From Calothrix sp. NIES-3974 (lineage in GTDB: Bacteria; Cyanobacteriota; Cyanobacteriia; Cyanobacteriales; Nostocaceae): 64,000 nt of DNA. Shown in pieces: positions 1 through 64,000 of this stretch; positions within the stretch are counted from its first letter, which is position 1; the number at the start of each line of letters is the position of its first letter. The translations under genes and the position numbers were made by a program. The stretch is taken from NCBI RefSeq assembly GCF_002368395.1, contig NZ_AP018254.1, positions 2,046,001-2,110,000 on the forward strand. Direction: 5' to 3'. Under the pieces are notes generated by a model. It searched no databases, was not told where the DNA came from, and was given only the letters and a program-made list of their open reading frames with translations.

Positions 1-1154
1 TTGCATAATCCATAGGAAATATCTTCTGCGACGGTGGATGCAACTAATTGATGTTCTGGGTCTTGGAATACTAAACCGATTTTCTGTCTTAAGTGATTTA
101 AATAATAGTGTGTATATGCAAAGGGTTGACCACGCCATTTGATTTGACCTGATAGGGGTTTATATAGTCCATTGGCTAATAAAAATAAGGTGGTTTTACC
201 ACAACCATTTTGACCAATTAGGGCGCATTTTTTCCCCGCAGGTACTTGGAGTGTAAGTTGGTTGATGGTAATTTGTTTGGAACCAAAATATTTATAGCTG
301 ACATGATTAAAATCAAGAAGAGTTCGGCATCGGAATTGGACATAGAGGATTTCTAAGCAAATCAATATTATCCAACTCATCATAGCGACAAATAAATATC
401 GTTGATAGATAGGTTGGCTACCGGGGTGATGACAATTGCTAAGGCGCTGGAAGCTATAGACGCGAATTTCACCATTAAATCCTCGACTTTCTAAGCCTTT
501 ACTAAACTCTTGATATTGTTGTAAGCTACGTTGCAGAAGTTGGCCAACTAAAAGGGCAAAACTGCTAATACCCCTTTTCCAAGTGCGATAACCGCCACGG
601 GAATTTTGAGCAATCCATAGTTGATTTGCTGTTTTTAGTAAGACAAAAATAAATCGATACATCAAGAGTAATAATTCCGTTAAAAGGGTAGGAAATCCCC
701 ATTGACGTAGCACCTGTAAAATATCTGTGAATGGGGTAGATAAAATCAAAAAATATAAGCAAGAAATGGTTGCAAAGGAGCGACAAAAAATTGTGAAGGC
801 TTGGTTGATTCCCTGACGACTTACATATATATAATGATTGCCAAAAATCAATCCTTGCCAGACATCATTTTTAACCAATTCCCAGAGTTTATAATCAATA
901 AGATTTATTATCAAAGCTGGTAAACTCATCAACATAAAAATACTCGCAGCCATCAATAATTTGAGATAAAACTTGATGGGAATACCCGCAAAAACAACCA
1001 GACAAAACCCCATCCATAGAGCGAGAATTAGCTGGATTGGTGGATGGAAAAAAAATGCGATCGCAAAATTTAATAAACTGAAAATTACCTTGGCAATGGC
1101 AGGTATATTCCGGAGTTTATTCCTATAAGCTAGGCTATCAAGTGGGAAAGACAT
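1..1154 (-). CDS. cbiQO: CbiQ-CbiO fusion, cobalt ECF transporter (partial)
   Basis: This frame starts at ATG 1154 (MSFPLDSLAYRNK) and stays open to the window edge, about 384 codons. Residues 1 to ~260 are a CbiQ-type transmembrane protein: several hydrophobic helices and a coupling stretch with SRGGYRTW and SRGFNGE. Straight after a last helix (WIILICLEILYV) the frame runs into an ATP-binding domain with no stop: FNHVSYKYFGSKQ, Walker A GQNGCGKTT, Q-loop VFQDPEHQLVASTVAEDI. CbiQ and CbiO are normally separate proteins of a cobalt ECF importer; here membrane and ATPase subunits are joined. The signature motif, Walker B and C-terminus lie outside the window. It follows cbiN on the same strand after ~200 bp of repeat-bearing DNA, so it belongs to the cbiMNQO locus. 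Family assignment is firm. That the fusion is translated as one chain is inferred from the uninterrupted frame. Confidence 0.9.
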   Translation of the reverse strand, partial: MSFPLDSLAYRNKLRNIPAIAKVIFSLLNFAIAFFFHPPIQLILALWMGFCLVVFAGIPIKFYLKLLMAASIFMLMSLPALIINLIDYKLWELVKNDVWQGLIFGNHYIYVSRQGINQAFTIFCRSFATISCLYFLILSTPFTDILQVLRQWGFPTLLTELLLLMYRFIFVLLKTANQLWIAQNSRGGYRTWKRGISSFALLVGQLLQRSLQQYQEFSKGLESRGFNGEIRVYSFQRLSNCHHPGSQPIYQRYLFVAMMSWIILICLEILYVQFRCRTLLDFNHVSYKYFGSKQITINQLTLQVPAGKKCALIGQNGCGKTTLFLLANGLYKPLSGQIKWRGQPFAYTHYYLNHLRQKIGLVFQDPEHQLVASTVAEDISYGLC

Positions 1155-1158
1155 TAAC

Positions 1159-1193
1159 AATTCGTAATTCGTAGTTACTAATTTGTAATTACG
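1159..1193. repeat. Heptameric short tandem repeat tract
   Basis: Degenerate repeats of a CGTAATT unit lie between cbiN and cbiQO. The reverse complement of this unit forms the tract at 12974-13016. Such short tandemly repeated heptamers are typical of heterocystous cyanobacteria. Confidence 0.6.
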
Positions 1194-1304
1194 TTACGGA
1201 TGGGGATTTAGACCCCACCCATAACGTTATAAAACCGCAACGTAACCGAACATTTGGCTCAAAGCTTTACTCCCGTACAAACGCGATATATCGCTTCTCT
1301 CCCT

Positions 1305-1333
1305 GTACAGACGACCCGACGGGTCGTCTGTAC
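1305..1333. repeat. 29-bp perfect palindrome (GACGACCCGACGGGTCGTC family)
   Basis: Two 14-bp arms (GTACAGACGACCCG and its complement) surround one central base. A degenerate relative (acgcgatatatcgc) lies just upstream, and TACTCCCT follows, as at most other copies. Members of this family are at 7418, 14058, 17804, 17881, 29266, 42611, 45200 (three), 51827 and 53074. It lies between cbiN and cbiQO, so an RNA hairpin here could affect downstream expression. Confidence 0.8.
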
Positions 1334-1361
1334 TCCCTAATTTCAACGACCACCCACCGAC

Positions 1362-1649
1362 TTACTGACGTTGACGACCGCGATAAAAACCAATTACATA
1401 GCCAATTAAACCAGCACCCAACCCTGCTTGAGATGCAAATAATAAACTTTCAGTTTCACCACCAGGGGGAGCAAGAATCGGTTCAAACCAAGGTTTATAA
1501 TCTGGTTTGACCTGCTTAATTATCTCCTCCGCTTGTCCGTCTGCACCAGCAAATTCCGAACCACGCACAATAATCAAAGGTGCAACCACCAAAGCTACTA
1601 CCCCTAACACCAATAACCAATTACTTACTTGGTTGCGAGATTGATTCAT
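1362..1649 (-). CDS. cbiN: CbiN, cobalt ECF transporter auxiliary subunit
   Basis: This 95-residue protein has one N-terminal transmembrane helix ([17 protein letters not shown]), an extracytoplasmic loop with the family pattern [20 protein letters not shown] and [12 protein letters not shown], and a second helix ([15 protein letters not shown]) ending in a basic tail. That two-helix topology and the loop motifs are characteristic of CbiN, which with CbiM forms the substrate-specific unit for cobalt uptake. Its start overlaps the 3' end of cbiM by 29 bp, indicating translational coupling. The cobalamin riboswitch upstream of cbiM probably controls it too. Confidence 0.95.
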
Positions 1650-2409
1650 GTTTTCCTGGCTGAATTAATCGTAAAAGTTCTAATTCCTGTGCATTGTAGG
1701 ACTCTAACCAGTTCCATACCAATACGGTTAACAATCCTTCACTAATTGATAAGGGTACTTGGGTATAGGCAAAAATCCCTGCAAATTTAGCAAACGAAGC
1801 CATCACTCCCCCCATGGAAGCGGGAAAAGCTAAAGCCAATTGGAGAGAAGTAATTACATAGGTGAGCAAATTTGCCAAAGCCGCAGCTGCAAAAATCGCC
1901 AAACGCTGCTGACTAGTTATACCAACAATCAATTTATAAATCCAGTAGGCAGCAAAGGGTCCTGCGATCGCCATTGAAAATGCATTTGCACCCAAGGTGG
2001 TCAAACCACCATGAGCAATTAATACAGCCTGAAACAATAATACCAAAGTCCCCAATACGGACATCACCAACGGACCAAACAACACTGCTCCCAATCCCGT
2101 ACCAGTCGGGTGAGAACTACTACCGGTCACCGATGGCATTTTCAAGGCCGATAGTACAAAGGTAAACGCACCAGCCAGTGCTAATAATAACTTAAGTTGG
2201 GGATTTTCCTGGGTAATTCGAGACAGCGATCGCATTCCTAAAATCAAAAAAGGCAATGTCACCACCCACCAAAAAACAGCCCAAGGAATAGGTAAAAAAC
2301 CCTCCATAATATGCATCCCATAGGCTGGTTGAGTTGAACTGATTATTAGATAGCAACTTAAAACCGCAATCAGACTCAGACTCACACATCTTCGTCCCCA
2401 TTTTCCCAT
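1621..2409 (-). CDS. cbiM: CbiM, cobalt ECF transporter substrate-capture subunit
   Basis: The protein has 262 residues. A signal-like hydrophobic segment (residues ~8-28) precedes the metal-binding start [12 protein letters not shown], the hallmark of CbiM/NikM after processing. The histidine of MHIMEG is expected to help bind the metal. About six further hydrophobic helices follow, together with the conserved block [18 protein letters not shown]. It works with CbiN, CbiQ and CbiO to import Co2+ for cobalamin synthesis. It is the first gene of the minus-strand operon, overlaps cbiN by 29 bp and lies downstream of a cobalamin riboswitch, which fits repression by the end product. Confidence 0.97.
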
Positions 2410-2559
2410 TATCTGTACCTCGCAGATTCATGTTAGTCACATTCAAGCAAGTATCGGTGGGTATTCTGACTGACACAATTTTAGTCTAGAGATTAAATGA
2501 TTCATACTTCCCACACTGAAATATGTTTCCCTTTTGGTTGGTTGACAACTGACAGTTGG

Positions 2560-2790
2560 CTTTTAAGCATTAACCATTTTCACCAAAAGCTCACTTATTG
2601 ACTGTGTAAAAGTATAGCTGCTTTTACTTACCCTCAACGACAAAATTGGCTCACAGCTGCGGGACAGCGCCGGATTTACACCGAACTTTCCCCCTTACCT
2701 CGGATAGCTGCTCCCTATCCGAACCGATTTTTGCTACTATATCACCATCTAGGGATTTTGGCTGACCACCGTACAACAACGCAACAAAAA
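2560..2790 (-). promoter_or_regulatory. Cobalamin riboswitch upstream of cbiMN-QO
   Basis: Read on the minus strand, the segment contains the conserved cobalamin aptamer core: GGGGGAAAGTTCGGTGTAAA, then TCCGGCGCTGTCCCGC and AGCTGTGAG (plus positions about 2652-2693). A paired element with arms CGGATAG/CTATCCG lies just 5', and a GTAAAAG/CTTTTAC hairpin lies 3'. The core is a strong match to the B12-box consensus. The outer boundaries are approximate, and the 3' part does not match the textbook pattern well. It precedes cbiM by ~150 bp and is expected to shut off the cobalt importer when cobalamin is plentiful. Confidence 0.88.
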
Positions 2791-2920
2791 CTAAGTAGTC
2801 AGCGACGATCTCTAAATTTTTATTCCAGGAAACAGTGAATCGGTAACACTGTAAAGATATGTGATACAGCACTTTCGAGGTAAATGAGGTACACTTGTTA
2901 TTAGTGCATCAAAAATTAAA

Positions 2921-3313
2921 ATGAAACCCTACTCAATCGATTTACGAGAAAAAATAGTAAGTGCTTACGAAAAGGGTGATACATCAATTCGAGGAGTAGC
3001 TGTGCAGTTTGGTATAGCAAAAAGCTATGTGCAGAAGCTAATCAGGCAAAAAAGATTGGAAGGGCATCTAGAACCCAAAAAGCAAGGTGGAGCAATGAAG
3101 GGTAAGCTAGATGATTACGGTAGCGAATTAGCAGAAATGGTTCAAAGTTACCCGGATTTAACTTTATTGGAATATTGCGAGTATTTTGGAGAAAAATATA
3201 ACATTTGGGTGTGTGCAAGTGTGATGTGTTGTGCATTGCAAAAACAAGAATTAACTCGAAAAAAAAGACTTTACGTAGCAGCCAAGCGAAAACAGAAAGA
3301 GTCCAAAAACTGA
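2921..3313 (+). CDS. IS630-type transposase, N-terminal frame (orfA)
   Basis: The 130-residue frame begins MKPYSIDLREKIVSAYEKG, the typical IS630 N-terminus. It holds a winged or helix-turn-helix DNA-binding region (SIRGVAVQFGIAKSYVQKLI) that recognises the element ends. The frame overlaps the second transposase frame by 109 bp. Near 3258 a run of eight A followed by G (A AAA AAG) is a classical -1 slippery site. A -1 shift there yields ...QELTRKKKTLRSSQ..., matching the continuous transposases of this family. On its own the product would lack the catalytic core. A frameshifted full-length transposase is inferred. Confidence 0.88.
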   Translation: MKPYSIDLREKIVSAYEKGDTSIRGVAVQFGIAKSYVQKLIRQKRLEGHLEPKKQGGAMKGKLDDYGSELAEMVQSYPDLTLLEYCEYFGEKYNIWVCASVMCCALQKQELTRKKRLYVAAKRKQKESKN

Positions 3314-3867
3314 GATTAGAATATTGGGAGAAAGTAAAACACATAGACCCAGAAAACCTTGTGTTTATAGACGAAATGGGTGTTTTGCTTGGTTTGACTA
3401 GAACTCATGCTCGAAGCGATCGCGGGAGTAGAGCTTATGATTTTAAACCATATTACCGAGGTGCAAAAATAAGTGTAATTGGAGGAATTAGCTTCAAAAA
3501 AGTCTTAGCTGTGATGACTTTAAATGGCTCAATGAATGGAGAAGCTTATAAAGTTTTTGTAGAGCATTTTTTACTTCCACAATTATGGGTTGGTGCAGTC
3601 GTTGTAATGGATAATCTGCCAGCACATAAAGTCGAAGAGATTAAGCCTTTGATTGAATCTGTAGGAGCAAGTGTTCTTTATCTATCTCCTTATTCCCCTG
3701 AATTTAATCCAATTGAACATTGGTGGTCACAATTAAAAGCGTTCTTAAAACAGTTTTCTCCTAAAAGTGCATCTGTAGTTGATGGTTTAATTAAAATTGC
3801 ACTGACATTAGTTGATCCAAAGCATCTAAAAAATTGGTTTACTAATTGTTGCTACTGTACCTCATAA
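3205..3867 (+). CDS. IS630-type transposase, DDE catalytic frame (orfB)
   Basis: This frame carries the catalytic domain: first Asp in VFIDEMG, second in VVVMDNLPAHK, and Glu in FNPIEHWWSQLK. The catalytic part begins after the A-rich slippery region; the nominal start at 3205 is probably not used. Translation most likely enters by -1 frameshifting from the upstream frame. The C-terminus ends just inside the right inverted repeat, as is usual for these compact elements. The catalytic triad shows no damage. Confidence 0.9.
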   Translation: MGVCKCDVLCIAKTRINSKKKTLRSSQAKTERVQKLRLEYWEKVKHIDPENLVFIDEMGVLLGLTRTHARSDRGSRAYDFKPYYRGAKISVIGGISFKKVLAVMTLNGSMNGEAYKVFVEHFLLPQLWVGAVVVMDNLPAHKVEEIKPLIESVGASVLYLSPYSPEFNPIEHWWSQLKAFLKQFSPKSASVVDGLIKIALTLVDPKHLKNWFTNCCYCTS

Positions 3868-3884
3868 ACCTCGAATCTGCTGTA

Positions 3885-4156
3885 TGTAAGTTAGTTAAAT
3901 AATTATCACTTGTTTGTAGTTAGTTGACCTAGTTTCAGAGGATGCTCTTGCTGTAGCGCTCTTTGCGCAACTACGAGCTTTTACGTCATCTTCCAGAAGA
4001 AATTGTGCATCTATGGTTTTTCCTCCCGGACTTACTTACATACTGTCTCCCGATTCTGACAAAATTTTGACAATCACTCCAGAAGCGCGTACAATCACCA
4101 ATTATTTTTGTCAAAAATGAACAAATCAAGGCGACAATATAAGGCAGTATTCTTTA
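3885..4156. other. Spacer between IS630 and histidine kinase gene
   Basis: No supported gene. If the IS were removed this DNA would join the riboswitch leader, so it may contain the displaced native cbi promoter as well as the promoter of the histidine kinase gene. No clear promoter was identified. Confidence 0.4.
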
Positions 4157-5557
4157 TTGCCTTATACTGGCTGCATATTTCCTTCATTTAGCTTGCCCAT
4201 GAATCCCTCCCTTATGCAAGATTTGTCGATTTTTCAGACGGTGCGTAGCGGTGACTTTGGACTTGAACCCCTAGTCGTTAGTCCATCTGTGTTGTTGTCG
4301 ATGATACGTGCCCACATGGATGTCCTGATTGATGAAAAAATTCCTGCGACAATATTCGCGAAACTCCCGGACGGAAAACTTTGGCGAGGGGAAATTCAGC
4401 GCTATCTAATTGCTGTTAAGGATAATAGTAAAATCTACACCTTGAGTCAAAAGACAGAAGTAATAAACCCTATTGCCAGTAATCACTATCCCGTGGCAAT
4501 CCCTAAAAATGGTAAGCTGCGTAGAGAATACTTTTTTTTGGTTTTGTCACCTAGGTTTAGTAGTTTAGTCGCGATTATACGCCCAGGAAGAGGTAAAAAA
4601 CGCTACAAAAACCTTCAAACCCCCATACCCTGGTTAGCAACCATCAACACCTTTAATGGACAAGCGATCGCAACCGTAGTTACTGCTCTCCAAGCTGAGG
4701 GAGTGATTGGTGAACAAGATATTTCCATCTCCCAAACACCCGACGGTAGAATCATGGGGGAATTGGCAATCAAGCAGATGTTACGCCACAACGAAATCGC
4801 GCAGCACAAAAATAGTCTCCGTCTCCATCGTTGCCATGAGTATAGCAAAAGACTCAGTAACTTGGCACAAGTTAAGGATAATTACTTAAGCAGTGTCTGC
4901 CAAGAACTACGCGCTCCCCTAACACACATGAAAACAGCACTATCTCTTTTAAATTCACCCACCCTCAAACCCCTGCAACGTCAGCGATACCTACAGATGC
5001 TCAGTACTCAATGCGATCGCCAAAATTCTTTGATTAATGGTGTGGTAGAATTACTAGAAATCGAAAAAAGCTTTAAATCTCCCCACTTTGAAGCCGTTAA
5101 TCTTTCCGAGGTCGTCCCCGGAGTTGTCAGCACTTACCAACCCTTAGCCCATGAAAAGGGAATTATGCTGGCTTATACCGTTCCCTCGGATTTACCGGAA
5201 GTCTGGTTTATTAGTGGTGGACTCAAACAAATTATTATTAATTTACTTGCTAATAGTATTAAATTTACACCCAAAGGTGGTCAAGTTTGGGTAAAAGTAC
5301 GAGAACAAGGAGAAGCCATTCACATAGAGGTTAGGGACACAGGTATCGGTATCCCAGAAGGAGAGTTGAGTAAAATATTCGACCGTTTTTATCGAATACG
5401 CACTACCTCCCTAGATGAAAATACAGGTGCTGGTTTAGGTTTAAGTGTAGTTCAAGAACTACTTCAACGCTGCGGAGGTTCCATTAGCGTCAAGAGTAAA
5501 CCCGGTGAAGGCTCAATCTTTACCGTCCATCTGCCAATCCGTTCATTAATGAATTGA
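4157..5557 (+). CDS. DICT-domain histidine kinase with Gln in place of the H-box His
   Basis: The 466-residue protein has an N-terminal DICT-type sensory domain (~20-185; REYFFLVLSPRFSSLVAIIRP is the recognisable block). A dimerisation/HisKA-like helix (~235-310) and a complete HATPase domain follow: N-box IIINLLANSIKFTP, G1 DTGIGIPEG, F-box FDRFYRI, G2 GAGLGLSVVQELLQ. The phosphoacceptor motif, normally SHELRTPL, reads CQELRAPL, so the histidine is Gln249. ATP binding looks intact, but autophosphorylation at the usual site should be impossible unless another residue substitutes. No response regulator is adjacent. ATG at 4199 or 4214 could be the true start, since no good ribosome site decides. 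DICT domains are typical of cyanobacterial signalling proteins; the ligand is unknown. Confidence 0.85.
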   Translation: MPYTGCIFPSFSLPMNPSLMQDLSIFQTVRSGDFGLEPLVVSPSVLLSMIRAHMDVLIDEKIPATIFAKLPDGKLWRGEIQRYLIAVKDNSKIYTLSQKTEVINPIASNHYPVAIPKNGKLRREYFFLVLSPRFSSLVAIIRPGRGKKRYKNLQTPIPWLATINTFNGQAIATVVTALQAEGVIGEQDISISQTPDGRIMGELAIKQMLRHNEIAQHKNSLRLHRCHEYSKRLSNLAQVKDNYLSSVCQELRAPLTHMKTALSLLNSPTLKPLQRQRYLQMLSTQCDRQNSLINGVVELLEIEKSFKSPHFEAVNLSEVVPGVVSTYQPLAHEKGIMLAYTVPSDLPEVWFISGGLKQIIINLLANSIKFTPKGGQVWVKVREQGEAIHIEVRDTGIGIPEGELSKIFDRFYRIRTTSLDENTGAGLGLSVVQELLQRCGGSISVKSKPGEGSIFTVHLPIRSLMN

Positions 5558-5770
5558 TAGTGATTAGCCTACATGCATTACTTACACCAGAACCGTAGAT
5601 GTGCGTAATGCAGTTGCTCTTGGAGATGAAAGTGCTTTTTTTCCCACTCCCTATTCCCATTGTCTGACGAGATGATTGTTTGTACTTCCCATCGTGACAT
5701 ATTTCCTTTCTGGTTTGTTGACGCTTGACGGGTGATAGTTCACCTCCTCCGAAAAACCTCAACCCTATAA

Positions 5771-6301
5771 TTATTGACTACGACGTACATTGGTAACTTG
5801 GTCAGCCAAGTCCAAAATCGATTTAGGCATATCTGAACCTGTCATAATAATATCAATGTTGCTGGGACGCTTGCTTAAAAACTGTAATACCTCCGTTTCC
5901 GGGATTAACCCCAAATGAATCGCCACACTTAATTCATCCAAGACCACGAGGGAATACTTACCGGTGTTGACAACCTCTTGTGTATGAAGCCACAGAGACT
6001 GTAGAGATTGGTTTTCAATGTCATCCAGATGGGGTGTATCAATACAACGGGGTAAATCGCAGCGAATCCAATCCATTTTTTGTCCTAGGCGAACAGGGTT
6101 TTCTGGTCCTTGATTAATACCACCTTTGAGAAATTGGACTACTAAAACCGGGGTTCCCTGTCCAGCGATTCTCAGTGCCTCCGCCATAACATTAGTAAAA
6201 AAGCTACGGTGAGATGTAGTAAAAACATGTATTTGCCCTTCGAGGGTGTATGGTAATCTTAGGCTCGAATTGATACGCTCGGTCTTTAGCTGGGCAACCA
6301 T
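5771..6301 (-). CDS. CobO/BtuR-like corrinoid adenosyltransferase homologue, degenerate P-loop
   Basis: The 176-residue protein follows the ATP:cob(I)alamin adenosyltransferase (CobO/BtuR/CobA) fold from start to end: GQIHVFTTSHRS in the P-loop position, then VLVVQFLKGG, SLVVLDELSVAIHLGLI (Walker B-like) and IDIIMTGSDMP near the C-terminus. The family P-loop GxGKGKTT is replaced by TTSHRSFFTN, without the lysine and glycines. Catalysis of the normal kind is therefore doubtful. The rest is well conserved, which suggests a maintained paralogue with a changed role rather than a decaying gene. It lies near the cobalt importer but is not in its operon. Confidence 0.8.
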   Translation of the reverse strand: MVAQLKTERINSSLRLPYTLEGQIHVFTTSHRSFFTNVMAEALRIAGQGTPVLVVQFLKGGINQGPENPVRLGQKMDWIRCDLPRCIDTPHLDDIENQSLQSLWLHTQEVVNTGKYSLVVLDELSVAIHLGLIPETEVLQFLSKRPSNIDIIMTGSDMPKSILDLADQVTNVRRSQ

Positions 6302-6790
6302 AGAAATAGTTCCAAAAAATACAGTCTAATTCAGTAATTTCGCGCTAAATTGACAAAACTAACTAGGTGTTAATGAAAATTTGTATGGTGAACAATTGAA
6401 TTAGTTAGCAATGTAGCATTAAATAGTCAAGCATCTACAATTGCTTTAAGTCAAGGGTTAGCAAAATAATATCAAACATTTCTTGGAGATATGCGAGGGA
6501 ATATTCCGAGTTAATCATCATTCTTCGGTATTACCGATGGTAGGCTAATTGGTTTCTAAATGTAACAACTAAAAGATTTATTTGCACCTATGAGGCAAAC
6601 TCGGTGCAGTGTGTCTACACCCTAGATATTGGTAAAAATAAAAACTTTTTATTTTCCGGGTAAATACCACTAGACAAATTGAGGAATAAATTAAACTGAG
6701 TGATGATGTTATCTTAGCGATTGATTTGGGAACAACAGAGGTATCAAGTTTTAAATTTAACTATCAAAATTGAGTTAGGAGTGTACAGTT
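6302..6790. other. Spacer of 489 bp with no supported gene
   Basis: AT-rich sequence between divergently oriented genes. It presumably holds the promoters of the CobO-like gene (minus) and the adenylate kinase gene (plus). AGGAG at ~6777 is the ribosome site for the latter. No RNA gene or repeat was recognised. Confidence 0.4.
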
Positions 6791-7372
6791 GTGAGAGTGG
6801 TGATTTTAGGTGGCTCCGGTTCTGGTAAAAGTACGCAAGCAGAACGAATATGCCGTTACTTTCAGATTCAACGGGTTTCAACCGGGGAAGTGCTACGGGA
6901 AGCAATAACTCAGTCAGCAGTTCTAGATGATCCACAGCTACAAGAATTAGGTCTTCACGCTCAACCCTACATTGAACAAGGGGAACTAGTCCCAGATGAT
7001 TTGATGATTGAATTTATTCGTTCTCGTTTAAAAAAGCCAGATGTTTCTAAGGGGTGGGTGTTAGAAGGATATCCCCGAACAGCATTTCAGGCTGAAGAGT
7101 TAGATTTTTTACTTGATGAACTGGGGCAAAAATTAGATTGGTGTGTGTATTTACAAGTACCAGAAGCGGTGATGGTAAATCGTTCCGTTGAGCGATCGCT
7201 ACCTGATGATCAACCGGAGATTATCCATCGTCGAGTTGAGTTATTCTACGACTGTACGGTTCCCATTCTTGAATATTATGATCGCCGTCGTCGCTTACTG
7301 ACAATTAATGGGGATCAGTCTCCAGATGCGGTTGAAGATGAAATTATTCGCCTACTCTCAGAGGTTGTTTAA
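6791..7372 (+). CDS. adk: Adenylate kinase family nucleoside monophosphate kinase
   Basis: The 193-residue protein begins with a GTG codon preceded by AGGAG, a well-placed ribosome site. The P-loop GGSGSGKST is at residues 7-15. The AMP-binding region (RVSTGEVLREAI), the Arg-containing WVLEGYPRTAFQAEEL motif and the C-terminal HRRVELFYDCTVPILEYY block are those of adenylate kinases. The LID is short (RSLPDDQPE), as in the short isoform. Canonical chemistry would be ATP + AMP = 2 ADP. The sequence departs from housekeeping Adk, for instance GYPRT for the usual GFPRT. It is alone, not in the ribosomal operon, and is probably a paralogue. Substrate preference cannot be decided from sequence alone. 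Confidence 0.85.
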   Translation: MRVVILGGSGSGKSTQAERICRYFQIQRVSTGEVLREAITQSAVLDDPQLQELGLHAQPYIEQGELVPDDLMIEFIRSRLKKPDVSKGWVLEGYPRTAFQAEELDFLLDELGQKLDWCVYLQVPEAVMVNRSVERSLPDDQPEIIHRRVELFYDCTVPILEYYDRRRRLLTINGDQSPDAVEDEIIRLLSEVV

Positions 7373-7417
7373 AAAGTCATTTTTAATACTTGAATTATCG
7401 TTTTTGGGAATAGGAAG

Positions 7418-7437
7418 AGACGCGACATGTCGCGTCT
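7418..7437. repeat. 20-bp perfect palindrome (AGACGCGACATGTCGCGTCT)
   Basis: Lies ~45 bp after the adenylate kinase stop, in the position of a transcription-ending hairpin, but no T tract follows. Member of the dispersed palindrome family; the preceding TTTTTAATACTT segment is echoed at 29078-29115. Confidence 0.75.
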
Positions 7438-7654
7438 GTACTCTCGAAGGAAAAATCAGCTTTATAACCCCATGTCCAGGGTCAGGATGATAGTCAAAAT
7501 AGTGATAATTAATACTTGATAAACATCCTCTGAGCAACAAACATATAAACACAAGACACCAGAAATGCGCTAGCGTAGATTATTGGTCGGCGCAGGTTTT
7601 CATATCATATTCCAAATCGATCCTCCCCACCCTCCGCAAAAAATCCTACCTACA

Positions 7655-7892
7655 ATGTACGATCTTAAAAGCGAAGACCTGGAGGAACCTGGTTTGCCTG
7701 ATCAATTTCATATTTGGCAACCCCGCTTGCTAGAAGATGCTTTTTAACCACCCAATTATCCCAATGATGAGATTTTTATTGCTGCTGACACCGCAGGAAA
7801 ATGCTGAACGGGAAGGAATGAAAGAGAAAGAAAAAGCTGAACGTTTGGCGAAAAAGTTAAGAGAATTAGGTGTGAATCCGGATGATATGTGA
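7655..7892 (+). pseudogene. Uma2/DUF820-type nuclease remnant
   Basis: The first ~30 codons (MYDLKSEDLEEPGLPDQFHI...) and, after a stop at ~7745, PPNYPNDEIFIAAD match the N-terminus of cyanobacterial Uma2 (DUF820) proteins. A different frame then gives ENAEREGMKEKEKAERLAKK and LRELGVNPDD, the usual lysine/glutamate-rich C-terminus, ending at TGA 7892. The central nuclease core of roughly 150 residues is missing. A stop codon, frame change and large internal deletion make this a clear relic. Uma2 genes are numerous and often mobile in cyanobacteria. Confidence 0.75.
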
Positions 7893-8296
7893 TGATTAAT
7901 TTTAATTATGGTTGCTAGGTGAAATTTGTTATTTGCCTAGCGCGGTTTCGTATACAAAGGTTTTTGATTTTTGATAAAATCTGGAGGAAAGAAAGCTGGA
8001 ATCAAATGTAATTGTCATGACATCAAAGCACGTGGTGATTACCAACTGCGTTGAGTGTACTATTTTTTGACATTTACGAGTATTCCCTGCTTTCTCAATC
8101 CTCCCAATCTTTCTTTTTGCAATTGTCTTGAACCTTTAATATACAAGCGAATTAAAGTCAGTGCAGTTTCAGGCTATTTTTGTAATGATTGCCACAAGAT
8201 AATCAGGTTTACAACCAAGGATATAATTTGTTGTATTTTGTTGTATTTCAGCGGATCCCAAACTCCGGTTAGTTAAGCTAAATAACTAAATCAAAA
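7893..8296. other. Spacer downstream of pstB
   Basis: No supported gene. A weak AT-rich stem (TTAGTT/AACTAA) just after the pstB stop could act in transcription termination, but it is not convincing. Confidence 0.35.
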
Positions 8297-9106
8297 TTAA
8301 CCGAACTGACCAGTTACATATTGCCTGGTAAATTCTTGTTGAGGATTGTTGAAAATTTGCTCGGTTGGTGCATATTCCACCAAATAACCCATTTTGTTAC
8401 CCTTTTCCGTTGCTTCTGCATTGAAAAAGGCGGTCATGTCTGCAACACGGGTGGCTTGTTGCATGTTATGAGTCACAATAATAATGGTATATCGCTGTTT
8501 CAATTCCTGAATCAGTTCTTCCACCCGTCTAGTGGAAATTGGGTCAAGAGCGGAACAGGGTTCATCCATTAGTAATACCTCTGGTTGGATAGCGATCGCG
8601 CGAGCAATACACAAACGCTGCTGTTGACCACCAGATAAGGCTAAACCGCTTTCCCGTTTGTATTTATCTTTGACTTCATCCCACAAAGCTGCTTGACGCA
8701 AACTTTGTTCCACCAACTCATCCATATTCCCCTGGTAGCCATTAATCCTAGCACCAAAGGCTATATTTTCGTAGATTGTTTTTGGAAAGGGGTTAGGTCT
8801 TTGGAACACCATCCCAATCCGACGACGTAATTCCACTGGGTCGATTCTTTTATCGTGGATATTTTGATTGTCGAAGAGAATGCGACCTTGAATGTGACAT
8901 CCGGGAATTAGGTCATTGAGACGGTTAAAACACCTGAGTACGGTACTTTTGCCACAACCAGAAGGACCAATAAAAGCTGTCACCTGGTTTCGAGCAATAT
9001 CTAGGTAGACATCGCGAACAGCTTTGAAGCTACCATAGAAAACCGATAGGTTTTCAGCTTGCAAAACTGGTGCGGTTGCAACTGAAGTGTGAGAAACGTG
9101 TGTCAT
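8297..9106 (-). CDS. pstB: PstB, phosphate ABC transporter ATPase
   Basis: The 269-residue cytoplasmic ATPase has Walker [11 protein letters not shown]-loop [19 protein letters not shown] (the PNPFP block is specific to PstB), signature [17 protein letters not shown], Walker [14 protein letters not shown] and switch histidine [10 protein letters not shown]. It energises high-affinity phosphate import with PstA and PstC. It is the last gene of the minus-strand pst operon, 29 bp after pstA. No phoU follows. An insertion-like stretch ([20 protein letters not shown]) before the C-terminus is usual in cyanobacterial PstB. Confidence 0.98.
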
Positions 9107-9135
9107 AAAATCTGGATACTAGAGAAAAATCTAAA

Positions 9136-10047
9136 TTAATTGCGATCGCTTTGGAATTTGTTCCGTAAAATGATGGCTGTGGTATTCATTAACAACAACA
9201 CCACCATCAGGACGATAATTCCTGCTGCTGCATTAGTATGGAATTCTGGTTGGGGACGGGATACCCAATCGAAAATCTGAATCGGGAGAGCAGTAAAAGC
9301 ACTACGCAATCCGTTGGGTAAAAAGGCAATAAAGTTTACAGCTCCAATAATAATCAGTGGTGCGGTTTCACCGATAGCTCTCGATAAAGCCAAAATAGTT
9401 CCCGTCAAAATACCAGGTAAGGCAATGGGGAAAATTTGCTCCCGAATTACTTGCCATCTGGTTGCACCCAGCGCAAAACCTGCTTGTCGTAAACTATCTG
9501 GTACTGCTCTGAGGGATTCGCGGGTGGTGATAATAATAATTGGCAAAATCAACAACGCCAAAGTTAAACCACCTGCAAGCACACTGCGACCACCTGTCAC
9601 GGGTTCCAGGACACGGACAAAAATCCCCAATCCCAATAACCCATAAATAATCGATGGAACTGCTGCCAAGTTGGAAATATTAATCTCAATCAGGTTTGTA
9701 AACCAATTGCTGGTGGCATACTCTTCCAAGTATATGCCAGCTCCTACTCCCAAGGGGAAAGCCACTAAAGCCGTAATCATTAGCAACCAAATTGTCCCCA
9801 CCAAGGGAGCTAAAACCCCCGAATCTGCTGCTCGACGGGAAGAAAAACTAGTTAAAAACTGCCAGTTTAACCTTCCTAAACCATCGGTAAGAATATCAAA
9901 CAACAAAAAGACCAGAACTACTAAACCAAAGATTGTTGCTACCCAAGATGCGATCGCAAACACTTTATCTAAACCATAGCGCTTGTCTAAAGCGAGGTCA
10001 AAATTGGGACTATGACCGTGACTACTTTGTTTGATGCTATCTTGCAT
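9136..10047 (-). CDS. pstA: PstA, phosphate ABC transporter permease
   Basis: The 303-residue integral membrane protein has about six helices. A cytoplasmic N-terminus precedes the first (IASWVATIFGLVVLVFLLFDIL). The coupling motif ALGATRWQVIREQIFPIALPGI (EAA loop) contacts PstB, and the periplasmic segment before AAAGIIVLMVVLLLMNTTAIIL completes the family layout. It forms the phosphate channel with PstC. Its start codon overlaps the last base of pstC (10047), which indicates tight translational coupling. Confidence 0.97.
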   Translation of the reverse strand: MQDSIKQSSHGHSPNFDLALDKRYGLDKVFAIASWVATIFGLVVLVFLLFDILTDGLGRLNWQFLTSFSSRRAADSGVLAPLVGTIWLLMITALVAFPLGVGAGIYLEEYATSNWFTNLIEINISNLAAVPSIIYGLLGLGIFVRVLEPVTGGRSVLAGGLTLALLILPIIIITTRESLRAVPDSLRQAGFALGATRWQVIREQIFPIALPGILTGTILALSRAIGETAPLIIIGAVNFIAFLPNGLRSAFTALPIQIFDWVSRPQPEFHTNAAAGIIVLMVVLLLMNTTAIILRNKFQSDRN

Positions 10048-10988
10048 TAATCGTATTTCTCCCTAAAACTACGCACAAACCAGTAGCTAACCAGGTTTAA
10101 AGCTAAGGTAATTAAAAACAACGTCATCCCCACCGCAAAAATGGTTTTGTAAGCCAAAGACCCAGCAGGTGTATCCCCCTTACTGACCTGGACAATAAAG
10201 GCAGTCATAGTCTGAATTGATACACGCGGGTCAAATGCTAAACGTGGGTTTTGACCAGCCGCAATCGTCACAATCATGGTTTCACCAATAGCTCGGGAAA
10301 TTGCCAAAATAAAAGAAGCAACAATCCCTGACAAGGCTGCTGGTAATACCACCGAAACGATTGTTTCCCGTTTAGTTGCACCAACTGCATAGGAACCTTG
10401 GCGTAAGCTGTTGGGAACTGCATAAATCGCATCTTCACTTAAGGATGCTACTAGGGGAATAATGGAAACACCTAATACCAATCCCGCACTCAAAGCATTA
10501 AAACCTTGCAATCCCGGTACAAAGCTCCGTAGGAAGGGAGTCACTGCTAATAGTGCAAAATACCCAAATACTACGGTAGGAACCCCTGCAAGCACCTCCA
10601 AAGCTGGTTTTAGCCATTTACGCACATTCCGTGGTGCATATTCACTCAAACAAATCGCAGCAAATAATCCAAAGGGTAATGCCACAATTAGGGCGATGAT
10701 GGAAGTTAATACCGTCGCACTAATCAAAACAATAATCCCAAATTGCTGATTAGCAAATAACGGTGTCCACTCGGTTTCCGTTAAAAACCGCCAAATTGGT
10801 ACTTCTTGAAAAAAAGCAACAGTCTCAAAAATTAAGGTGAGAACAATTCCAATTGTGGTTAAAACCGAAATAAACGCAAATAAACCAAATAAACCCTTTA
10901 CAAATGCCTCAACCCGCTTATTTAAAGTCCGGTTTGGCCGCCACAAATTAGAATTACTTGTCATATTTGAAGATGAATCGCTTACCAT
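10047..10988 (-). CDS. pstC: PstC, phosphate ABC transporter permease
   Basis: The 313-residue membrane protein has six predicted helices. It contains EVLAGVPTVVFGYFALLAV and the coupling loop AVGATKRETIVSVVLPAALSG, followed by RAIGETMIVTIAAG, all typical of PstC. With PstA it forms the transmembrane channel for phosphate delivered by PstS. It is separated from pstS by ~390 bp that includes a perfect stem-loop, so its expression may be lower than that of pstS. Confidence 0.97.
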   Translation of the reverse strand: MVSDSSSNMTSNSNLWRPNRTLNKRVEAFVKGLFGLFAFISVLTTIGIVLTLIFETVAFFQEVPIWRFLTETEWTPLFANQQFGIIVLISATVLTSIIALIVALPFGLFAAICLSEYAPRNVRKWLKPALEVLAGVPTVVFGYFALLAVTPFLRSFVPGLQGFNALSAGLVLGVSIIPLVASLSEDAIYAVPNSLRQGSYAVGATKRETIVSVVLPAALSGIVASFILAISRAIGETMIVTIAAGQNPRLAFDPRVSIQTMTAFIVQVSKGDTPAGSLAYKTIFAVGMTLFLITLALNLVSYWFVRSFREKYD

Positions 10989-11308
10989 TGATTATCGCAC
11001 CTCATCTCATTGTTCCCCAAACTTTTTCTTGATTAATTAATGTAAATTTGAACACCACCTGAAAAGTCGGGTTATGGTTGAATTTTATGAAAATAATCTG
11101 CTCTTACAGATATCTATCCACTGTCAGTAGGCGGAGATTCCTTCTCCATCAGGTCTTGTCACAAACTAACCACGAACTAACTGTACAGAGTGCCTCAACA
11201 AAAGTACACTTCCCACACCGAAAGTTCTAGAAATTACGAAATCTTTACATCACCAGCAGTAATTGGAATACATCTGGTGTCACCTGATTATTTTGATATT
11301 TGATAAAG

Positions 11309-11332
11309 GTGGGTAATATTTAACTTACCCAC
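11309..11332 (-). terminator. Perfect 8-bp stem-loop between pstS and pstC
   Basis: GTGGGTAA and TTACCCAC are separated by 8 nt, 50 bp after the pstS stop. On the minus strand CTTTATC follows, not a full U tract. It may be a partial terminator or an mRNA-stabilising 3' hairpin giving more PstS than membrane subunits, as expected for a binding protein needed in excess. Confidence 0.45.
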
Positions 11333-11381
11333 TCCATCTTTACACCACTAACAAACTAGATCAAATAATTTTCCAGAACTA

Positions 11382-12461
11382 CTACTTACTCTCTTTCTTG
11401 AGTAAGTCACTGATGGTCACTCCCACTTTGGAACCACCTTCAAACAAAGAACCAACTGTACCCTTTTCAAACCGCGCTTGTACCTGAGCAATTAAATCAT
11501 CAGGTAGAGGAACATAACCCACTTCGGAAACAAGCTTTTGATTAGCTTTAGCTAAGTGGAAGTCCACAAACGCTTTCACTTCCGGTCTGCTTGCGGAAGA
11601 TTTTTTCACATAGATAAATTCGGGACGGGACAAAGGTTGATAAGTACCATTACTGATAGTTTCTGGACTTGGTTCTATGCAACCCTTTCCAGCATCAATA
11701 CTAACCAGAGATAATTTATCCTTATTTTGGACGTAGTAAGCGTAACCAAAGAAAGCTAAACCACCTTTATCTCCAGCCACACCCTGAACCAAGGTGTTAT
11801 CATCTTCACTCGCGGTAAAGTCCCCACGGCTTTCTCCCTCTTTACCAGTAATTCCTTTGGTAAAGAAGTCATAGGTTCCCGAATCCGTACCTGGTCCGTA
11901 CAAAGTCAGTTTTTCGGCAGGGAATTTGGGATTTACCTGATTCCAGGTATTGATCTTACCTTGAGCATCCTTACCCCACATGGTTTTTAGCTCATCTACC
12001 TTTAAGCATTTAGCCCAGGTATTTTGGGGGTTTACAACTACAGAAATACCATCAAATGCGACTGGTAACTCGATGTATTCCACTCCCCCCTTCTTACAAG
12101 CTTCAATTTCTTCAGCCTTAATTGGACGGGAAGCATTGGAAATATCGGTTTCATTGTTACAGAATTTCTTGAAACCACCACCAGTACCAGATTTGGCAAC
12201 AGTTACTTTCACACCTGGATTGGCTTTTTGAAATTCTTCCGCCATCGCTTCGGAAATGGGGAACACGGTACTAGAACCATCTACTACCACTGTTCCGGAA
12301 AGATTGGAACCACCTGCTGCCACGTTATCTGCTTTTGGAGTACCATTACCATCGGTAGCAGCTTGCTCTCCACCACAGGCAGTAAGACTTACCGTCAGCG
12401 CTAATACTGATAAAACAGCTACGGATTTAGCTGTCTTTGTTACTTGCTTTTGGATATTCAT
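11382..12461 (-). CDS. pstS: PstS, periplasmic phosphate-binding lipoprotein
   Basis: The 359-residue protein has a lipoprotein signal with lipobox ALTVSLTAC, followed by a Gly/Asn-rich linker. The mature part starts with [20 protein letters not shown] and has [16 protein letters not shown] and [20 protein letters not shown], which are the phosphate-contacting loops (TGGG and GTDSGT). It captures phosphate outside the inner membrane and delivers it to PstC/PstA. It is first in the pst operon and is preceded by a Pho box, so induction by phosphate starvation through the PhoB-type regulator is expected. Confidence 0.97.
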
Positions 12462-12516
12462 TGTTTACAATCTTCTTGTTGAAGCTTGGAAGTTTGCGCA
12501 CCCCCAACATATACCT

Positions 12517-12542
12517 TTTAGGTAAACAAAAGGTTAACTAAA
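12517..12542 (-). promoter_or_regulatory. Pho box upstream of pstS
   Basis: On the minus strand TAGTTAACCTT is followed immediately by TTGTTTACCTA, two 11-bp direct repeats with 8 of 11 positions matching. They resemble the cyanobacterial PhoB-type site (repeats of CTTAACCT-like octamers at 11-bp spacing). The site is ~56-81 bp before the pstS start. No mapping data; assigned from repeat spacing and gene context. Confidence 0.65.
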
Positions 12543-12973
12543 GATTTTAAAAAAGTTATCATTGGACGATTGATACATAAATGACTACGATTTGCTGTCT
12601 GTAGGTACACAAGAAGCATTGAAATTAGTTTGTGGGGAACTTGGTTGTAAGTAGAGTCAGTCCGGTTTCCATTGTGGTTAGGGTGTAGAAACCGCAAAAA
12701 AAGAGTTCGGTTATGAGGATAACGGAAGCAATTAGCTTTTGTTAGATTTATAGGTAATGAAGCCTGACCAAATATTTTCGGTTTAGTACATACCCTGAAT
12801 TGAGATACGGGATCAAGCCGCAAAGCGTAAATAGTCCACGACAAGACTACACCGAAGTAATTAATACCCCATAGACAAATCTAGGGGCTTGAAATCATAA
12901 AACCACACATTTCTAGTTTCTCCATGATTAACATCAGGGGGTTTGAAACCCCAACGAATTAATTATTAACTCT
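12543..12973. other. Spacer upstream of pstS
   Basis: No supported gene. Together with the Pho box it probably forms the pstS regulatory region. Confidence 0.35.
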
Positions 12974-13016
12974 TAATTACGAATTACGAACTACGAATTA
13001 CGAATTACGAATTACA
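12974..13016. repeat. AATTACG heptamer tandem repeat
   Basis: Six near-perfect AATTACG/AACTACG units lie just before the DUF760 gene. This is a short tandemly repeated sequence typical of heterocystous cyanobacteria. Confidence 0.85.
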
Positions 13017-13028
13017 AAATTTAGCACT

Positions 13029-13358
13029 ATGAGCAACCTTTCACGGCAAAATCCAGAATTTTTTGAATCCGAAGCCACCCATAGCGGTAACAAATTGTGG
13101 AACTACGTTCAGTCAATGAGTCCAGAAACTGTCACCCAACTATCCCAACCGGCTTCACCAGAAGTTTTACAAGCATTTGAGCGCACTATTGTCAATTTAT
13201 TAGGTAATTTACCATCGGAAGACTTTAATATCACGATTGCCACTAGTCGGGAAAATTTAGGAAGAATGTTAGCCTCGGCAATGTTGAATGGATATTTTCT
13301 CCGTAATGTTGAGCAACGGATGGAATTTGAAAAATCCTTAAATGCAGTGAATGAGTAG
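13029..13358 (+). CDS. DUF760 family protein
   Basis: The 109-residue soluble protein is rich in Asn, Glu and Ser. The block LWNYVQSMSPETVTQLSQPA, followed by SPEVLQAFERTIVNLLGNLP and a C-terminal MLASAMLNGYFLRNVEQRMEF, matches the DUF760 family shared by cyanobacteria and plastids. No catalytic motif is visible. Plant relatives have been linked to chloroplast protein turnover, but the bacterial function is unknown to me. It stands alone on the plus strand, divergent from pstS. Confidence 0.88.
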   Translation: MSNLSRQNPEFFESEATHSGNKLWNYVQSMSPETVTQLSQPASPEVLQAFERTIVNLLGNLPSEDFNITIATSRENLGRMLASAMLNGYFLRNVEQRMEFEKSLNAVNE

Positions 13359-13478
13359 TTAGCTGATTTGTTGATTTGTAAAATATTTGGGGGATAATCC
13401 CCCAAACCCGCTATGGAAGGAAGAATTGATCTGTTTTCCCAAAACAGTTATTGATTTAACGTGAGTTCGATGAGTTAT

Positions 13479-13540
13479 AAAGCTTGAAACTCTTGTCCAG
13501 CATTATTCGTGTGAAATAAAAGTTTTTAAAAACCTCCTAG
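13479..13540 (+). repeat. Left ~61-bp direct repeat flanking small palindromic element
   Basis: Nearly identical to 13710-13770 (about four mismatches: t/c, c/g, t/g, a/g). It ends in CTCCTAG exactly where the element starts (TACAGGTTGGC). Probably a target duplication. Confidence 0.8.
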
Positions 13541-13709
13541 TACAGGTTGGCGGAAATAAACCGAGTATTAATTTAGTCACAACTTAATATATATCTAGTG
13601 ACTATGACTATGCTCTGCGTGGTCACTCAGTCAGCGAGGGCTACTGACTTCATTCACGAGGTCGGAACCTCGTAGGTTCCGCACCCACGCGGAGCATGGG
13701 TGCGAGGGA
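13541..13709 (+). mobile_element. Small palindromic element, copy A (TACAGGTTGGC...GCATGGGNGCG)
   Basis: This ~169-bp non-coding element begins TACAGGTTGGC then GAAATAAACCGAGTATTAA, has CTAGTGAC and CTCTGCGTGGTC in the middle, a foldable centre (GAGGTCGGAACCTCG), and ends CCACGCGGAGCATGGGTGCG. The same two termini border the copy at 39861-40003, in opposite orientation. In both places the element is bounded by direct repeats of about 61-68 bp. It contains no open frame, so any mobility must be supplied in trans. Confidence 0.75.
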
Positions 13710-13770
13710 AAAGCCTGAAACTCTTGTCCAGGATTATTCGTGGGAAATAGAAGTTTTTAAAAACCTCCTA
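13710..13770 (+). repeat. Right ~61-bp direct repeat flanking small palindromic element
   Basis: Second copy of 13479-13540. It ends in CCTCCTA followed by agtata. Its sequence has no relation to the direct repeats around the other element copy, so it is host-derived rather than part of the element. Confidence 0.8.
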
Positions 13771-13994
13771 AGTATATTGAGAATAAAATCAGTAAACCTG
13801 GAATCAGCCAGTTATTGACTTTGTTCTCAACTAATCAATGAGGTTACTTTAAACCTTAACTAACAAAATTATTGATTCGCAAGGATTGTAGTGTTTAAAA
13901 TCCGTCTAATTCACGTTGATTTAGGGTTTAGTTGTACTTTTTCAGAACTGAACTGAGCGCTTTTGTTGGGTGATGTTCCGAGCAGTCTGGTTCT

Positions 13995-14127
13995 GCATTT
14001 CTCACAAGTGGACGGCAAGCCTTACGTAACGGCTTCATTTTCTTTATACTCCCCACTCCCTATAGATGACCCGAAGTGTCATCTATAGGGACTACCCCTA
14101 AGAGTTTGAGGGATTTGTGAGAAATCC
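13995..14127. repeat. Inverted-repeat element (ATTTCTCACAAG ends), copy 1
   Basis: Starts GCATTTCTCACAAGTG and ends TTTGTGAGAAATCC, so its termini are inverted repeats of one another. Related copies are at 16672-16770 and 32136-32243, with half copies near 20191 and 27986. About 100-130 bp, non-coding, MITE-like. It lies just downstream of aspS. Confidence 0.75.
14058..14090 (-). terminator. Strong 13-bp stem-loop after aspS
   Basis: CCCTATAGATGAC pairs perfectly with GTCATCTATAGGG over a 7-nt loop, 53 bp past the aspS stop codon. It is a member of the palindrome family, but its arm sequence differs while pairing is kept. No long T tract follows; a terminator or RNA-stabilising role is inferred from position. 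Confidence 0.5.
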
Positions 14128-14143
14128 GGGTGGTGTATGATGG

Positions 14144-15937
14144 CTATTCCCGTTCTTTGGGGTGGTAGGTGGAAGCCACGTGTAGCTCCTTGAGCTGCTT
14201 GATATCAACGCTAGATGGTGCGTCGGTGAGTAAACAACGAGCTTGTTGGGTTTTGGGGAAGGCGATCACATCGCGAATCGATTCTTCCTGTGCTAATAAC
14301 ATGACTAATCGATCGATCCCGTAGGCGATTCCCCCGTGGGGGGGTGTACCATATTCAAAGGCTTCCAACAAAAAGCCAAATTTATTATGGGCTTCTGTTT
14401 CCGAGAGACCGATGGCTGCAAATACCTGCTCTTGGATTTCCCGTTGATAAATCCGCCGACTACCACCACCAACTTCAAAGCCGTTAAATACTAGGTCGTA
14501 GGCTTGAGCGCGGGCGGTTTTCAGGTCGTCTAAATCGTCGGGATGGGGAGCAGTAAAGGGGTGGTGCAGGGCTTCCAGACGCTTTTCGTCAGCGTTCCAC
14601 TCAAACATGGGAAAGTCAGTAATCCATAACAAATGGATTTTATCGGCTGGAATCAGGTTAAATTCGCGAGCGATGACTTGACGCAATCGATCTAAAGTTT
14701 TGTTAACGGTAGTGCTATCGGCGGCGGCAAATAGTAACAGATGACCAGGTTTTGCTCCTGTACGGGTGAGAATTTCTTGTTTTTGTTCTGGGGTGAGGTT
14801 GTCTTTGATTGCGCCGATAGTATCGATTTCACCGCCTTCGCGGACACGAATGTAGGCTAATCCCTTGGCTCCGGCTTCGCTGGCTTCTTTAAATAAATCA
14901 CCACCGGGTTTGATGCGGACGTTGGAAATGCGGTCGTTTGCTTCGGGTATGGGTAAAATTTTGACAATGCCCCCGTGTTTGACGGCTTCATGAAAGACTT
15001 TAAATCCGCAATCTTTGACAACATCGGAAACATCCACCAGTTCTAGACCGTAGCGAGTGTCAGGTTTATCGCTGCCGTAGCGATCCATTGCCTCTGCATA
15101 GGTCAGACGGGGAAAGGGACGGGGTATATCGATACCTTTAACGGTTTTAAAGATGTGGCAAACTAGCTTTTCGTTAAGTTCTAAAATCTCTTCCACGGAC
15201 ATGAAACTCATTTCCATATCCAATTGGGTAAATTCCGGTTGACGGTCAGCTCGCAAATCCTCGTCTCGGAAACAACGGGCTATTTGGTAATAGCGATCGC
15301 ATCCTGATACCATTAACAGCTGTTTGAACAGTTGGGGAGATTGGGGTAGGGCAAACCATTCTCCGGGGTTAACTCGACTTGGTAAGATGTAATCCCGCGC
15401 TCCTTCGGGGGTGGAACGGGTTAAAATCGGGGTTTCCACTTCAATAAACCCCTGTTCATCTTCTAAAAATCGACGGATTGATTTGATGACCTGGTGACGC
15501 AGTTGGAGGTTTTTCGCCATCCGTTCCCGTCGCAAATCTAAATACCGATATTTCAACCGTAATTCTTCCCTCACCGGATCAACGTCCGCACTGGATACCT
15601 GGAAGGGTAATTGCTTACGAACAGCATTGAGCAACTTAATTGAGTCAGCGTAAATCTCCACTTCTCCGGTGGGTATACGCGGGTTGAGGGATTCGCTGGG
15701 ACGCAGGGTGACTCGACCGACGATTTCCACAACATATTCATTTCGCAACGAGTTGGCTATCTCATAGGAATCTGGGGTCCGCTGCGGATCGCTGACGATT
15801 TGGATAATGCCACTGCGATCGCGTAAATCCAAGAATATCACACCCCCATGATCGCGGCGACGGTCTACCCATCCGTTAATGGTTACTGTTTTTCCAATCT
15901 CTGAAGCACGCAAGTCGCCGCAATAGTGAGTTCGCAT
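14144..15937 (-). CDS. aspS: Aspartyl-tRNA synthetase
   Basis: The 597-residue class II synthetase has an N-terminal anticodon-binding OB fold (~1-105, with [19 protein letters not shown]), motif 1 in the [20 protein letters not shown] region, motif 2 [20 protein letters not shown] (~217-236), a bacterial-type GAD insertion domain (~285-415) and motif 3 [12 protein letters not shown] near 553. It charges tRNA-Asp. The full bacterial length with GAD insert indicates the D-type enzyme common in bacteria; whether it also charges tRNA-Asn cannot be read directly. It stands alone on the minus strand. Confidence 0.98.
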
Positions 15938-16671
15938 AGTTTTAATTCTTTATTTTTGTCGCTAGAAACTTCAAGGTTAAGGATAAAGCTTTTTCATTAT
16001 CTAGCATCACCACTTATTGTAGTGATTCCGGTTCCAGTTTTTTGCTTTTTTTCTGGACTAGACCACCTACCTTGAACTACCCCCAGGGCAGAAATATAAG
16101 TACTGAATTTTACAATATCTTGGGATAACTGATGAAAGTTATTTGTATTTTTTTTTGTAGTACTCTTAAACTATGAAAGCGATCGCTAAATTTGTCATCT
16201 CCTTGCCTCTGAATTTGGAGATAGGCATACATCTACTAACAACACGTATTTCTCCGACGGAAAATAAATAAAAATTACCAATATTTATGAGAATAGGTCG
16301 AAATTTTATACTTAATTCTGGTAGGTTGGGAACAGAGAAAATTTTTTTTCACTTTTGCTTCCCTATGTAGGTAATCGTATTTTTGTCATTTCAAGGGTAA
16401 AAAATAGGACAGATATTTTACTGCCACATAACAGTATAATGACTCGACATTCGTGATTTATTTGTTAGATAATCAGAGAAAATACACTCAATCTACCCAC
16501 AGCATTATTGGCATGACAATTATTTACAATCCCGATTAACATCGCGATGAGCTAGTAGGTCAAAGCAAAATTCAAAAGGTGTAAGGCACTCATAAAGAGG
16601 CTTTTTCGACATTTGAGCTATCTCAAAGGGTCGCTTCATTGATGATTTATGCCGTGTTGCACTCTTCCTGG
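15938..16671. other. Long spacer between divergent aspS and ferritin-like gene
   Basis: No supported gene or RNA over ~730 bp. AT-rich, with one HIP1-like site (GCGATCGC) near 16180. Presumably contains the promoters of both flanking genes. Confidence 0.35.
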
Positions 16672-16770
16672 ATTTCTCACGAGTAAGTTGTAAGCCTCGA
16701 GTAACGGATTGATTTTCCTTCTACGGACTATCCCTACTCCCTATGAGTTTTAGGGTTTTGTGAGAAATGC
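16672..16770. repeat. Inverted-repeat element (ATTTCTCACGAG ends), copy 2
   Basis: Begins ATTTCTCACGAG, contains GTAACGGATTGATTTTC and CTACTCCCTATGAG, and ends TTTTGTGAGAAATGC. Same family as 13995-14127. It lies ~95 bp before the ferritin-like gene. Confidence 0.75.
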
Positions 16771-16862
16771 GGGTCTTAATGGTTTGTAAATAAATTTTGT
16801 CATCGCCATACATGTCAATCTGAAGTTTGACGTGTTGCTGCTCGCTGTTGATATCAAAACAG

Positions 16863-17786
16863 ATGATTCCAAAACAGTCTTTAACCAGGTTAAGTCTACC
16901 TTATATTTCCCATGAGGATACAATCAGCCAAACATTATCATTATCATTAACAAATTATTTAGGTGCAAAAACTCGTCAGGATATTGATAATTGCGATGGG
17001 GTTTTTTGGGATGGGAATTATTTGGGACTAGAACGGGTAAAAATATTTCAGCATTCTTCAATTGCTGAGAAAGCAGAGATTTTGCGGTTATGTAACAGAG
17101 AAATCTTACGGGAAGTCTATTTGATAGAAATGGCTGGAGTTGGCTATATGGCCAAATTAGTATCCATGGCCGAAAGTGCGGAAGAAAGAATGTTATACGG
17201 CTTATTCAGTGGGGAAGAAGTAATCCATTTAGCCAAAATAGGCGCTTTTTTACCAGCAAACCCCAGACTAACCAGTAATAACTTGATTTGTCATTGGCTA
17301 GAATATATACCCCAAATAGAAGATAAGGCGGTCTTGTTGTTTGTGTTGCAGGTGGTATTAGAAGGTTGGAGTCTTAGCCACTATCGGAATTTAGCCTCTA
17401 ATTGCCATTACCCCCAATTATCCCGGATATTGTACGAGATTCTCGCTGATGAAAGTCGCCATCATCAGGTTGGGTTAAAGTTATTTCATCGGATGGAATT
17501 AAATTCTGGTAGCGAAGCCAAAATAATCGATATCCTCGAACTATTTTTACAAGCAATGCAAACCCGTCCTCAGATATTTGTGTCTGCGATTGAAAAAATT
17601 AAAGGACAGCTATCACCATCATCGAAGTTACGTGTGTACGAAGAACTCGAGCTCGAAAGCCATAACAGTACCCAACTGAAATTTCTGCGATCGCTAATGC
17701 GTAACCCTAACTCTGGCAGAATTATTCAGCAATTGGAAGCACGAGGTGCGTTTCAAGCTTTTTCTCCAGAACAATATTTAAAATGA
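16863..17786 (+). CDS. Ferritin-like diiron-carboxylate protein, unknown role
   Basis: From ATG 16863 the protein has 307 residues; a TTG 36 bp upstream is less likely. It is largely helical and carries the metal-binding signs of the ferritin/ribonucleotide-reductase-like superfamily: REVYLIEMAGVGYMAKLVS, then LFSGEEVIH (ExxH), a Glu in VVLEGWSLSHY, and LADESRHHQVG (ExxxH). These are consistent with four Glu and two His binding two metal ions. I cannot assign a subfamily such as oxidase, hydroxylase or storage. It stands alone, with repeat elements on both sides. Confidence 0.75.
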   Translation: MIPKQSLTRLSLPYISHEDTISQTLSLSLTNYLGAKTRQDIDNCDGVFWDGNYLGLERVKIFQHSSIAEKAEILRLCNREILREVYLIEMAGVGYMAKLVSMAESAEERMLYGLFSGEEVIHLAKIGAFLPANPRLTSNNLICHWLEYIPQIEDKAVLLFVLQVVLEGWSLSHYRNLASNCHYPQLSRILYEILADESRHHQVGLKLFHRMELNSGSEAKIIDILELFLQAMQTRPQIFVSAIEKIKGQLSPSSKLRVYEELELESHNSTQLKFLRSLMRNPNSGRIIQQLEARGAFQAFSPEQYLK

Positions 17787-17803
17787 ATAGGGAGTAGGGG
17801 GAG

Positions 17804-17823
17804 AGACGCGATATATCGCGTCT
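17804..17823. repeat. 20-bp palindrome (AGACGCGATATATCGCGTCT)
   Basis: Perfect palindrome 18 bp after the ferritin-like gene stop. The following GGTGGGTGGTGAAAATTC and TCGTTGAGATCAGGG recur in inverse orientation at 51858-51895, so palindrome and flank form a larger dispersed unit. Confidence 0.8.
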
Positions 17824-17880
17824 GTACTAGGTGGGTGGTGAAAATTCTCGTTGAGATCAGGGAGTAGGAATAGTCCGTAG

Positions 17881-17900
17881 AGACGAACCGGTGGTCGTCT
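17881..17900. repeat. Imperfect palindrome (AGACGAACCGGTGGTCGTCT)
   Basis: Second palindrome-family member in the same spacer, preceded by GTCCGTAG. Arms AGACGA and TCGTCT pair; the inner part is imperfect. Confidence 0.6.
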
Positions 17901-18090
17901 CCAGGGGAGTAGTAAAGTTAACTGACATCTTGCACCTTGGGTTAATAGCTAACCGCTCCTAGTATACAAATCTTCAAAATCACCCCATCAACCCGGTCAA
18001 ATTTGCCGTCCTTAATGAAAATCAAGATATTTTTGGCTGAACTTCAGTTAAAAATAAGGTCAGTAACAAGACCCAAATCGGATTTATACT

Positions 18091-20064
18091 ATGTCACAAC
18101 CTACAATCGAGTCGATTTTGCAGGAGAAGCGGATATTTCCTCCCAGTAGCGACTTTTCCCGAACAGCACATATCAAAAGCCTGGAGGACTACCAAAAGCT
18201 CTACGACCAAGCTCAAGCCAATCCGGAAGCATTTTGGGCGGAATTGGCAGAAAAGGAATTACACTGGTTTCAAAAGTGGGATACTGTCTTCGATTGGAGT
18301 AATCCCCCCTTTGGCAAATGGTTCATCAATGGCAAGATCAATATTTCCTACAACTGTCTTGATCGACACCTGACTACCCCCCGTAAAAACAAAGCCGCAA
18401 TTATTTGGGAAGGGGAACCGGGGGATTCACGGACTTTAACCTATGCACAGTTGCACCGGGAAGTATGTCAATTTGCCAATGTTTTGAAAAGTTTAGGGGT
18501 TAAAAAAGGCGATCGCGTCGGTATTTATATGCCGATGATACCAGAAGCCGCCGTAGCAATGCTTGCTTGTGCGAGAATTGGCGCACCCCATAGTGTGGTA
18601 TTTGGTGGTTTTAGTGCTGAAGCATTACGCGATCGCTTAATCGATGCCCAAGCTAAACTGGTAATTACAGCCGATGGAGGTTGGCGCAAAGATGCCATCG
18701 TCCCCCTCAAACCCCAAGTAGACAAGGCTTTAGCAGATAATGCTTGTCCTAGCGTGGAAAATGTCCTCGTGGTGCAACGCACCCAACAGGAGATTTCCAT
18801 GCAAACTGGACGAGACCACTGGTGGCATGAATTACAAAAAACTGCCTCCCCCAACTGTCCTGCGGAAGCAATGGACAGCGAAGATATGCTGTTTATCCTG
18901 TACACTTCCGGAAGCACTGGTAAACCCAAGGGGGTAGTCCACACCACAGGTGGTTATAATCTTTACACCCACATAACCACCAAATGGATTTTTGATTTAC
19001 AGGAAACGGATGTATATTGGTGTACTGCCGATGTCGGTTGGATTACGGGACATAGTTATATTGTGTATGGTCCCCTTTCCAACGGTGCGACTACGGTAAT
19101 GTATGAAGGCGCACCCCGCGCTTCCAACCCCGGTTGCTTCTGGGATGTGATTGAAAAATACGGTGTCAATATCTTTTATACCGCCCCCACCGCCATCCGT
19201 GCCTTTATCAAAATGGGGGATCAACACCCCAAAGCTAGGGATTTATCATCGTTACGCCTATTGGGAACCGTCGGTGAACCCATTAACCCGGAAGCCTGGA
19301 TGTGGTATCACGAAGTTATCGGTGGTGGTAAATGTCCCATCGTCGATACTTGGTGGCAAACGGAAACCGGGGGTATCATGATTACGCCCCTTCCCGGCGC
19401 AATTCCCACTAAACCTGGTTCCGCCACCCGTCCCTTCCCTGGTATCCTTGCTGACATCGTAGACCTGGAGGGCAATCCTGTCGCTGATAACGAGGGTGGT
19501 TACTTAGTGATTAAATACCCTTGGCCAAGCATGATGCGGACAGTATACGGTGATGAAAACCGGTTCCGACGCACCTATTGGGAACATATTCCCCCCAAGG
19601 ATGGCAAGTATCTTTACTTTGCTGGGGATGGCGCTAGACGGGATGAAGACGGTTATTTTTGGGTGATGGGACGGGTTGATGATGTATTAAATGTTTCTGG
19701 ACATCGCCTGGGGACAATGGAAGTTGAATCCGCATTGGTGTCCCATCCGGCGGTAGCAGAAGCGGCTGTGGTGGGGAAACCGGATGAAATCAAGGGGGAA
19801 GAAGTTGTTGCCTTTGTCACATTAGAAGGAACCCATCAACCTAGTGAGGAACTAGCCAACGCATTAAAACAACACGTCGTCCAAGAAATTGGTGCGATCG
19901 CTCGACCAGGTGAAATCAAATTTACCGACGCTCTACCGAAAACCCGCTCTGGAAAGATTATGCGTCGGTTATTAAGAAATCTGGCGGCAGGACAGGAGGT
20001 GTCTGGTGATACTTCCACCCTCGAAGATCGGAGCGTGCTGGATAAATTGCGGGAAGGAAATTAA
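18091..20064 (+). CDS. acs: Acetyl-CoA synthetase (AMP-forming)
   Basis: The 657-residue enzyme of the adenylate-forming superfamily shows A3 motif [19 protein letters not shown], the acetate-pocket region with [15 protein letters not shown]5 [11 protein letters not shown]8 [19 protein letters not shown], and the C-terminal lysine motif [15 protein letters not shown] whose Lys is the usual acetylation target. Length and all motifs match bacterial Acs. It converts acetate, ATP and CoA to acetyl-CoA, allowing acetate assimilation. It is monocistronic, starting at ATG 18091 after a spacer with palindromic repeats. Confidence 0.97.
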
Positions 20065-20118
20065 CGAATTTTGGATTACTCTTCGGTCGATCCCCTAGCC
20101 TAAAGGTATGGCTTTCGC

Positions 20119-20220
20119 CAACGCGTCTATGGATTTTGGATTTTGGATTACTGCTTGTGCATCTACACTATTCCCTACTCCCTATTCCCCGTGAGTTTTA
20201 GGGTCTTGTGAGAAATGCGT
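20119..20220. repeat. Heptamer tract plus half copy of inverted-repeat element
   Basis: GGATTTTGGATTTTGGATTA (TTTTGGA units) is followed by CCCTACTCCCTATTCCCC and GTGAGTTTTAGGGTCTTGTG plus AGAAATGCG. The latter matches the right end of the elements at 13995 and 16672, but no left end is present. Confidence 0.55.
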
Positions 20221-20232
20221 CTACACTACTCC

Positions 20233-20394
20233 CTACTCCCGGTTGACTAAATTGCGTCGCAGCCAAAGTTTATTCAACGCTAGCCACGGTAAAATCGGTT
20301 GAGTTGGTAGATTTTCACTTAGGACTGTAATATTACGATAATCGGGTTCAGGGAGTTTGTATTTGCTTTTGGCGATAACTTTTGGTGATTTCAT
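20233..20394 (-). CDS. Small basic protein (53 aa) coupled to the upstream membrane protein gene
   Basis: ATG at 20394 lies one base past the stop of the 163-residue membrane protein gene, so the two are probably translated together. The product begins MKSPKVIAKSKYKLPEPDYR, has a middle with ITVLSENLPTQPILPWLALN and ends KLWLRRNLVNRE. It is basic (many Lys/Arg), with no membrane helix. The PILPWLAL...LWLRR tail faintly resembles SymE-like toxins, but the similarity is too weak to name it. I do not recognise a family. Coupling and lack of stops support a real gene. Confidence 0.5.
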   Translation of the reverse strand: MKSPKVIAKSKYKLPEPDYRNITVLSENLPTQPILPWLALNKLWLRRNLVNRE

Positions 20395-20395
20395 T

Positions 20396-20887
20396 TTACT
20401 TTGTATAGGGTAAGAAATACACGGAAGCCATGTGCATTAGAGCAATAAGTGCGATACTCCAAGTTGCAACTGCGGCATAGGATAAGGATTGGGATATTTG
20501 ATTTAGTGGTTGTTTATTGTTATTATAAGCTTCCACTAAATTTACCAACATTCGCACTTGATAGTCCTCTGGAGATAGGCTTAAATACTCGGCCAGGATA
20601 TCTGTGTTTTCCAGGTTAGGAGTAATGATAAACTGGCGGGGGATTAAGGCATTAAACAAAAGGGTAAAATTTAATAAAGATAAGATTACTTCCCCGGCTG
20701 AAAATATATTAAACACTGGCAATAGTTTAGATAAAGCTAAAATACTAAGTAAAGCCGTATTGGTTACAAATAAAATATTAATTTGAGTATATAAAAATTG
20801 TCTTTCTTCCTTTTGCTGCTCAATAATCCGCCGTGCATCTTGAGTTGCTAAACTCAAGGTCAGTTGATTGGATGAATGCAATTCCAT
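20396..20887 (-). CDS. Small three-helix membrane protein, PycTM-like topology
   Basis: The 163-residue protein has a charged cytoplasmic N-terminal helix (ARRIIEQQKEERQFLYTQIN), two adjacent transmembrane helices (ILFVTNTALLSILALSKLLP; VILSLLNFTLLFNALIPR), a ~55-residue polar segment (YLSLSPEDYQVRMLV) and a third helix (AVATWSIALIALMHMASVYF). The arrangement (paired helices ending in PR, a polar segment, a last helix) recalls the PycTM/SLATT-type membrane effectors of nucleotide-signal defence systems. No cyclase is nearby and residue identity is low, so this is only a hypothesis. Otherwise it is an uncharacterised membrane protein. The 53-aa gene follows directly. Confidence 0.65.
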   Translation of the reverse strand: MELHSSNQLTLSLATQDARRIIEQQKEERQFLYTQINILFVTNTALLSILALSKLLPVFNIFSAGEVILSLLNFTLLFNALIPRQFIITPNLENTDILAEYLSLSPEDYQVRMLVNLVEAYNNNKQPLNQISQSLSYAAVATWSIALIALMHMASVYFLPYTK

Positions 20888-21134
20888 GAGATTTTATTTT
20901 GGTGGAGGAATTGATTGATTTCTGCTAACGGTAATTCTCGCCAATAATCATCCGATCTACAAGGTAAAATTTTCACATTATTCCGAAATATTACCTAATT
21001 TAATTTGAATTTATTGAGAGTTAATTTCTACAGAAAACAGCAAATATAGTAAAGACAGTATAGAAGAATCGACTCTAGAAAAAGCCTCATGACCCAGGTA
21101 TAGGGATTGTCCGTCAGGAGACAGAAGGTATTTT

Positions 21135-22247
21135 CTATTTAGTCGTTTCTAAAGCCAAAGGATAACTATCTTGAAACCAATCGATGACAGAATTAGCAAT
21201 GGTCTCGTTCCCATCAATTCCTATTTGCTGACTATTTTGTTGCGGTGGATTTAGGGGTTGAGAAATAAAATCCCAATCACCAGCAAAAAACTCATCTGGT
21301 TGAATAATCAGATGCTGGGTATAATTACTAATACCCCGGAGCAAATAAGCAGCTTCCGCAAAATCATCACGGGTGAGGGAAACAATGGGAATACCTAACT
21401 TTGTTGCTTCCGCAAAGGTGCCAAAACCAGGTTTAGAAATAATGCGATCGCACAATGGCATAAAATCTACAGGACGATATTTTTTATCCCTGATTTTTAA
21501 TAGATTTGGTAGTTCGGGTGCAGATGCATCAAAAGTAATAAATTGCCAATCAGGAAAGTTTGCGAGATTTTGATAGGGAATCGCTTGCAAACCCAAACCC
21601 CCAAAGGTTAACATCACCGTTTTTTCCCGTGCAGCTTGAATTGCAAATATTTCCCGTAGCTCCTGGACATCGTATTTAGGAGAACCACCAATCAAACCCA
21701 CATCTTCAATCTGAGTAAAGGCTGACATCGGTTCATGGAAAGGTAATCGAAACAGGCGATCGCATTCACTATAGCACTCACTAATCCAATCTGCTATCTC
21801 CTGAAAATCCTCACCCCAATCACGATAAATGAAATCCCAACCAAAATTACTCACCATCCAACAGGGAATTCCCGCAGCTTTGGCAGTTTTTGCCGCTAAA
21901 AATGGAATATCAGCCAAAATTAAATTAACCTGATTTTGGTAAATATAGTCCACCTCCGCAGCGATAATTTTTTCTTGATGACGGCAAATTTCTAATAGTT
22001 TTTCCTTGGTTGCAACTTGATCCATCCTCAAACTATCCGCTTGTACCACCCCCAAATCATAAGCACGGGGACGCAGAATAAAGTCCCCATCGATGTAACA
22101 TTCCAATAACCAACGTGGTGCTGTTGTCACCAAAATTAATAAAGCCTCTGGAAACAACTTTTGGATAGTATCTACAACCGATGCTGTGCGGGTTGCATGA
22201 CCAAAACCATGATTCGTAATCGCGATATATATTGTGGGACGGGACAT
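21135..22247 (-). CDS. GT-B fold glycosyltransferase-like protein
   Basis: From ATG 22247 (MSRPTIYIAITNHGFGHATR) the protein has 370 residues; the frame extends to 22364 but that stretch overlaps the preceding gene. The N-terminal Rossmann-like start with NHGFGHATR (cf. GHGxGHAxR) and the C-terminal PVDFMPLCDRIISKPGFGTFAEA, with donor-binding GFGTFAE, match GT-B proteins of the MurG/UDP-glycosyltransferase type and the N-terminal domain of L-arabinokinase-like proteins. The cytoplasmic enzyme's donor and acceptor are unknown. It lies 92 bp downstream of the DUF4351 gene on the same strand. Confidence 0.75.
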   Translation of the reverse strand: MSRPTIYIAITNHGFGHATRTASVVDTIQKLFPEALLILVTTAPRWLLECYIDGDFILRPRAYDLGVVQADSLRMDQVATKEKLLEICRHQEKIIAAEVDYIYQNQVNLILADIPFLAAKTAKAAGIPCWMVSNFGWDFIYRDWGEDFQEIADWISECYSECDRLFRLPFHEPMSAFTQIEDVGLIGGSPKYDVQELREIFAIQAAREKTVMLTFGGLGLQAIPYQNLANFPDWQFITFDASAPELPNLLKIRDKKYRPVDFMPLCDRIISKPGFGTFAEATKLGIPIVSLTRDDFAEAAYLLRGISNYTQHLIIQPDEFFAGDWDFISQPLNPPQQNSQQIGIDGNETIANSVIDWFQDSYPLALETTK

Positions 22248-22339
22248 ACAGGAGCAAAATAGGTAATACAGAATCCAGGATACAGTATAAATCTGGGGAA
22301 CACCCTGGAAAACGGAATGTATTGACACTTCGCTCAAAG

Positions 22340-23224
22340 TTATTCCCGTTGCATATTTAACCAAGTCTCCAAATCCTCCACACTCACAAAATCAAGCAAA
22401 GCTTCCCCCAAATTTTCCAACTGCTCGATCGATAATTCCCGCACGCGATCGCCTAACCCTGGATCAATTTCCCCAAACCGACGATTGAGCTGACGCATAA
22501 TTAAACGTTGTTCTCCTTGTTGGATGGCTTGGGCTTTATCCCTTTGGTATAGTGGCTCTAAACGCATAATTAACTCCCGGTCATCCTGATCTAATTCTTG
22601 GTTTATTCTTAAATTTTCCCGCAGGCTGTAAACCAACTCCAGTATTACCTGTTGATAGGGATGATTTAATGGTAACGCCTGTAGTTCTGTAATGGCCTGC
22701 TCTTGAACTTTTCCTCGACCCAAAATCCTCAACCATAAAGTTTCTGGTATTGGCGGTAGTTGGTGTATGACGACGATGGCTGTCCGTAGAGCATCACCCA
22801 GAAAATACACACCAGGGGAAAATTCCTCCTTTGGGTTAGCATTAAAGCTAGATAATACCGTTGCAGATGCGGTTGGGGTCAAAACCCACAGTTTGGGTAT
22901 TATTTCTGGTTGTAGTTTGGTTTTGTTGGTTTTGGCTTCCCGTCGCAGTTTGGCTTTTGTTTCTAATACCTTGACAATACAATCGCAAATTTCATCACTA
23001 GATGCGGGGTTGCGAAATGGCTCCAATATTGCTGGGGATGCCGTAAATTCACCTAATAATCCTAGTATTTCTAAATTCGGATTTGGTTGATTTTTGGGAA
23101 TAAAGCAAATATCGATTTCTTTAATTTCGCTGGATAATTTCTCCGATGGTTTGACCTCTCCATAATTTTTGAGTAATTCTTCCAGGTAGTCTTTGGCAAA
23201 TTGGTCATGTATAAATCGAGTCAT
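22340..23224 (-). CDS. DUF4351 / Rpn-type PD-(D/E)XK nuclease-like protein
   Basis: The 294-residue protein begins MTRFIHDQFAKDYLEELLKN and continues to IKEIDICFIP, the N-terminus of the large cyanobacterial family that couples a putative PD-(D/E)XK nuclease-like fold (EIDICF as the D element, LETKAKLR as a possible E-x-K) with a C-terminal DUF4351 helical tail (LIMRQLNRRFGEIDPGLGDR and VRELSIEQLENLGEALLDF). The tail is clear. Nuclease activity is inferred from family reports of transposase-like Rpn proteins and is not shown here. These genes exist in many copies in filamentous cyanobacteria. Confidence 0.82.
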   Translation of the reverse strand: MTRFIHDQFAKDYLEELLKNYGEVKPSEKLSSEIKEIDICFIPKNQPNPNLEILGLLGEFTASPAILEPFRNPASSDEICDCIVKVLETKAKLRREAKTNKTKLQPEIIPKLWVLTPTASATVLSSFNANPKEEFSPGVYFLGDALRTAIVVIHQLPPIPETLWLRILGRGKVQEQAITELQALPLNHPYQQVILELVYSLRENLRINQELDQDDRELIMRLEPLYQRDKAQAIQQGEQRLIMRQLNRRFGEIDPGLGDRVRELSIEQLENLGEALLDFVSVEDLETWLNMQRE

Positions 23225-23430
23225 TTACTGCTATTTTTGTAGATGCAGATGTTATTATCCGCTAATTTCTTGCTCCTTGAAAATTTACATAATAGAAATG
23301 GGAAGAGTTATTTGCGTCGCTAAACTCGAAAATGACGAGCAGAATTCTTATTTGTCCTCAAATGCATTGAGAATATCTCAAGGGAGTTTCAAAATCATCT
23401 GTTACAGTAAACTCCCCTGCACATAATATC
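23225..23430. other. Spacer upstream of DUF4351 gene
   Basis: No supported gene; AT-rich. Confidence 0.3.
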
Positions 23431-23800
23431 GTTTACGCTAATGTTTGCTACATATTAATGTAAGTTGCTAGTTAGTGCCTCTAAATGTATAGATATGATA
23501 CATAATATCCGCTTTCCTGTATTTTTAGACACGAAAATTTTAGATTTTGTACTTAAAAATCGACATTCTTTTATAACTAGCAACTTGGGTTATTAGGGGC
23601 TGTAACCGTTGATTATTCTAGTTTAATTTATATCAAAGTACAAGAGAATCGATATAAGCCAAATGGACTTTATTTCGACCCCAAAGACTTATATCGTTTA
23701 CGCTAATGGTCGCTACATATCAGGGGGTATAACCGTTGATTATTCTAGTTTCATTTATTTCAAAGTAAAAGAGAATCGATATTACCCGCTTTACTTCCTG
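23431..23800. repeat. Degenerate local duplications (~127-bp offset)
   Basis: TAACCGTTGATTATTCTAG, followed by a TTTAATTTAT/TTTCATTTAT segment and AGAGAATCGATAT, occurs from ~23602 and again from ~23729. GTTTACGCTAATG plus GCTACATAT occurs at 23431 and 23696. The short open frame at 23663-23860 lies in these duplications and is not supported as a gene. Confidence 0.6.
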
Positions 23801-24044
23801 ATGTTTTATGACTTTGTTGAAGAATTCACATTCATTCTATTTTTGGATTTAACCTATTAAAAGTCTCCAAGACTATAAAGATGCTCATACTTGTTATCCA
23901 TATCGTCCAAGTATCCGTAGTCAGTATCATTCAAGCATCCATAATTTGTTGAAGTTTAATCTTCCGAGGATAAGATTAAAGTATATCGGTTTAGTTAAAA
24001 CTAAAAGCCCTGAGTTGCTTAGGCTGGGGAGCCAGTAACAAATA
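23801..24044. other. Spacer downstream of cupin gene
   Basis: No supported gene. Contains short near-repeats of GTATCATTCAAGCATCC/TCGTCCAAGTATCC around 23908-23940. Confidence 0.3.
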
Positions 24045-24488
24045 TCACTCAGGTGGGATAACCATTTTAACTCCGTACTTCTCCAAAATTTCCGGCATTT
24101 TTGGGAGATCCTTCGGTATTTCCCGAATTTTTGTGGACATTTCGATGAAAAATTCATCAATTGACCCTCCAATTGTCCATGCGAGAAATCGGATCGGTTG
24201 ATCAGAATTGTTCCTATAACCATGTATTGTTCCTGCGGGTACATGCACAAAATCGCCAGGTTCGATTGTAAATTCTTCGCTACCTAATTGCATGACCATC
24301 GAACCTTCTAACATGTAGTAGCTTTCCTCTTCTTGTGTATGGGTATGGGGAGGTACAAACCCATCTGGAGGAACATCGACGGTGACAACTGCCATACTAT
24401 TAGGTGAATGGGTAGATTTTAATTTGATACATACCCTATCACTCAATACTTGTACGATTTGACCTTCTTGACTTCGTAATACTGACAT
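24045..24488 (-). CDS. Single-domain cupin protein
   Basis: The 147-residue protein is a cupin. Motif 1 is PPHTHTQEEESYYMLEGSM, with HxHx(n)E metal ligands, and motif 2 is PGDFVHVPAGTIHGYRN, ending in the ligand His. Both metal-binding motifs are complete. Cupins of this size include many oxygenases, isomerases and sensors, and the sequence does not specify one. It lies 88 bp after the NHLM-type transporter gene on the same strand and could be co-transcribed with it, but a functional link is not evident. Confidence 0.88.
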   Translation of the reverse strand: MSVLRSQEGQIVQVLSDRVCIKLKSTHSPNSMAVVTVDVPPDGFVPPHTHTQEEESYYMLEGSMVMQLGSEEFTIEPGDFVHVPAGTIHGYRNNSDQPIRFLAWTIGGSIDEFFIEMSTKIREIPKDLPKMPEILEKYGVKMVIPPE

Positions 24489-24576
24489 TTTGCGACTCCT
24501 CTTTTATGTTTTGATTGGTTAGTTATGAAAATCTTTTTGCTGCAATATATACCTAAAATTTCCCTCATCCAGGCTT

Positions 24577-27561
24577 CTATAATTGCTGTCTCCTAATCAA
24601 CTGGCTAAATAAACCCGGTTGCTGGGCTAATTCGGCAAAACTACCTTGCTGAACTAAGTGCCCATTTTCTAATACATAGATTCTGTCGGCATTGCGGATT
24701 GTACTGAGACGATGGGCGACAACGATGCGGGTGACGTTTAATTTGTCTAAACTTTCGCTGACGATGGCTTGGGTACGGTTATCTAGGGCACTGGTGGCTT
24801 CGTCAAAGAGGAGGATGGAGGGACGCAGTGCCAAGGCACGGGCGATGATTAGGCGTTGACGTTGACCTCCAGAAAGGTTTGTACCTCCTTCGCTGACGAC
24901 GGTGTGCATACCCATTGGCATAGCGGCGATATCTTCGGCTAAACCGGCCATTTTGGCGGCTTCCCAGGCTTCTTCCATTGTCAGGTTGGCGTTACTGGAA
25001 ATGTTTTCAAAGATGGATGCAGACATCAACCGACTGTTTTGCAGTACTACTCCTAGTTGTCGCCGAACTGCACCGATATCTAAACCAGCTAAATCCTGAC
25101 CGTCGTAGCAAATACTACCAGATTCGGGGGTATCAAAGCCGAGGAGGAGCCGAAATAGGGTGGATTTACCGCTACCGGATGGGCCAACTAGGGCGATAAA
25201 TTCACCCCTGTCGGCGCGTAAACTGATATCATCGAGGGTGAGGGGACCGTCGCTACGGTAGCGGAAGATGACATTTTTAACTTCGATGCGTCCGGTGAGA
25301 CGACCGGGGTCTGCTTTGTGGGTATCGATTTCGGGGGTAGCTTTGAGGATGGGTTGAGCGCGTTCCCACATGGGGAGGACTTCGAGGATATCAATGATGG
25401 TGGTGCTGAGGCTGGTTGCACCGCCGATGAATGTGCCAAAGGCTGCGTTAAATGCGAGGAAAGTACCTGTGGAAAAGTTGCCACCATTGGCTTGGGATTG
25501 GAGGAGTAGGTTGGTGGCGATCGCAAAAATGAGGGCTGGGGTGAAGGCGGAAAGCAGGTTGTTAATCACCACTAGGTTGTCTTCAATGTTTTGGGATGAC
25601 ATCATCAGGTGTAGTTGGTGACGGTATTGTTTCCCCCAAAAGGCAAAAGCCCTGGCTTCGGCTCCATCTGTGCGAAATTTAGCTACACCGTTGATGATTT
25701 GTACCATCATCCCAAATAGTTTTCCTTGCATATTCAGCAGGGGACGGACTTTTTTCAGGGTGAGGAGACCGGAAATTATGGTGACGGCAATATTTAACAG
25801 GGCTACCAAGGTGGCTACTAAAGCTAGGGGTACGCTGTAGTAGAATAATAGTCCTAAATTCAGCAGGGAAAAGGAACTGGCGAAGAGGCTTCTAATTAAA
25901 GTGCTACCGATTTTTTGGCGTATCTGCGTAATTACCGAAACCCTCGCACTTAAATCCCCAATGGAAAATTCTCGGAAGAAGGCTGGTTTAAGTTTGAGTA
26001 ATCGATCCCAAACCGCCGCTTGGGTGGTAGTATCGGCAAAGGTTTCCATCCGCATAATCGCCACACCCTGGGTTAATTGGAATAGGGTTGCACCAAGGGT
26101 AGTAGCAATTAAACCACAGGCAATTTGGTAGAGTAGATGGCGGTCGGCATCGGGGATGGCTTGGTCAATTAAAATGGCGGTGGCTTGGGGGGTAATCATT
26201 CCCAGTAGGGTGGTGGCAATCCCCGCAAACAACATTGTCATCAGTTCCTTGTAATGTCCGCGTAGGGCAAACTGGAACAGGGTGAGGAAGCTTTTGATTT
26301 CCGAGGGTAGGGGACGATAAAAGGTGTAAGCGGTGGGTGCGAGGGTTGCCGCCATTTTGCGATCGCATTTACGGCGTTGGTGACGCAGGGGGTCAATCAT
26401 TTCGTAGCGGGTATCGCTTACGGGAATCAAGGCTACAGGACGGTCTTCTTCAATGGTATAAGCTAGCAGGGGACCACTATCCTGTTTCCACCAACCATCC
26501 TTGAGGGTAATGCGACGGACGCGAATTTGGGAAGCACGGGCGATCGCATCGATGGGGTCTCGAACTCGGCGTAAATCCTCCGAATTTGCTGGAGGATTAA
26601 TCGTAATACCCAAAAATCTCCCCACCGCACCCGCAACAAATAGTAGGGCTTCCTCCCGATTCAGCATCTGTCTGACCTTGGGAACCGCAGTTTCCTGGGT
26701 ATTATCAAACACAGTGGCAAAATCATCCAACGTATTGGCGATCGCTTGATTATTTAATCGATCCCGTTGTTGTGATCGCTCTAATTCGGCTTGGTTTTGT
26801 TTCTGCTCGAGTTTGTTAATCCCTTGCAATACCATTGTTTGTAGGCTATTAACCCCCGATAGGAGAATCTCTCCCAAGTTATTGACCTCTGGTCCCGGTA
26901 AAACCGTCAACAAGGCCGCATTAATTTCCAGAATATCCTCTGCTTGCAACCATAAATATGTCTGCAATGGCAGCAAACCCGAATGATTAGTAATCCCTAA
27001 ATCGACAAAACCCAATAAATTCGCCGTACCCTGTAAAACTTTTACCCAAGCCACCTGACCGTGGGGTGGTTGAAACACTTCCCCCGCACCCAACACGCTA
27101 CAACCAGGAACCGTTGCCGGAGTTGGCATGGTCGCCGATGTCACCTCCGCTACCGATGCACCTAAATGGTTGACCCAATTTTCCAGTAACTGGATGGGAG
27201 CAAACTCTTCTGGTTGCAAACTCACCTGCTGTTGAGACGATTTTACTTGTGCAGCAGCTACACACTCACCAAAATCCGAGCGACTGACCAACAATAACTC
27301 ACTTTCTTCCAAAGCCACAGCCAAAATTTGCAACCCGTCCCCCGGAAGTTGCACCCCAAACATCCCCTCCCCAGCTTTCACACTAAATAAATACCGTCGT
27401 CGTCCCTTGGGAGTACCATTTTGCACATTAATTGCAAACAAAGCCCAAGCACCGGATTTGACCAACCAAACCCGTTGACAATCATCAAGTAATAGCGGTT
27501 CATTCCCCTTAAAAAAATAAGGCTCACCCAATGAATTAACCAGACTTTCTTCTACCAACAT
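24577..27561 (-). CDS. NHLM-type peptide export ABC transporter (permease-ATPase fusion)
   Basis: The 994-residue protein has a long ~380-residue N-terminal region with a cyclic-nucleotide-binding-like start (WLVKSGAWALFAIN, FSVKAGEGMFGVQ), an ABC membrane domain (~430-720, beginning LFAGIATTLLGMITPQATAI) and an ATPase with Walker A GPSGSGKST, signature LSGGQRQRLIIARAL, Walker B ILLFDEATSAL and VVAHRLSTIRNA. This matches the NHLM bacteriocin-system ABC exporter of the type lacking the C39 peptidase domain. Such proteins normally work with a peptidase-containing partner, a HlyD adaptor and nitrile-hydratase-like or Nif11-like leader precursors; none is visible here. It would export a peptide across the inner membrane. 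The orphan state is the notable point. Confidence 0.9.
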   Translation of the reverse strand: MLVEESLVNSLGEPYFFKGNEPLLLDDCQRVWLVKSGAWALFAINVQNGTPKGRRRYLFSVKAGEGMFGVQLPGDGLQILAVALEESELLLVSRSDFGECVAAAQVKSSQQQVSLQPEEFAPIQLLENWVNHLGASVAEVTSATMPTPATVPGCSVLGAGEVFQPPHGQVAWVKVLQGTANLLGFVDLGITNHSGLLPLQTYLWLQAEDILEINAALLTVLPGPEVNNLGEILLSGVNSLQTMVLQGINKLEQKQNQAELERSQQRDRLNNQAIANTLDDFATVFDNTQETAVPKVRQMLNREEALLFVAGAVGRFLGITINPPANSEDLRRVRDPIDAIARASQIRVRRITLKDGWWKQDSGPLLAYTIEEDRPVALIPVSDTRYEMIDPLRHQRRKCDRKMAATLAPTAYTFYRPLPSEIKSFLTLFQFALRGHYKELMTMLFAGIATTLLGMITPQATAILIDQAIPDADRHLLYQIACGLIATTLGATLFQLTQGVAIMRMETFADTTTQAAVWDRLLKLKPAFFREFSIGDLSARVSVITQIRQKIGSTLIRSLFASSFSLLNLGLLFYYSVPLALVATLVALLNIAVTIISGLLTLKKVRPLLNMQGKLFGMMVQIINGVAKFRTDGAEARAFAFWGKQYRHQLHLMMSSQNIEDNLVVINNLLSAFTPALIFAIATNLLLQSQANGGNFSTGTFLAFNAAFGTFIGGATSLSTTIIDILEVLPMWERAQPILKATPEIDTHKADPGRLTGRIEVKNVIFRYRSDGPLTLDDISLRADRGEFIALVGPSGSGKSTLFRLLLGFDTPESGSICYDGQDLAGLDIGAVRRQLGVVLQNSRLMSASIFENISSNANLTMEEAWEAAKMAGLAEDIAAMPMGMHTVVSEGGTNLSGGQRQRLIIARALALRPSILLFDEATSALDNRTQAIVSESLDKLNVTRIVVAHRLSTIRNADRIYVLENGHLVQQGSFAELAQQPGLFSQLIRRQQL

Positions 27562-28201
27562 GATTGCGATCGCCCTTTGATGTTACACACATCCTCCTAA
27601 TTCCCCAACCCAGACCAGTCAGGAAATCGCAAGGCTGTTAGAGCTTACTATTTCTGGAGTCAGGGAAGATATGCATTTTTTGTCCTCAAACACCCAAATT
27701 CCGACTTGACACTCCCGCTAACTGGAGGGTTGACAATGGAATTGTTCAGCCTTAAATGCGAGAAATACAATCCATGAAATACCCTTCCCTACAGCGAGTA
27801 ATTGCCATATTCCCACGAAGTCACTTGGCGATCGCGACTGCAACCGCAATATCTTTACTAACTTCCTGCTAAAACTTTCAGGGAATAAGGAGTAGTGTAG
27901 ACGTGTAGCGTCTAGTCTACGACAACGCTGCGCGTACCCGTAGTGTGTAGAAGGAAAATCAATCCTTTACTCAACGCTTACCATTCACTTGTGAGAAACA
28001 CAGATTTTCATATTTCCATCTATCGCAATTATTTGGCTAAATAGATCAATTTAGTGAACTGAGTATGCTTGGATATACATGCTCATCATCATCATTGAAA
28101 ACATGAAAATATCCTAGCTATATTTTCAGTAAATCAGGCTTAAACCTTGAGTAAGGATTTGATTTTATCTCCATCCCTATTCCCTACTCCCCAAAATAAA
28201 T
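27562..28201. other. Spacer upstream of NHLM transporter gene
   Basis: No supported gene over 640 bp. It includes a GTAGCGTCTAGTCTACGACA segment (27905-27945) repeated at ~42980, and a half copy of the TTGTGAGAAA element end near 27990. I saw no small leader-peptide gene for the transporter. Confidence 0.4.
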
Positions 28202-28891
28202 CTACACATTTTGCGACATTGGATCGGCAATATATCTAAAATCTTCATCCCCATTCCAAGGACCACGTTCATCCTTCCCGTTGGTGGATAAATTATAGTA
28301 AATATCCACCGTCTCATCGGGTTGAATATTGCCAAAGAAGGGGTCTGTTAACTTACCCAAAGATTCTAATGCCTTCATAAACATTTTGGTGTGGGAAATC
28401 TCCCGCGTTAACAAATGTACAAGGGTCTCTTTTGTTCCTTCGTCCGGAGCCAACTTAATTAAAGCCTCATAGGTTTGTCGCGCACCTGCTTCCGCAGCAA
28501 TATTTGCCCGTAAATCCCGTACAACATCTCCACCTTCATTTAAATAATTTGCAGTCCATGCTGAACCTTGGGAATCAAGAAAATGGGGACCTTTTCCCCG
28601 TACTGCAAATAAGGTACTTTGATAGGTTTCGGAATTATCGATATCATTGGTATGGGCTTCAATTAATTTCCCAATCATTTCTAAATGGCTAAATTCTTCA
28701 ATGGCAATATCTTGTAACATGTCTTTGATACCTGGGTCTTCGACATGGAAAGATTGCACCCAATATTGCAAAGCCGCAGATAATTCACCCGTAGCACCGC
28801 CAAATTGTTCTAATAATAACTGAGCATAGCGAGGATTGGGTGAGTTAATTTTGACAGCTTTCTGAATCAGTTCTTTTTTGTGAAAAAACAT
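28202..28891 (-). CDS. Manganese (non-heme) catalase
   Basis: The 229-residue four-helix protein has the dimanganese ligands in context: RYAQLLLEQFGGATGELSAA (Glu), IAIEEFSHLEMIG (Glu and His), EAGARQTYEAL (Glu) and LTREISHTKMFMKAL (Glu and His). The C-terminus FGNIQPDETVDIYYNLST and length fit cyanobacterial Mn-catalases. It converts hydrogen peroxide to water and oxygen in the cytoplasm. GGTTAGGTAAAC before ATG 28891 provides a weak ribosome site. It is monocistronic. In Nostoc such enzymes are tied to desiccation and salt tolerance; that role is inferred. Confidence 0.96.
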   Translation of the reverse strand: MFFHKKELIQKAVKINSPNPRYAQLLLEQFGGATGELSAALQYWVQSFHVEDPGIKDMLQDIAIEEFSHLEMIGKLIEAHTNDIDNSETYQSTLFAVRGKGPHFLDSQGSAWTANYLNEGGDVVRDLRANIAAEAGARQTYEALIKLAPDEGTKETLVHLLTREISHTKMFMKALESLGKLTDPFFGNIQPDETVDIYYNLSTNGKDERGPWNGDEDFRYIADPMSQNV

Positions 28892-29393
28892 GTTTACCTA
28901 ACCTAAATTTTGCAATTTATCTCTAGTGCATTCTGAAATTAACTGCACTTTCCAAATACTATTTAAATCATCGCCAAGACAACTTGACCAAAAGTGATAA
29001 AGTCACCAAACTACCTATCTACAAAAAGGAAGACATCCCCAGGATTCTGCCAACCTGCACTTGAAGGTTGTTGGAAAAGTTGCTTTTAATACTTAATAAG
29101 CTCGTTTTTTGGGAGTAGGGTATCGGGAGTAGCCATCTCAATAAGAACCACTACACGTCTACATGTTGGCATATGTGTAGCTTTTTAGTAGACTAACCTT
29201 CTCGTAGAAAACCGTGTATACCAGAGGTGATAAAAGTACTTTTTTCCTACTACTTCCTACTCCCTGTACAGACGACCCGACGGGTCTTCTCTACTCTCTA
29301 CTCCCTTTCAAATCCAAAATAGGGGAAATTATTTGCAGATCAGCGAAAAAAATTGACTGTTATCAGGTTTATGGCATGTAATTATGTCTGTAT
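28892..29393. other. Repeat-bearing spacer between divergent catalase and deacetylase genes
   Basis: No gene. GAAAAGTTGCTTTTAATACT plus TAATAAGCTCGTTTTTTGGG at ~29073 resembles the sequence at ~7370. A degraded palindrome-family copy (GTACAGACGACCCGACGGGT, one arm mismatched) is at 29266-29294. Contains both promoters. Confidence 0.4.
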
Positions 29394-29414
29394 ATGCCAG
29401 AAATCAGAGGTGTG

Positions 29415-30236
29415 ATGGATAAACGCAAATACGGAATAACCCTAACAAAACTTGCATGGATACTTGCACTTTGCCCACTTGTAATTACAGCATGTCGTGA
29501 CAACCAAGACATCAAAATTAACCCCAACAGTCAAGTTTTATCAGCCAAGATACCTGCAACTACCCCCTCACCCTCAGCTAAACCAGAAAATTTAACTTTT
29601 ACTGCACCAGCCAAATTTCAAGGTAAAATCGTATACAAAGCCCATATCCCTAATCAAGCAAAAGTCATTGCTCTTACCTTCGACGACGGTCCTTGGCCAG
29701 AAACTACACCCCAAATCCTCGATATCCTCAAGCAAAACAACGTCAAAGCAACCTTTTTTTGGGTCGGAACCGCAATTCAAACCAACCCAGATATCGCCAA
29801 ACAAGTTGTTAACGATGGTCATGCGATCGCTAATCACACCTTCCATCATTGGTACAAACAGATGGATCCAGCAACGGCCAAAAGCGAAATCGATCGCACC
29901 GCAGATTTAATCTATCGCACTACCGGGGTGAAAACAACCCTATTCCGTCCACCGGGAGGCTATTTAAATAATGGTTTAGTCCAGCAAGCCAAAAGTCAAA
30001 ATTACACCATCGTTATGTGGTCACAAACATCCGCAGATACCGACCCCAGAGCTAAATATCAAGTGTTTATCAAAAATGTTCTCCGAGATGCTCAACCTGG
30101 TGGAATCGTCCTCATGCACGATGGTGGAGGTGACAGACGCAGAACCGTACAAGCTTTACCGGGGATAATCCAAGGTCTAAAGCAAAAAGGCTACAGCTTT
30201 GTGACTGTTCCAGAAATCCTAGAAATGGGAAAGTGA
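29415..30236 (+). CDS. Polysaccharide deacetylase lipoprotein (NodB domain)
   Basis: From ATG 29415, preceded by AGAGG, the protein has 273 residues; an upstream ATG at 29394 adds seven. A signal with lipobox PLVITAC predicts a lipoprotein outside the inner membrane. After a Pro/Ser linker the NodB domain shows all five motifs: ALTFDDGPW (catalytic base and metal Asp), HAIANHTFHHW (metal His pair), LFRPPGGY, a Trp in VMWSQTSADTD, and IVLMHDGGGD. It is a metal-dependent enzyme removing acetyl groups from GlcNAc polymers, probably peptidoglycan or extracellular polysaccharide. The substrate is not defined by the sequence. Confidence 0.93.
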   Translation: MDKRKYGITLTKLAWILALCPLVITACRDNQDIKINPNSQVLSAKIPATTPSPSAKPENLTFTAPAKFQGKIVYKAHIPNQAKVIALTFDDGPWPETTPQILDILKQNNVKATFFWVGTAIQTNPDIAKQVVNDGHAIANHTFHHWYKQMDPATAKSEIDRTADLIYRTTGVKTTLFRPPGGYLNNGLVQQAKSQNYTIVMWSQTSADTDPRAKYQVFIKNVLRDAQPGGIVLMHDGGGDRRRTVQALPGIIQGLKQKGYSFVTVPEILEMGK

Positions 30237-30746
30237 AGTAAAAATCCTTAAAGTTCAAGCTATTTAGTTGGTTTAAACCGATCTGTAGACCTGTAGCTAG
30301 AATTATTTTTTCATCTTCACCCAATTTAGGAGGATTTTGGAGGATTGATAGGGAGTTAGTAGCAGATATTTTTGCTGCTAATCGCCTAAATGTTGCCTCC
30401 AGAAACAACATTATCTAGGAATTTAGTGTATAAAATAATGCTTATTGTTTTCCTTTCCAGAAAATTTTCACATTTTTCAAATCTCCATTACTGAGAATGG
30501 GGTTGAAAAAATATTCATATACAGATTCCTCAACCACCAACATATATAACTAATTCCATCTTCCCGAATAATTCCCATTACCAATTCCTTCAGGGTAATA
30601 GGAGCTTTTCGGAAAAAACGGAGAAAAGTGTAAGATGGCACTATCTTTTTTATCGATACGGAGGTATGATACCTATAAATCAGAGTATATTTAACCAGAA
30701 TCGACTCGAACAAGAGGAAAAAACTACGGTATAGGAGTGTAAGCCG
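30237..30746. other. Spacer with a small palindrome before a hypothetical gene
   Basis: No gene. GGTATGATACC at ~30663-30673 is an 11-bp perfect palindrome just upstream of TATAAAT, ~75 bp before the next start codon. This is a plausible promoter/operator, not proven. Confidence 0.35.
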
Positions 30747-31265
30747 ATGAATTTGGCTCAATACTGGTTGGACAGAATCGCTCGCGAATCTCCTGAGCAA
30801 AGTCAAACAACCAGAAAAAGTATAATTAAGTGGCTGTTCGATGATACGGAGTCAGTGGACTCTGGGACAAAAGTCGTGGAATACCGTTGGAAAATTCTGC
30901 GTCAAAGCGACCTCAACACCACACCCGATAAATCCTATACCAATCTGATACAGCGTCTTCTGAGCATTATATTTTCCCGTCGGGAAGTAGAAACAGTCCT
31001 CTCCCCCAATCGAGGACAACAGCTAATTGCGATCGCAGTCCTAGAAAAAATCTTGAAGGACTTGCTGACATACGATAGCCATATCCAAAAAAAAATGATT
31101 GCGATCGCTAACTTCACCCCAGACAAGCACCTTCGTAATGCTTTACTATTCGCTACCCTAGAGGAATACTGTCTCCAACCACTCCAAAACCAAATTCTGC
31201 TGATCTATCTCTTCAACAACCATCTGCAAACCTTCGATCAAACCCACCACCACGTCATCACCTAA
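30747..31265 (+). CDS. Hypothetical soluble protein (172 aa)
   Basis: I do not recognise the family. The protein begins MNLAQYWLDRIAR and is mainly helical and polar, with no signal or membrane helix. Leu-rich stretches (GQQLIAIAVLEKILKDLL; LQPLQNQILLIYLFNNHL) suggest amphipathic helices that could bind a partner. It starts at ATG 30747 with TAGGAG 12 bp upstream as ribosome site. Codon use and two in-gene GCGATCGC sites agree with a native gene. It stands alone on the plus strand. Confidence 0.7.
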   Translation: MNLAQYWLDRIARESPEQSQTTRKSIIKWLFDDTESVDSGTKVVEYRWKILRQSDLNTTPDKSYTNLIQRLLSIIFSRREVETVLSPNRGQQLIAIAVLEKILKDLLTYDSHIQKKMIAIANFTPDKHLRNALLFATLEEYCLQPLQNQILLIYLFNNHLQTFDQTHHHVIT

Positions 31266-31681
31266 TAACAAAACCTCCACAATCACTATTCAACACGAAC
31301 ACCCCTTAACGTCCTAACGTCAGAGCATGAACCTTCGGAATACAAACATTCTCTTTAAATGTATATTTATTGACTAATTACCATTATCATCACCCCACCC
31401 CAATCATCTCCAATCCTTATATTTACTAGATAATTAGCCACAAATACAATCCATTTACGCAAATAATCCCCCTCCAACACCTGGAAAACGTCTAAGTATT
31501 TAAAATAACTTTGCATAAAGTTTATTAGTTACTTAAGTAAAAACCTTCTCATTCTCAACCAATTAAGTAATAATCTTAGCTATCGACTTTACCTGACCAT
31601 TGGAAAAAGTTATAGGAAGTACCAAACCTGATTTATCTTCACCAGAACAAAAAATAACGATGTGAAAATCTTTGCAAATCT
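31266..31681. other. Spacer of 416 bp
   Basis: No supported gene, RNA or repeat; AT-rich. Confidence 0.3.
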
Positions 31682-31933
31682 ATGTATAAACCTCCATATC
31701 AATATCAAAAATCTCTGATTCATCAACTAATTATTTGTTTACTCATGACAAAAACAGGTATATTAGCCCTATACCTATTCACCTCCCTCTGTTCAATCCT
31801 TAATAATCCAGTCAAAGCCGAAATCTTCCCCACATCAATCCCCTGGATCACCAATCAACAACAATGTGAACATACCAACAGAGAATGGCGTAACCAAAAA
31901 TGCTGGGATAACCAACATAGCCTCATGTTCTAA
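31682..31933 (+). CDS. Small secreted protein with two Cys
   Basis: The 83-residue protein has an N-terminal signal or anchor (LIICLLMTKTGILALYLFTSL), a probable processing site near NPVKAE and a short mature part ending QQQCEHTNREWRNQKCWDNQ plus HSLMF. The C-x-x-x-x-R-x-W...CWD pattern, two Cys 13 residues apart that could form a disulfide, resembles small cyanobacterial hypothetical proteins of unknown function. I infer periplasmic location. It is monocistronic. Confidence 0.65.
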   Translation: MYKPPYQYQKSLIHQLIICLLMTKTGILALYLFTSLCSILNNPVKAEIFPTSIPWITNQQQCEHTNREWRNQKCWDNQHSLMF

Positions 31934-32135
31934 TCAACCAAAATAAAAGTACGCATTAACTCAAACGCGTACCCCCACAACACCACAACATCAAAAACAA
32001 TCAAATTAAAGATAGCTTTTATTTCATTCCCCTGATAGACAAATATTCATCCACAATCTTACAAGTAAAAAAAATGAATCAGAGCATGAACTTCAAGTTT
32101 TGACGACAGCATCAAACAGCCATACTTTAACTTGC
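31934..32135. other. Spacer
   Basis: Nothing recognisable. Confidence 0.3.
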
Positions 32136-32243
32136 ATTTCTCACAAGTGAATACCAAGCATTAAGTAATAATTTAATTTCATTTCTATTCCCTACTCCCG
32201 TCACAGACTATTCCCTAAGAGTTTGAGGGATTTGTGAGAAATC
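32136..32243. repeat. Inverted-repeat element (ATTTCTCACAAG ends), copy 3
   Basis: Begins ATTTCTCACAAGTGA and ends GAGTTTGAGGGATTTGTGAG plus AAATCC, almost identical to the right end of the copy at 13995-14127. About 108 bp, no open frame. Confidence 0.75.
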
Positions 32244-32325
32244 CGGGTTTAAGACCCCACCCCTGAGTATCTTCACGTAAAATCAATTCATAACCCCAAA
32301 AAAACCGACGTCACCGATGAAATAC

Positions 32326-32535
32326 CTAAGCCAAATTTAAAGAATTAACCGGAACCTCATCCCAGGATTCAACAACCCGCATACGCGCAACCCACCCCCA
32401 AGCTTTCTGCTTCTCCGTCAAATTGCGCTGAAACGACTCATGACAGTCCCTTGCTTGCGCTTCATCACAGGTCGCAATACATGCATGAATCATTCCCGAT
32501 GCATCCACTTGCTCATTAATCCAGATTTTTTTCAT
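32326..32535 (-). CDS. Small conserved hypothetical protein (69 aa)
   Basis: It starts MKKIWINEQVDASGMIHACI, followed by CDEAQARDCHESFQRNLTE and a Trp-rich KAWGWVARMRVVESWDEVP. It has three Cys and no signal. The compact, coherent composition supports a real gene. I know similar cyanobacterial sequences only as hypotheticals. The Cys residues could bind metal or be redox-active, but no motif establishes this. Confidence 0.6.
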   Translation of the reverse strand: MKKIWINEQVDASGMIHACIATCDEAQARDCHESFQRNLTEKQKAWGWVARMRVVESWDEVPVNSLNLA

Positions 32536-32784
32536 AATCTTCCCCCAAAATCATTACCATTATTAGAGTATAGAGGCTAGACGATTTTCTTTCTATTGGT
32601 ATTGTTAAACGAAACCCGTTGACACAACAAGTCCCACGCAGCATTTAGCAATATCTCTTGATAGTATAGCGATAAAAATTTATAAATCTTGATGAGTCAA
32701 TTATCAGCCTGAAGTAACGACTTGATTTTTCCAGTACAGACGTAACATGTCACCTCTCTCCCTACTCCCTATAATTTTTCGGGA

Positions 32785-33417
32785 TTATCGATTTTGCTCA
32801 TAACGACGGCGATACAAGAGTTCTAGTTGACCACCCTGTTCTTGAATAAACGCTCGCTGACGTTGATATAAACCCCGAAACATATTCGCAAACAGTAACG
32901 TTCCAATGGCAACCACTAAACCGGAAGCAGTCGATACCAAAGCTTCGCTAATCCCCACCGTCACCCCAAAAGTGTTAGTACCACCGACATTCCCCAGATT
33001 TAAGGATGCAAAGGAGGTAATAAGTCCCAATACCGTACCCAGCAAACCCAGCAAGGGTGAAAGGGAAATAATCGTATCAAATACCGTTTGAAATCGCCGC
33101 AACAGGGGGATTTCCGATTGAGCTTCACTTTCCAGAGCTAAACGAAATTCTTCTGGAGTTGCGCCTTCCAATTCTAACGCTGCTAAAAAAATTCTGGCAA
33201 TGGGTAAATCTTGATTTTGACGGAGTTTATTAATGGCATCCACAAGATTATTCTTTTTATAAAGGTTTAACACCTCGCGTACCACCGGAGATTGACGGTT
33301 ATTGATACGTATCCAAAAATAAAGCCGCTCAATGATTAATGTTACAGCCAAAATCGAAAAGCCCAGCAACGGGTACATGACCACACCACCAGACGCAAAT
33401 AAATTATTGATCGCCAT
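32785..33417 (-). CDS. MotA/TolQ/ExbB-type proton channel protein
   Basis: From ATG 33417 (MAINNLFASGGVVMYPLLGF) the protein has 210 residues. Three membrane helices are visible: GVVMYPLLGFSILAVTLIIE, then TIISLSPLLGLLGTVLGLIT, then STASGLVVAIGTLLFANMF. The second and third carry the conserved GLLGTVxG and the small-residue pattern lining the proton path. The C-terminus is cytoplasmic and Arg-rich. ExbB/TolQ proteins pair with an ExbD/TolD protein to power outer-membrane transport or envelope work. No ExbD gene is next to it, so the partner must be elsewhere. A start at 33444 is possible but less likely. Confidence 0.92.
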   Translation of the reverse strand: MAINNLFASGGVVMYPLLGFSILAVTLIIERLYFWIRINNRQSPVVREVLNLYKKNNLVDAINKLRQNQDLPIARIFLAALELEGATPEEFRLALESEAQSEIPLLRRFQTVFDTIISLSPLLGLLGTVLGLITSFASLNLGNVGGTNTFGVTVGISEALVSTASGLVVAIGTLLFANMFRGLYQRQRAFIQEQGGQLELLYRRRYEQNR

Positions 33418-33650
33418 AGATTTGCACAACTTCACCCACGCCAACCTAGGGTAGCAAATTCCGGCGATTTCGGGAAAGCTGTTTTCTGGGAGATTTCCAC
33501 AACCCCCTATTTGCGATCGCTAAACCAGCAAATATTATATACCAATACGCTTGGTGTTAAAGATAACTGTAGGTTGGGTTGAGGCTTTGCGTAGACTATT
33601 GATTTTGTTGAAGTTTACCCATAATTTCACACAGTGTTTTGTGATGATCT
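33418..33650. other. Promoter-side spacer of ExbB-like gene
   Basis: Contains one GCGATCGC site near 33517 and TGTAGGTTGGGTTGAGGCTT, a phrase common in cyanobacterial repeats. No gene. Confidence 0.3.
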
Positions 33651-33720
33651 CGTCCCGATGCTCCGCGTGGGGACGCATTCTAAGAGGGCTACTGCCTCAA
33701 ATCAGGAAGCAGAGCTTCCC
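33651..33720. repeat. Palindromic repeat (GATGCTCCGCGTGG core), partial element
   Basis: CGTCCC-GATGCTCCGCGT-GGGGACG forms a stem-loop, and GGAAGCAGAGCTTCC follows as a second hairpin. Both resemble the palindromic part of the elements at 13541 and 39861. The TACAGGTTGGC terminus and long flanking direct repeats are absent here. Confidence 0.7.
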
Positions 33721-33971
33721 TATTGTTACAGATTTGACTTCAACACACCCGACTAGAGTTTATTGGGTAATTTATTTTTGCTGTTTCCCTACTTACGGAA
33801 TTCCTTAATTTGTCCTTGTAGTCACTATGGAAAATCCCTTCAGGGTAGCTAATTTGTAAAATAATATGAAGAAATACGTCAAAAGTAATATTTCTCTAGT
33901 TATGTCTACGTGATTTCCACAACTTTTGCAAATGTACCCAATTTTTTACCCTTTCTCTATTACTGACAAAT

Positions 33972-34622
33972 ATGGATGAATTAGACTTGACACTTCTGCA
34001 CTTGGTTAGAGACACTTGTCAACACTCAAAAAATAGCCGAGAACGTCAAAAGGGGTTGCAAAAAATCATTACTTTGATTCAAAAATCAGGCAGATTATTG
34101 AAAGCAAGAAACAATATCTATGATATTGAAGATGCTTATCAAAAAACCTGGTTGTATTTTTGTCGCAATTTATGCGAAGCTTGTACCGCAAATCAAGCAT
34201 TCAACCCCCAAGAGGATGATGTAATTAGTTGGATAAATAGATATTTGCACTTTCGGATTAAAGATTCTTTGATTCGACCAGGAGAACCACCCAAGGTTTC
34301 ACCTGTTATTGATGACAACGGTCAGGTTCTCGACCCATTAGAACTGATTCCCGCACCCCCAGATATACCTCCAATCTTAATGGAAGTTGAACAGTGGCTG
34401 AAACAAGAAGCAAGCGAATTAAAGAAAATTCATATTCAAAATCGCCCTGATATTAACTGTTTTGTCTTAATTCAGCGTCGTTTACCTCCAGAGACAGCTT
34501 GGAAGGATTTAGCCATCGAGTTTGGTGTATCCGTTCCTACCCTGAGTAGCTTTTATCAGAGAAAATGTCTGCCTTGTTTGCGTAATTTTGGAAAATCAGC
34601 AAGTTATCTGGATGAAGACTAA
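33972..34622 (+). CDS. Sigma-70-like regulator (cyanobacterial CHAT/DUF1822-associated type)
   Basis: The 216-residue protein is highly divergent. The segment IEDAYQKTWLYFCRNL and WINRYLHFRIKDSLIR resembles sigma region 2, and the C-terminal ETAWKDLAIEFGVSVPTLSS plus FYQRKCLPCLRNF resembles a region 4 helix-turn-helix. A proline-rich linker (IPAPPDIPPI) joins them. It would recruit RNA polymerase or modify its choice of promoter. It sits directly before a DUF1822 gene and a CHAT receptor gene on the same strand, an arrangement I believe recurs in filamentous cyanobacteria. Sigma activity is inferred, not certain. Confidence 0.7.
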   Translation: MDELDLTLLHLVRDTCQHSKNSRERQKGLQKIITLIQKSGRLLKARNNIYDIEDAYQKTWLYFCRNLCEACTANQAFNPQEDDVISWINRYLHFRIKDSLIRPGEPPKVSPVIDDNGQVLDPLELIPAPPDIPPILMEVEQWLKQEASELKKIHIQNRPDINCFVLIQRRLPPETAWKDLAIEFGVSVPTLSSFYQRKCLPCLRNFGKSASYLDED

Positions 34623-34647
34623 GCTTGTTGATTTTTTGTTGACTACA

Positions 34648-35811
34648 ATGAATAATGTATTTACTTCGAGTATGATTTATATTCCCATTTCCGAGCATTT
34701 TCGCGAATTTGCCCTCAAATTCGCCAGAGAACAACCAACAACCTCTGCTCAACGTCGAGTTTATCTTAATACTTTAGCAGTACAGGTTGTGAATTATTAT
34801 CTGCAATTGTTAGAGGTGGAAACAGATTTAGAAGCAGGTGATAGTTGGAATGCTGTTACTCGTTTGATTGATGATGTTGCTGATTTAGTGATTCCTAACT
34901 ACGGTAAATTAGAATGTAGGGTGGTGACTGGAGATAATTCCCCATTGGTAACTATTCCACCGGAAACTTGGGAAAATCGGATAGGTTACGTTTTTGTCAA
35001 GATGGATCAGCCTTATTTGGAAGCACAAATTATCGGTTTTTTAGGTCACGTTGAAGAATTAGAAGTCGATATTAATCAATTACAACCCCTGGAGGATTTA
35101 ATTGAATATTTACATACTATCCATTTACGTCAATGGCTAGAAGGTATTTATACACAAGAATGGCTGAGTGTAGAAGAATTATCTCGCCAACATCGAGGAG
35201 AATTAGCTTTTCGCCATAAGCGAGTTCGAGGTTTTGATTTAAATTCAGCAACTAAAGTTTGGAATTCGATCGAACAAATTTATCCACAATCTAAATGGCA
35301 TAATATCTTACCGGCAGATTTATTAAAACAGGTTGAATTCGTTCAAAATCAGAAGCATAATTTATCGGAATCGGCACAAAATTTAATTATCAGCGAGGTC
35401 ATTGTTAACCTGTTAAATCATATTCAGGAAGATGAAGAAACTCGCTGGAATTTAGCAGAAATACTCTGGACAATCAACCCAGAACATCCGGCGATTAAAG
35501 CCCGGAGAATTATGGATTTAGGTCTACAAATAGCAAATCATCCTGTAGCTTTGATGGTTGCCATATTACCAAAACATCATAATAGCATTTCTGTCCTCTT
35601 ACGGGTTTATCCCACCGGAAATCAAACCTATTTACCACCTGGTTTGAAATTAGCGTGTTTAGATCAAAGTGGCAAAGTCCTTTTAGAGGTAGAAGCATCA
35701 CCCCATAAAGATGATTATATTCAATTAAAATTTGGGGCTGAATTTAATGAACGGTTCCGAGTTCGCATTGGCATCAATGATTTTAGTATCACAGAAAATT
35801 TCATTATTTAG
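34648..35811 (+). CDS. DUF1822 family protein
   Basis: From ATG 34648 (MNNVFTSSMIYIPISEHFR) the protein has 387 residues. The frame extends upstream into the sigma-like gene but needs no such overlap, and ATG 34672 is an alternative. The block FAREQPTTSAQRRVYLNTLA and VQVVNYYLQLLEVETDLEAG is the DUF1822 signature. The C-terminal half (LKLACLDQSGKVLLEVEAS and FRVRIGINDFSITE) looks like a beta-rich domain. DUF1822 proteins often neighbour CHAT proteins in cyanobacteria; their function is unknown. It is probably co-transcribed with the sigma-like gene. Confidence 0.85.
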   Translation: MNNVFTSSMIYIPISEHFREFALKFAREQPTTSAQRRVYLNTLAVQVVNYYLQLLEVETDLEAGDSWNAVTRLIDDVADLVIPNYGKLECRVVTGDNSPLVTIPPETWENRIGYVFVKMDQPYLEAQIIGFLGHVEELEVDINQLQPLEDLIEYLHTIHLRQWLEGIYTQEWLSVEELSRQHRGELAFRHKRVRGFDLNSATKVWNSIEQIYPQSKWHNILPADLLKQVEFVQNQKHNLSESAQNLIISEVIVNLLNHIQEDEETRWNLAEILWTINPEHPAIKARRIMDLGLQIANHPVALMVAILPKHHNSISVLLRVYPTGNQTYLPPGLKLACLDQSGKVLLEVEASPHKDDYIQLKFGAEFNERFRVRIGINDFSITENFII

Positions 35812-35871
35812 TGATAAAGAATACATCCGAAGACGTTCAATTTAGCGTCTTCATTTCTTATATATAGAATA

Positions 35872-36001
35872 TACAGCAATCCGATTTTAGTCGTGAAAAA
35901 TAGCGTACCGTTGACTGATGACTGGTGACTGTTAACCGTCAAATGTCAACCTTTAACAAGCCTATATGTAAGATTTCACAAATCCCGCTTGGACTGCTGT
36001 A
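35872..36001. repeat. MITE-like element with TACAGCAATCC termini
   Basis: Left end TACAGCAATCCGATTTTAGT; right end GGACTGCTGTA is its inverse. The interior holds GACTGATGACTGGTGACTGT short repeats. The same termini (TATAGCAATCC, and GGATTGCTACA) enclose 40869-41024, on the other side of the CHAT locus. Confidence 0.65.
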
Positions 36002-36064
36002 GAAATATTGATTTATTTAGGAATTTCGATCTAGAATTAAAAAACTAATGGGGGCTAATAGTGG

Positions 36065-36976
36065 ATGAAAGTGGGTAAGCTGGTCATATTTGAAATTGGC
36101 GAAGGGAGTTTTGAAACTGGATTTCCTGTCAAAATTAGAATTGGAGAACAAGGAAAAACCCATAGACTAGAAATATCCGGTCGATTACCAGCTAGTCCTG
36201 ACTTACCGTCAAAATACCATGAATGGCAGTCAATTTATCATAATTTACCAGCTAATTGGTTGATTACGATTCCCAAGGCTCAAATTACAAATGTTTCCAC
36301 AATTGGGTCTTGTCAATATGCAGCTTCGAGATTTTTAGATAGTTTTAATGAATGGTTAAATACAGCATCAGTCCGTAAATTAGAACGGCAATTATTACTA
36401 AATATTCAGAATTGGCAGCAAACTCGTTTAATTTTACAAACCAAAAATTCCCTGCTTTTACGCTTTCCTTGGCATCGTTGGGAGATGTTTGAGGAGAATA
36501 ATTATCAACCAGAAATAGTGATTGCCTCTGAGTACGAACCTGCTGCAACGAAGCTGAAATCTCCAGTCAAAATTTTGGCTGTTTTTGGTGATAGTACGGG
36601 AATTAATGTGGAGGCAGATTTACAGGCTTTAGAGCAAAAATTACCCGATGCCAAAATTTATGCTTTGAAGCAGCCACGACGGAAAGAATTGATGGATTGT
36701 TTGTGGAATGGGGATTGGGATATTTTATTTTTTGCTGGACATAGTAGTAGTCAAGCTGAGGATAGTTGGGGAGAAATTAAACTAAATTCGGAAGAGAATT
36801 TATTGCTGGTAAATTTTCGTCATGCATTACAAAATGCGGTCAGAAAAGGATTAAAATTGGCTATTTTTAACTCCTGTGATGGATTAGGTTTAGCCCGTAA
36901 TTTGGCTGACTTACGGATTCCCTATACGATTGTGATGCGGGAACCAGTTCCGGATATTGTGGCTCAACATTTTTAG
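36065..36976 (+). CDS. CHAT-domain receptor, N-terminal part (frameshifted)
   Basis: The 303-residue frame begins MKVGKLVIFEIGEGSFETGF, includes LLLRFPWHRWEMFEE and carries the CHAT (caspase-like) protease domain: catalytic His in LFFAGHSSSQ and Cys in AIFNSCDGLGLARNLAD. It stops at TAG 36974-36976, right after VPDIVAQHF. The expected continuation of a CHAT domain, LEYFLTAFARGESLYASVKE, is in the -1 frame straight after a run of five T (36970-36974). So this and the next frame form one gene of ~1,250 codons with a one-base shift. A deletion, a sequencing error and slippage on the T run are all possible. Protease activity is predicted from family residues. Confidence 0.88.
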   Translation: MKVGKLVIFEIGEGSFETGFPVKIRIGEQGKTHRLEISGRLPASPDLPSKYHEWQSIYHNLPANWLITIPKAQITNVSTIGSCQYAASRFLDSFNEWLNTASVRKLERQLLLNIQNWQQTRLILQTKNSLLLRFPWHRWEMFEENNYQPEIVIASEYEPAATKLKSPVKILAVFGDSTGINVEADLQALEQKLPDAKIYALKQPRRKELMDCLWNGDWDILFFAGHSSSQAEDSWGEIKLNSEENLLLVNFRHALQNAVRKGLKLAIFNSCDGLGLARNLADLRIPYTIVMREPVPDIVAQHF

Positions 36977-39816
36977 AATATTTTCTGACGGCTTTTGCTA
37001 GGGGTGAGTCTTTGTACGCATCGGTAAAGGAAGCACGTACCCGTTTATTTGAGGAGTTAGATGGGGATTATCCCTGTGCTTCTTGGTTACCAATTCTGTT
37101 TCAAAATCCAGCCGCTACAGTTTTGAAATATCCCCGTTCTCAAAATTGGTCGCAGATTTTTGTCAAGGCAAATATGGTGTTGCTAATGTTAGCGATGGTG
37201 AGTAGTTTAACGTGGTTAATTGGGAGGGAAATTAGTTTTAGTAATAGGTTGAGTGCTGGAGAGAAAATACTGGATAATAAAATTGCTTCCCCAGAAAAAA
37301 TTGCTGGAATTAATCAGTTAAAAATCCAGAATTACGAGTTAGCGATTCAAAATTTTGAAAAGGCTTTAAAAAATCAGCCTGACGACCCGGAAACGTTAAT
37401 TTATTTAAATAATGCTCAGGCAGAAAAACAAAGTAGAAACAGCGCTCAGGAACCGGTACAAATTGGGTTAGCTGTACCAATTGGTTCCAGTATCAATGTA
37501 GCACGAGAAATCATGCGGGGTGTCGCTCAAGCGCAACAGGAAATCAATCGACAAGGTGGATTGAATGGTCGTTTATTAAAAGTAGTAATTGCCAACGATG
37601 ATAATAAAGCGGAAATTGCCGAAGAAATAGCCAGACGTTTTGTAAATCGACCAGATATTCAAGCAGTGGTGGGTCATAATAGTAGTGATGCTAGTGTTCC
37701 GGCTGCATATATTTATCAAAATCAAGGTTTGGTGATGATTTCACCAACTAGTAGTTCAACTCAGTTAACAGAAATACAGCGTCATCGAGGGGATAATTAC
37801 ATTTATCGCACAATTGTTAATCATGGTGCGATTATTAATAGATTAACGGATTATCTCAAATATTCAGGAATGGAGAGAATTGGTATTTGTCGAGATACAA
37901 AAGCCAAAGAACATTCCACCCTCAAAGCCTTTGAAGATTCAATTCGCAATCGTGGGTTAACAAAAGTCGATCTCCAGTGTGATTTTGGTTTAGAGAGATT
38001 CAATCCGGAAGATGCGATTCAAGATGCAACAAGTAAACAAGTTGATGCAATTTATCTTGATCCTCAAATTGATCGGTTGTATCGTGCCTTAAAATTAGCT
38101 GAGGTTAATCAAGGAAAATTTGTATTATTAGGTAACTCCAGTTTTCAAACCGTCTCAACACTCAATCATGGTCGATTTACCAAGGGGATGGTGTTAGCCG
38201 TGACTTGGGATTGGAGAGATTTAAAAACAACGGATTTTATGAAAAATGCCGAACAATTATGGCAAAATAAAAATGGGATTACTTGGCGAACGGCAAATGC
38301 ATTTGATGCGACAAAAGTGATTGCGATCGCCATGAGCAAAACTGCAAATATTAACCGTCAAAATATCCAAACTATTTTGGCTAATGGTTTTGTCTGGGAA
38401 GACGGTGCCACTGGTAAAATTGAATTTACATCCCAGGGCGATCGCATCAGCAATCATCCTGGTACCCTGTTACAGGTGCGACCTGACCCCAAGCATCGAG
38501 ATAGATACGATTTTGGCTTACACAGTGCGGTACAAAACCGTTTGAGTCAGGGTGAGCAGATATTGATGAAACCACCAGGGGAAAAACCAAATTCAGCCAA
38601 GCAAGGGGGGGTAGATGCGTATGCTGCGGGAAATTACAGTCAAGCGATCGCCTATTTTCAAAAAGCTCTCCACATGGACTCCCAAGACCCGGAAACTTGG
38701 ATTTATTTACAAAATTCCCGTGCTGCGGCTTTGAATGATACCCTAAAAATTGCCGTTGTTGTGCCGATTGGTTCTAATTTGAGTGTGAGCAGACAAATTT
38801 TGCAAGGGATTGCACAAGCTCAATTGGAAATTAATACTCAAGGAGGTATTAAGGGGAAATTATTACAAATAGTAATTGCCAATGACGATAATAAAGCCGA
38901 AATTGCTCAACAAATAGCCTATAATTTCAGTGAACAAAAACAAGAGATATTAGCAGTAATTGGTAGCAATGTCTCCGATGCTTCCGTTGCAGCTTGTAAA
39001 ATTTATCAGCAATCCCAAATCGTTAATATTTCCCCCACGAGTTTTTCCCTCGAATTATCTGGATGTGGCAATTACATCTTTCGGACTGCTCCCAATGTCC
39101 GGTTTATTGCGGATGTTTTATCTAAATATGCGGTACAAACAGCGAAAACCAAAAAATTAGCAATTTGTGTTGATGAACAAGCCAAAGACAACCAATCTTT
39201 TCGGGATGAATTTACCTTTCAAGTTCAAGAATACGGTGGTCAAATTATCAAGATATTCTGTGACTTTTCCCATCCCCAATTTCAACCGGATAAAATTATC
39301 CAAGATGCTAAAAATCAAGGAGCGCAAGGTATCTTACTCGCTCCCCACATAGACAGGATTGAACAAGCTTTAAAACTTGCTGCAAGCAATCAAGGTCAAC
39401 TCAAATTGTATGGAAGCACTTCCCTGTATACCCCGCAAACAATTCAACAGGGAAAAGCCAACATCAACGGATTAGTTGTCCCCGCAACATGGCATTTACA
39501 AGCACAGTTGAATCCAGAATTTAATCAAAAATCCCAAACCATGTGGGGTCAAAATAACGTCACCTGGAGAACCGCAACCAGTTATGATGCAGCGATGACA
39601 ATTATTCGCGGTTTACAAACAAGCAACACCCCCCAAGATTTACAAAAAACCCTGAGCGATCGCAACTTTTCTACTAAAGGAGCAACCGGAACTATCCAGT
39701 TTTTCCAATCCGGCGATCGCGATAACAAAAATAATGCCTTACTATTACAGGTTCAACCCACTTCCACCTCTGCTGATGGTTATGATTTTGTCCTAGTTTC
39801 CAAAAAGGGGTTTTAG
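36973..39816 (+). CDS. CHAT-domain receptor, C-terminal part: TM helix and duplicated TPR-PBP modules
   Basis: The frame first completes the CHAT domain (YFLTAFARGESLYASVKEAR, ASWLPILFQNPAA). One transmembrane helix follows (NMVLLMLAMVSSLTWLIG), then a TPR-like repeat (NYELAIQNFEKALKNQPDD) and a type-I periplasmic-binding-protein domain of the branched-chain amino-acid receptor type (VQIGLAVPIGSS..., SPTSSST, WRTANAFDATK). A second TPR (NYSQAIAYFQKALHMDSQD) and a second binding domain (IAVVVPIGSN..., SPTSFS, WRTATSYDAA) end the protein. Equivalent points of the modules are 429 codons apart. The likely layout is CHAT in the cytoplasm and ligand domains outside. Ligands are unknown. No natural start codon suits this frame (the first candidate is an internal TTG at 37012), so expression depends on frameshifting. 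Confidence 0.88.
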   Translation, partial: LEYFLTAFARGESLYASVKEARTRLFEELDGDYPCASWLPILFQNPAATVLKYPRSQNWSQIFVKANMVLLMLAMVSSLTWLIGREISFSNRLSAGEKILDNKIASPEKIAGINQLKIQNYELAIQNFEKALKNQPDDPETLIYLNNAQAEKQSRNSAQEPVQIGLAVPIGSSINVAREIMRGVAQAQQEINRQGGLNGRLLKVVIANDDNKAEIAEEIARRFVNRPDIQAVVGHNSSDASVPAAYIYQNQGLVMISPTSSSTQLTEIQRHRGDNYIYRTIVNHGAIINRLTDYLKYSGMERIGICRDTKAKEHSTLKAFEDSIRNRGLTKVDLQCDFGLERFNPEDAIQDATSKQVDAIYLDPQIDRLYRALKLAEVNQGKFVLLGNSSFQTVSTLNHGRFTKGMVLAVTWDWRDLKTTDFMKNAEQLWQNKNGITWRTANAFDATKVIAIAMSKTANINRQNIQTILANGFVWEDGATGKIEFTSQGDRISNHPGTLLQVRPDPKHRDRYDFGLHSAVQNRLSQGEQILMKPPGEKPNSAKQGGVDAYAAGNYSQAIAYFQKALHMDSQDPETWIYLQNSRAAALNDTLKIAVVVPIGSNLSVSRQILQGIAQAQLEINTQGGIKGKLLQIVIANDDNKAEIAQQIAYNFSEQKQEILAVIGSNVSDASVAACKIYQQSQIVNISPTSFSLELSGCGNYIFRTAPNVRFIADVLSKYAVQTAKTKKLAICVDEQAKDNQSFRDEFTFQVQEYGGQIIKIFCDFSHPQFQPDKIIQDAKNQGAQGILLAPHIDRIEQALKLAASNQGQLKLYGSTSLYTPQTIQQGKANINGLVVPATWHLQAQLNPEFNQKSQTMWGQNNVTWRTATSYDAAMTIIRGLQTSNTPQDLQKTLSDRNFSTKGATGTIQFFQSGDRDNKNNALLLQVQPTSTSADGYDFVLVSKKGF

Positions 39817-39860
39817 GTTGCATGAATCACCTGTTTTTGCTCCGCTATGGAGAAGAAATT
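39793..39860 (+). repeat. Left 68-bp direct repeat flanking element copy B
   Basis: Identical to 40004-40071 except for two bases (CGCTATGG against CGTTACGG). It spans the last codons of the receptor gene (LVSKKGF, stop) and the first codons of the permease gene, so it is host sequence that has been duplicated. Confidence 0.9.
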
Positions 39861-39911
39861 CGCTCCCATGCTCCGCGTGGGAGCAGAATCTGCGAGGCTC
39901 CTGCTTCGTGA
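39822..39911 (+). pseudogene. Truncated 5' copy of the permease gene
   Basis: ATG 39822 opens MNHLFLLRYGEEI, the same first 13 residues as the permease at 40033, then runs into the inserted element and stops at TGA 39911. It lies 5 bp after the receptor stop codon, which shows the original receptor-permease spacing before the insertion. Confidence 0.85.
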
Positions 39912-40003
39912 ATGAAGGCAGAGCCTTCAACTCACTAAGCGACCACGCGGAGCATGGTCACTAGATAAAAAGTTAATACTCGGTTTATTTCAGCCAACCT
40001 GTA
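39861..40003 (-). mobile_element. Small palindromic element, copy B (reverse orientation)
   Basis: The 143-bp element, read on the minus strand, begins TACAGGTTGGCTGAAATAAA, continues CCGAGTATTAA, has CTAGTGACCATGCTCCGCGT and ends CCACGCGGAGCATGGGAGCG. Ends and internal blocks match copy A at 13541-13709. It lies exactly between two 68-bp direct repeats. Its centre folds into nested hairpins (GAAGGCAGAGCCTTC). No coding capacity. Confidence 0.8.
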
Positions 40004-40071
40004 CTAGTTTCCAAAAAGGGGTTTTAGGTTGCATGAATCACCTGTTTTTGCTCCGTTACGGAGAAGAAATT
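40004..40071 (+). repeat. Right 68-bp direct repeat flanking element copy B
   Basis: Second copy of 39793-39860. It supplies the functional start of the permease gene and also carries a fossil of the receptor 3' end (CTAGTTTCC...TTTTAG). Confidence 0.9.
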
Positions 40072-40650
40072 TTACAACGCAGTTGGGAGCATATCCTGTT
40101 AGTGGGAATTGCGATCGCGATCGCCATTTGTCTTGGTGTCCCTTTAGGTGTTGCTGCTGTCCGCTACCCCTCTCTACGTCAAGGAATTCTCGGTTTAGCT
40201 AACCTGTTCCAGACTATCCCTAGTTTAGCCATGTTTGGTTTACTCATTCCCCTGGTAGGGATTGGTGTCACACCAGCAATTATCGCCTTGTTTTTGTATT
40301 CTTTATTGCCTATAATCCGGAATACTTATACTGGTATTACCGCCATCGAACCATCGATCCGAGAAGCAGGAAAAGCGATGGGAATGAACTCCAGACAATT
40401 ACTATGGCAAGTTGAACTTCCCCTCGCATTAGGTATCATTTTTGCTGGTATTCGCGTCGCCACGGTAATTGCGGTCGGAATTGCCACCGTTGGTGCTGCT
40501 ATTGGTGCTGGTGGTCTAGGAGAGTTAATTTTTCGCGGAATTGCAGCTCTCGATGACCAATTAATCCTTGCAGGTGCTGTTCCCGCAGGAATTATGGCAC
40601 TGATTGCCGACTTCGGAATTGGCTTAATTGCTGATTCTTTTCGCCGTTGA
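40033..40650 (+). CDS. Osmoprotectant/glycine betaine-type ABC permease (OpuCB/ProW-like)
   Basis: The 205-residue membrane protein has about five helices. FQTIPSLAMFGLLIPLVGIG and IIRNTYTGITAIEPSIREAG are family blocks, and the EAA coupling loop is REAGKAMGMNSRQLLWQVELPLALG, followed by VGAAIGAGGLGELIFRGI. It matches permeases of quaternary-amine importers. No ATPase or binding protein lies alongside. Before the insertion at 39861-40003 its start lay 5 bp after the CHAT receptor gene, so receptor and permease were one transcription unit. A functional link to the receptor's two binding-protein domains is suggested but unproven. Confidence 0.9.
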   Translation: MNHLFLLRYGEEILQRSWEHILLVGIAIAIAICLGVPLGVAAVRYPSLRQGILGLANLFQTIPSLAMFGLLIPLVGIGVTPAIIALFLYSLLPIIRNTYTGITAIEPSIREAGKAMGMNSRQLLWQVELPLALGIIFAGIRVATVIAVGIATVGAAIGAGGLGELIFRGIAALDDQLILAGAVPAGIMALIADFGIGLIADSFRR

Positions 40651-40868
40651 TCCATGCAGGGAAATAGGGAAAAATATGCTCACACCAGAATTTTGGTGAA
40701 ATGGGAGCGGGCTTACTTTACAATTTCTTTACAATTACTTAACTAAAAATCAACTTTGACTTTACCTCAAGGGTGAAAATAGAGCCTAAACTATGTTCAT
40801 CCTGGTAAAGTATAGCAAATAACATTATATTGTGTATTGTAAGTGTATGTACTGGAGATATCAAGGGA
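40651..40868. other. Spacer after permease gene
   Basis: No supported gene. Confidence 0.3.
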
Positions 40869-41024
40869 TATAGCAATCCGTTGAGAATTATGTTACATGG
40901 GGGGTTGTTGACTGTTAACCGTTGATGGTCATAGACCGCGCGTGACGCGGCTTCTCCTAGAGAAGCTTTCCCGCAGGATACAGCTAAAACCGATATTTTT
41001 AACTACTGAAATCGGATTGCTACA
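40869..41024. repeat. MITE-like element with TATAGCAATCC termini
   Basis: Left end TATAGCAATCCG, right end CGGATTGCTACATA as inverse. It contains GACTGTTAACCGTTGATGG and a CCGCGCGTGACGCGG hairpin. Relative of 35872-36001. Read in reverse, AGCAATCCGATTTCAGTAGT and AGCAATCCGATTTTAGTCGT align. Confidence 0.65.
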
Positions 41025-41311
41025 TATTTGCATCGTTGAGCAGGGAGGTTGGTAGTAAATGATTCCATACATCCATTAGAGATTGAGGGAATTATGGTTG
41101 ATGAAAGAATTTGAGTCAGGCTGGTTAAAACAGGTTAAGAAAAAATGATATTTTGCTGAAGGACTTGGGTTAGGCTAATATTATTTAGTGATAGTTAATT
41201 AAAAAATCACTATTTTTACACAGGTGATTTGTAATCAAGGAATTTAGAAATTTGGATAATGTTGACAATTGATTAGCTGATTACGAGAAAATACAAGTCG
41301 AAGCAATCGCA

Positions 41312-41734
41312 ATGACCGCACAATTACTAAGTATCCCCCCACTATACCAATCGTTTTCCCCGCGCAAAATCCTATTAATCGAGGATAACGATGTCAATCG
41401 AATGTTATTAAGTGATTACTTAGGTTTTTTTAGTTACTACGTGAAAAGTCTACCTGATGCATCGAATGTGTCAGTGGTATTAGAGCAATTTAAACCCGCA
41501 TTGATACTATTAGATTTAAAATTGCCAAATATTGATGGGTTTCAAGTTTTAGAAATCATCCGTAGTCACCCAGACTGGTCAAAAATTCCGACTATTGTAG
41601 TTTCTGCACTTGCGTTTAAATCTGATTACGAACGAGCATTGAGTTTAGGGGTAAAACGCTATTTCGTAAAACCAGTCAACTTGACCGAATTGATGTCCGC
41701 GATCGCCGAAGAAATTGATTGTTCTCGGAAGTAA
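41312..41734 (+). CDS. Single-domain response regulator (CheY-like)
   Basis: The 140-residue receiver domain has an acidic pocket in KILLIEDNDVNR, phosphoacceptor Asp in ALILLDLKLPNIDG, the switch Ser in IPTIVVSALA and the conserved Lys in RYFVKPVNL. All phosphorylation residues are present. There is no output domain, so it acts through protein contact. No kinase is adjacent; the nearest in the window is the DICT kinase at 4.2 kb, which lacks its phosphoacceptor His. The ~24-residue N-terminal extension carries no motif. A small helical protein gene is convergent. Confidence 0.95.
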   Translation: MTAQLLSIPPLYQSFSPRKILLIEDNDVNRMLLSDYLGFFSYYVKSLPDASNVSVVLEQFKPALILLDLKLPNIDGFQVLEIIRSHPDWSKIPTIVVSALAFKSDYERALSLGVKRYFVKPVNLTELMSAIAEEIDCSRK

Positions 41735-41744
41735 TTATTTGTGA

Positions 41745-41936
41745 TTAATTGAGTGACGAGTCAGTTGTTTGCTCACTCAGGAACTCTTCCACACGTTGAC
41801 TGAGAGATTGGACGGAATTGCCGATTTGAGTGATTTTATACTGAGCATGTGCCAAAAGTAACATAGCGGTTTGCAATTCATTGAGAGTTTCAGACATTGC
41901 ATCTCGATACTCCGCTTCAAATTCCTTGCTACTCAT
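41745..41936 (-). CDS. Small helical protein, convergent with the response regulator
   Basis: Starting at ATG 41936, with GAGG about 10 bp upstream, the product has 63 residues: MSSKEFEAEYRDAMSETLNE, then LQTAMLLLAHAQYKITQIGN and SVQSLSQRVEEFLSEQ. Heptad-like spacing of hydrophobic residues suggests a coiled coil. No family recognised. The stop lies 10 bp from that of the response regulator gene, which could allow antisense interference. Confidence 0.6.
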   Translation of the reverse strand: MSSKEFEAEYRDAMSETLNELQTAMLLLAHAQYKITQIGNSVQSLSQRVEEFLSEQTTDSSLN

Positions 41937-41951
41937 ATGTCTTAACCTCAA

Positions 41952-43071
41952 CCGATGTATGCAAATATGGTGAATATGCTACCAATGATAGTAAATGATT
42001 AGACCTGTATCACTCCGTTATTGTGCTTAATACAGAGGTTATCGGTCAAAATCCGCAAAATCTCAGATTTTTTCCCCTCCTCATCTCCCTATTATTGAAG
42101 AAATGACGAAATATAGCCCTCATGATTGCAAAGGGAAAGAAAAGAAGGGGTTACTTGAACAAGGTTGGCAACGGTGTAGTGATCAGGTGAAGGAAACCTC
42201 AAATTAGTTCGATGGAATTCATCAAATTTTATTCAGATTTCAGAGGACGATTGTAAAGTTAAAAACTGGAAGGGGGAAATTATTCGGTTCTAGGATGGAA
42301 TCGTGCTATGGATTTTTTCTCTTACAGCCATTGTAAATATGAACCGGGTTTACTGGGTGTGATTTAAATCAACGTCATCGGATTTTGGATTTTGCGGAAA
42401 ATTGGGGAAGAGAAGTTACCGGGAAGATTTTGTTTACGGTAAACTTCGGGGAGATTTATTCTTCCACCAAACTTTCCAAGACGGATTTTAGATTTTGGAT
42501 TACTCTGGAAGGATGTTGGTCAATAGTCAATAAATACCTCATCAACCACTTCTTGGAGACGGTCAATAGGTTCAAAGGGTATATTTGTCGTTATAAACTA
42601 CATCTTGTGCAGACGCGACATATCGCGTCTGTACCGGATTCCCTACTCCCCACTCCCTATTTTCAAGCAAGTATAAGTTCGATATACAGAACTTACAAAA
42701 CTTGCTGTTGAGGAGGATAGAAATTATCTACAATGCAGATGGGTGGGAACAACCCACAGAAAGGAAAAATCAAAAAATCCTATTCTTTCGGTAATCCCAA
42801 TCCTCCGGGGAAAGTTTGCAGGGAGAATCAATCTCCTACTAACGTCAGTTCCTCTCCTTGGAGAAATCCATATAAACCTCATCCATAATCAAAACAGGAG
42901 TTTTCGTCATTGCGACGTAAGGAAGCAATCTCGATAATCGCAAATGAAAACTACTATTCTCAAAATGGACATGGTTTATGTGTAGCGTCTAGTTTACGAC
43001 AACGCGACACGTACCTGTAAGGGTGATCCAAAATCCAAAATCCCCAATTATCCTTCCCCTAGACTGTAATT
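41952..43071. other. 1.1-kb spacer without a supported gene
   Basis: Contains TTTTGGA-type heptamers (42378-42395, 42484-42500), the palindrome at 42611-42630, a GTAGCGTCTAGTTTACGACA copy at ~42981 and open frames with no family resemblance. Possible gene decay, but nothing identifiable. Ends at the uvrC promoter region. Confidence 0.4.
42611..42630. repeat. 20-bp imperfect palindrome (AGACGCGACATATCGCGTCT)
   Basis: Member of the dispersed palindrome family, with one non-pairing position near the centre; preceded by GTGC and followed by GTACCGGATTCCCTACTCCC. Confidence 0.7.
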
Positions 43072-44955
43072 GTGACTGTATCCCCCAAATTATCCCCACT
43101 GTACAAACAACCCGAACGTTTAGAAACCCGTTTACAGGAAATACCTCCCGAACCAGGGGTATATTTTATGCGCGATCGCGATGATCGGATTATTTATATT
43201 GGTAAATCGCGGAAACTGCGATCGCGGGTACGTTCCTATTTTCGAGATTCCCAACGGTTGAGTGATCGCATTGCGACGATGGTGAAGTTGGTATGGGAAA
43301 TTGAGTTTATTGTTACCGATACGGAAGCGGAAGCTTTAGCTTTAGAAGCGAATTTAATTAAACAACACCAACCCTATTTTAATGTTCTGCTCAAGGACGA
43401 TAAAAAGTATCCCTTTGTTTGTATTACTTGGTCAGAGGAATATCCACGGATTTTTATCACCCGGAAGCGTCAATTAGGTCGGGAAAAAGATAAATACTAT
43501 GGTCCCTACACAGACTCGCGGTTGTTACGGGAAATTTTGCGCATTTGTAAACGGATTTTTCCCCTACGTCAACGACCCCAACCCTTATTTAAAGACCGTC
43601 CCTGTTTAAATTATGATTTAGGTCGCTGTCCAGGAGTTTGTCAGTCCTTGATTACCCCCGAAGAATACCGTAAAACCGTCCAAAAAGTGGCAATGGTATT
43701 CCAAGGTCGGGGACAGGAACTAATTGAGGTTCTACAAGCACAGATGTTAGCCCAAGCAGAAGCTTTAAACTTTGAAGTTGCAGCTAGAATCCGCGACCAA
43801 ATTAGCGGATTAAAATCATTAACTGCCGATCAAAAAGTCTCCCTTCCTGATGATACCGTATCACGGGATGCGATCGCCCTGGCAATGGACGAACACCACG
43901 CTTGTATCCAACTCTTTCAAATTCGTGCTGGTAAATTAGTCGGAAGACTCGCGTATATGTCCGAAACCCATCAGGAACCAGGAGCGATTTTACAACGGGT
44001 GTTAGAAGAACATTATCAAACTGCTGACGATGTGGAAATCCCCAGCGAAATTATCGTTCAGCATGAGTTACCCGACAGTGAAATGCTAGCAACAGCGTTA
44101 GGACAGCGTAAAGGACGGAAAATCAATATTATCCATCCCCAACGTCAACTCAAAGCCGAACTGATTGAAATGGTAGAAAGGAATGCCCAGTATGAACTAC
44201 AGCGCTTACAAAAATTTAGCGATCGCAATCACCAAGCTCTACAGGATTTAGCCAACATCCTCGATTTAACCGACCTTCCCCACCGCATCGAAGGTTACGA
44301 CATCTCCCACATCCAAGGTTCCAATGCCGTTGCCTCCCAAGTCGTCTTTATCGACGGTTTACCAGCAAAACAACACTACCGCCATTATAAAATCAAAAAC
44401 CCCAGCGTTACCATTGGCCATTCAGATGATTTTGCCAGTTTAGCCGAAGTGATTCAAAGACGCTTTCGCAAATACGTCGAAAATCCAGACCTACAACGAC
44501 AGGGAAACCCCGACTTTCCCGATTTAGTCATGATTGACGGAGGAAAAGGACAACTTTCCAGCGTAGTTGCAGTTTTACAACAAATGAATTTACTCGAAGA
44601 TATCAACGTCGTCAGTTTAGCCAAAAAACGCGAAGAAATATTTTTACCAGGAGAATCCTATCCATTGACTACCGACCCCGAACAACCCGGAGTTCAACTA
44701 CTGCGCAGACTACGGGACGAAGCACACCGATTCGCAGTCTCCTTCCATCGTCAACAACGCAGCGACAAACTCCGGCGATCGCGTCTCGACGACATACCCG
44801 GTTTAGGACACCATCGTCAAAAAGTCCTACTCGGACATTTTCGCTCCATCGATTACATCCGTCAAGCCAGCATCGAACAGCTAGCAGAAGTACCCGGTAT
44901 CGGTTCACGACTAGCAACAGAAATTTATAACTATTTCCACCCAGCATCAATTTAA
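43072..44955 (+). CDS. uvrC: UvrC, excinuclease ABC subunit C
   Basis: The 627-residue protein starts at GTG. An N-terminal GIY-YIG nuclease ([20 protein letters not shown], ~28-48) makes the 3' incision. A Cys-rich segment ([14 protein letters not shown]), a UVR motif ([19 protein letters not shown], UvrB-binding), the RNase H-like 5' nuclease core ([31 protein letters not shown]) and C-terminal tandem helix-hairpin-helix ([32 protein letters not shown]) follow. It works with UvrA and UvrB in nucleotide excision repair. All domains are intact. It is monocistronic here. Confidence 0.98.
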
Positions 44956-45074
44956 TTAGGGTCTGCGGAAAAGTTTTCGTGAGGGAAGGGAACAGGGAGA
45001 TATTCTACTTTTCACAAGACCCAAAAAATCACAAATACCAGGTTTTTAAGCTTTATATACCTGAAAAGAAAATC

Positions 45075-45101
45075 TACCCTCCCCAAACTTCAGGGAGGGT
45101 A
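45075..45101 (+). terminator. Perfect 9-bp stem-loop after uvrC
   Basis: TACCCTCCC pairs with GGGAGGGTA over a 9-nt loop, 120 bp after the uvrC stop. No U tract follows, so termination is uncertain. Confidence 0.4.
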
Positions 45102-45159
45102 CTCTAGAAGAAGACACTTCGCGTCTATAGGGTGGGGTAGAATTCCCAAGCAGCTTAAT

Positions 45160-45416
45160 AACTAGGTCTTCCCAATCCAAAATAGAGACGACCCGACGGG
45201 TATTCTCTACGGAAACCCAAAATCAAAAATCCAAAATCATAACTAGGTCTTCTCAATCCAAAATGGAGACGACCCGACGGGTAGTCTCTACGGAAACCCA
45301 AAATCAAAAATCCAAAATCATAACTAGGTCTTCTCAATCCAAAATGGAGACGACCCGACGGGTAGTCTCTACGGAAACCCAAAATCGAATAATCCAAAAT
45401 CCAAAATCCAAAATCA
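45160..45416. repeat. 81-bp tandem repeat, three copies
   Basis: Units start at 45160, 45241 and 45322 with AACTAGGTCTTC. Each holds GACGACCCGACGGGTA-type palindrome DNA and ends in AAAATC/CAAAATC heptamers. Units two and three are nearly identical; the third is extended at its end by extra TCCAAAA heptamers. The array ends 3 bp from the desB stop codon. Because 81 is a multiple of three, a repetitive open frame (45155-45397, minus) results and is judged an artefact. Confidence 0.92.
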
Positions 45417-45418
45417 TA

Positions 45419-46495
45419 TTACTTATCTTTTTGCCAATAGGAAGTGTAATAAACCCGCTTACCCGTATCCGGAACAAAATGACAGGAAATACAGGAATTC
45501 CAAAGCGACTTCCAAATCGGATCACTGGTCTTGCGATAATATTCTCCTAACAACGGCTTCACTGCGGCTGTCGCTTTTTTCAAATTATAATGGGGCATAT
45601 TCAAAAAAATATGATGCACCACATGGGTCCCAATATCATGATGGATATGGTTAATGAATCCATAATCCCGATCAACAGTCGATAAAGCACCCTTGAGAAA
45701 AGTCCATTCCCCTTCCCGATACCAAGGAACATCAGGTTCTGTATGGTGTAAAAATGTGACTAAATCCAGCCAAACAATAAAGACAACATAGGGACCCAGG
45801 TAATACTTAATTAACCACATCCATCCCCATTGGTAGGTGAAAAACCCTAATAATCCCACCATTGCAATCCACAGGGTAGTACTTGTAATCACATCCCATT
45901 TTTCCGATGGTTTGAATAGGGGACTGCTTGGAGAAAAGTGGGAACCAGTTTTATTGGGAGAACGCTGGAATAAATAAACAGGATATGCAAATAAAAACAG
46001 ATAATAGCGACCGATTTTTTGAATCCAGTCCATTTCTTGATATTGGCTTTCACTCACCGGATACCAACTCTCATCATTATCAATGTGACCATGATTTTTA
46101 TGGTGAGTGCGGTGACTAATTCGCCAGCCATGATAGGGTACTAAAATCGGAGTATGGCAAATATGACCCATTAAATCATTCAGCCATTTATGTTGGGAAA
46201 ATGATTGATGTCCGCAGTCATGTCCAACCACAAATAAAGCCCAAAACATCGTTCCTTGCATTAACCAAAAAATTGGGAAAAATAGCCAAGAATCCAATTT
46301 GTAGGCAAGTAAATAAAGTGCAGCGATGGTGACAACATCACGTCCAAAAAAGAAGAATGATTTCCCCAGATTCGGCTGAAAACATTCTGCGGGAATTACA
46401 GCTTTGATGTCTCCTAGGGTGAAGGGTAATTTTGTCACTTCATCATGAGCATCAAAGCTAGATTGATTGTCTAAACTGATTGTGTTGGATTTCAC
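45419..46495 (-). CDS. desB: Acyl-lipid omega-3 (delta-15) desaturase
   Basis: The 358-residue membrane diiron enzyme has three histidine boxes: GHDCGHQSF, HRTHHKNHGHID and HVVHHIFLNMPHYN. WYPVSESQYQEMDW and ILVPYHGWRISHRTHH are typical of DesB omega-3 desaturases rather than of DesA. It adds a double bond at the omega-3 position of acyl chains on membrane glycerolipids, using ferredoxin in cyanobacteria. It is the last of three desaturase genes in the same direction (desA, desD, desB), separated by ~300-bp spacers. Cold induction is known for the family; no regulatory site was identified here. Confidence 0.92.
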   Translation of the reverse strand: MKSNTISLDNQSSFDAHDEVTKLPFTLGDIKAVIPAECFQPNLGKSFFFFGRDVVTIAALYLLAYKLDSWLFFPIFWLMQGTMFWALFVVGHDCGHQSFSQHKWLNDLMGHICHTPILVPYHGWRISHRTHHKNHGHIDNDESWYPVSESQYQEMDWIQKIGRYYLFLFAYPVYLFQRSPNKTGSHFSPSSPLFKPSEKWDVITSTTLWIAMVGLLGFFTYQWGWMWLIKYYLGPYVVFIVWLDLVTFLHHTEPDVPWYREGEWTFLKGALSTVDRDYGFINHIHHDIGTHVVHHIFLNMPHYNLKKATAAVKPLLGEYYRKTSDPIWKSLWNSCISCHFVPDTGKRVYYTSYWQKDK

Positions 46496-46788
46496 TTGCT
46501 TTTTCGTTCGCGTAATCTCGGACAGTTTGAGTGTGTGAGGTTTTCTGAAGTTAACTTTTGAAAATTAACCCTTAATATTTGTAACATCTGGTGGCAGAAA
46601 TTACAAACCTCCCTTGAAAGTAAGTAGGAATTAGGGAGTAGGAAAACGCAACTTTTATTATTGTTGATAGTGTCAACAGTTTGTGTAGGCTATTCCCCAA
46701 TTGATGAAACTATCCCCAGACTAGTTTGGAGATGTAGGATTGCTACATCTCTGAAATTTATCCTTGGATAGTTCACAGTAATCCAGAT

Positions 46789-47910
46789 TTAATTCACTAA
46801 AACCCCTTGTTTGTTTGGTGATACTTGATTATCTCCCCGACCCAAATCCTTTAACCAACGATAATTGGCAATTAAAGCACCAACAAAAGTCGGATAGACA
46901 TTGTATGTAACTCCAAATTCTGCACATACTTCTGCGACAATGGGAGCTATTTGTGGATAATGAATATGGCAAATATGGGGATAAAGATGATGGATAGTTT
47001 GGTAATTTAATCCACCTAAATACCAGTTTAAAAACCAATTACGAGGAGCAAAGTCAACCGTTGTTTTAACTTGAGCGATCGCCCACTCTTCATCAACTAA
47101 ATTTGATTCGGATTCAGGTTCAATGAACTCGGCTGGTTCGAGGACATGGGCTAACATAAATACATTGCAAATCAGGATTCCGTAAGTCATATAGACAAGC
47201 AGAAATCCTATTAATGCTTCTGTGGGAGAATAACCTAAAGCCATCGGAATGAAGAGAAATATGCTTAACCAGATAATTTTTCCAGTTAACAGAATAAATA
47301 TTTCTTTAGCATTTATATGGGGTATGCGATGGTCGTGATAGTGGCGTTTAAATAAGATAATGTAAATATCCGCAAAGGACCAATATAAAGGAATAATCGC
47401 GTAGATCAAATTAATCAGTAAATGTTGGTAGCGATGATACCATTTATGTTCCATATAGGGAGTCATGCGCACCAATCCATCCCCATGAATCTCCACATCA
47501 TGGTGCAAAATATTGGTGTACATATGATGGAGTTGATTATGGCGGAATCTCCACAAAAAACTGGAAAGACCGATAACATCGTAAATTAATCCAATTGTTC
47601 CATTCACCGATTTATGATTTGAGTAACCACCATGATTCGCATCATGACCGACACTAAAACCAATTCCTGCAATTCCCATTCCTAAAAGGATACAACTAAT
47701 AATTTTTAGCCAAATAATCGGTGGACTAAATAATACTAAACTCCAAGCGGAAATGACCCATCCCAAGATAATTACTGTTTTGAAATACATCGCTGGATGG
47801 TCACGCTTGGCAATTTTATTGCTGAGAAAGTAATCATTGACTTTTTGATTGAGTGCTTGTTGGAAACCACTTGATTTCGCAAATGTGACTTTGGTCGCTG
47901 TTTTGGTCAT
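46789..47910 (-). CDS. desD: Acyl-lipid delta-6 desaturase
   Basis: From ATG 47910 (MTKTATKVTFAKSSGFQQAL) the protein has 373 residues; the frame is open further upstream but lacks family similarity there. Boxes are GHDANHGGYSN, FRHNQLHHMYTN and the variant third box QTIHHLYPHICH, with Gln as first residue, characteristic of front-end delta-6 desaturases. There is no fused cytochrome b5, as in cyanobacterial DesD. Together with DesA and DesB it would give gamma-linolenic and stearidonic acids. It sits between desB and desA. Confidence 0.94.
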   Translation of the reverse strand: MTKTATKVTFAKSSGFQQALNQKVNDYFLSNKIAKRDHPAMYFKTVIILGWVISAWSLVLFSPPIIWLKIISCILLGMGIAGIGFSVGHDANHGGYSNHKSVNGTIGLIYDVIGLSSFLWRFRHNQLHHMYTNILHHDVEIHGDGLVRMTPYMEHKWYHRYQHLLINLIYAIIPLYWSFADIYIILFKRHYHDHRIPHINAKEIFILLTGKIIWLSIFLFIPMALGYSPTEALIGFLLVYMTYGILICNVFMLAHVLEPAEFIEPESESNLVDEEWAIAQVKTTVDFAPRNWFLNWYLGGLNYQTIHHLYPHICHIHYPQIAPIVAEVCAEFGVTYNVYPTFVGALIANYRWLKDLGRGDNQVSPNKQGVLVN

Positions 47911-48000
47911 GAAATTTAAATTACAAAAAGAGAAAATACAAAAATACAAGCCATGAATTGGGTAGCTTGGATCAAATATAGGATGGTTTACACAGAGCAA

Positions 48001-48299
48001 CCCATTGTAACTACAATTTTGGCTGTTTGTTTCCGGAAATAAACATTTTAGTGATTATTCAACTTTCCTATATCTTCACAAAATTCATACCCTAAATTAG
48101 ATTGAAGATGTTGAATAATCAACTTCTGTACATCAAAGACCGTATCCAGAAATCTGCCCCATCTTGTTTCTGGTAAGTATTTAGATGGGGCAATTAATTA
48201 ATATTGGAATAGCCTCAATTTCAGAACATGAAACACCAATATTCAAACACAAACCCTATACAACTGATAACTGTCGATAGGTATCATGTTGAATATGTT
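48001..48299. other. Spacer between desA and desD
   Basis: No gene. GTTGAATAATCAACTT (~48110-48125) is a short inverted repeat. It may contain a separate desD promoter. Confidence 0.3.
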
Positions 48300-49367
48300 T
48301 TAATATGTACTGTTTACTGATTGATTTCGGTATTCCTGAAAAGACAAATAGCCTTCATCTTCTTTGTACAACTGACATTTATCCGTCAAGTCTTTCATTA
48401 AAGACCAGGAAAACTTATATTCATCGTGCAAATATTCACCCCAATTTTCCTTGATGCTTTGATAGGCTTTTCTTAAGTTGTAGGAAGGAATCCCAGTCGA
48501 AATATGGTGGGGAACGTGAACATTAATATCATGGCAGAGAAACTCTACCCAACGAGGATAATCACAGTGAACTGTTCCCGATAGCTGTGCGAGAGCTTCA
48601 TTCCAATCAGTTTCCGACTTGAAGGGGACACTCGGTGTAGTATGGTGGACGTATGTAAAAGTACTCATCCAAAAATGATACACCAACCAAGGTATAAACC
48701 AAAACTTAATCACACCCCAAATACCCGTGGTTAAAAACAGAGCGGGAAATGCGATCGCAGCCCCAATTAACACAACAAAAACCGATAACTTTACATTTCC
48801 TCGGTCTTTGCGATCAAAATTACGCCAATCGAAGTGAATCACCAGCCAGTGTCCAATCGAACCAAGCCACCACAACTTTTTGGTTAATAATAGTCGGTAT
48901 CCAATCCGATAAACAGGATGCCAAGCTTCGTAAACATCAGGACGAATTGGATGCCATGCATTATCGTAATCCAGTTTGTTGGTGTGCTTGTGGTGATAAT
49001 TATGACCAATACGCCAGGAATGGAAGGGATATATTAGTGGTAAAAACGCCAGGTGTCCAACTAAATCGTTAACCCACCGACGGTTAGAAAACGAACGGTG
49101 TCCGCAATCATGGCCAATCACAAAAAAACCCGTCAGAGCGGTTCCGGTAAAAACCCAAGCGACGGGTAGGAGAAACCAGGGTGCAAATGTAATACTTGCG
49201 TACCCGAAAATTACCATCAGAACGCTGATAATTAATCCAGTCCAAGCTTTACGGGGATTTTTTTCAAAACATTCCTTGGGTAGGGATTTGATGATATCCT
49301 TCAGCGTGAAATCAACTTGATTCGGGGACTGGGTTTGGTTCTGATTGCCTACAATAAACGTTGTCAT
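48300..49367 (-). CDS. desA: Acyl-lipid delta-12 desaturase
   Basis: The 355-residue protein has histidine boxes GHDCGHRSFSNRRW, HNYHHKHTNKLDYDNAWH and HVPHHISTGIPSYNLRKA. AWHPIRPDVYEAWHP is typical of DesA. Four hydrophobic segments anchor it in the membrane. It converts oleoyl to linoleoyl chains on glycerolipids, preceding the DesB and DesD steps. It is the first gene of the three-desaturase cluster. The delta-9 enzyme DesC is not in the window. Confidence 0.95.
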   Translation of the reverse strand: MTTFIVGNQNQTQSPNQVDFTLKDIIKSLPKECFEKNPRKAWTGLIISVLMVIFGYASITFAPWFLLPVAWVFTGTALTGFFVIGHDCGHRSFSNRRWVNDLVGHLAFLPLIYPFHSWRIGHNYHHKHTNKLDYDNAWHPIRPDVYEAWHPVYRIGYRLLLTKKLWWLGSIGHWLVIHFDWRNFDRKDRGNVKLSVFVVLIGAAIAFPALFLTTGIWGVIKFWFIPWLVYHFWMSTFTYVHHTTPSVPFKSETDWNEALAQLSGTVHCDYPRWVEFLCHDINVHVPHHISTGIPSYNLRKAYQSIKENWGEYLHDEYKFSWSLMKDLTDKCQLYKEDEGYLSFQEYRNQSVNSTY

Positions 49368-49962
49368 GAATTCCTCAAAGACTCCTCACCATTAAATGCC
49401 ATCGCGGTATAAACCGTCTAGTCTACAAATGTAATTTATGAAAAAATAGCTTGTACAAGAACAGGTATATTTCCTTCCTTCAGTACAGGTTGACAGGACT
49501 GTTTGCAAAAAAGCCCCCAAAAAACACACATCAATAAATTATCACCTGTAATGGTGTATATGAGTAGGAAAAAATGCCTGACGCAATTCCGATTGGTAGG
49601 GATAGAATACAGGAGACAGGATACATAAAGCTTTTTGATGTTTGGTTGTGTCACAGCTCCCCATGTAGATATAAACTCTCCTGCTAGTGCGTTCGCACTA
49701 TAAAATCATCAACAACTTTTTCCCACTCTTCCCCTTCTCCCCTACTCCTGACGCTAAAGTGCTACTACGTGCCTTTTTTGACTCATCAAAATTAATGGGA
49801 CAGACCACTAGTCCACCATGTTGCTTGGACACGAGGAAACAAGAAAATAGCTCCCGCACCCACTCCCGACTCCCTATTTTCAAGTGAGTGAAACATTTTA
49901 CCTGGGGATTTTAGTCCTACCTGTAGTAGAATGTCTCACCATCCTGGAATATCAAAATTTTT
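49368..49962. other. 595-bp spacer between divergent desA and transporter genes
   Basis: No supported gene. Presumably contains the desA promoter and the promoter of the solute-binding lipoprotein gene. Confidence 0.35.
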
Positions 49963-51609
49963 ATGAATTGGTTATTATCGCCATTTTCTCGATGGCCAAA
50001 AATTACCAGAGTCTTGAGTTTATCTTGTTTGTGTCTATTTTTAATCGTTAGTTGTAACTCCTCTCCCTCCTCCGATACCCTGGGGAATGGTGCTGCAACC
50101 AGCGATCGCATTGTTATTGGTACTACTAATAAACCCCGTACCCTTGACCCTGCGGATGCCTATGAAACTGGCTCCCTAGCTCTGATTTATAATATGAGCG
50201 ATCGCTTATATACTTACAAGGGGGAAACTGCGGAAATTATCCCCCAATTGGCAACTGCTCTACCGCAAGTGAGTGCTGATGGTTTAACCTATACCATACC
50301 TGTACGTCAGGATGTGGTATTTCACGATGGCACAAAGTTTAATGCTGCGGCAATGGCCTTTAGTTTGGAACGATTTATCAAAAATGGCGGGAAACCAGCT
50401 TTTTTATTGGGTGATATTGTTGACTCAGTAAAATCTACAGGCGAATACGAACTAACGATTAAACTCAAACAACCCTTTGCCGCATTTCCTTCCCTACTCG
50501 CCTTTTCCGGTGTTTGTGCAGTCTCTCCCCAAGCCTACGAAATCGGTGAAGGTAAATTTAACCCCAATAATTTTGTCGGTACAGGTCCCTACAAATTAAC
50601 CCAATTTGCCACCGACCGGGTACAACTGGATGTTTTTGACCAGTATTGGGGAAATAAACCAATTAACAACGGTATCGTTCTGCAAATTCTTAGTAGTGGC
50701 GTAAATCTATACAACTCCTTCCAGAAAAAATCCATAGATGTAGCTGCTTTATCGATGGATGCGGATCAAATTCGTGCCCTTCGCAGTAAAGCCAAAACCG
50801 GAGCTTGGCAAGCGATCGCTAACAATGGTAGCGTTGTTTACTTTATGTCCGTCAACCGGAACCAAGAACCTTTAAACAAACCTGCCGTAAGACAAGCACT
50901 AGCAGCCATGTTCAACCGGACATTACTCCTAGAGCGGGTATTATACGGACAGGGGCAGCCAGTATATAGTATGATACCCAACACCTTTGACGTGTATCAA
51001 CCTGTATTCAAAGAAAAATATGGAGAAGATGGGAACATCCCAGCAGCCAAGAAAATGTTAGAACAAGCTGGCTTTAGTCAACAAAACCCCGCCAAAATCG
51101 AACTGTGGTATCGTTCCAATATTCCGACTACAACTTTAAACGCCACAGTCATCAAAGCGATCGCAGATAAAACAATGGGTGGTCTACTAGACATCCAGAC
51201 AATCGGGATTGACTCAACTACAATGTATCGCAATATCTCCAAAGGCGTGTATGCCACTACCCTATTAGAATGGTATCCCGACTTTTTAGACCCAGATAAT
51301 TACGTCCAGCCCTTTTTGCAATGCGAACAGGGAAATCCAGAAACCGGATGTGAAAAAGGCGGTAGCGTCTCCCAAGGGTCATTTTACTACAGCGATCACA
51401 TGAATAAACTAATTGAAGCCCAACGCCAAGAACAAGACCCCAGGAAACGCCGACAAATCTTCGCCGAAATTCAACAAATCCTCGCCGAAGAAGTACCCTA
51501 TATCCCCCTCTGGCAAGGACAAGATTACCTCTTTGCCCACAACGGAGTCAACGGAGTCAAACAAGACGCAAGTCAGTTGTTAATTTATAGCGGGATTAAA
51601 AAAACTTGA
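49963..51609 (+). CDS. Family-5 solute-binding lipoprotein (peptide/nickel ABC transporter)
   Basis: The 548-residue protein has a basic start, a hydrophobic segment and lipobox CLFLIVSC, then a Ser-rich linker. The mature part has RIVIGTTNKPRTLDPADAYE, the family block IIPQLATALPQVSADGLTYT and VRQDVVFHDGTKFNAAAMAF. It is anchored outside the inner membrane and presents peptides, nickel chelates or opine-like compounds to a permease. The residue pattern does not decide among these. A permease gene follows on the same strand after a 376-bp repeat-bearing spacer. Confidence 0.93.
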   Translation: MNWLLSPFSRWPKITRVLSLSCLCLFLIVSCNSSPSSDTLGNGAATSDRIVIGTTNKPRTLDPADAYETGSLALIYNMSDRLYTYKGETAEIIPQLATALPQVSADGLTYTIPVRQDVVFHDGTKFNAAAMAFSLERFIKNGGKPAFLLGDIVDSVKSTGEYELTIKLKQPFAAFPSLLAFSGVCAVSPQAYEIGEGKFNPNNFVGTGPYKLTQFATDRVQLDVFDQYWGNKPINNGIVLQILSSGVNLYNSFQKKSIDVAALSMDADQIRALRSKAKTGAWQAIANNGSVVYFMSVNRNQEPLNKPAVRQALAAMFNRTLLLERVLYGQGQPVYSMIPNTFDVYQPVFKEKYGEDGNIPAAKKMLEQAGFSQQNPAKIELWYRSNIPTTTLNATVIKAIADKTMGGLLDIQTIGIDSTTMYRNISKGVYATTLLEWYPDFLDPDNYVQPFLQCEQGNPETGCEKGGSVSQGSFYYSDHMNKLIEAQRQEQDPRKRRQIFAEIQQILAEEVPYIPLWQGQDYLFAHNGVNGVKQDASQLLIYSGIKKT

Positions 51610-51826
51610 ATTTGAGGAGACAGGAGAGATATGTGAACTGTCTATAGCTTTCTACCCTCCGAAACAGAACTTTTCCTTTAGATGCTTAATCCTTGAAGGT
51701 CAACTGTCACCTGTAAACCGTCAACAAACCAAAAGCAAAATACATCAGCGTGCAAACTAACTAGTCATCATGAACTGCGTACACCAGGATGTATGAAATT
51801 GATTTTTCCCCCACTCCCTACTCCCT
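51610..51826. other. Spacer within the family-5 transporter locus
   Basis: Contains GGTCAACTGTCACCTGTAAA plus CCGTCAAC short repeats; no gene. Confidence 0.3.
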
Positions 51827-51855
51827 GTACAGACGACCTGACGGGTCGTCTCTAC
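51827..51855. repeat. Palindrome-family copy between binding protein and permease genes
   Basis: GTACAGACGACCTGACGGGT then CGTCTCTAC: near-perfect relative of 1305-1333 with two arm mismatches. The following CTGATCTCAACGACAATTTT and CACCACCCACCT is the inverse of sequence at 17831-17864. Confidence 0.75.
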
Positions 51856-51985
51856 TCCCTGATCTCAACGACAATTTTCACCACCCACCTACTCATAACT
51901 AATCAAAAACCTGTCCAGGAAAGTTTTCCAGAAGCATCAAACGACTCATTAGAGTAATCCATAATCTAAAATCTAAAATCCAACC

Positions 51986-53014
51986 ATGTCCCGTTCTCAA
52001 GCCCTAACCTACTACATAACCACCCGCTTATTATTAGCACCCTTACAAATCCTCACCATCGTCACAATGGTATTTTTGTTACTGCGAGTTGCAGCTGGCG
52101 ACCCAGTGGATGCTATTTTAGGTGTACGCGCTCCCGATGCAGCCAAAGAAGCCCTGCGCAAACAGCTTGGTTTAGATGCACCCTTGTGGTTACAGTACCT
52201 CAATTACCTAGGTAATCTCTTCTTCAAACTCGATTTAGGTAATTCCCTCACCAGCAGTGGTAAAGCCGTCTGGGAAATCATTGGAGAGCATTTTCCTGCA
52301 ACAGCCGAATTAGCCATATCTAGCATTATTGTTGCTCTCGTTGTCGGTATTGGTGTGGGAATGCTGTCCGCATCCCGTCCCGGTACTAGTCTCGATGTGG
52401 GGGGTCGTCTATTTGGCATTATTACCTACGCTTTACCGATGTTTTGGGCGGGAATGGTACTACAATTAATCTTTGCTGTTGGCTTAGATTTATTACCCCT
52501 GGGAACCAGATTTCCAGCCACCTTAGCAACACCTACCAAAATCACCGGACTGTATACCATCGATAGTCTATTATCAGGTGAATTTATTCAATTTTTTACC
52601 GCCATCAAATACCTAATCCTTCCCAGTTGTACCTTGGGAATTCTCCTCAGTGGCATATTTGAACGCATTGTCCGGGTTAACTTGAAACAAACCCTCCTAT
52701 CCGACTACGTAGAAGCCGCCAGAGCCAGAGGTATCCCTGAAAACAAAATTCTGGTCTCCCACGCCCTCAAAAATGCCCTCATTCCCGTGATTACAGTCCT
52801 GGGATTAACCTTTGCATCCCTACTCGGAGGAGCAATCCTCACCGAAGTCACCTTTTCTTGGCCAGGTTTAGCCAATCGTCTCTACGAAGCCATCCACGAA
52901 CGGGATTACACCACCGTCCAGGGCATCATGGTATTTTTCGGCACAATAGTTGTGATTGCAAGTATTTTAATTGATATTTTCAACGCCTACGTAGACCCAC
53001 GTATTCGTTATTAA
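51986..53014 (+). CDS. DppB/OppB-type ABC transporter permease
   Basis: The 342-residue membrane protein has about six helices. The N-terminal helix, VFLLLRVAAGDPVDAILG, and LRKQLGLDAPLWLQYLNYLG are standard DppB-type features; the EAA coupling loop is DYVEAARARGIPENKILVSH plus ALKNALIPVI. It forms half of the channel for a family-5 importer. Neither the DppC-type partner nor ATPases are next to it; the gene is followed by a convergent NACHT gene. The other subunits must be elsewhere, which is common in cyanobacteria. Confidence 0.95.
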   Translation: MSRSQALTYYITTRLLLAPLQILTIVTMVFLLLRVAAGDPVDAILGVRAPDAAKEALRKQLGLDAPLWLQYLNYLGNLFFKLDLGNSLTSSGKAVWEIIGEHFPATAELAISSIIVALVVGIGVGMLSASRPGTSLDVGGRLFGIITYALPMFWAGMVLQLIFAVGLDLLPLGTRFPATLATPTKITGLYTIDSLLSGEFIQFFTAIKYLILPSCTLGILLSGIFERIVRVNLKQTLLSDYVEAARARGIPENKILVSHALKNALIPVITVLGLTFASLLGGAILTEVTFSWPGLANRLYEAIHERDYTTVQGIMVFFGTIVVIASILIDIFNAYVDPRIRY

Positions 53015-53073
53015 TTTTAGTTTTTAAATTTTGGATTTTGGGCGTTGCTGAATCCATGTATGAATTTAAATAT

Positions 53074-53097
53074 AGAGACGCGATATATCGCGCCTCT
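53074..53097. repeat. Palindrome (AGACGCGATATATCGCGCCT) between convergent genes
   Basis: Lies in the 89-bp gap between the permease stop and the NACHT gene stop, so it could serve as a bidirectional terminator hairpin. Outer arms AGAG/CTCT also pair. Confidence 0.7.
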
Positions 53098-53103
53098 ATG
53101 CAA

Positions 53104-55221
53104 TTAATCACAGCATAACATCCGAGATTCCACCTCAGCCCATCCTTGCTTCGACAAACTAACCGCAGCTTGCTGACAACGCACAATCAAAGCGTTGACA
53201 TACAAATAATTCGTCAAGGCTGCTGATTCTGCTGAGGATAAATTTAACAAATCGGAATTAAGCTGTAATCCCGTCAGCCAAGTTTGGGCAATCCGTGAAT
53301 TAAAACCTTGGTGTACTTTGTAGGAATCATTGATACGCGGAGCACGACTCCATAGTACCCCTAAATTATTCATCAAACGGTTGAAATCCACCCTGGGTAA
53401 AATTTGGGAACGACTTAATTCGTCCGCGATCGCATGGTTCAAAGCCTGTTCTAAAGCCCGTTTTGGGGTTGCTGGTCGCATGGGGGTACGACTGGAATTG
53501 AGTGCTCTGACGTAACTGGGATTGGCAACTCTAGCTAAATCTAATATCCGTGTCATTTCCAAAAAATCGGCTAAACGGGGACTAAGTAATGTCACTAATT
53601 CCAGGCTAGCATCTTTCCCTGTTCCCAAAAATAGAGCCACAGATCGCTGGGTGAGTGGGGAAAATTCCGATCCATCCCCTTGGGAAATCTCCATCACCCA
53701 TTTAATTAACCCTTGCAGTTTTGGTGTATACAAATATCCCCGTGCTTTGACCTCCATCATCATCAAAAACTCGTCCACACCCCGACGCATTAATCCTGCA
53801 ACCAACAAGAAAACCTCATACCAGCGTTTATCTAGTAAATGTAAATTCACCAAGTTTGCAGCTTCGTGATTATCAGTAATATATTGAGCTGTTAAATATT
53901 CCTGGAACGACAAATGGCAAAAAGAATATATATCTGCGGCCCTCTCCACCAATATACCCTGTTGAACCGCGATCGCATTTAAAATTTCTTCCCCATTTAA
54001 ATACTGAGGTACATTGAAATGATTACTAATAAAATTTCTTATATCACGGGTAATCTCCCATCTTGGAAAAAATAGTTGGTCATTTTTAAATCCCTTATAG
54101 GCAATATCAGCTAATAAAATTTCCTCTAATTCCGTACTTAATCCTTTATGGATTTCTTCCCGCATGATGCGCTTCTCCGCTGCCCATGCTTCTAGTAAAA
54201 TTCTTAATGCTTGTCGATACAAACCACTTCTTTTATTCGCAAAATGTTGGGAATGGTCATAAACTAAACATAAAAAAGTTAGCAATAAAGGTGTATTTGC
54301 CAACTCCTTTGCTCCACTATTTTCTGGCTTTTGTAAGATTTCCCAACACTTTTTGGCAGTACCGATCCGTTTATCCTCCTCCGATTGGAACCAATTAGAA
54401 ATAAATTGTTTAATTTGCGTATTATCAAACTCCGCCATTGCCACATCGGTAAAACGTTGAAAGTAACTCCGATATGCCGCAATCCGACATGAAATAATAA
54501 ATCTATTCTGATAGTATTGATCACAAAAATTCTCTATCGTCTCCATGACTCTAGACACATATTTGACAGGGACTTCATCTAAACCATCAAATAAAATTAA
54601 TAACCGCCCATCCGTCAATAACTTCTGGGTAGACTCTTGTGCATAGGGTAAACCACAAATCTTAAATTCCTCAATAATTGCCTGAACTATATCAATTTTT
54701 GCCGAAGTAAATCGCTTCAATTCTAAAAATACCGGAATACACTCATGCTGATAAGCACCATTTTTCCCCTTCAGTGCTTCCAAACCAATTTTCCGTAAAA
54801 ATGTTGACTTACCTACCCCAGGACCACCCAACACCATTAAATACTGCTTCTGGTTAGCAACCTCAATCCCAGAGACCTTGGTCGCATTCCGGGGTTGAAA
54901 ACTACGATTCTCCCGATAAGCTCTTTCTAAACTTTCAACGGACTCCAACCGTCGCACATCACTATTTTTTAAAAAAAATACCGTGATATATATCGATTCT
55001 AACGCCACTGGTTCCCGCATCCCTAACACCTTTAAGCGACAATGGCGTTCGGCATAGTTTTTAACATACTGCTGGGAAGCTTCATATACCAACTGCTGCA
55101 TTTTCCGATCTAGCAGTCTTTGCAATTTGGTCACACCCTTCCAAGTCTTCTCAATCAAAATCATCGCCAGAAATTGACCTGCTTCTTTGCCAATTTCGGT
55201 TGCTAGAGTTTCTGCGGGCAT
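53104..55221 (-). CDS. NACHT-domain NTPase (STAND, possible defence protein)
   Basis: The 705-residue protein has a helical N-terminal ~110 residues, then a NACHT ATPase: Walker A GGPGVGKST (132-140), Walker B LLILFDGLDEVP (~207-218), sensor RFIISCRIAAYR, ELANTPLLLTFLCLVY in the winged-helix region and FCHLSFQEYLTAQYI, typical of bacterial NACHTs. The C-terminal ~250 residues are helical with no recognised repeat type. There is no fused nuclease, protease or TIR domain. Bacterial NACHT proteins include experimentally shown phage-defence genes, and others regulate development; which applies is unknown. It is monocistronic and convergent with the permease gene. Confidence 0.93.
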   Translation of the reverse strand: MPAETLATEIGKEAGQFLAMILIEKTWKGVTKLQRLLDRKMQQLVYEASQQYVKNYAERHCRLKVLGMREPVALESIYITVFFLKNSDVRRLESVESLERAYRENRSFQPRNATKVSGIEVANQKQYLMVLGGPGVGKSTFLRKIGLEALKGKNGAYQHECIPVFLELKRFTSAKIDIVQAIIEEFKICGLPYAQESTQKLLTDGRLLILFDGLDEVPVKYVSRVMETIENFCDQYYQNRFIISCRIAAYRSYFQRFTDVAMAEFDNTQIKQFISNWFQSEEDKRIGTAKKCWEILQKPENSGAKELANTPLLLTFLCLVYDHSQHFANKRSGLYRQALRILLEAWAAEKRIMREEIHKGLSTELEEILLADIAYKGFKNDQLFFPRWEITRDIRNFISNHFNVPQYLNGEEILNAIAVQQGILVERAADIYSFCHLSFQEYLTAQYITDNHEAANLVNLHLLDKRWYEVFLLVAGLMRRGVDEFLMMMEVKARGYLYTPKLQGLIKWVMEISQGDGSEFSPLTQRSVALFLGTGKDASLELVTLLSPRLADFLEMTRILDLARVANPSYVRALNSSRTPMRPATPKRALEQALNHAIADELSRSQILPRVDFNRLMNNLGVLWSRAPRINDSYKVHQGFNSRIAQTWLTGLQLNSDLLNLSSAESAALTNYLYVNALIVRCQQAAVSLSKQGWAEVESRMLCCD

Positions 55222-55463
55222 ATTCCATACCTACTTCAGTATAATTGCTGAATCAAACCCGTGGGTGAAGAATCCGGAAAAAGTGTAACAATATCCGAGA
55301 AAATACTCTTTAACAATTGAATTACCTGTTGCCTCTTACCCTTTACCCACCAGGAATCAAAGACTTATTCCCGTCAACTCTAAGTATAATTTTATCTGCA
55401 CAAATATATCTGTAGGAAATGAAAAAACAAGCTGATGTTCGACAACCAACTTGCTCAATAATT
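55222..55463. other. Upstream region of the NACHT gene
   Basis: No gene; presumably contains the NACHT promoter. Confidence 0.3.
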
Positions 55464-55609
55464 AGGACTTATGCACTCGTTAGGAGAAATCAGATGTTTG
55501 GAATTGTTACTTTGTCAGAAGCTGCTGCACGTCTATCTTATGACCAGACGTTCCATCCGCTACCGGAAGAAGTGCAATGACGTAACTGTGTGGTGATTGC
55601 GTAAGTCCT
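55464..55609. mobile_element. MITE with AGGACTTATGCA / TGCGTAAGTCCT ends
   Basis: Terminal inverted repeats of 12 bp with one mismatch bound a 146-bp segment with no long open frame. Ends of this type (GGACTTACGCA) mark a common cyanobacterial IS/MITE family. Internal DNA includes GAAGTGCAATGACGTAACTG. Confidence 0.7.
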
Positions 55610-55653
55610 GAATAAATTTACTACTTGTTTGATAAAAAATACAATACATTTAA

Positions 55654-56484
55654 TTACATGTATCGACCTTCATTATGGGTGGGGGAATCATAGTAAACTT
55701 GAAAGCGATCGCTTGTTGGCTTAGAGGAAGCAACAGCAACCGGAGTTGATGCCTGAAGATGATTTTGCATCTGCTGCATTTTTTCCATCATCAACCGCAT
55801 TTGCCGTTGCAATTCTTCAAATTCTTCGCTGGTAATGGATGTATTGGTTACAGGTTGATGGTGGGGCTGATTAGTGTTCACTTGGCTGCTAGGTGCATAC
55901 CTCATATATGTTTGGGATGCAGCGAAAGTTGAAGCCACATCAAGTGCAGGGTTAACTCGACCATGACCCTGATGACGGGTGGGAACTGGTAAACTGGGGG
56001 TAATTACCTTGGGTTGAATTACGGTCGCAGTTTGAGCAACCACCGGTTGAGAAACGGCTTGTGCAAAACTTGGTTCACCAATAGTCCGGTCAAAGGGAAC
56101 TTCTTCATCTAGAAATCCCGTCAATCCAGATATTTGCAAGCGGGATTCCGACATCTTAAGTTCCTTCAACAAAGCATCTTTCTCGCTTAAAGTTTCCTCC
56201 AACAAAGAAATCTGACTAGTTAGTTTTTCCGAATAACGTGCTGAACTTCGCCACCCACCAATTGCCGCAGCTGCAACTCCTGTTCCCAAGCTCAACAGCG
56301 TCACTAATCCCACATAGGGAGGAGCAATATCCCTTAAGCGACCATCAAAAATCGGTTCTTCTTCAAAGCGAATATTAACCGGTTTGTCTCCTAGTACAGC
56401 CAAAGGCGAACTCATCAGGGAAAAAACAGCTGCGGACGCAATCACAGGGGGTAAAACGAATTTTCGCAGTGCAGGTAAGCTCAT
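55654..56484 (-). CDS. Conserved cyanobacterial membrane protein with coiled coils
   Basis: From ATG 56484 (MSLPALRKFVLPPVIASAAV) the protein has 276 residues; the frame is open further upstream without family sense. A signal-like or anchoring helix comes first, a polar stretch (NIRFEEEPIFDGRLRDIAPP), then a second helix (YVGLVTLLSLGTGVAAAAIGG). A first coiled coil (SEKLTSQISLLEETLSEKDA), a low-complexity Pro/Gln/Ser region and a second coiled coil (EEFEELQRQMRLMMEKMQQM) follow. No known domain. Two helices with a short outside loop and a long cytoplasmic tail suggest a scaffold. Function unknown. Confidence 0.78.
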   Translation of the reverse strand: MSLPALRKFVLPPVIASAAVFSLMSSPLAVLGDKPVNIRFEEEPIFDGRLRDIAPPYVGLVTLLSLGTGVAAAAIGGWRSSARYSEKLTSQISLLEETLSEKDALLKELKMSESRLQISGLTGFLDEEVPFDRTIGEPSFAQAVSQPVVAQTATVIQPKVITPSLPVPTRHQGHGRVNPALDVASTFAASQTYMRYAPSSQVNTNQPHHQPVTNTSITSEEFEELQRQMRLMMEKMQQMQNHLQASTPVAVASSKPTSDRFQVYYDSPTHNEGRYM

Positions 56485-56844
56485 ATTTGTATTTTTTGAG
56501 AGATTTTTTGTGAAATCCAATACTAAGTATATGTCGCAGCACCCCAAGAGATAAAGTATAAACTTTATCGCCTAAAGATGGTATTCTATAGTGATCTGAT
56601 TAACTGCGTCTATACATAATCTAGTTGTTATATGTTTCATTTTCAATCCATAAAGCATAAAGTTGTCAATACTAAAATTGAAATTTTAGTAAATTTACGG
56701 TGATGGACACTGTGTGAAAGTGCATGAAAGGTCTCCCACCACATAATTAATTTTGTGTTCATCTGTAAATTTGGCATTTTCGATGCTATATTGATTAAAT
56801 CTAGTAGTGTGTTTAAATAAGAAAACTGATTTCTGGAAGCAACA

Positions 56845-57144
56845 GTGGCAAATTCAAAATCTGCACTCAAACGCGCAAAAATCGCTGAACGTAATCGATT
56901 ACGCAATAAATCCTACAAGTCCGCAGTGCGGACACTGATGAAGAAATGTTTTACTTCTGTAGATGCCTATCTATCAGAACCAACACCTGACCTAGAAAAA
57001 GAGGTCGCAATCCGCATGTCGGAAGCCTATAGCAAAATAGATAAGGCTGTAAAGCGCGGTGTGTTGCATCCTAATAATGGTGCAAGGAAGAAATCACAGT
57101 TGGCGCGACGACTGAAGACAGCAACATCTCAAGCAAGTGCGTAG
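56845..57144 (+). CDS. rpsT: Ribosomal protein bS20
   Basis: The 99-residue basic protein starts at GTG 56845: [20 protein letters not shown], the classic S20 start. Further blocks are [18 protein letters not shown] and [20 protein letters not shown] ending in ARRLKTA. It binds 16S rRNA in the small subunit body. GTG rather than ATG as start may limit translation, as in other bacteria where S20 represses its own synthesis. It begins the rpsT-tatD-rpoB-rpoC1 order typical of cyanobacteria. Confidence 0.98.
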
Positions 57145-57242
57145 GTCTCGATGATTTGTGTCAGGAAGTAGCTTTGTGCAAGTCTTCCAAATATATATGG
57201 ATATGGGCGAGTAGCAGTTAGAAAATAGGTGTTTCCGGGAAA

Positions 57243-58031
57243 ATGCAGCTAATTGATACTCACGTTCACCTGAACTTCGATATTTTTCAACCCGATTTAT
57301 CGGAAGTGCGATCGCGGTGGTTGGAAACAGGTGTGATCCGTCTAGTTCATTCCTGTGTAGAGCCATCGGAATACGAAAGTATAAAGGCGATAGCTAGTCA
57401 ATTTCCCGAAGTGAGTTTTGCGATTGGTTTACATCCCCTAGATGCCAGTAAATGGGACTCAAGTATGGGAAAACAGGTCAAAAAGTTGGCAAGTTCCCAT
57501 CCCAAGGTAGTGGCTATAGGTGAAACAGGGTTGGACTTTTACAAAGCTGACAATGTTCAAGAGCAACTAACCGCCTTCGCTGACCAGATTGAAATCGCCT
57601 GTGAATTAAATCTACCTTTGATTATTCATTGTCGTGATGCTGCATCCCATGTTCACCAGGTGTTGCAAAGTTACAAAGCCACTGCTGGAGAAAGGTTACG
57701 AGGAGTAATGCATTGTTGGGGAGGCAATCCGGAAGAAACTCAATGGTTTCTAGATTTAGGCTTTTATATCAGCTTTAGCGGCACAGTCACCTTTAAAAAT
57801 GCCCACCCCATCCATGCTAGCGCCCAAATGGTTCCCAGCGATCGCCTGTTAATTGAAACGGACTGTCCCTTTCTTGCTCCCGTTCCCAAACGTGGACAGA
57901 AACGGAATGAACCAGCCTATGTTCAGTATGTAGCCGAACACATTGCCCTCCTGCGCCAAACCTCTGTTGAGGAGATTAGCCAGCAAACAACCCTTAACGC
58001 CTGTCAAGTATTTGGATTATCCCTGACTTGA
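57243..58031 (+). CDS. tatD: TatD-family metal-dependent DNase
   Basis: The 262-residue TIM-barrel hydrolase has metal ligands in order: [10 protein letters not shown] (two His), [14 protein letters not shown] (Glu), [14 protein letters not shown] (His), GVMHCWGGN (His) and [14 protein letters not shown] (Asp). All ligands are present. Bacterial TatD enzymes are Mg-dependent 3'-5' nucleases involved in DNA repair and quality control. It lies 98 bp after rpsT and, in cyanobacteria, usually precedes rpoB. Co-transcription with rpsT is plausible. Confidence 0.96.
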
Positions 58032-59134
58032 TGGGACTATTAGCGCTTACAGAAGCAAAAAGGTAAACAGCAGTACTTTTCATTGGAAATATGCTATGAT
58101 CTATTTCTCCTAAATTGGAAAGTTTGCGCCATAATTAGTAAGGTACTATTATCTAGGTTGGATCAGGAAGGCATATTTACGTCAAAGCGCCTCTCTTGTT
58201 TGAGAAATATAGTCTCTAATTGGTAGATCGCTTGTGACTTGCCCAAATTCTGATCCAGCTATGGATATCTAGTGACCATATCGTAAATGACCGCCTTTGC
58301 CCTGTTTAACGATTTATCTGTAGAAAAATCTATAGCAAATTTTCAGATTCTTTTATTGCTTGGCGATAGGTAAATGACTCACCCAAAGTCACTTGAATTT
58401 CATCCACAACTACTTTCAGCTTCAACCATCCAGATTAATTAGTTGTTAGCCTTGATTGTGATTTCATTGAATCTTAACTTCGGCAGTGACAAAATTACCC
58501 TGTCTGTACAGAGGGTAAATAATCACATCAAAAAGTTTCGCAAACTGGCAGATAGCACATTGGGAGGATAAGTGAACCAAAAAAACCAAAGCCATGCACC
58601 TAGGGGTAAGCGAGGTAAACATTAGCTTTGACCAAGCAGACACAAACTAGAAATATTCTGACAAACAAATCCAGTATCAGCGTACCAAAAACTATATTCG
58701 GTTCGGATACTAGATTTTTTCTGCTTAGAGACCTTATTTTTCTGGTTTTAATTACCTACCCCATTAGGTTCTAATTTTCTCACGTTCACACGTGAAAATC
58801 CAGATATCTCGATCACAGCATTAGCTAAGATTATTCCGCTTTACAAACAAGCATTCCGAGTAAATCATTACCAAATCAATGGGGAATTATAAGTAGTAGC
58901 AGTGCAAAATTAATTTGACATTCCGAAACGCTGAAATCCTTGTGTTGGCGAAGCCTGTCCGAAGGACTTATGCTCCGTTCCTCGCGATGACAATACATAT
59001 TTAATTTTGCATCAGCACTTGCTCCGGTCTGAAAGCGGGTATTTGCCGAAAAAAATCCAGTCAAAAATCCTTTTCAGACGGATACTCCGGGTGTCCCCAA
59101 GAGCAAAATCAACCAGGTTGACAAAGGTAGAAGC
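58032..59134. other. 1.1-kb rpoB leader region
   Basis: Contains a 7-bp hairpin (TTACCCT/AGGGTAA, 58495-58518), a tiny open frame with strong ribosome site (58572-58625) and a repeat-like segment CTTGTGTTGGCGAAGCCTGT with CCGAAGGAC at 58940-58968. No tRNA or family RNA recognised. The length suggests a long regulated leader or independent rpoB promoters. Confidence 0.4.
58572..58625 (+). CDS. Possible 17-residue peptide with strong Shine-Dalgarno
   Basis: GGGAGGA lies about 5 bp before GTG 58572, the best ribosome site seen in the spacers. The frame encodes MNQKNQSHAPRGKRGKH and stops at TAG. It is very basic at the end (RGKRGKH). It could be a leader peptide or microprotein, but a frame this short can arise by chance. 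It is 510 bp before rpoB. Confidence 0.3.
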   Translation: MNQKNQSHAPRGKRGKH

Positions 59135-62100
59135 ATGACTAACGAATCAATTATGGAACCTGTGTTTCTGTTACCCGACTTAATCGAGATTCAACGAGCA
59201 AGTTTTCGTTGGTTTCTCGAAGAGGGTTTAATTGAGGAGTTAAACTCCTTTAGTCCGATTACAGATTACACAGGTAAACTCGAGTTGCACTTCCTCGGTC
59301 AAAACTACAAAATGAAGGAGCCGAAGTACAGCGTCGAAGACTCTAAGCGTCGTGATAGTACGTATGCCGTACAAATGTACGTACCCACACGCTTAATCAA
59401 CAAAGAAACGGGGGAAATTAAAGAACAGGACGTATTTATCGGCGATTTACCCTTAATGACCGATAGGGGGACATTTATCATTAACGGAGCCGAGCGCGTC
59501 ATTGTCAACCAAATAGTGCGATCGCCCGGAGTATACTACAAATCCGAAATCGACAAAAACGGTCGTCGAACCTATTCAGCCAGTTTAATACCCAACCGTG
59601 GAGCTTGGCTGAAATTTGAAACCGACCGTAACGATTTAGTCTGGGTACGGATCGACAAAACCCGGAAACTATCAGCCCAAGTTTTACTTAAAGCCCTAGG
59701 ATTATCGGACAACGAAATATTCGACGCACTTCGTCATCCCGAATATTTCCAGAAAACCATCGAAAAAGAAGGTCAATTTTCCGAAGAAGATGCCTTAATG
59801 GAACTATATCGGAAACTACGACCAGGGGAGCCTCCAACGGTACTGGGTGGACAACAGTTGCTAGACTCAAGATTTTTTGATCCCAAGCGTTACGACCTGG
59901 GTAAGGTTGGTAGATACAAATTAAACAAAAAACTAAGGCTGCAAGTCCCTGACACGGTGCGAGTGCTTACGTCTACCGATATATTAGCAGCTGTTGATTA
60001 TCTGATCAACCTCGAATATGACATTGGTAGTATCGACGACATCGACCACCTAGGAAACCGTCGAGTTCGGAGTGTAGGGGAACTATTACAAAATCAGGTG
60101 CGCGTCGGTTTAAACCGGTTAGAAAGGATTATCCGGGAACGGATGACAGTTTCCGATGCGGAAGTGCTGACCCCAGCATCCCTAGTCAACCCCAAACCGT
60201 TGGTAGCGGCAATTAAGGAATTTTTTGGCTCCAGCCAACTATCCCAGTTCATGGACCAAACCAATCCCCTAGCAGAATTAACCCACAAACGTCGTCTTTC
60301 CGCCCTCGGACCAGGTGGTTTAACCCGTGAACGTGCGGGATTTGCCGTGAGGGACATTCACCCCTCCCACTACGGTCGGATTTGTCCGATTGAGACCCCA
60401 GAAGGACCAAACGCGGGATTAATCGGTTCCTTGGCTACCCATGCGCGGGTCAACCCCTACGGATTTTTGGAAACACCATCCCGTCCCGTGGAGGGGGGAC
60501 GTGTCCGATTTGACCTGCCAATAGTCTACATGACCGCCGACGAAGAAGATGATTTACGGGTGGCAGCGGGAGATGCGGCCATTGATGAAAATGGCTATTT
60601 AATTGGACCCCAGGTACCCGTGCGTTATCGCCAGGAATTTTCCACCACCACCCCAGATCAGGTAGACTTTATCGCTGTTTCCCCAGTGCAGATAGTCTCG
60701 GTTGCTACTAGTATGATTCCCTTTTTGGAACACGACGACGCAAACCGAGCATTAATGGGTTCCAACATGCAACGGCAAGCCGTACCTTTGCTCAAACCCG
60801 AACGTCCCTTGGTGGGAACAGGTTTAGAAGCCCAAGCAGCGAGGGACTCTGGGATGGTGATTGTCTCCCGTACCGATGGGGATGTCACCTACGTGGATGC
60901 CACCGAGATTCGTGTCCGTCCCAAATCCGGAGCTGCGGAAATTCGCTACCCCATCTCTAAATATCAACGCTCCAACCAAGACACCTGTTTGAACCAAAGA
61001 CCCTTGGTGAGAATTGGTGAGCGGGTAGTAGCTGGACAGGTGCTAGCGGATGGCTCCTCCACCGAGGGTGGTGAGTTGGCCTTAGGACAGAATATTGTCG
61101 TTGCCTACATGCCTTGGGAAGGGTATAACTACGAAGACGCAATTTTGATTTCCGAGCGTTTAGTGCAGGATGATATATATACCTCGATTCACATTGAGAA
61201 ATACGAAATCGAGGCAAGGCAGACTAAATTAGGACCAGAAGAAATTACCAGGGAAATCCCCAACGTCGGTGAGGATGCTTTGCGTCAATTGGACGAAAAC
61301 GGGATTATTCGCATCGGTGCTTGGGTAGAAGCCGGAGATATTTTGGTGGGGAAAGTGACTCCTAAAGGGGAATCAGATCAGCCACCGGAAGAAAAATTAC
61401 TGCGGGCCATTTTTGGAGAAAAGGCGCGGGATGTGCGTGACAACAGCTTGCGTGTACCCAATGGAGAAAAAGGCCGGGTCGTTGATGTGCGTTTGTTTAC
61501 CCGTGAACAGGGTGACGAACTGCCACCGGGAGCCAACATGGTGGTGCGGGTGTACGTTGCCCAAAAACGGAAAATCCAAGTCGGCGACAAAATGGCGGGA
61601 AGACATGGAAATAAGGGAATTATTTCCAAGATACTGCCAGTAGAAGATATGCCCTATTTACCGGATGGTAGTCCTGTGGATATCGTCTTGAATCCCCTAG
61701 GTGTACCGAGTCGGATGAACGTCGGACAAGTATTTGAATGCTTGTTGGGTTGGGCTGGACATAATCTGGGTGTGCGCTTTAAGATTACCCCCTTTGACGA
61801 GATGTATGGGGAAGAGTCATCAAGGCGAATAGTCCACGGTAAATTACAGGAAGCACGGGATGAAACCGGACGCTCATGGCTGTATAATCCCGACGAACCC
61901 GGCAAAATCATGGTGTACGATGGGCGTACAGGTGAACCATTCGACCGTCCTGTAACGGTTGGGGTGGCCTACATGCTCAAACTGGTTCACTTGGTTGACG
62001 ATAAGATTCACGCTCGTTCCACCGGACCCTACTCCTTGGTGACACAGCAACCTTTAGGAGGAAAGGCACAACAGGGTGGACAGCGATTTGGAGAAATGGA

Positions 62101-62434
62101 AGTATGGGCATTGGAAGCCTTTGGTGCAGCCTATACCTTGCAGGAATTGTTGACCGTTAAATCCGACGATATGCAAGGTCGGAATGAGGCATTAAACGCG
62201 ATTGTCAAAGGTAAAGCGATTCCTCGTCCGGGAACACCAGAATCCTTCAAGGTATTAATGCGGGAGTTGCAATCCTTGGGCTTAGATATTGCCGTGCATA
62301 AGGTGGAAACTCAAGCCGACGGTAGCTCCTTGGATGTGGAAGTCGATTTAATGGCAGATCAGTCAGCGCGACGTACCCCTCCCCGTCCTACCTACGAATC
62401 CCTATCCCGCGAATCCGTCGAAGAGGAAGAATAA
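59135..62434 (+). CDS. rpoB: RNA polymerase beta subunit
   Basis: The 1,099-residue protein starts at ATG 59135 ([20 protein letters not shown]). It includes the rifampicin region ([20 protein letters not shown], then [19 protein letters not shown]), [35 protein letters not shown] and the C-terminal clamp block [20 protein letters not shown]. Length is typical for cyanobacterial beta, shorter than E. coli because several insertions are absent. The core rifampicin pocket residues look wild type. It forms the polymerase core with RpoC1 and RpoC2. Confidence 0.99.
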
Positions 62435-62776
62435 GGGTTGACAGTTCACAGTTGACCGTTAATGGTGTGTTGATTGTCAACTGAGATTTTTCGGTGCTTG
62501 ACTTTGACTGGAGAAAATTAGCTTGTAAACGAAGGGAGTAGCTAATATGTACTGTCTAATACCACTTACTACTCCCTACTCCCTAGAGCCTGCTGTATTA
62601 CCGCTTGTGCGTCTACACTTTCAAGTCAGGAACGGGCTATTTTGGTGTCTACTCCGTGTGTTTGGAACTGCGATCGCTTGCTTCCCACCCTACTTAGCAT
62701 TCATTGCGGTTAGTCAAACACAAAATTTTCTCGCTCTTGCCATCTCCAACTATCTAAACCAGAATCCACAATCCAG
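62435..62776. other. Spacer between rpoB and rpoC1
   Basis: 342 bp with GTTGACAGTTCACAGTTGAC-type short repeats and CTACTCCCTACTCCCTAGAG; no gene. Long for this normally tight operon, perhaps through repeat insertion. Confidence 0.4.
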
Positions 62777-64000
62777 ATGAGAACAGTTCAAAATAATCAA
62801 TTTGACTACGTAAAAATTGGCTTGGCTTCACCCGAACGAATTCGTCAATGGGGTGAAAGGACTTTACCTAATGGTCAGGTGGTCGGCGAAGTCACAAAAC
62901 CAGAAACAATCAACTACCGGACTTTAAAACCGGAAATGGACGGATTGTTCTGTGAACGTATATTTGGTCCAGCCAAAGATTGGGAATGCCACTGTGGTAA
63001 ATATAAACGTGTGCGCCATCGGGGGATAGTCTGCGAACGTTGTGGAGTGGAAGTTACTGAGTCCCGCGTTCGTCGTCATCGGATGGGGTATATCAAACTT
63101 GCGGCTCCAGTTGCTCACGTTTGGTATCTTAAAGGTATCCCCAGTTATATTTCGATTTTGCTCGATATGCCCCTGCGTGATGTTGAGCAAATAGTGTATT
63201 TTAACTCCTATGTTGTCCTCAGCCCTGGGAATGCGGAAACCTTAACCTACAAGCAATTGTTAACCGAAGACCAGTGGCTAGAAATTGAAGACCAAATCTA
63301 CAGTGAAGATTCCCAGCTAGTTGGTGTGGAAGTGGGAATTGGCGCTGAGGCATTATTGCGCTTACTCGCTGATATTAATTTAGAACAGGAAGCGGAAAAC
63401 TTACGGGAAGAAATTACCCTGGCAAAAGGACAAAAACGGGCAAAATTAATTAAACGTTTGCGGGTGATTGATAACTTTATTGCCACGGGTTCTAAACCGG
63501 AATGGATGGTGATGACCTATATCCCCGTGATTCCCCCCGATTTACGACCGATGGTACAACTAGATGGTGGTCGATTTGCCACCAGTGACCTGAATGATTT
63601 GTACCGTCGGGTAATTAACCGGAATAATCGCTTGGCCAGATTACAGGAAATTTTGGCACCGGAAATCATTGTCCGCAATGAAAAACGGATGTTACAAGAA
63701 GCCGTGGATGCCTTAATTGATAATGGCCGACGGGGACGGACGGTGGTAGGTGCAAATAACCGACCCTTGAAATCCCTATCTGACATTATTGAGGGTAAAC
63801 AGGGACGCTTCCGCCAAAACCTTCTGGGTAAACGGGTTGACTATTCGGGACGTTCGGTAATTGTAGTGGGACCGAAATTAAGTATCCACCAGTGTGGTTT
63901 ACCCAGGGAAATGGCCATTGAGTTGTTCCAACCCTTCGTGATTAATCGGTTAATTCGCAGTGGCATGGTGAATAATATTAAGGCTGCGAAAAAATTGATT
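62777..64000 (+). CDS. rpoC1: RNA polymerase gamma subunit RpoC1 (partial)
   Basis: ATG 62777 opens [20 protein letters not shown]; 408 codons are present to the window end. The N-terminal zinc-binding Cys set [20 protein letters not shown] identifies the start of beta-prime. The rudder and clamp region [20 protein letters not shown] and [17 protein letters not shown] follow. In cyanobacteria beta-prime is split into RpoC1 (gamma, ~620 residues) and RpoC2. The catalytic NADFDGD lies beyond the window. Confidence 0.99.

What the first reader, a model, noticed from the sequence alone, without database searches (positions are those of the whole stretch)
39793..40071. 143-bp palindromic element bounded by 68-bp direct repeats of host sequence
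Seen directly: 39793-39860 and 40004-40071 are identical at 66 of 68 positions and contain the end of the receptor gene plus the start of the permease gene. The element between them begins exactly at one repeat and ends exactly at the other. Classical transposons duplicate 2-14 bp; 61-68 bp is far outside that range. The duplication leaves both genes intact, separating a receptor and permease formerly 5 bp apart. Possible mechanisms, all inference: target-primed reverse transcription of a structured RNA with widely staggered nicks, or repair-coupled copying at the CTAG bordering one side. I know of no described bacterial non-autonomous element with such duplications.
Basis: partly seen in the sequence, partly recalled or inferred. 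Interest (0 to 1): 0.82.

Follow-up and report, generated by a model that had tools for sequence, protein, structure and literature searches.

The report
Broken mini-transposon with duplicated neighbouring DNA
A short parasitic DNA element in a cyanobacterium lost one of its ends and, in its place, acquired a second copy of the neighbouring host DNA, most likely by a copying slip at the element's own hairpin rather than by a new kind of jumping.

Summary
In detail: 39793-39860 and 40004-40071 match at 66 of 68 positions, and the sister genome G001 has the site empty with one copy. The reading as an element that makes 61-68 bp target duplications fails. The insert is a truncated copy (E40-187) of a ~185-bp MITE with at least 52 matches in this genome. 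Complete copies end at CTAG (31 of 42 on both sides), and five sister sites are cleanly empty with one CTAG or CCAG. None of 42 complete copies has a long flank repeat at its ends. In the main scan 7 of 25 independent truncated single copies do (22-151 bp); one more (L312) turned up among 30 further stretches. Truncations cluster at the two feet of the internal hairpin. Where one end is kept, the duplicated flank lies on that side, so mirror-image forms occur. Seven joins tested share 1-4 nt. An array shows slip-back from the same foot with the element in place. Best reading: template switching at the hairpin foot, then loss of the intact copy, or landing on an element-free sister chromosome. 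Two apparent before-and-after pairs failed an orthology test, so timing relative to insertion is open.

The parts
39793..39860 (+). first copy of the host flank (end of receptor gene, first codons of permease); stands where the missing left end of the element would be
   Evidence: direct repeat D1; single copy in G001; junctions
39860..40007 (+). truncated MITE copy, consensus positions E40-187; 100% identical over 148 nt to L001, L002 and L003
39866..39958 (+). internal hairpin (core), stem arms 39866-39880 / 39943-39957; the break here is at its left foot (E40)
   Evidence: inverted repeat I2; DNA fold of the full element, z -6.0
39971..40003 (+). retained right terminal region of the element (E151-183, ends CCAACCTGTA)
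40004..40007 (+). CTAG, the target tetranucleotide of ordinary insertions of this family, here also the start of the second flank copy
40004..40071 (+). second copy of the host flank, continuous with the permease gene
37012..39816 (+). periplasmic-binding-protein/receptor ORF, uses flank copy 1
40033..40650 (+). transport permease ORF, uses flank copy 2
13537..13713 (-). second truncated copy of the family in the window (E32-187), inside another repeat family and with a ~60-bp flanking repeat; confounded, not counted

Best explanation
The insert belongs to a ~185-bp non-autonomous terminal-inverted-repeat element (MITE) that inserts at CTAG in the ordinary way and carries a strong internal hairpin. 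The 68-bp repeat is not made by ordinary insertion. It comes from an illegitimate template switch: a new DNA strand copied flank, CTAG, retained end and hairpin; at the far foot of the hairpin its 3' end left the template and re-paired, through 1-4 nt, some 20-150 bp back in the flank it had come from, and copying resumed. If the landing template was the same occupied chromosome, a tandem array results. If it was an element-free sister chromosome, or if the remaining intact copy was later removed at its CTAG ends, the result is an element lacking one end with the flank on both sides. Shown: family, CTAG ends, empty sister site, break points at the hairpin feet, mirror-image products, short microhomology, an array of the same geometry. 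Inferred: strand displacement by the nascent hairpin, the landing template, and the order of events.
For: (1) 52 matches in G000 with the window copy as query, 51 each in G000 and G001 with the full element; lower bounds, since 40 of 135-149 candidates were scored. 119 terminal-repeat matches against 0 for the reversed control pattern. (2) Clean empty sister sites with one CTAG (L003, L006, L007, L108) or CCAG (L010). (3) Flank repeats at a truncated end in 7 of 25 independent truncated single copies (L004 68 bp, L020 35, L106 46-61, L116 22, L124 39, L025 94, L026 151) and 0 of 39 complete single copies, Fisher p 0.0008; 1 of 863 at random sites. Five of the seven are flush on both sides. (4) Right truncations end at E148-151 in 11 of 14, left truncations start at E32-40 in 13 of 16 (windows chosen after seeing the data; L021 and L129 placed at E35 by reading). 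(5) Mirror-image products: L004 and L124 lost the left end, L020, L106 and L116 the right end. (6) Microhomology at seven joins: L100 4, L116 3, L106 2, L020 2, L004 1, L124 3, L021 3; random-sequence null mean 0.71. (7) Array L100: [CTAG-left end-core + the 21-bp left flank] three times, then an element with a right end. (8) L021: same foot, landing before the target, giving a deletion. (9) L312, from stretches not in the main scan: right end lost at the right foot, 52-bp repeat of the left flank.
Against: At L106 and L124 the other genome has a complete element at the very same CTAG, which first looked like before-and-after evidence; but the copies are only 88.5% and 86% identical, have closer relatives elsewhere, and L096 equals L097, whereas four other shared pairs are mutual or best matches at 91-95% (L112/L091, L130/L105, L125/L094, L117/L026). 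Conversion or re-insertion must be assumed there. 18 of 25 truncated copies show no such repeat, and of 30 further stretches only L312 does. In L025 and L026 the repeat on one side stops at an extra block of 60 or ~105 bp, not at CTAG, and L026 lost both ends. L104 has a 29-bp repeat 129 bp away from its truncated end, unexplained. No nascent-hairpin step has been observed. G001 is a metagenome bin, so single sites may be misassembled.
Confidence: 0.7

Rival explanations
1. One-ended insertion: the transposase joins only one end at CTAG; the other end is truncated at the hairpin and joined by repair to a nick tens of bp away, so the long repeat is made during insertion.
For: Intact end exactly at CTAG in L004, L020, L106, L116 and L124; the element in L004 is identical to three complete copies, so it is recent; elements at L106 and L124 are not sequence orthologues of those in the sister genome.
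Against: The L100 array shows the same foot and the same kind of slip-back, three times, with a right end still present in the last unit; in L025 and L026 the joined side is not at CTAG.
Confidence: 0.17
2. A new kind of non-autonomous element that makes long target duplications by target-primed reverse transcription of a structured RNA.
For: Recurrent right end at E148-151 with variable left ends and long variable repeats resembles retrotransposition.
Against: Equally recurrent truncation at the opposite end (E32-40), mirror-image products, and inverted-repeat-ended complete copies at CTAG.
Confidence: 0.04
3. Recombination or conversion between different family copies, or between copies of the repeats in which the elements sit, brought the second flank copy in.
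For: Some sites (L020, window 13451-13918) lie in flanks that are themselves repeated; copies seem to exchange sequence.
Against: At L004 the duplicated 68 bp are gene sequence of the same locus.
Confidence: 0.09

Closest known systems
Prokaryotic MITEs, e.g. those of Anabaena sp. 90 (147 complete or partial copies, no similarity to the ISs of that genome; PMC3542288, passages read) and Nezha (seen only as a reference-list entry in PMC10969869)
   Same: Short, terminal inverted repeats, secondary structure, many copies, no transposase of its own, partner IS not found.
   Different: The truncated, flank-duplicated state with breaks at the hairpin feet is not in the passages I read.
Gap-filling / fork stalling and template switching at TIR transposons in metazoans (Pack-TIRs; PMC8277862, passages read)
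   Same: Copying of neighbouring DNA at a TIR element after insertion, breaks inside the element, microhomology (median 2 bp where present).
   Different: There captured sequence lies within the element; here one end is lost and the local flank is doubled; bacteria, not animals.
Insertion sequences with long target duplications, such as the IS1202 group (recalled, 24-29 bp; no call)
   Same: Direct repeats of host DNA longer than usual.
   Different: Here complete copies have a 4-bp (or inner TA) duplication only.

Membership tests
Prokaryotic MITE | Short element with terminal inverted repeats | tested here: met
   Ends CTAGTACCGCGCGGCGTAAATA and CTAGTACAGGTTGGCTGAAATA; 119 pattern matches, 0 in control; full length ~185 bp
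Prokaryotic MITE | Short target-site duplication shown by empty sites | tested here: met
   Clean empty sites for L003, L006, L007, L010, L108; the rest of the sister sites fetched were not clean (see report). 4 bp or inner TA not fully separable; L021 at ATAG favours 4 bp
Prokaryotic MITE | No coding capacity, many copies | tested here: met
   At least 52 matches in the genome; too short for a transposase
MITE of the IS5 or IS630 family | Autonomous partner with the same ends in the genome | tested here: not met
   No paired CTAGTAC ends in 30 loci examined of 36 PF01609 matches or in 30 loci of 30 PF13358 matches; the common IS630-like element, aligned at 12 loci, has other ends. Other transposase families were not searched
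Element with long target-site duplication | Complete copies flanked by long direct repeats | tested here: not met
   0 of 42; best score 40 in L002, a 20-bp match whose far copy lies ~300 bp from the element, all others 22 or less; 0 of 11 complete ones in further stretches, L315 being L029 again
Non-LTR-like retroelement (target-primed reverse transcription) | Fixed 3' end with variable 5' ends | tested here: not met
   Both ends are lost, each at a fixed hairpin foot
Template-switch product at a TIR transposon | Microhomology at joins and breaks inside the element | tested here: met
   1-4 nt at seven joins against null mean 0.71; clustering at the feet

The most novel reading that the evidence does not exclude
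The hairpin acts as a built-in stop for DNA copying: when the strand is completed through the hairpin its 3' end is released at the foot and re-primes 20-150 bp back, so this MITE family repeatedly turns into flank-duplicated half-elements and tandem arrays, a bacterial hairpin-programmed source of local duplication.
Probability: 0.3. Interest if true: 0.6.

Novelty: new variant of a known kind. Interest (0 to 1): 0.42.

Why it matters
It removes a tempting claim (a bacterial element with 61-68 bp target duplications) and replaces it with a testable one: hairpins inside common mini-transposons set where template switches occur and duplicate adjacent gene ends. In the window this separated two adjacent genes without breaking either, a route by which such elements can remodel operons.

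Tried and rejected
Rejected: long target-site duplication (0 of 42 complete copies); retrotransposition (mirror-image truncation). An apparent 5' transduction in L025 (60 bp shared with L001) proved to be another small repeat, seen also beside L120. The before-and-after pairs L106/L120 and L124/L096 looked decisive and were downgraded when nearest-neighbour comparison showed the copies are not orthologous; a further locus pair, L126/L019, was not a best match either (90%, arrays). The window copy at 13537-13713 has the same look, but its junction coincides with the left end at which 26 of the 43 matches begin (another repeat family), and the whole composite 13451-13918 is absent from G001 with a 5-bp overlap, so it was not counted. 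Partner transposase searches with two Pfam families found none. Rfam at gathering threshold found only a cobalamin riboswitch in the window. Of 80 permease loci, 72 gave an upstream ORF; by eye only L165 (the sister) has this receptor end, so only the sister polarises the window site. Papers: the listings showed me no description of this rearrangement in a bacterial MITE; only a held open library was searched and three papers were opened, in passages.

Rows dropped before counts: from the 29 truncated single copies, L117 (orthologue of L026), L121 (orthologue of array L005), L101 and L139 (complete, with another right end, read). Dropping L126 and L131 likewise (orthologues of arrays L019 and L095) would give 7 of 23. 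L116 was added as repeat-bearing (22 bp, below the 25-bp limit). L104's 29-bp repeat, 129 bp away, was not counted. The end lists typed into held 12 right and 13 left ends; with L140, L142, L115 and L028 added they become 11 of 14 and 13 of 16; L144 stops at a contig edge and is counted on the left only. L024 and L027 repeat L023. The 42 complete copies include array members and orthologous pairs. Arrays (36 copies, 9 with repeats of 25 bp or more, 0 of 7 complete ones) and G010 copies (including L148 with a 32-bp repeat not flush) were left out. The 30 stretches were not in the main scan; scanned afterwards.

Full report
WHAT IS THERE. The direct repeat and the insert are real. The sister genome G001 has one copy of the 68 bp, no insert, and a receptor stop 5 bp before the permease start. 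Its contig has the length and content of CALJJQ010000035.1, an uncultured Calothrix bin, so the window is probably from a close relative of Calothrix (inference). Pfam: periplasmic binding protein / receptor, and transport permease.

THE ELEMENT. The window insert has 52 matches in the 5.99-Mb genome, pieces of arrays included, with 40 of 149 candidates scored. Aligned flanks show that most close copies reach 37 bp further left: the complete element is about 185 bp; consensus E is taken from locus L003. Its ends are imperfect inverted repeats beginning CTAGTAC; a pattern for them has 119 matches against 0 for the reversed control. Inside lies a hairpin (DNA fold z -6.0). Of 42 complete copies, array members and orthologous pairs included, 31 have CTAG on both sides; 11 deviate on a side (L002, L005, L094, L099, L105, L107, L114, L123, L125, L130, L134).

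SISTER SITES OF COMPLETE COPIES. Clean empty site with one CTAG: L003, L006, L007, L108; with CCAG: L010. L101, complete with another right end, also has an empty sister site (8-bp overlap). L009: no element in the sister, but a larger block of ~290 bp is missing there. L110 and L113: no element in the sister, site not cleanly alignable. L001 and L107: one flank aligned only. L120: another copy at the same CTAG (L106). L139: an element at the sister locus too. This is an ordinary MITE with a short duplication. No partner transposase was found among PF01609 loci (30 of 36 matches examined) or PF13358 loci (30 of 30).

THE WINDOW COPY IS TRUNCATED. It is E40-187. The retained right end sits at a CTAG that exists in the empty site. 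The missing left end is replaced by the right flank, copied from CTAG outward for 68 bp.

THE REPEAT BELONGS TO TRUNCATED COPIES. Scan of single copies in both genomes: 37 complete, none with a repeat of 25 bp or more at an end; 29 truncated, 7 with one. After removing orthologues and two misclassified copies and adding L116 (22 bp) the count is 7 of 25 against 0 of 39 (Fisher p 0.0008). Random virtual sites gave 1 of 863 (12 of 863 for repeats anywhere in the flanks). Alignment of the flanks of 42 complete copies gave 22 or less except L002 (40), a 20-bp match whose far copy lies ~300 bp from the element; L116 itself scores only 39, but is flush on both sides. In 30 further stretches with divergent copies, fetched and scanned, one more has a repeat (L312, 52 bp); 11 complete by alignment have none (L315 is L029 again).

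GEOMETRY. Left end lost, right flank copied: L004 (window) and L124. Right end lost, left flank copied up to CTAG: L020, L106, L116; L312 has the same form, with its hairpin collapsed. L025 follows the plan, but the flank copy on one side stops at a 60-bp block of other sequence; L026 lost both ends and has a block of about 105 bp. In G001 the L020 site is empty with one flank copy; the L025 site has one flank copy and another insertion; L026 has an orthologue with the same repeat, L117. Break points: E148-151 in 11 of 14 right truncations, E32-40 in 13 of 16 left ones (windows chosen after seeing the data). Microhomology at seven joins is 4, 3, 2, 2, 1, 3, 3 nt (L100, L116, L106, L020, L004, L124, L021); a random-sequence null gives 0.71. 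L025, L026 and L312 were not computed. L021 is the deletion counterpart: same foot, landing before the target.

ARRAYS. In L100 the unit [left end-core] is followed by the 21 bp that precede the first CTAG, three times, and the last unit has a right end. The sister has two units with a 21-bp gap at that site. L095 has between two cores 46 bp that resemble its left flank (80%). Slip-back from the same foot therefore happens with an element in place. Removing the last complete element from such an array at its CTAG ends, or landing on an element-free sister chromosome (cyanobacteria are often polyploid, general knowledge), gives the window structure.

WHAT ARGUES AGAINST. At L106 and L124 the other genome has a complete element at the same CTAG. 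I first took this as the same copy before and after, but L106 is 88.5% identical to L120 and 97% to another copy of its own genome, and L124 is 86% identical to L096, which equals a third copy. Pairs recognised by their flanks are mutual or best matches at 91-95% (L112/L091, L130/L105, L125/L094), as is L026/L117. Conversion could explain this; one-ended insertion remains possible. Most truncated copies (18 of 25) have no such repeat; they may be deletions, as L021 is.

KNOWN KINDS. Cyanobacterial MITEs without a matching IS are reported for Anabaena sp. 90 (PMC3542288, passages). Template switching at TIR transposons with microhomology, after insertion, is reported for animals (PMC8277862, passages). 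I found no paper on hairpin-foot flank duplication in a bacterial MITE in the listings, from an incomplete library.

VERDICT. Observation confirmed; long target duplication rejected; repair or replication slip at the hairpin foot favoured (0.7), with the order of events and the landing template open.

Noticed in passing
window 13451-13918: A 468-bp composite absent from G001: a truncated copy of the same MITE (13537-13713, minus strand) inside another repeat family; 26 of 43 matches in G001 begin at that family's left end.
   Followed up: partly
L001, L025 and L120, beside or near the left CTAG: A separate ~60-bp dispersed repeat (CTAGAATAATCAACG ... GTAAACGATA) sits against or near this MITE at three loci.
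   Followed up: no
L100 (G000:3510876-3511528), L023, L102, L127: Tandem arrays of the core hairpin, some with short CATGGTCACTAGAT units, a possible route from MITE to minisatellite.
   Followed up: partly
L020, L111 and L292: The MITE sits at CTAG after the same flank (..TTTGACAAACCA or TTGACAAACCA) at three loci in two genomes, suggesting a preferred repeat as target.
   Followed up: no
window about 3358-3753 (G000:2049358-2049753): One of 22 equally scoring PF13358 matches of an IS630-like transposase; the 12 loci aligned share a ~1020-bp element with ends TACAGCA, a recently amplified IS whose ends are not those of the MITE.
   Followed up: yes
window 2439-2743, minus strand: Cobalamin riboswitch (RF00174, 49.3 bits).
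   Followed up: no
L071, L077, L081 (G007); L075, L085 (G010): Small elements with the same CTAGTAC ends but other interiors occur in other genera of the family.
   Followed up: partly
L020, right flank copy: The new flank copy differs from the old copy and from the sister genome at three of 35 positions, while the old copy equals the sister; possibly error-prone copying.
   Followed up: no
L292, L293, L298 and L312: Short ~60-108 bp forms in which the hairpin has collapsed between its two arms, the ends being kept in the first three.
   Followed up: no
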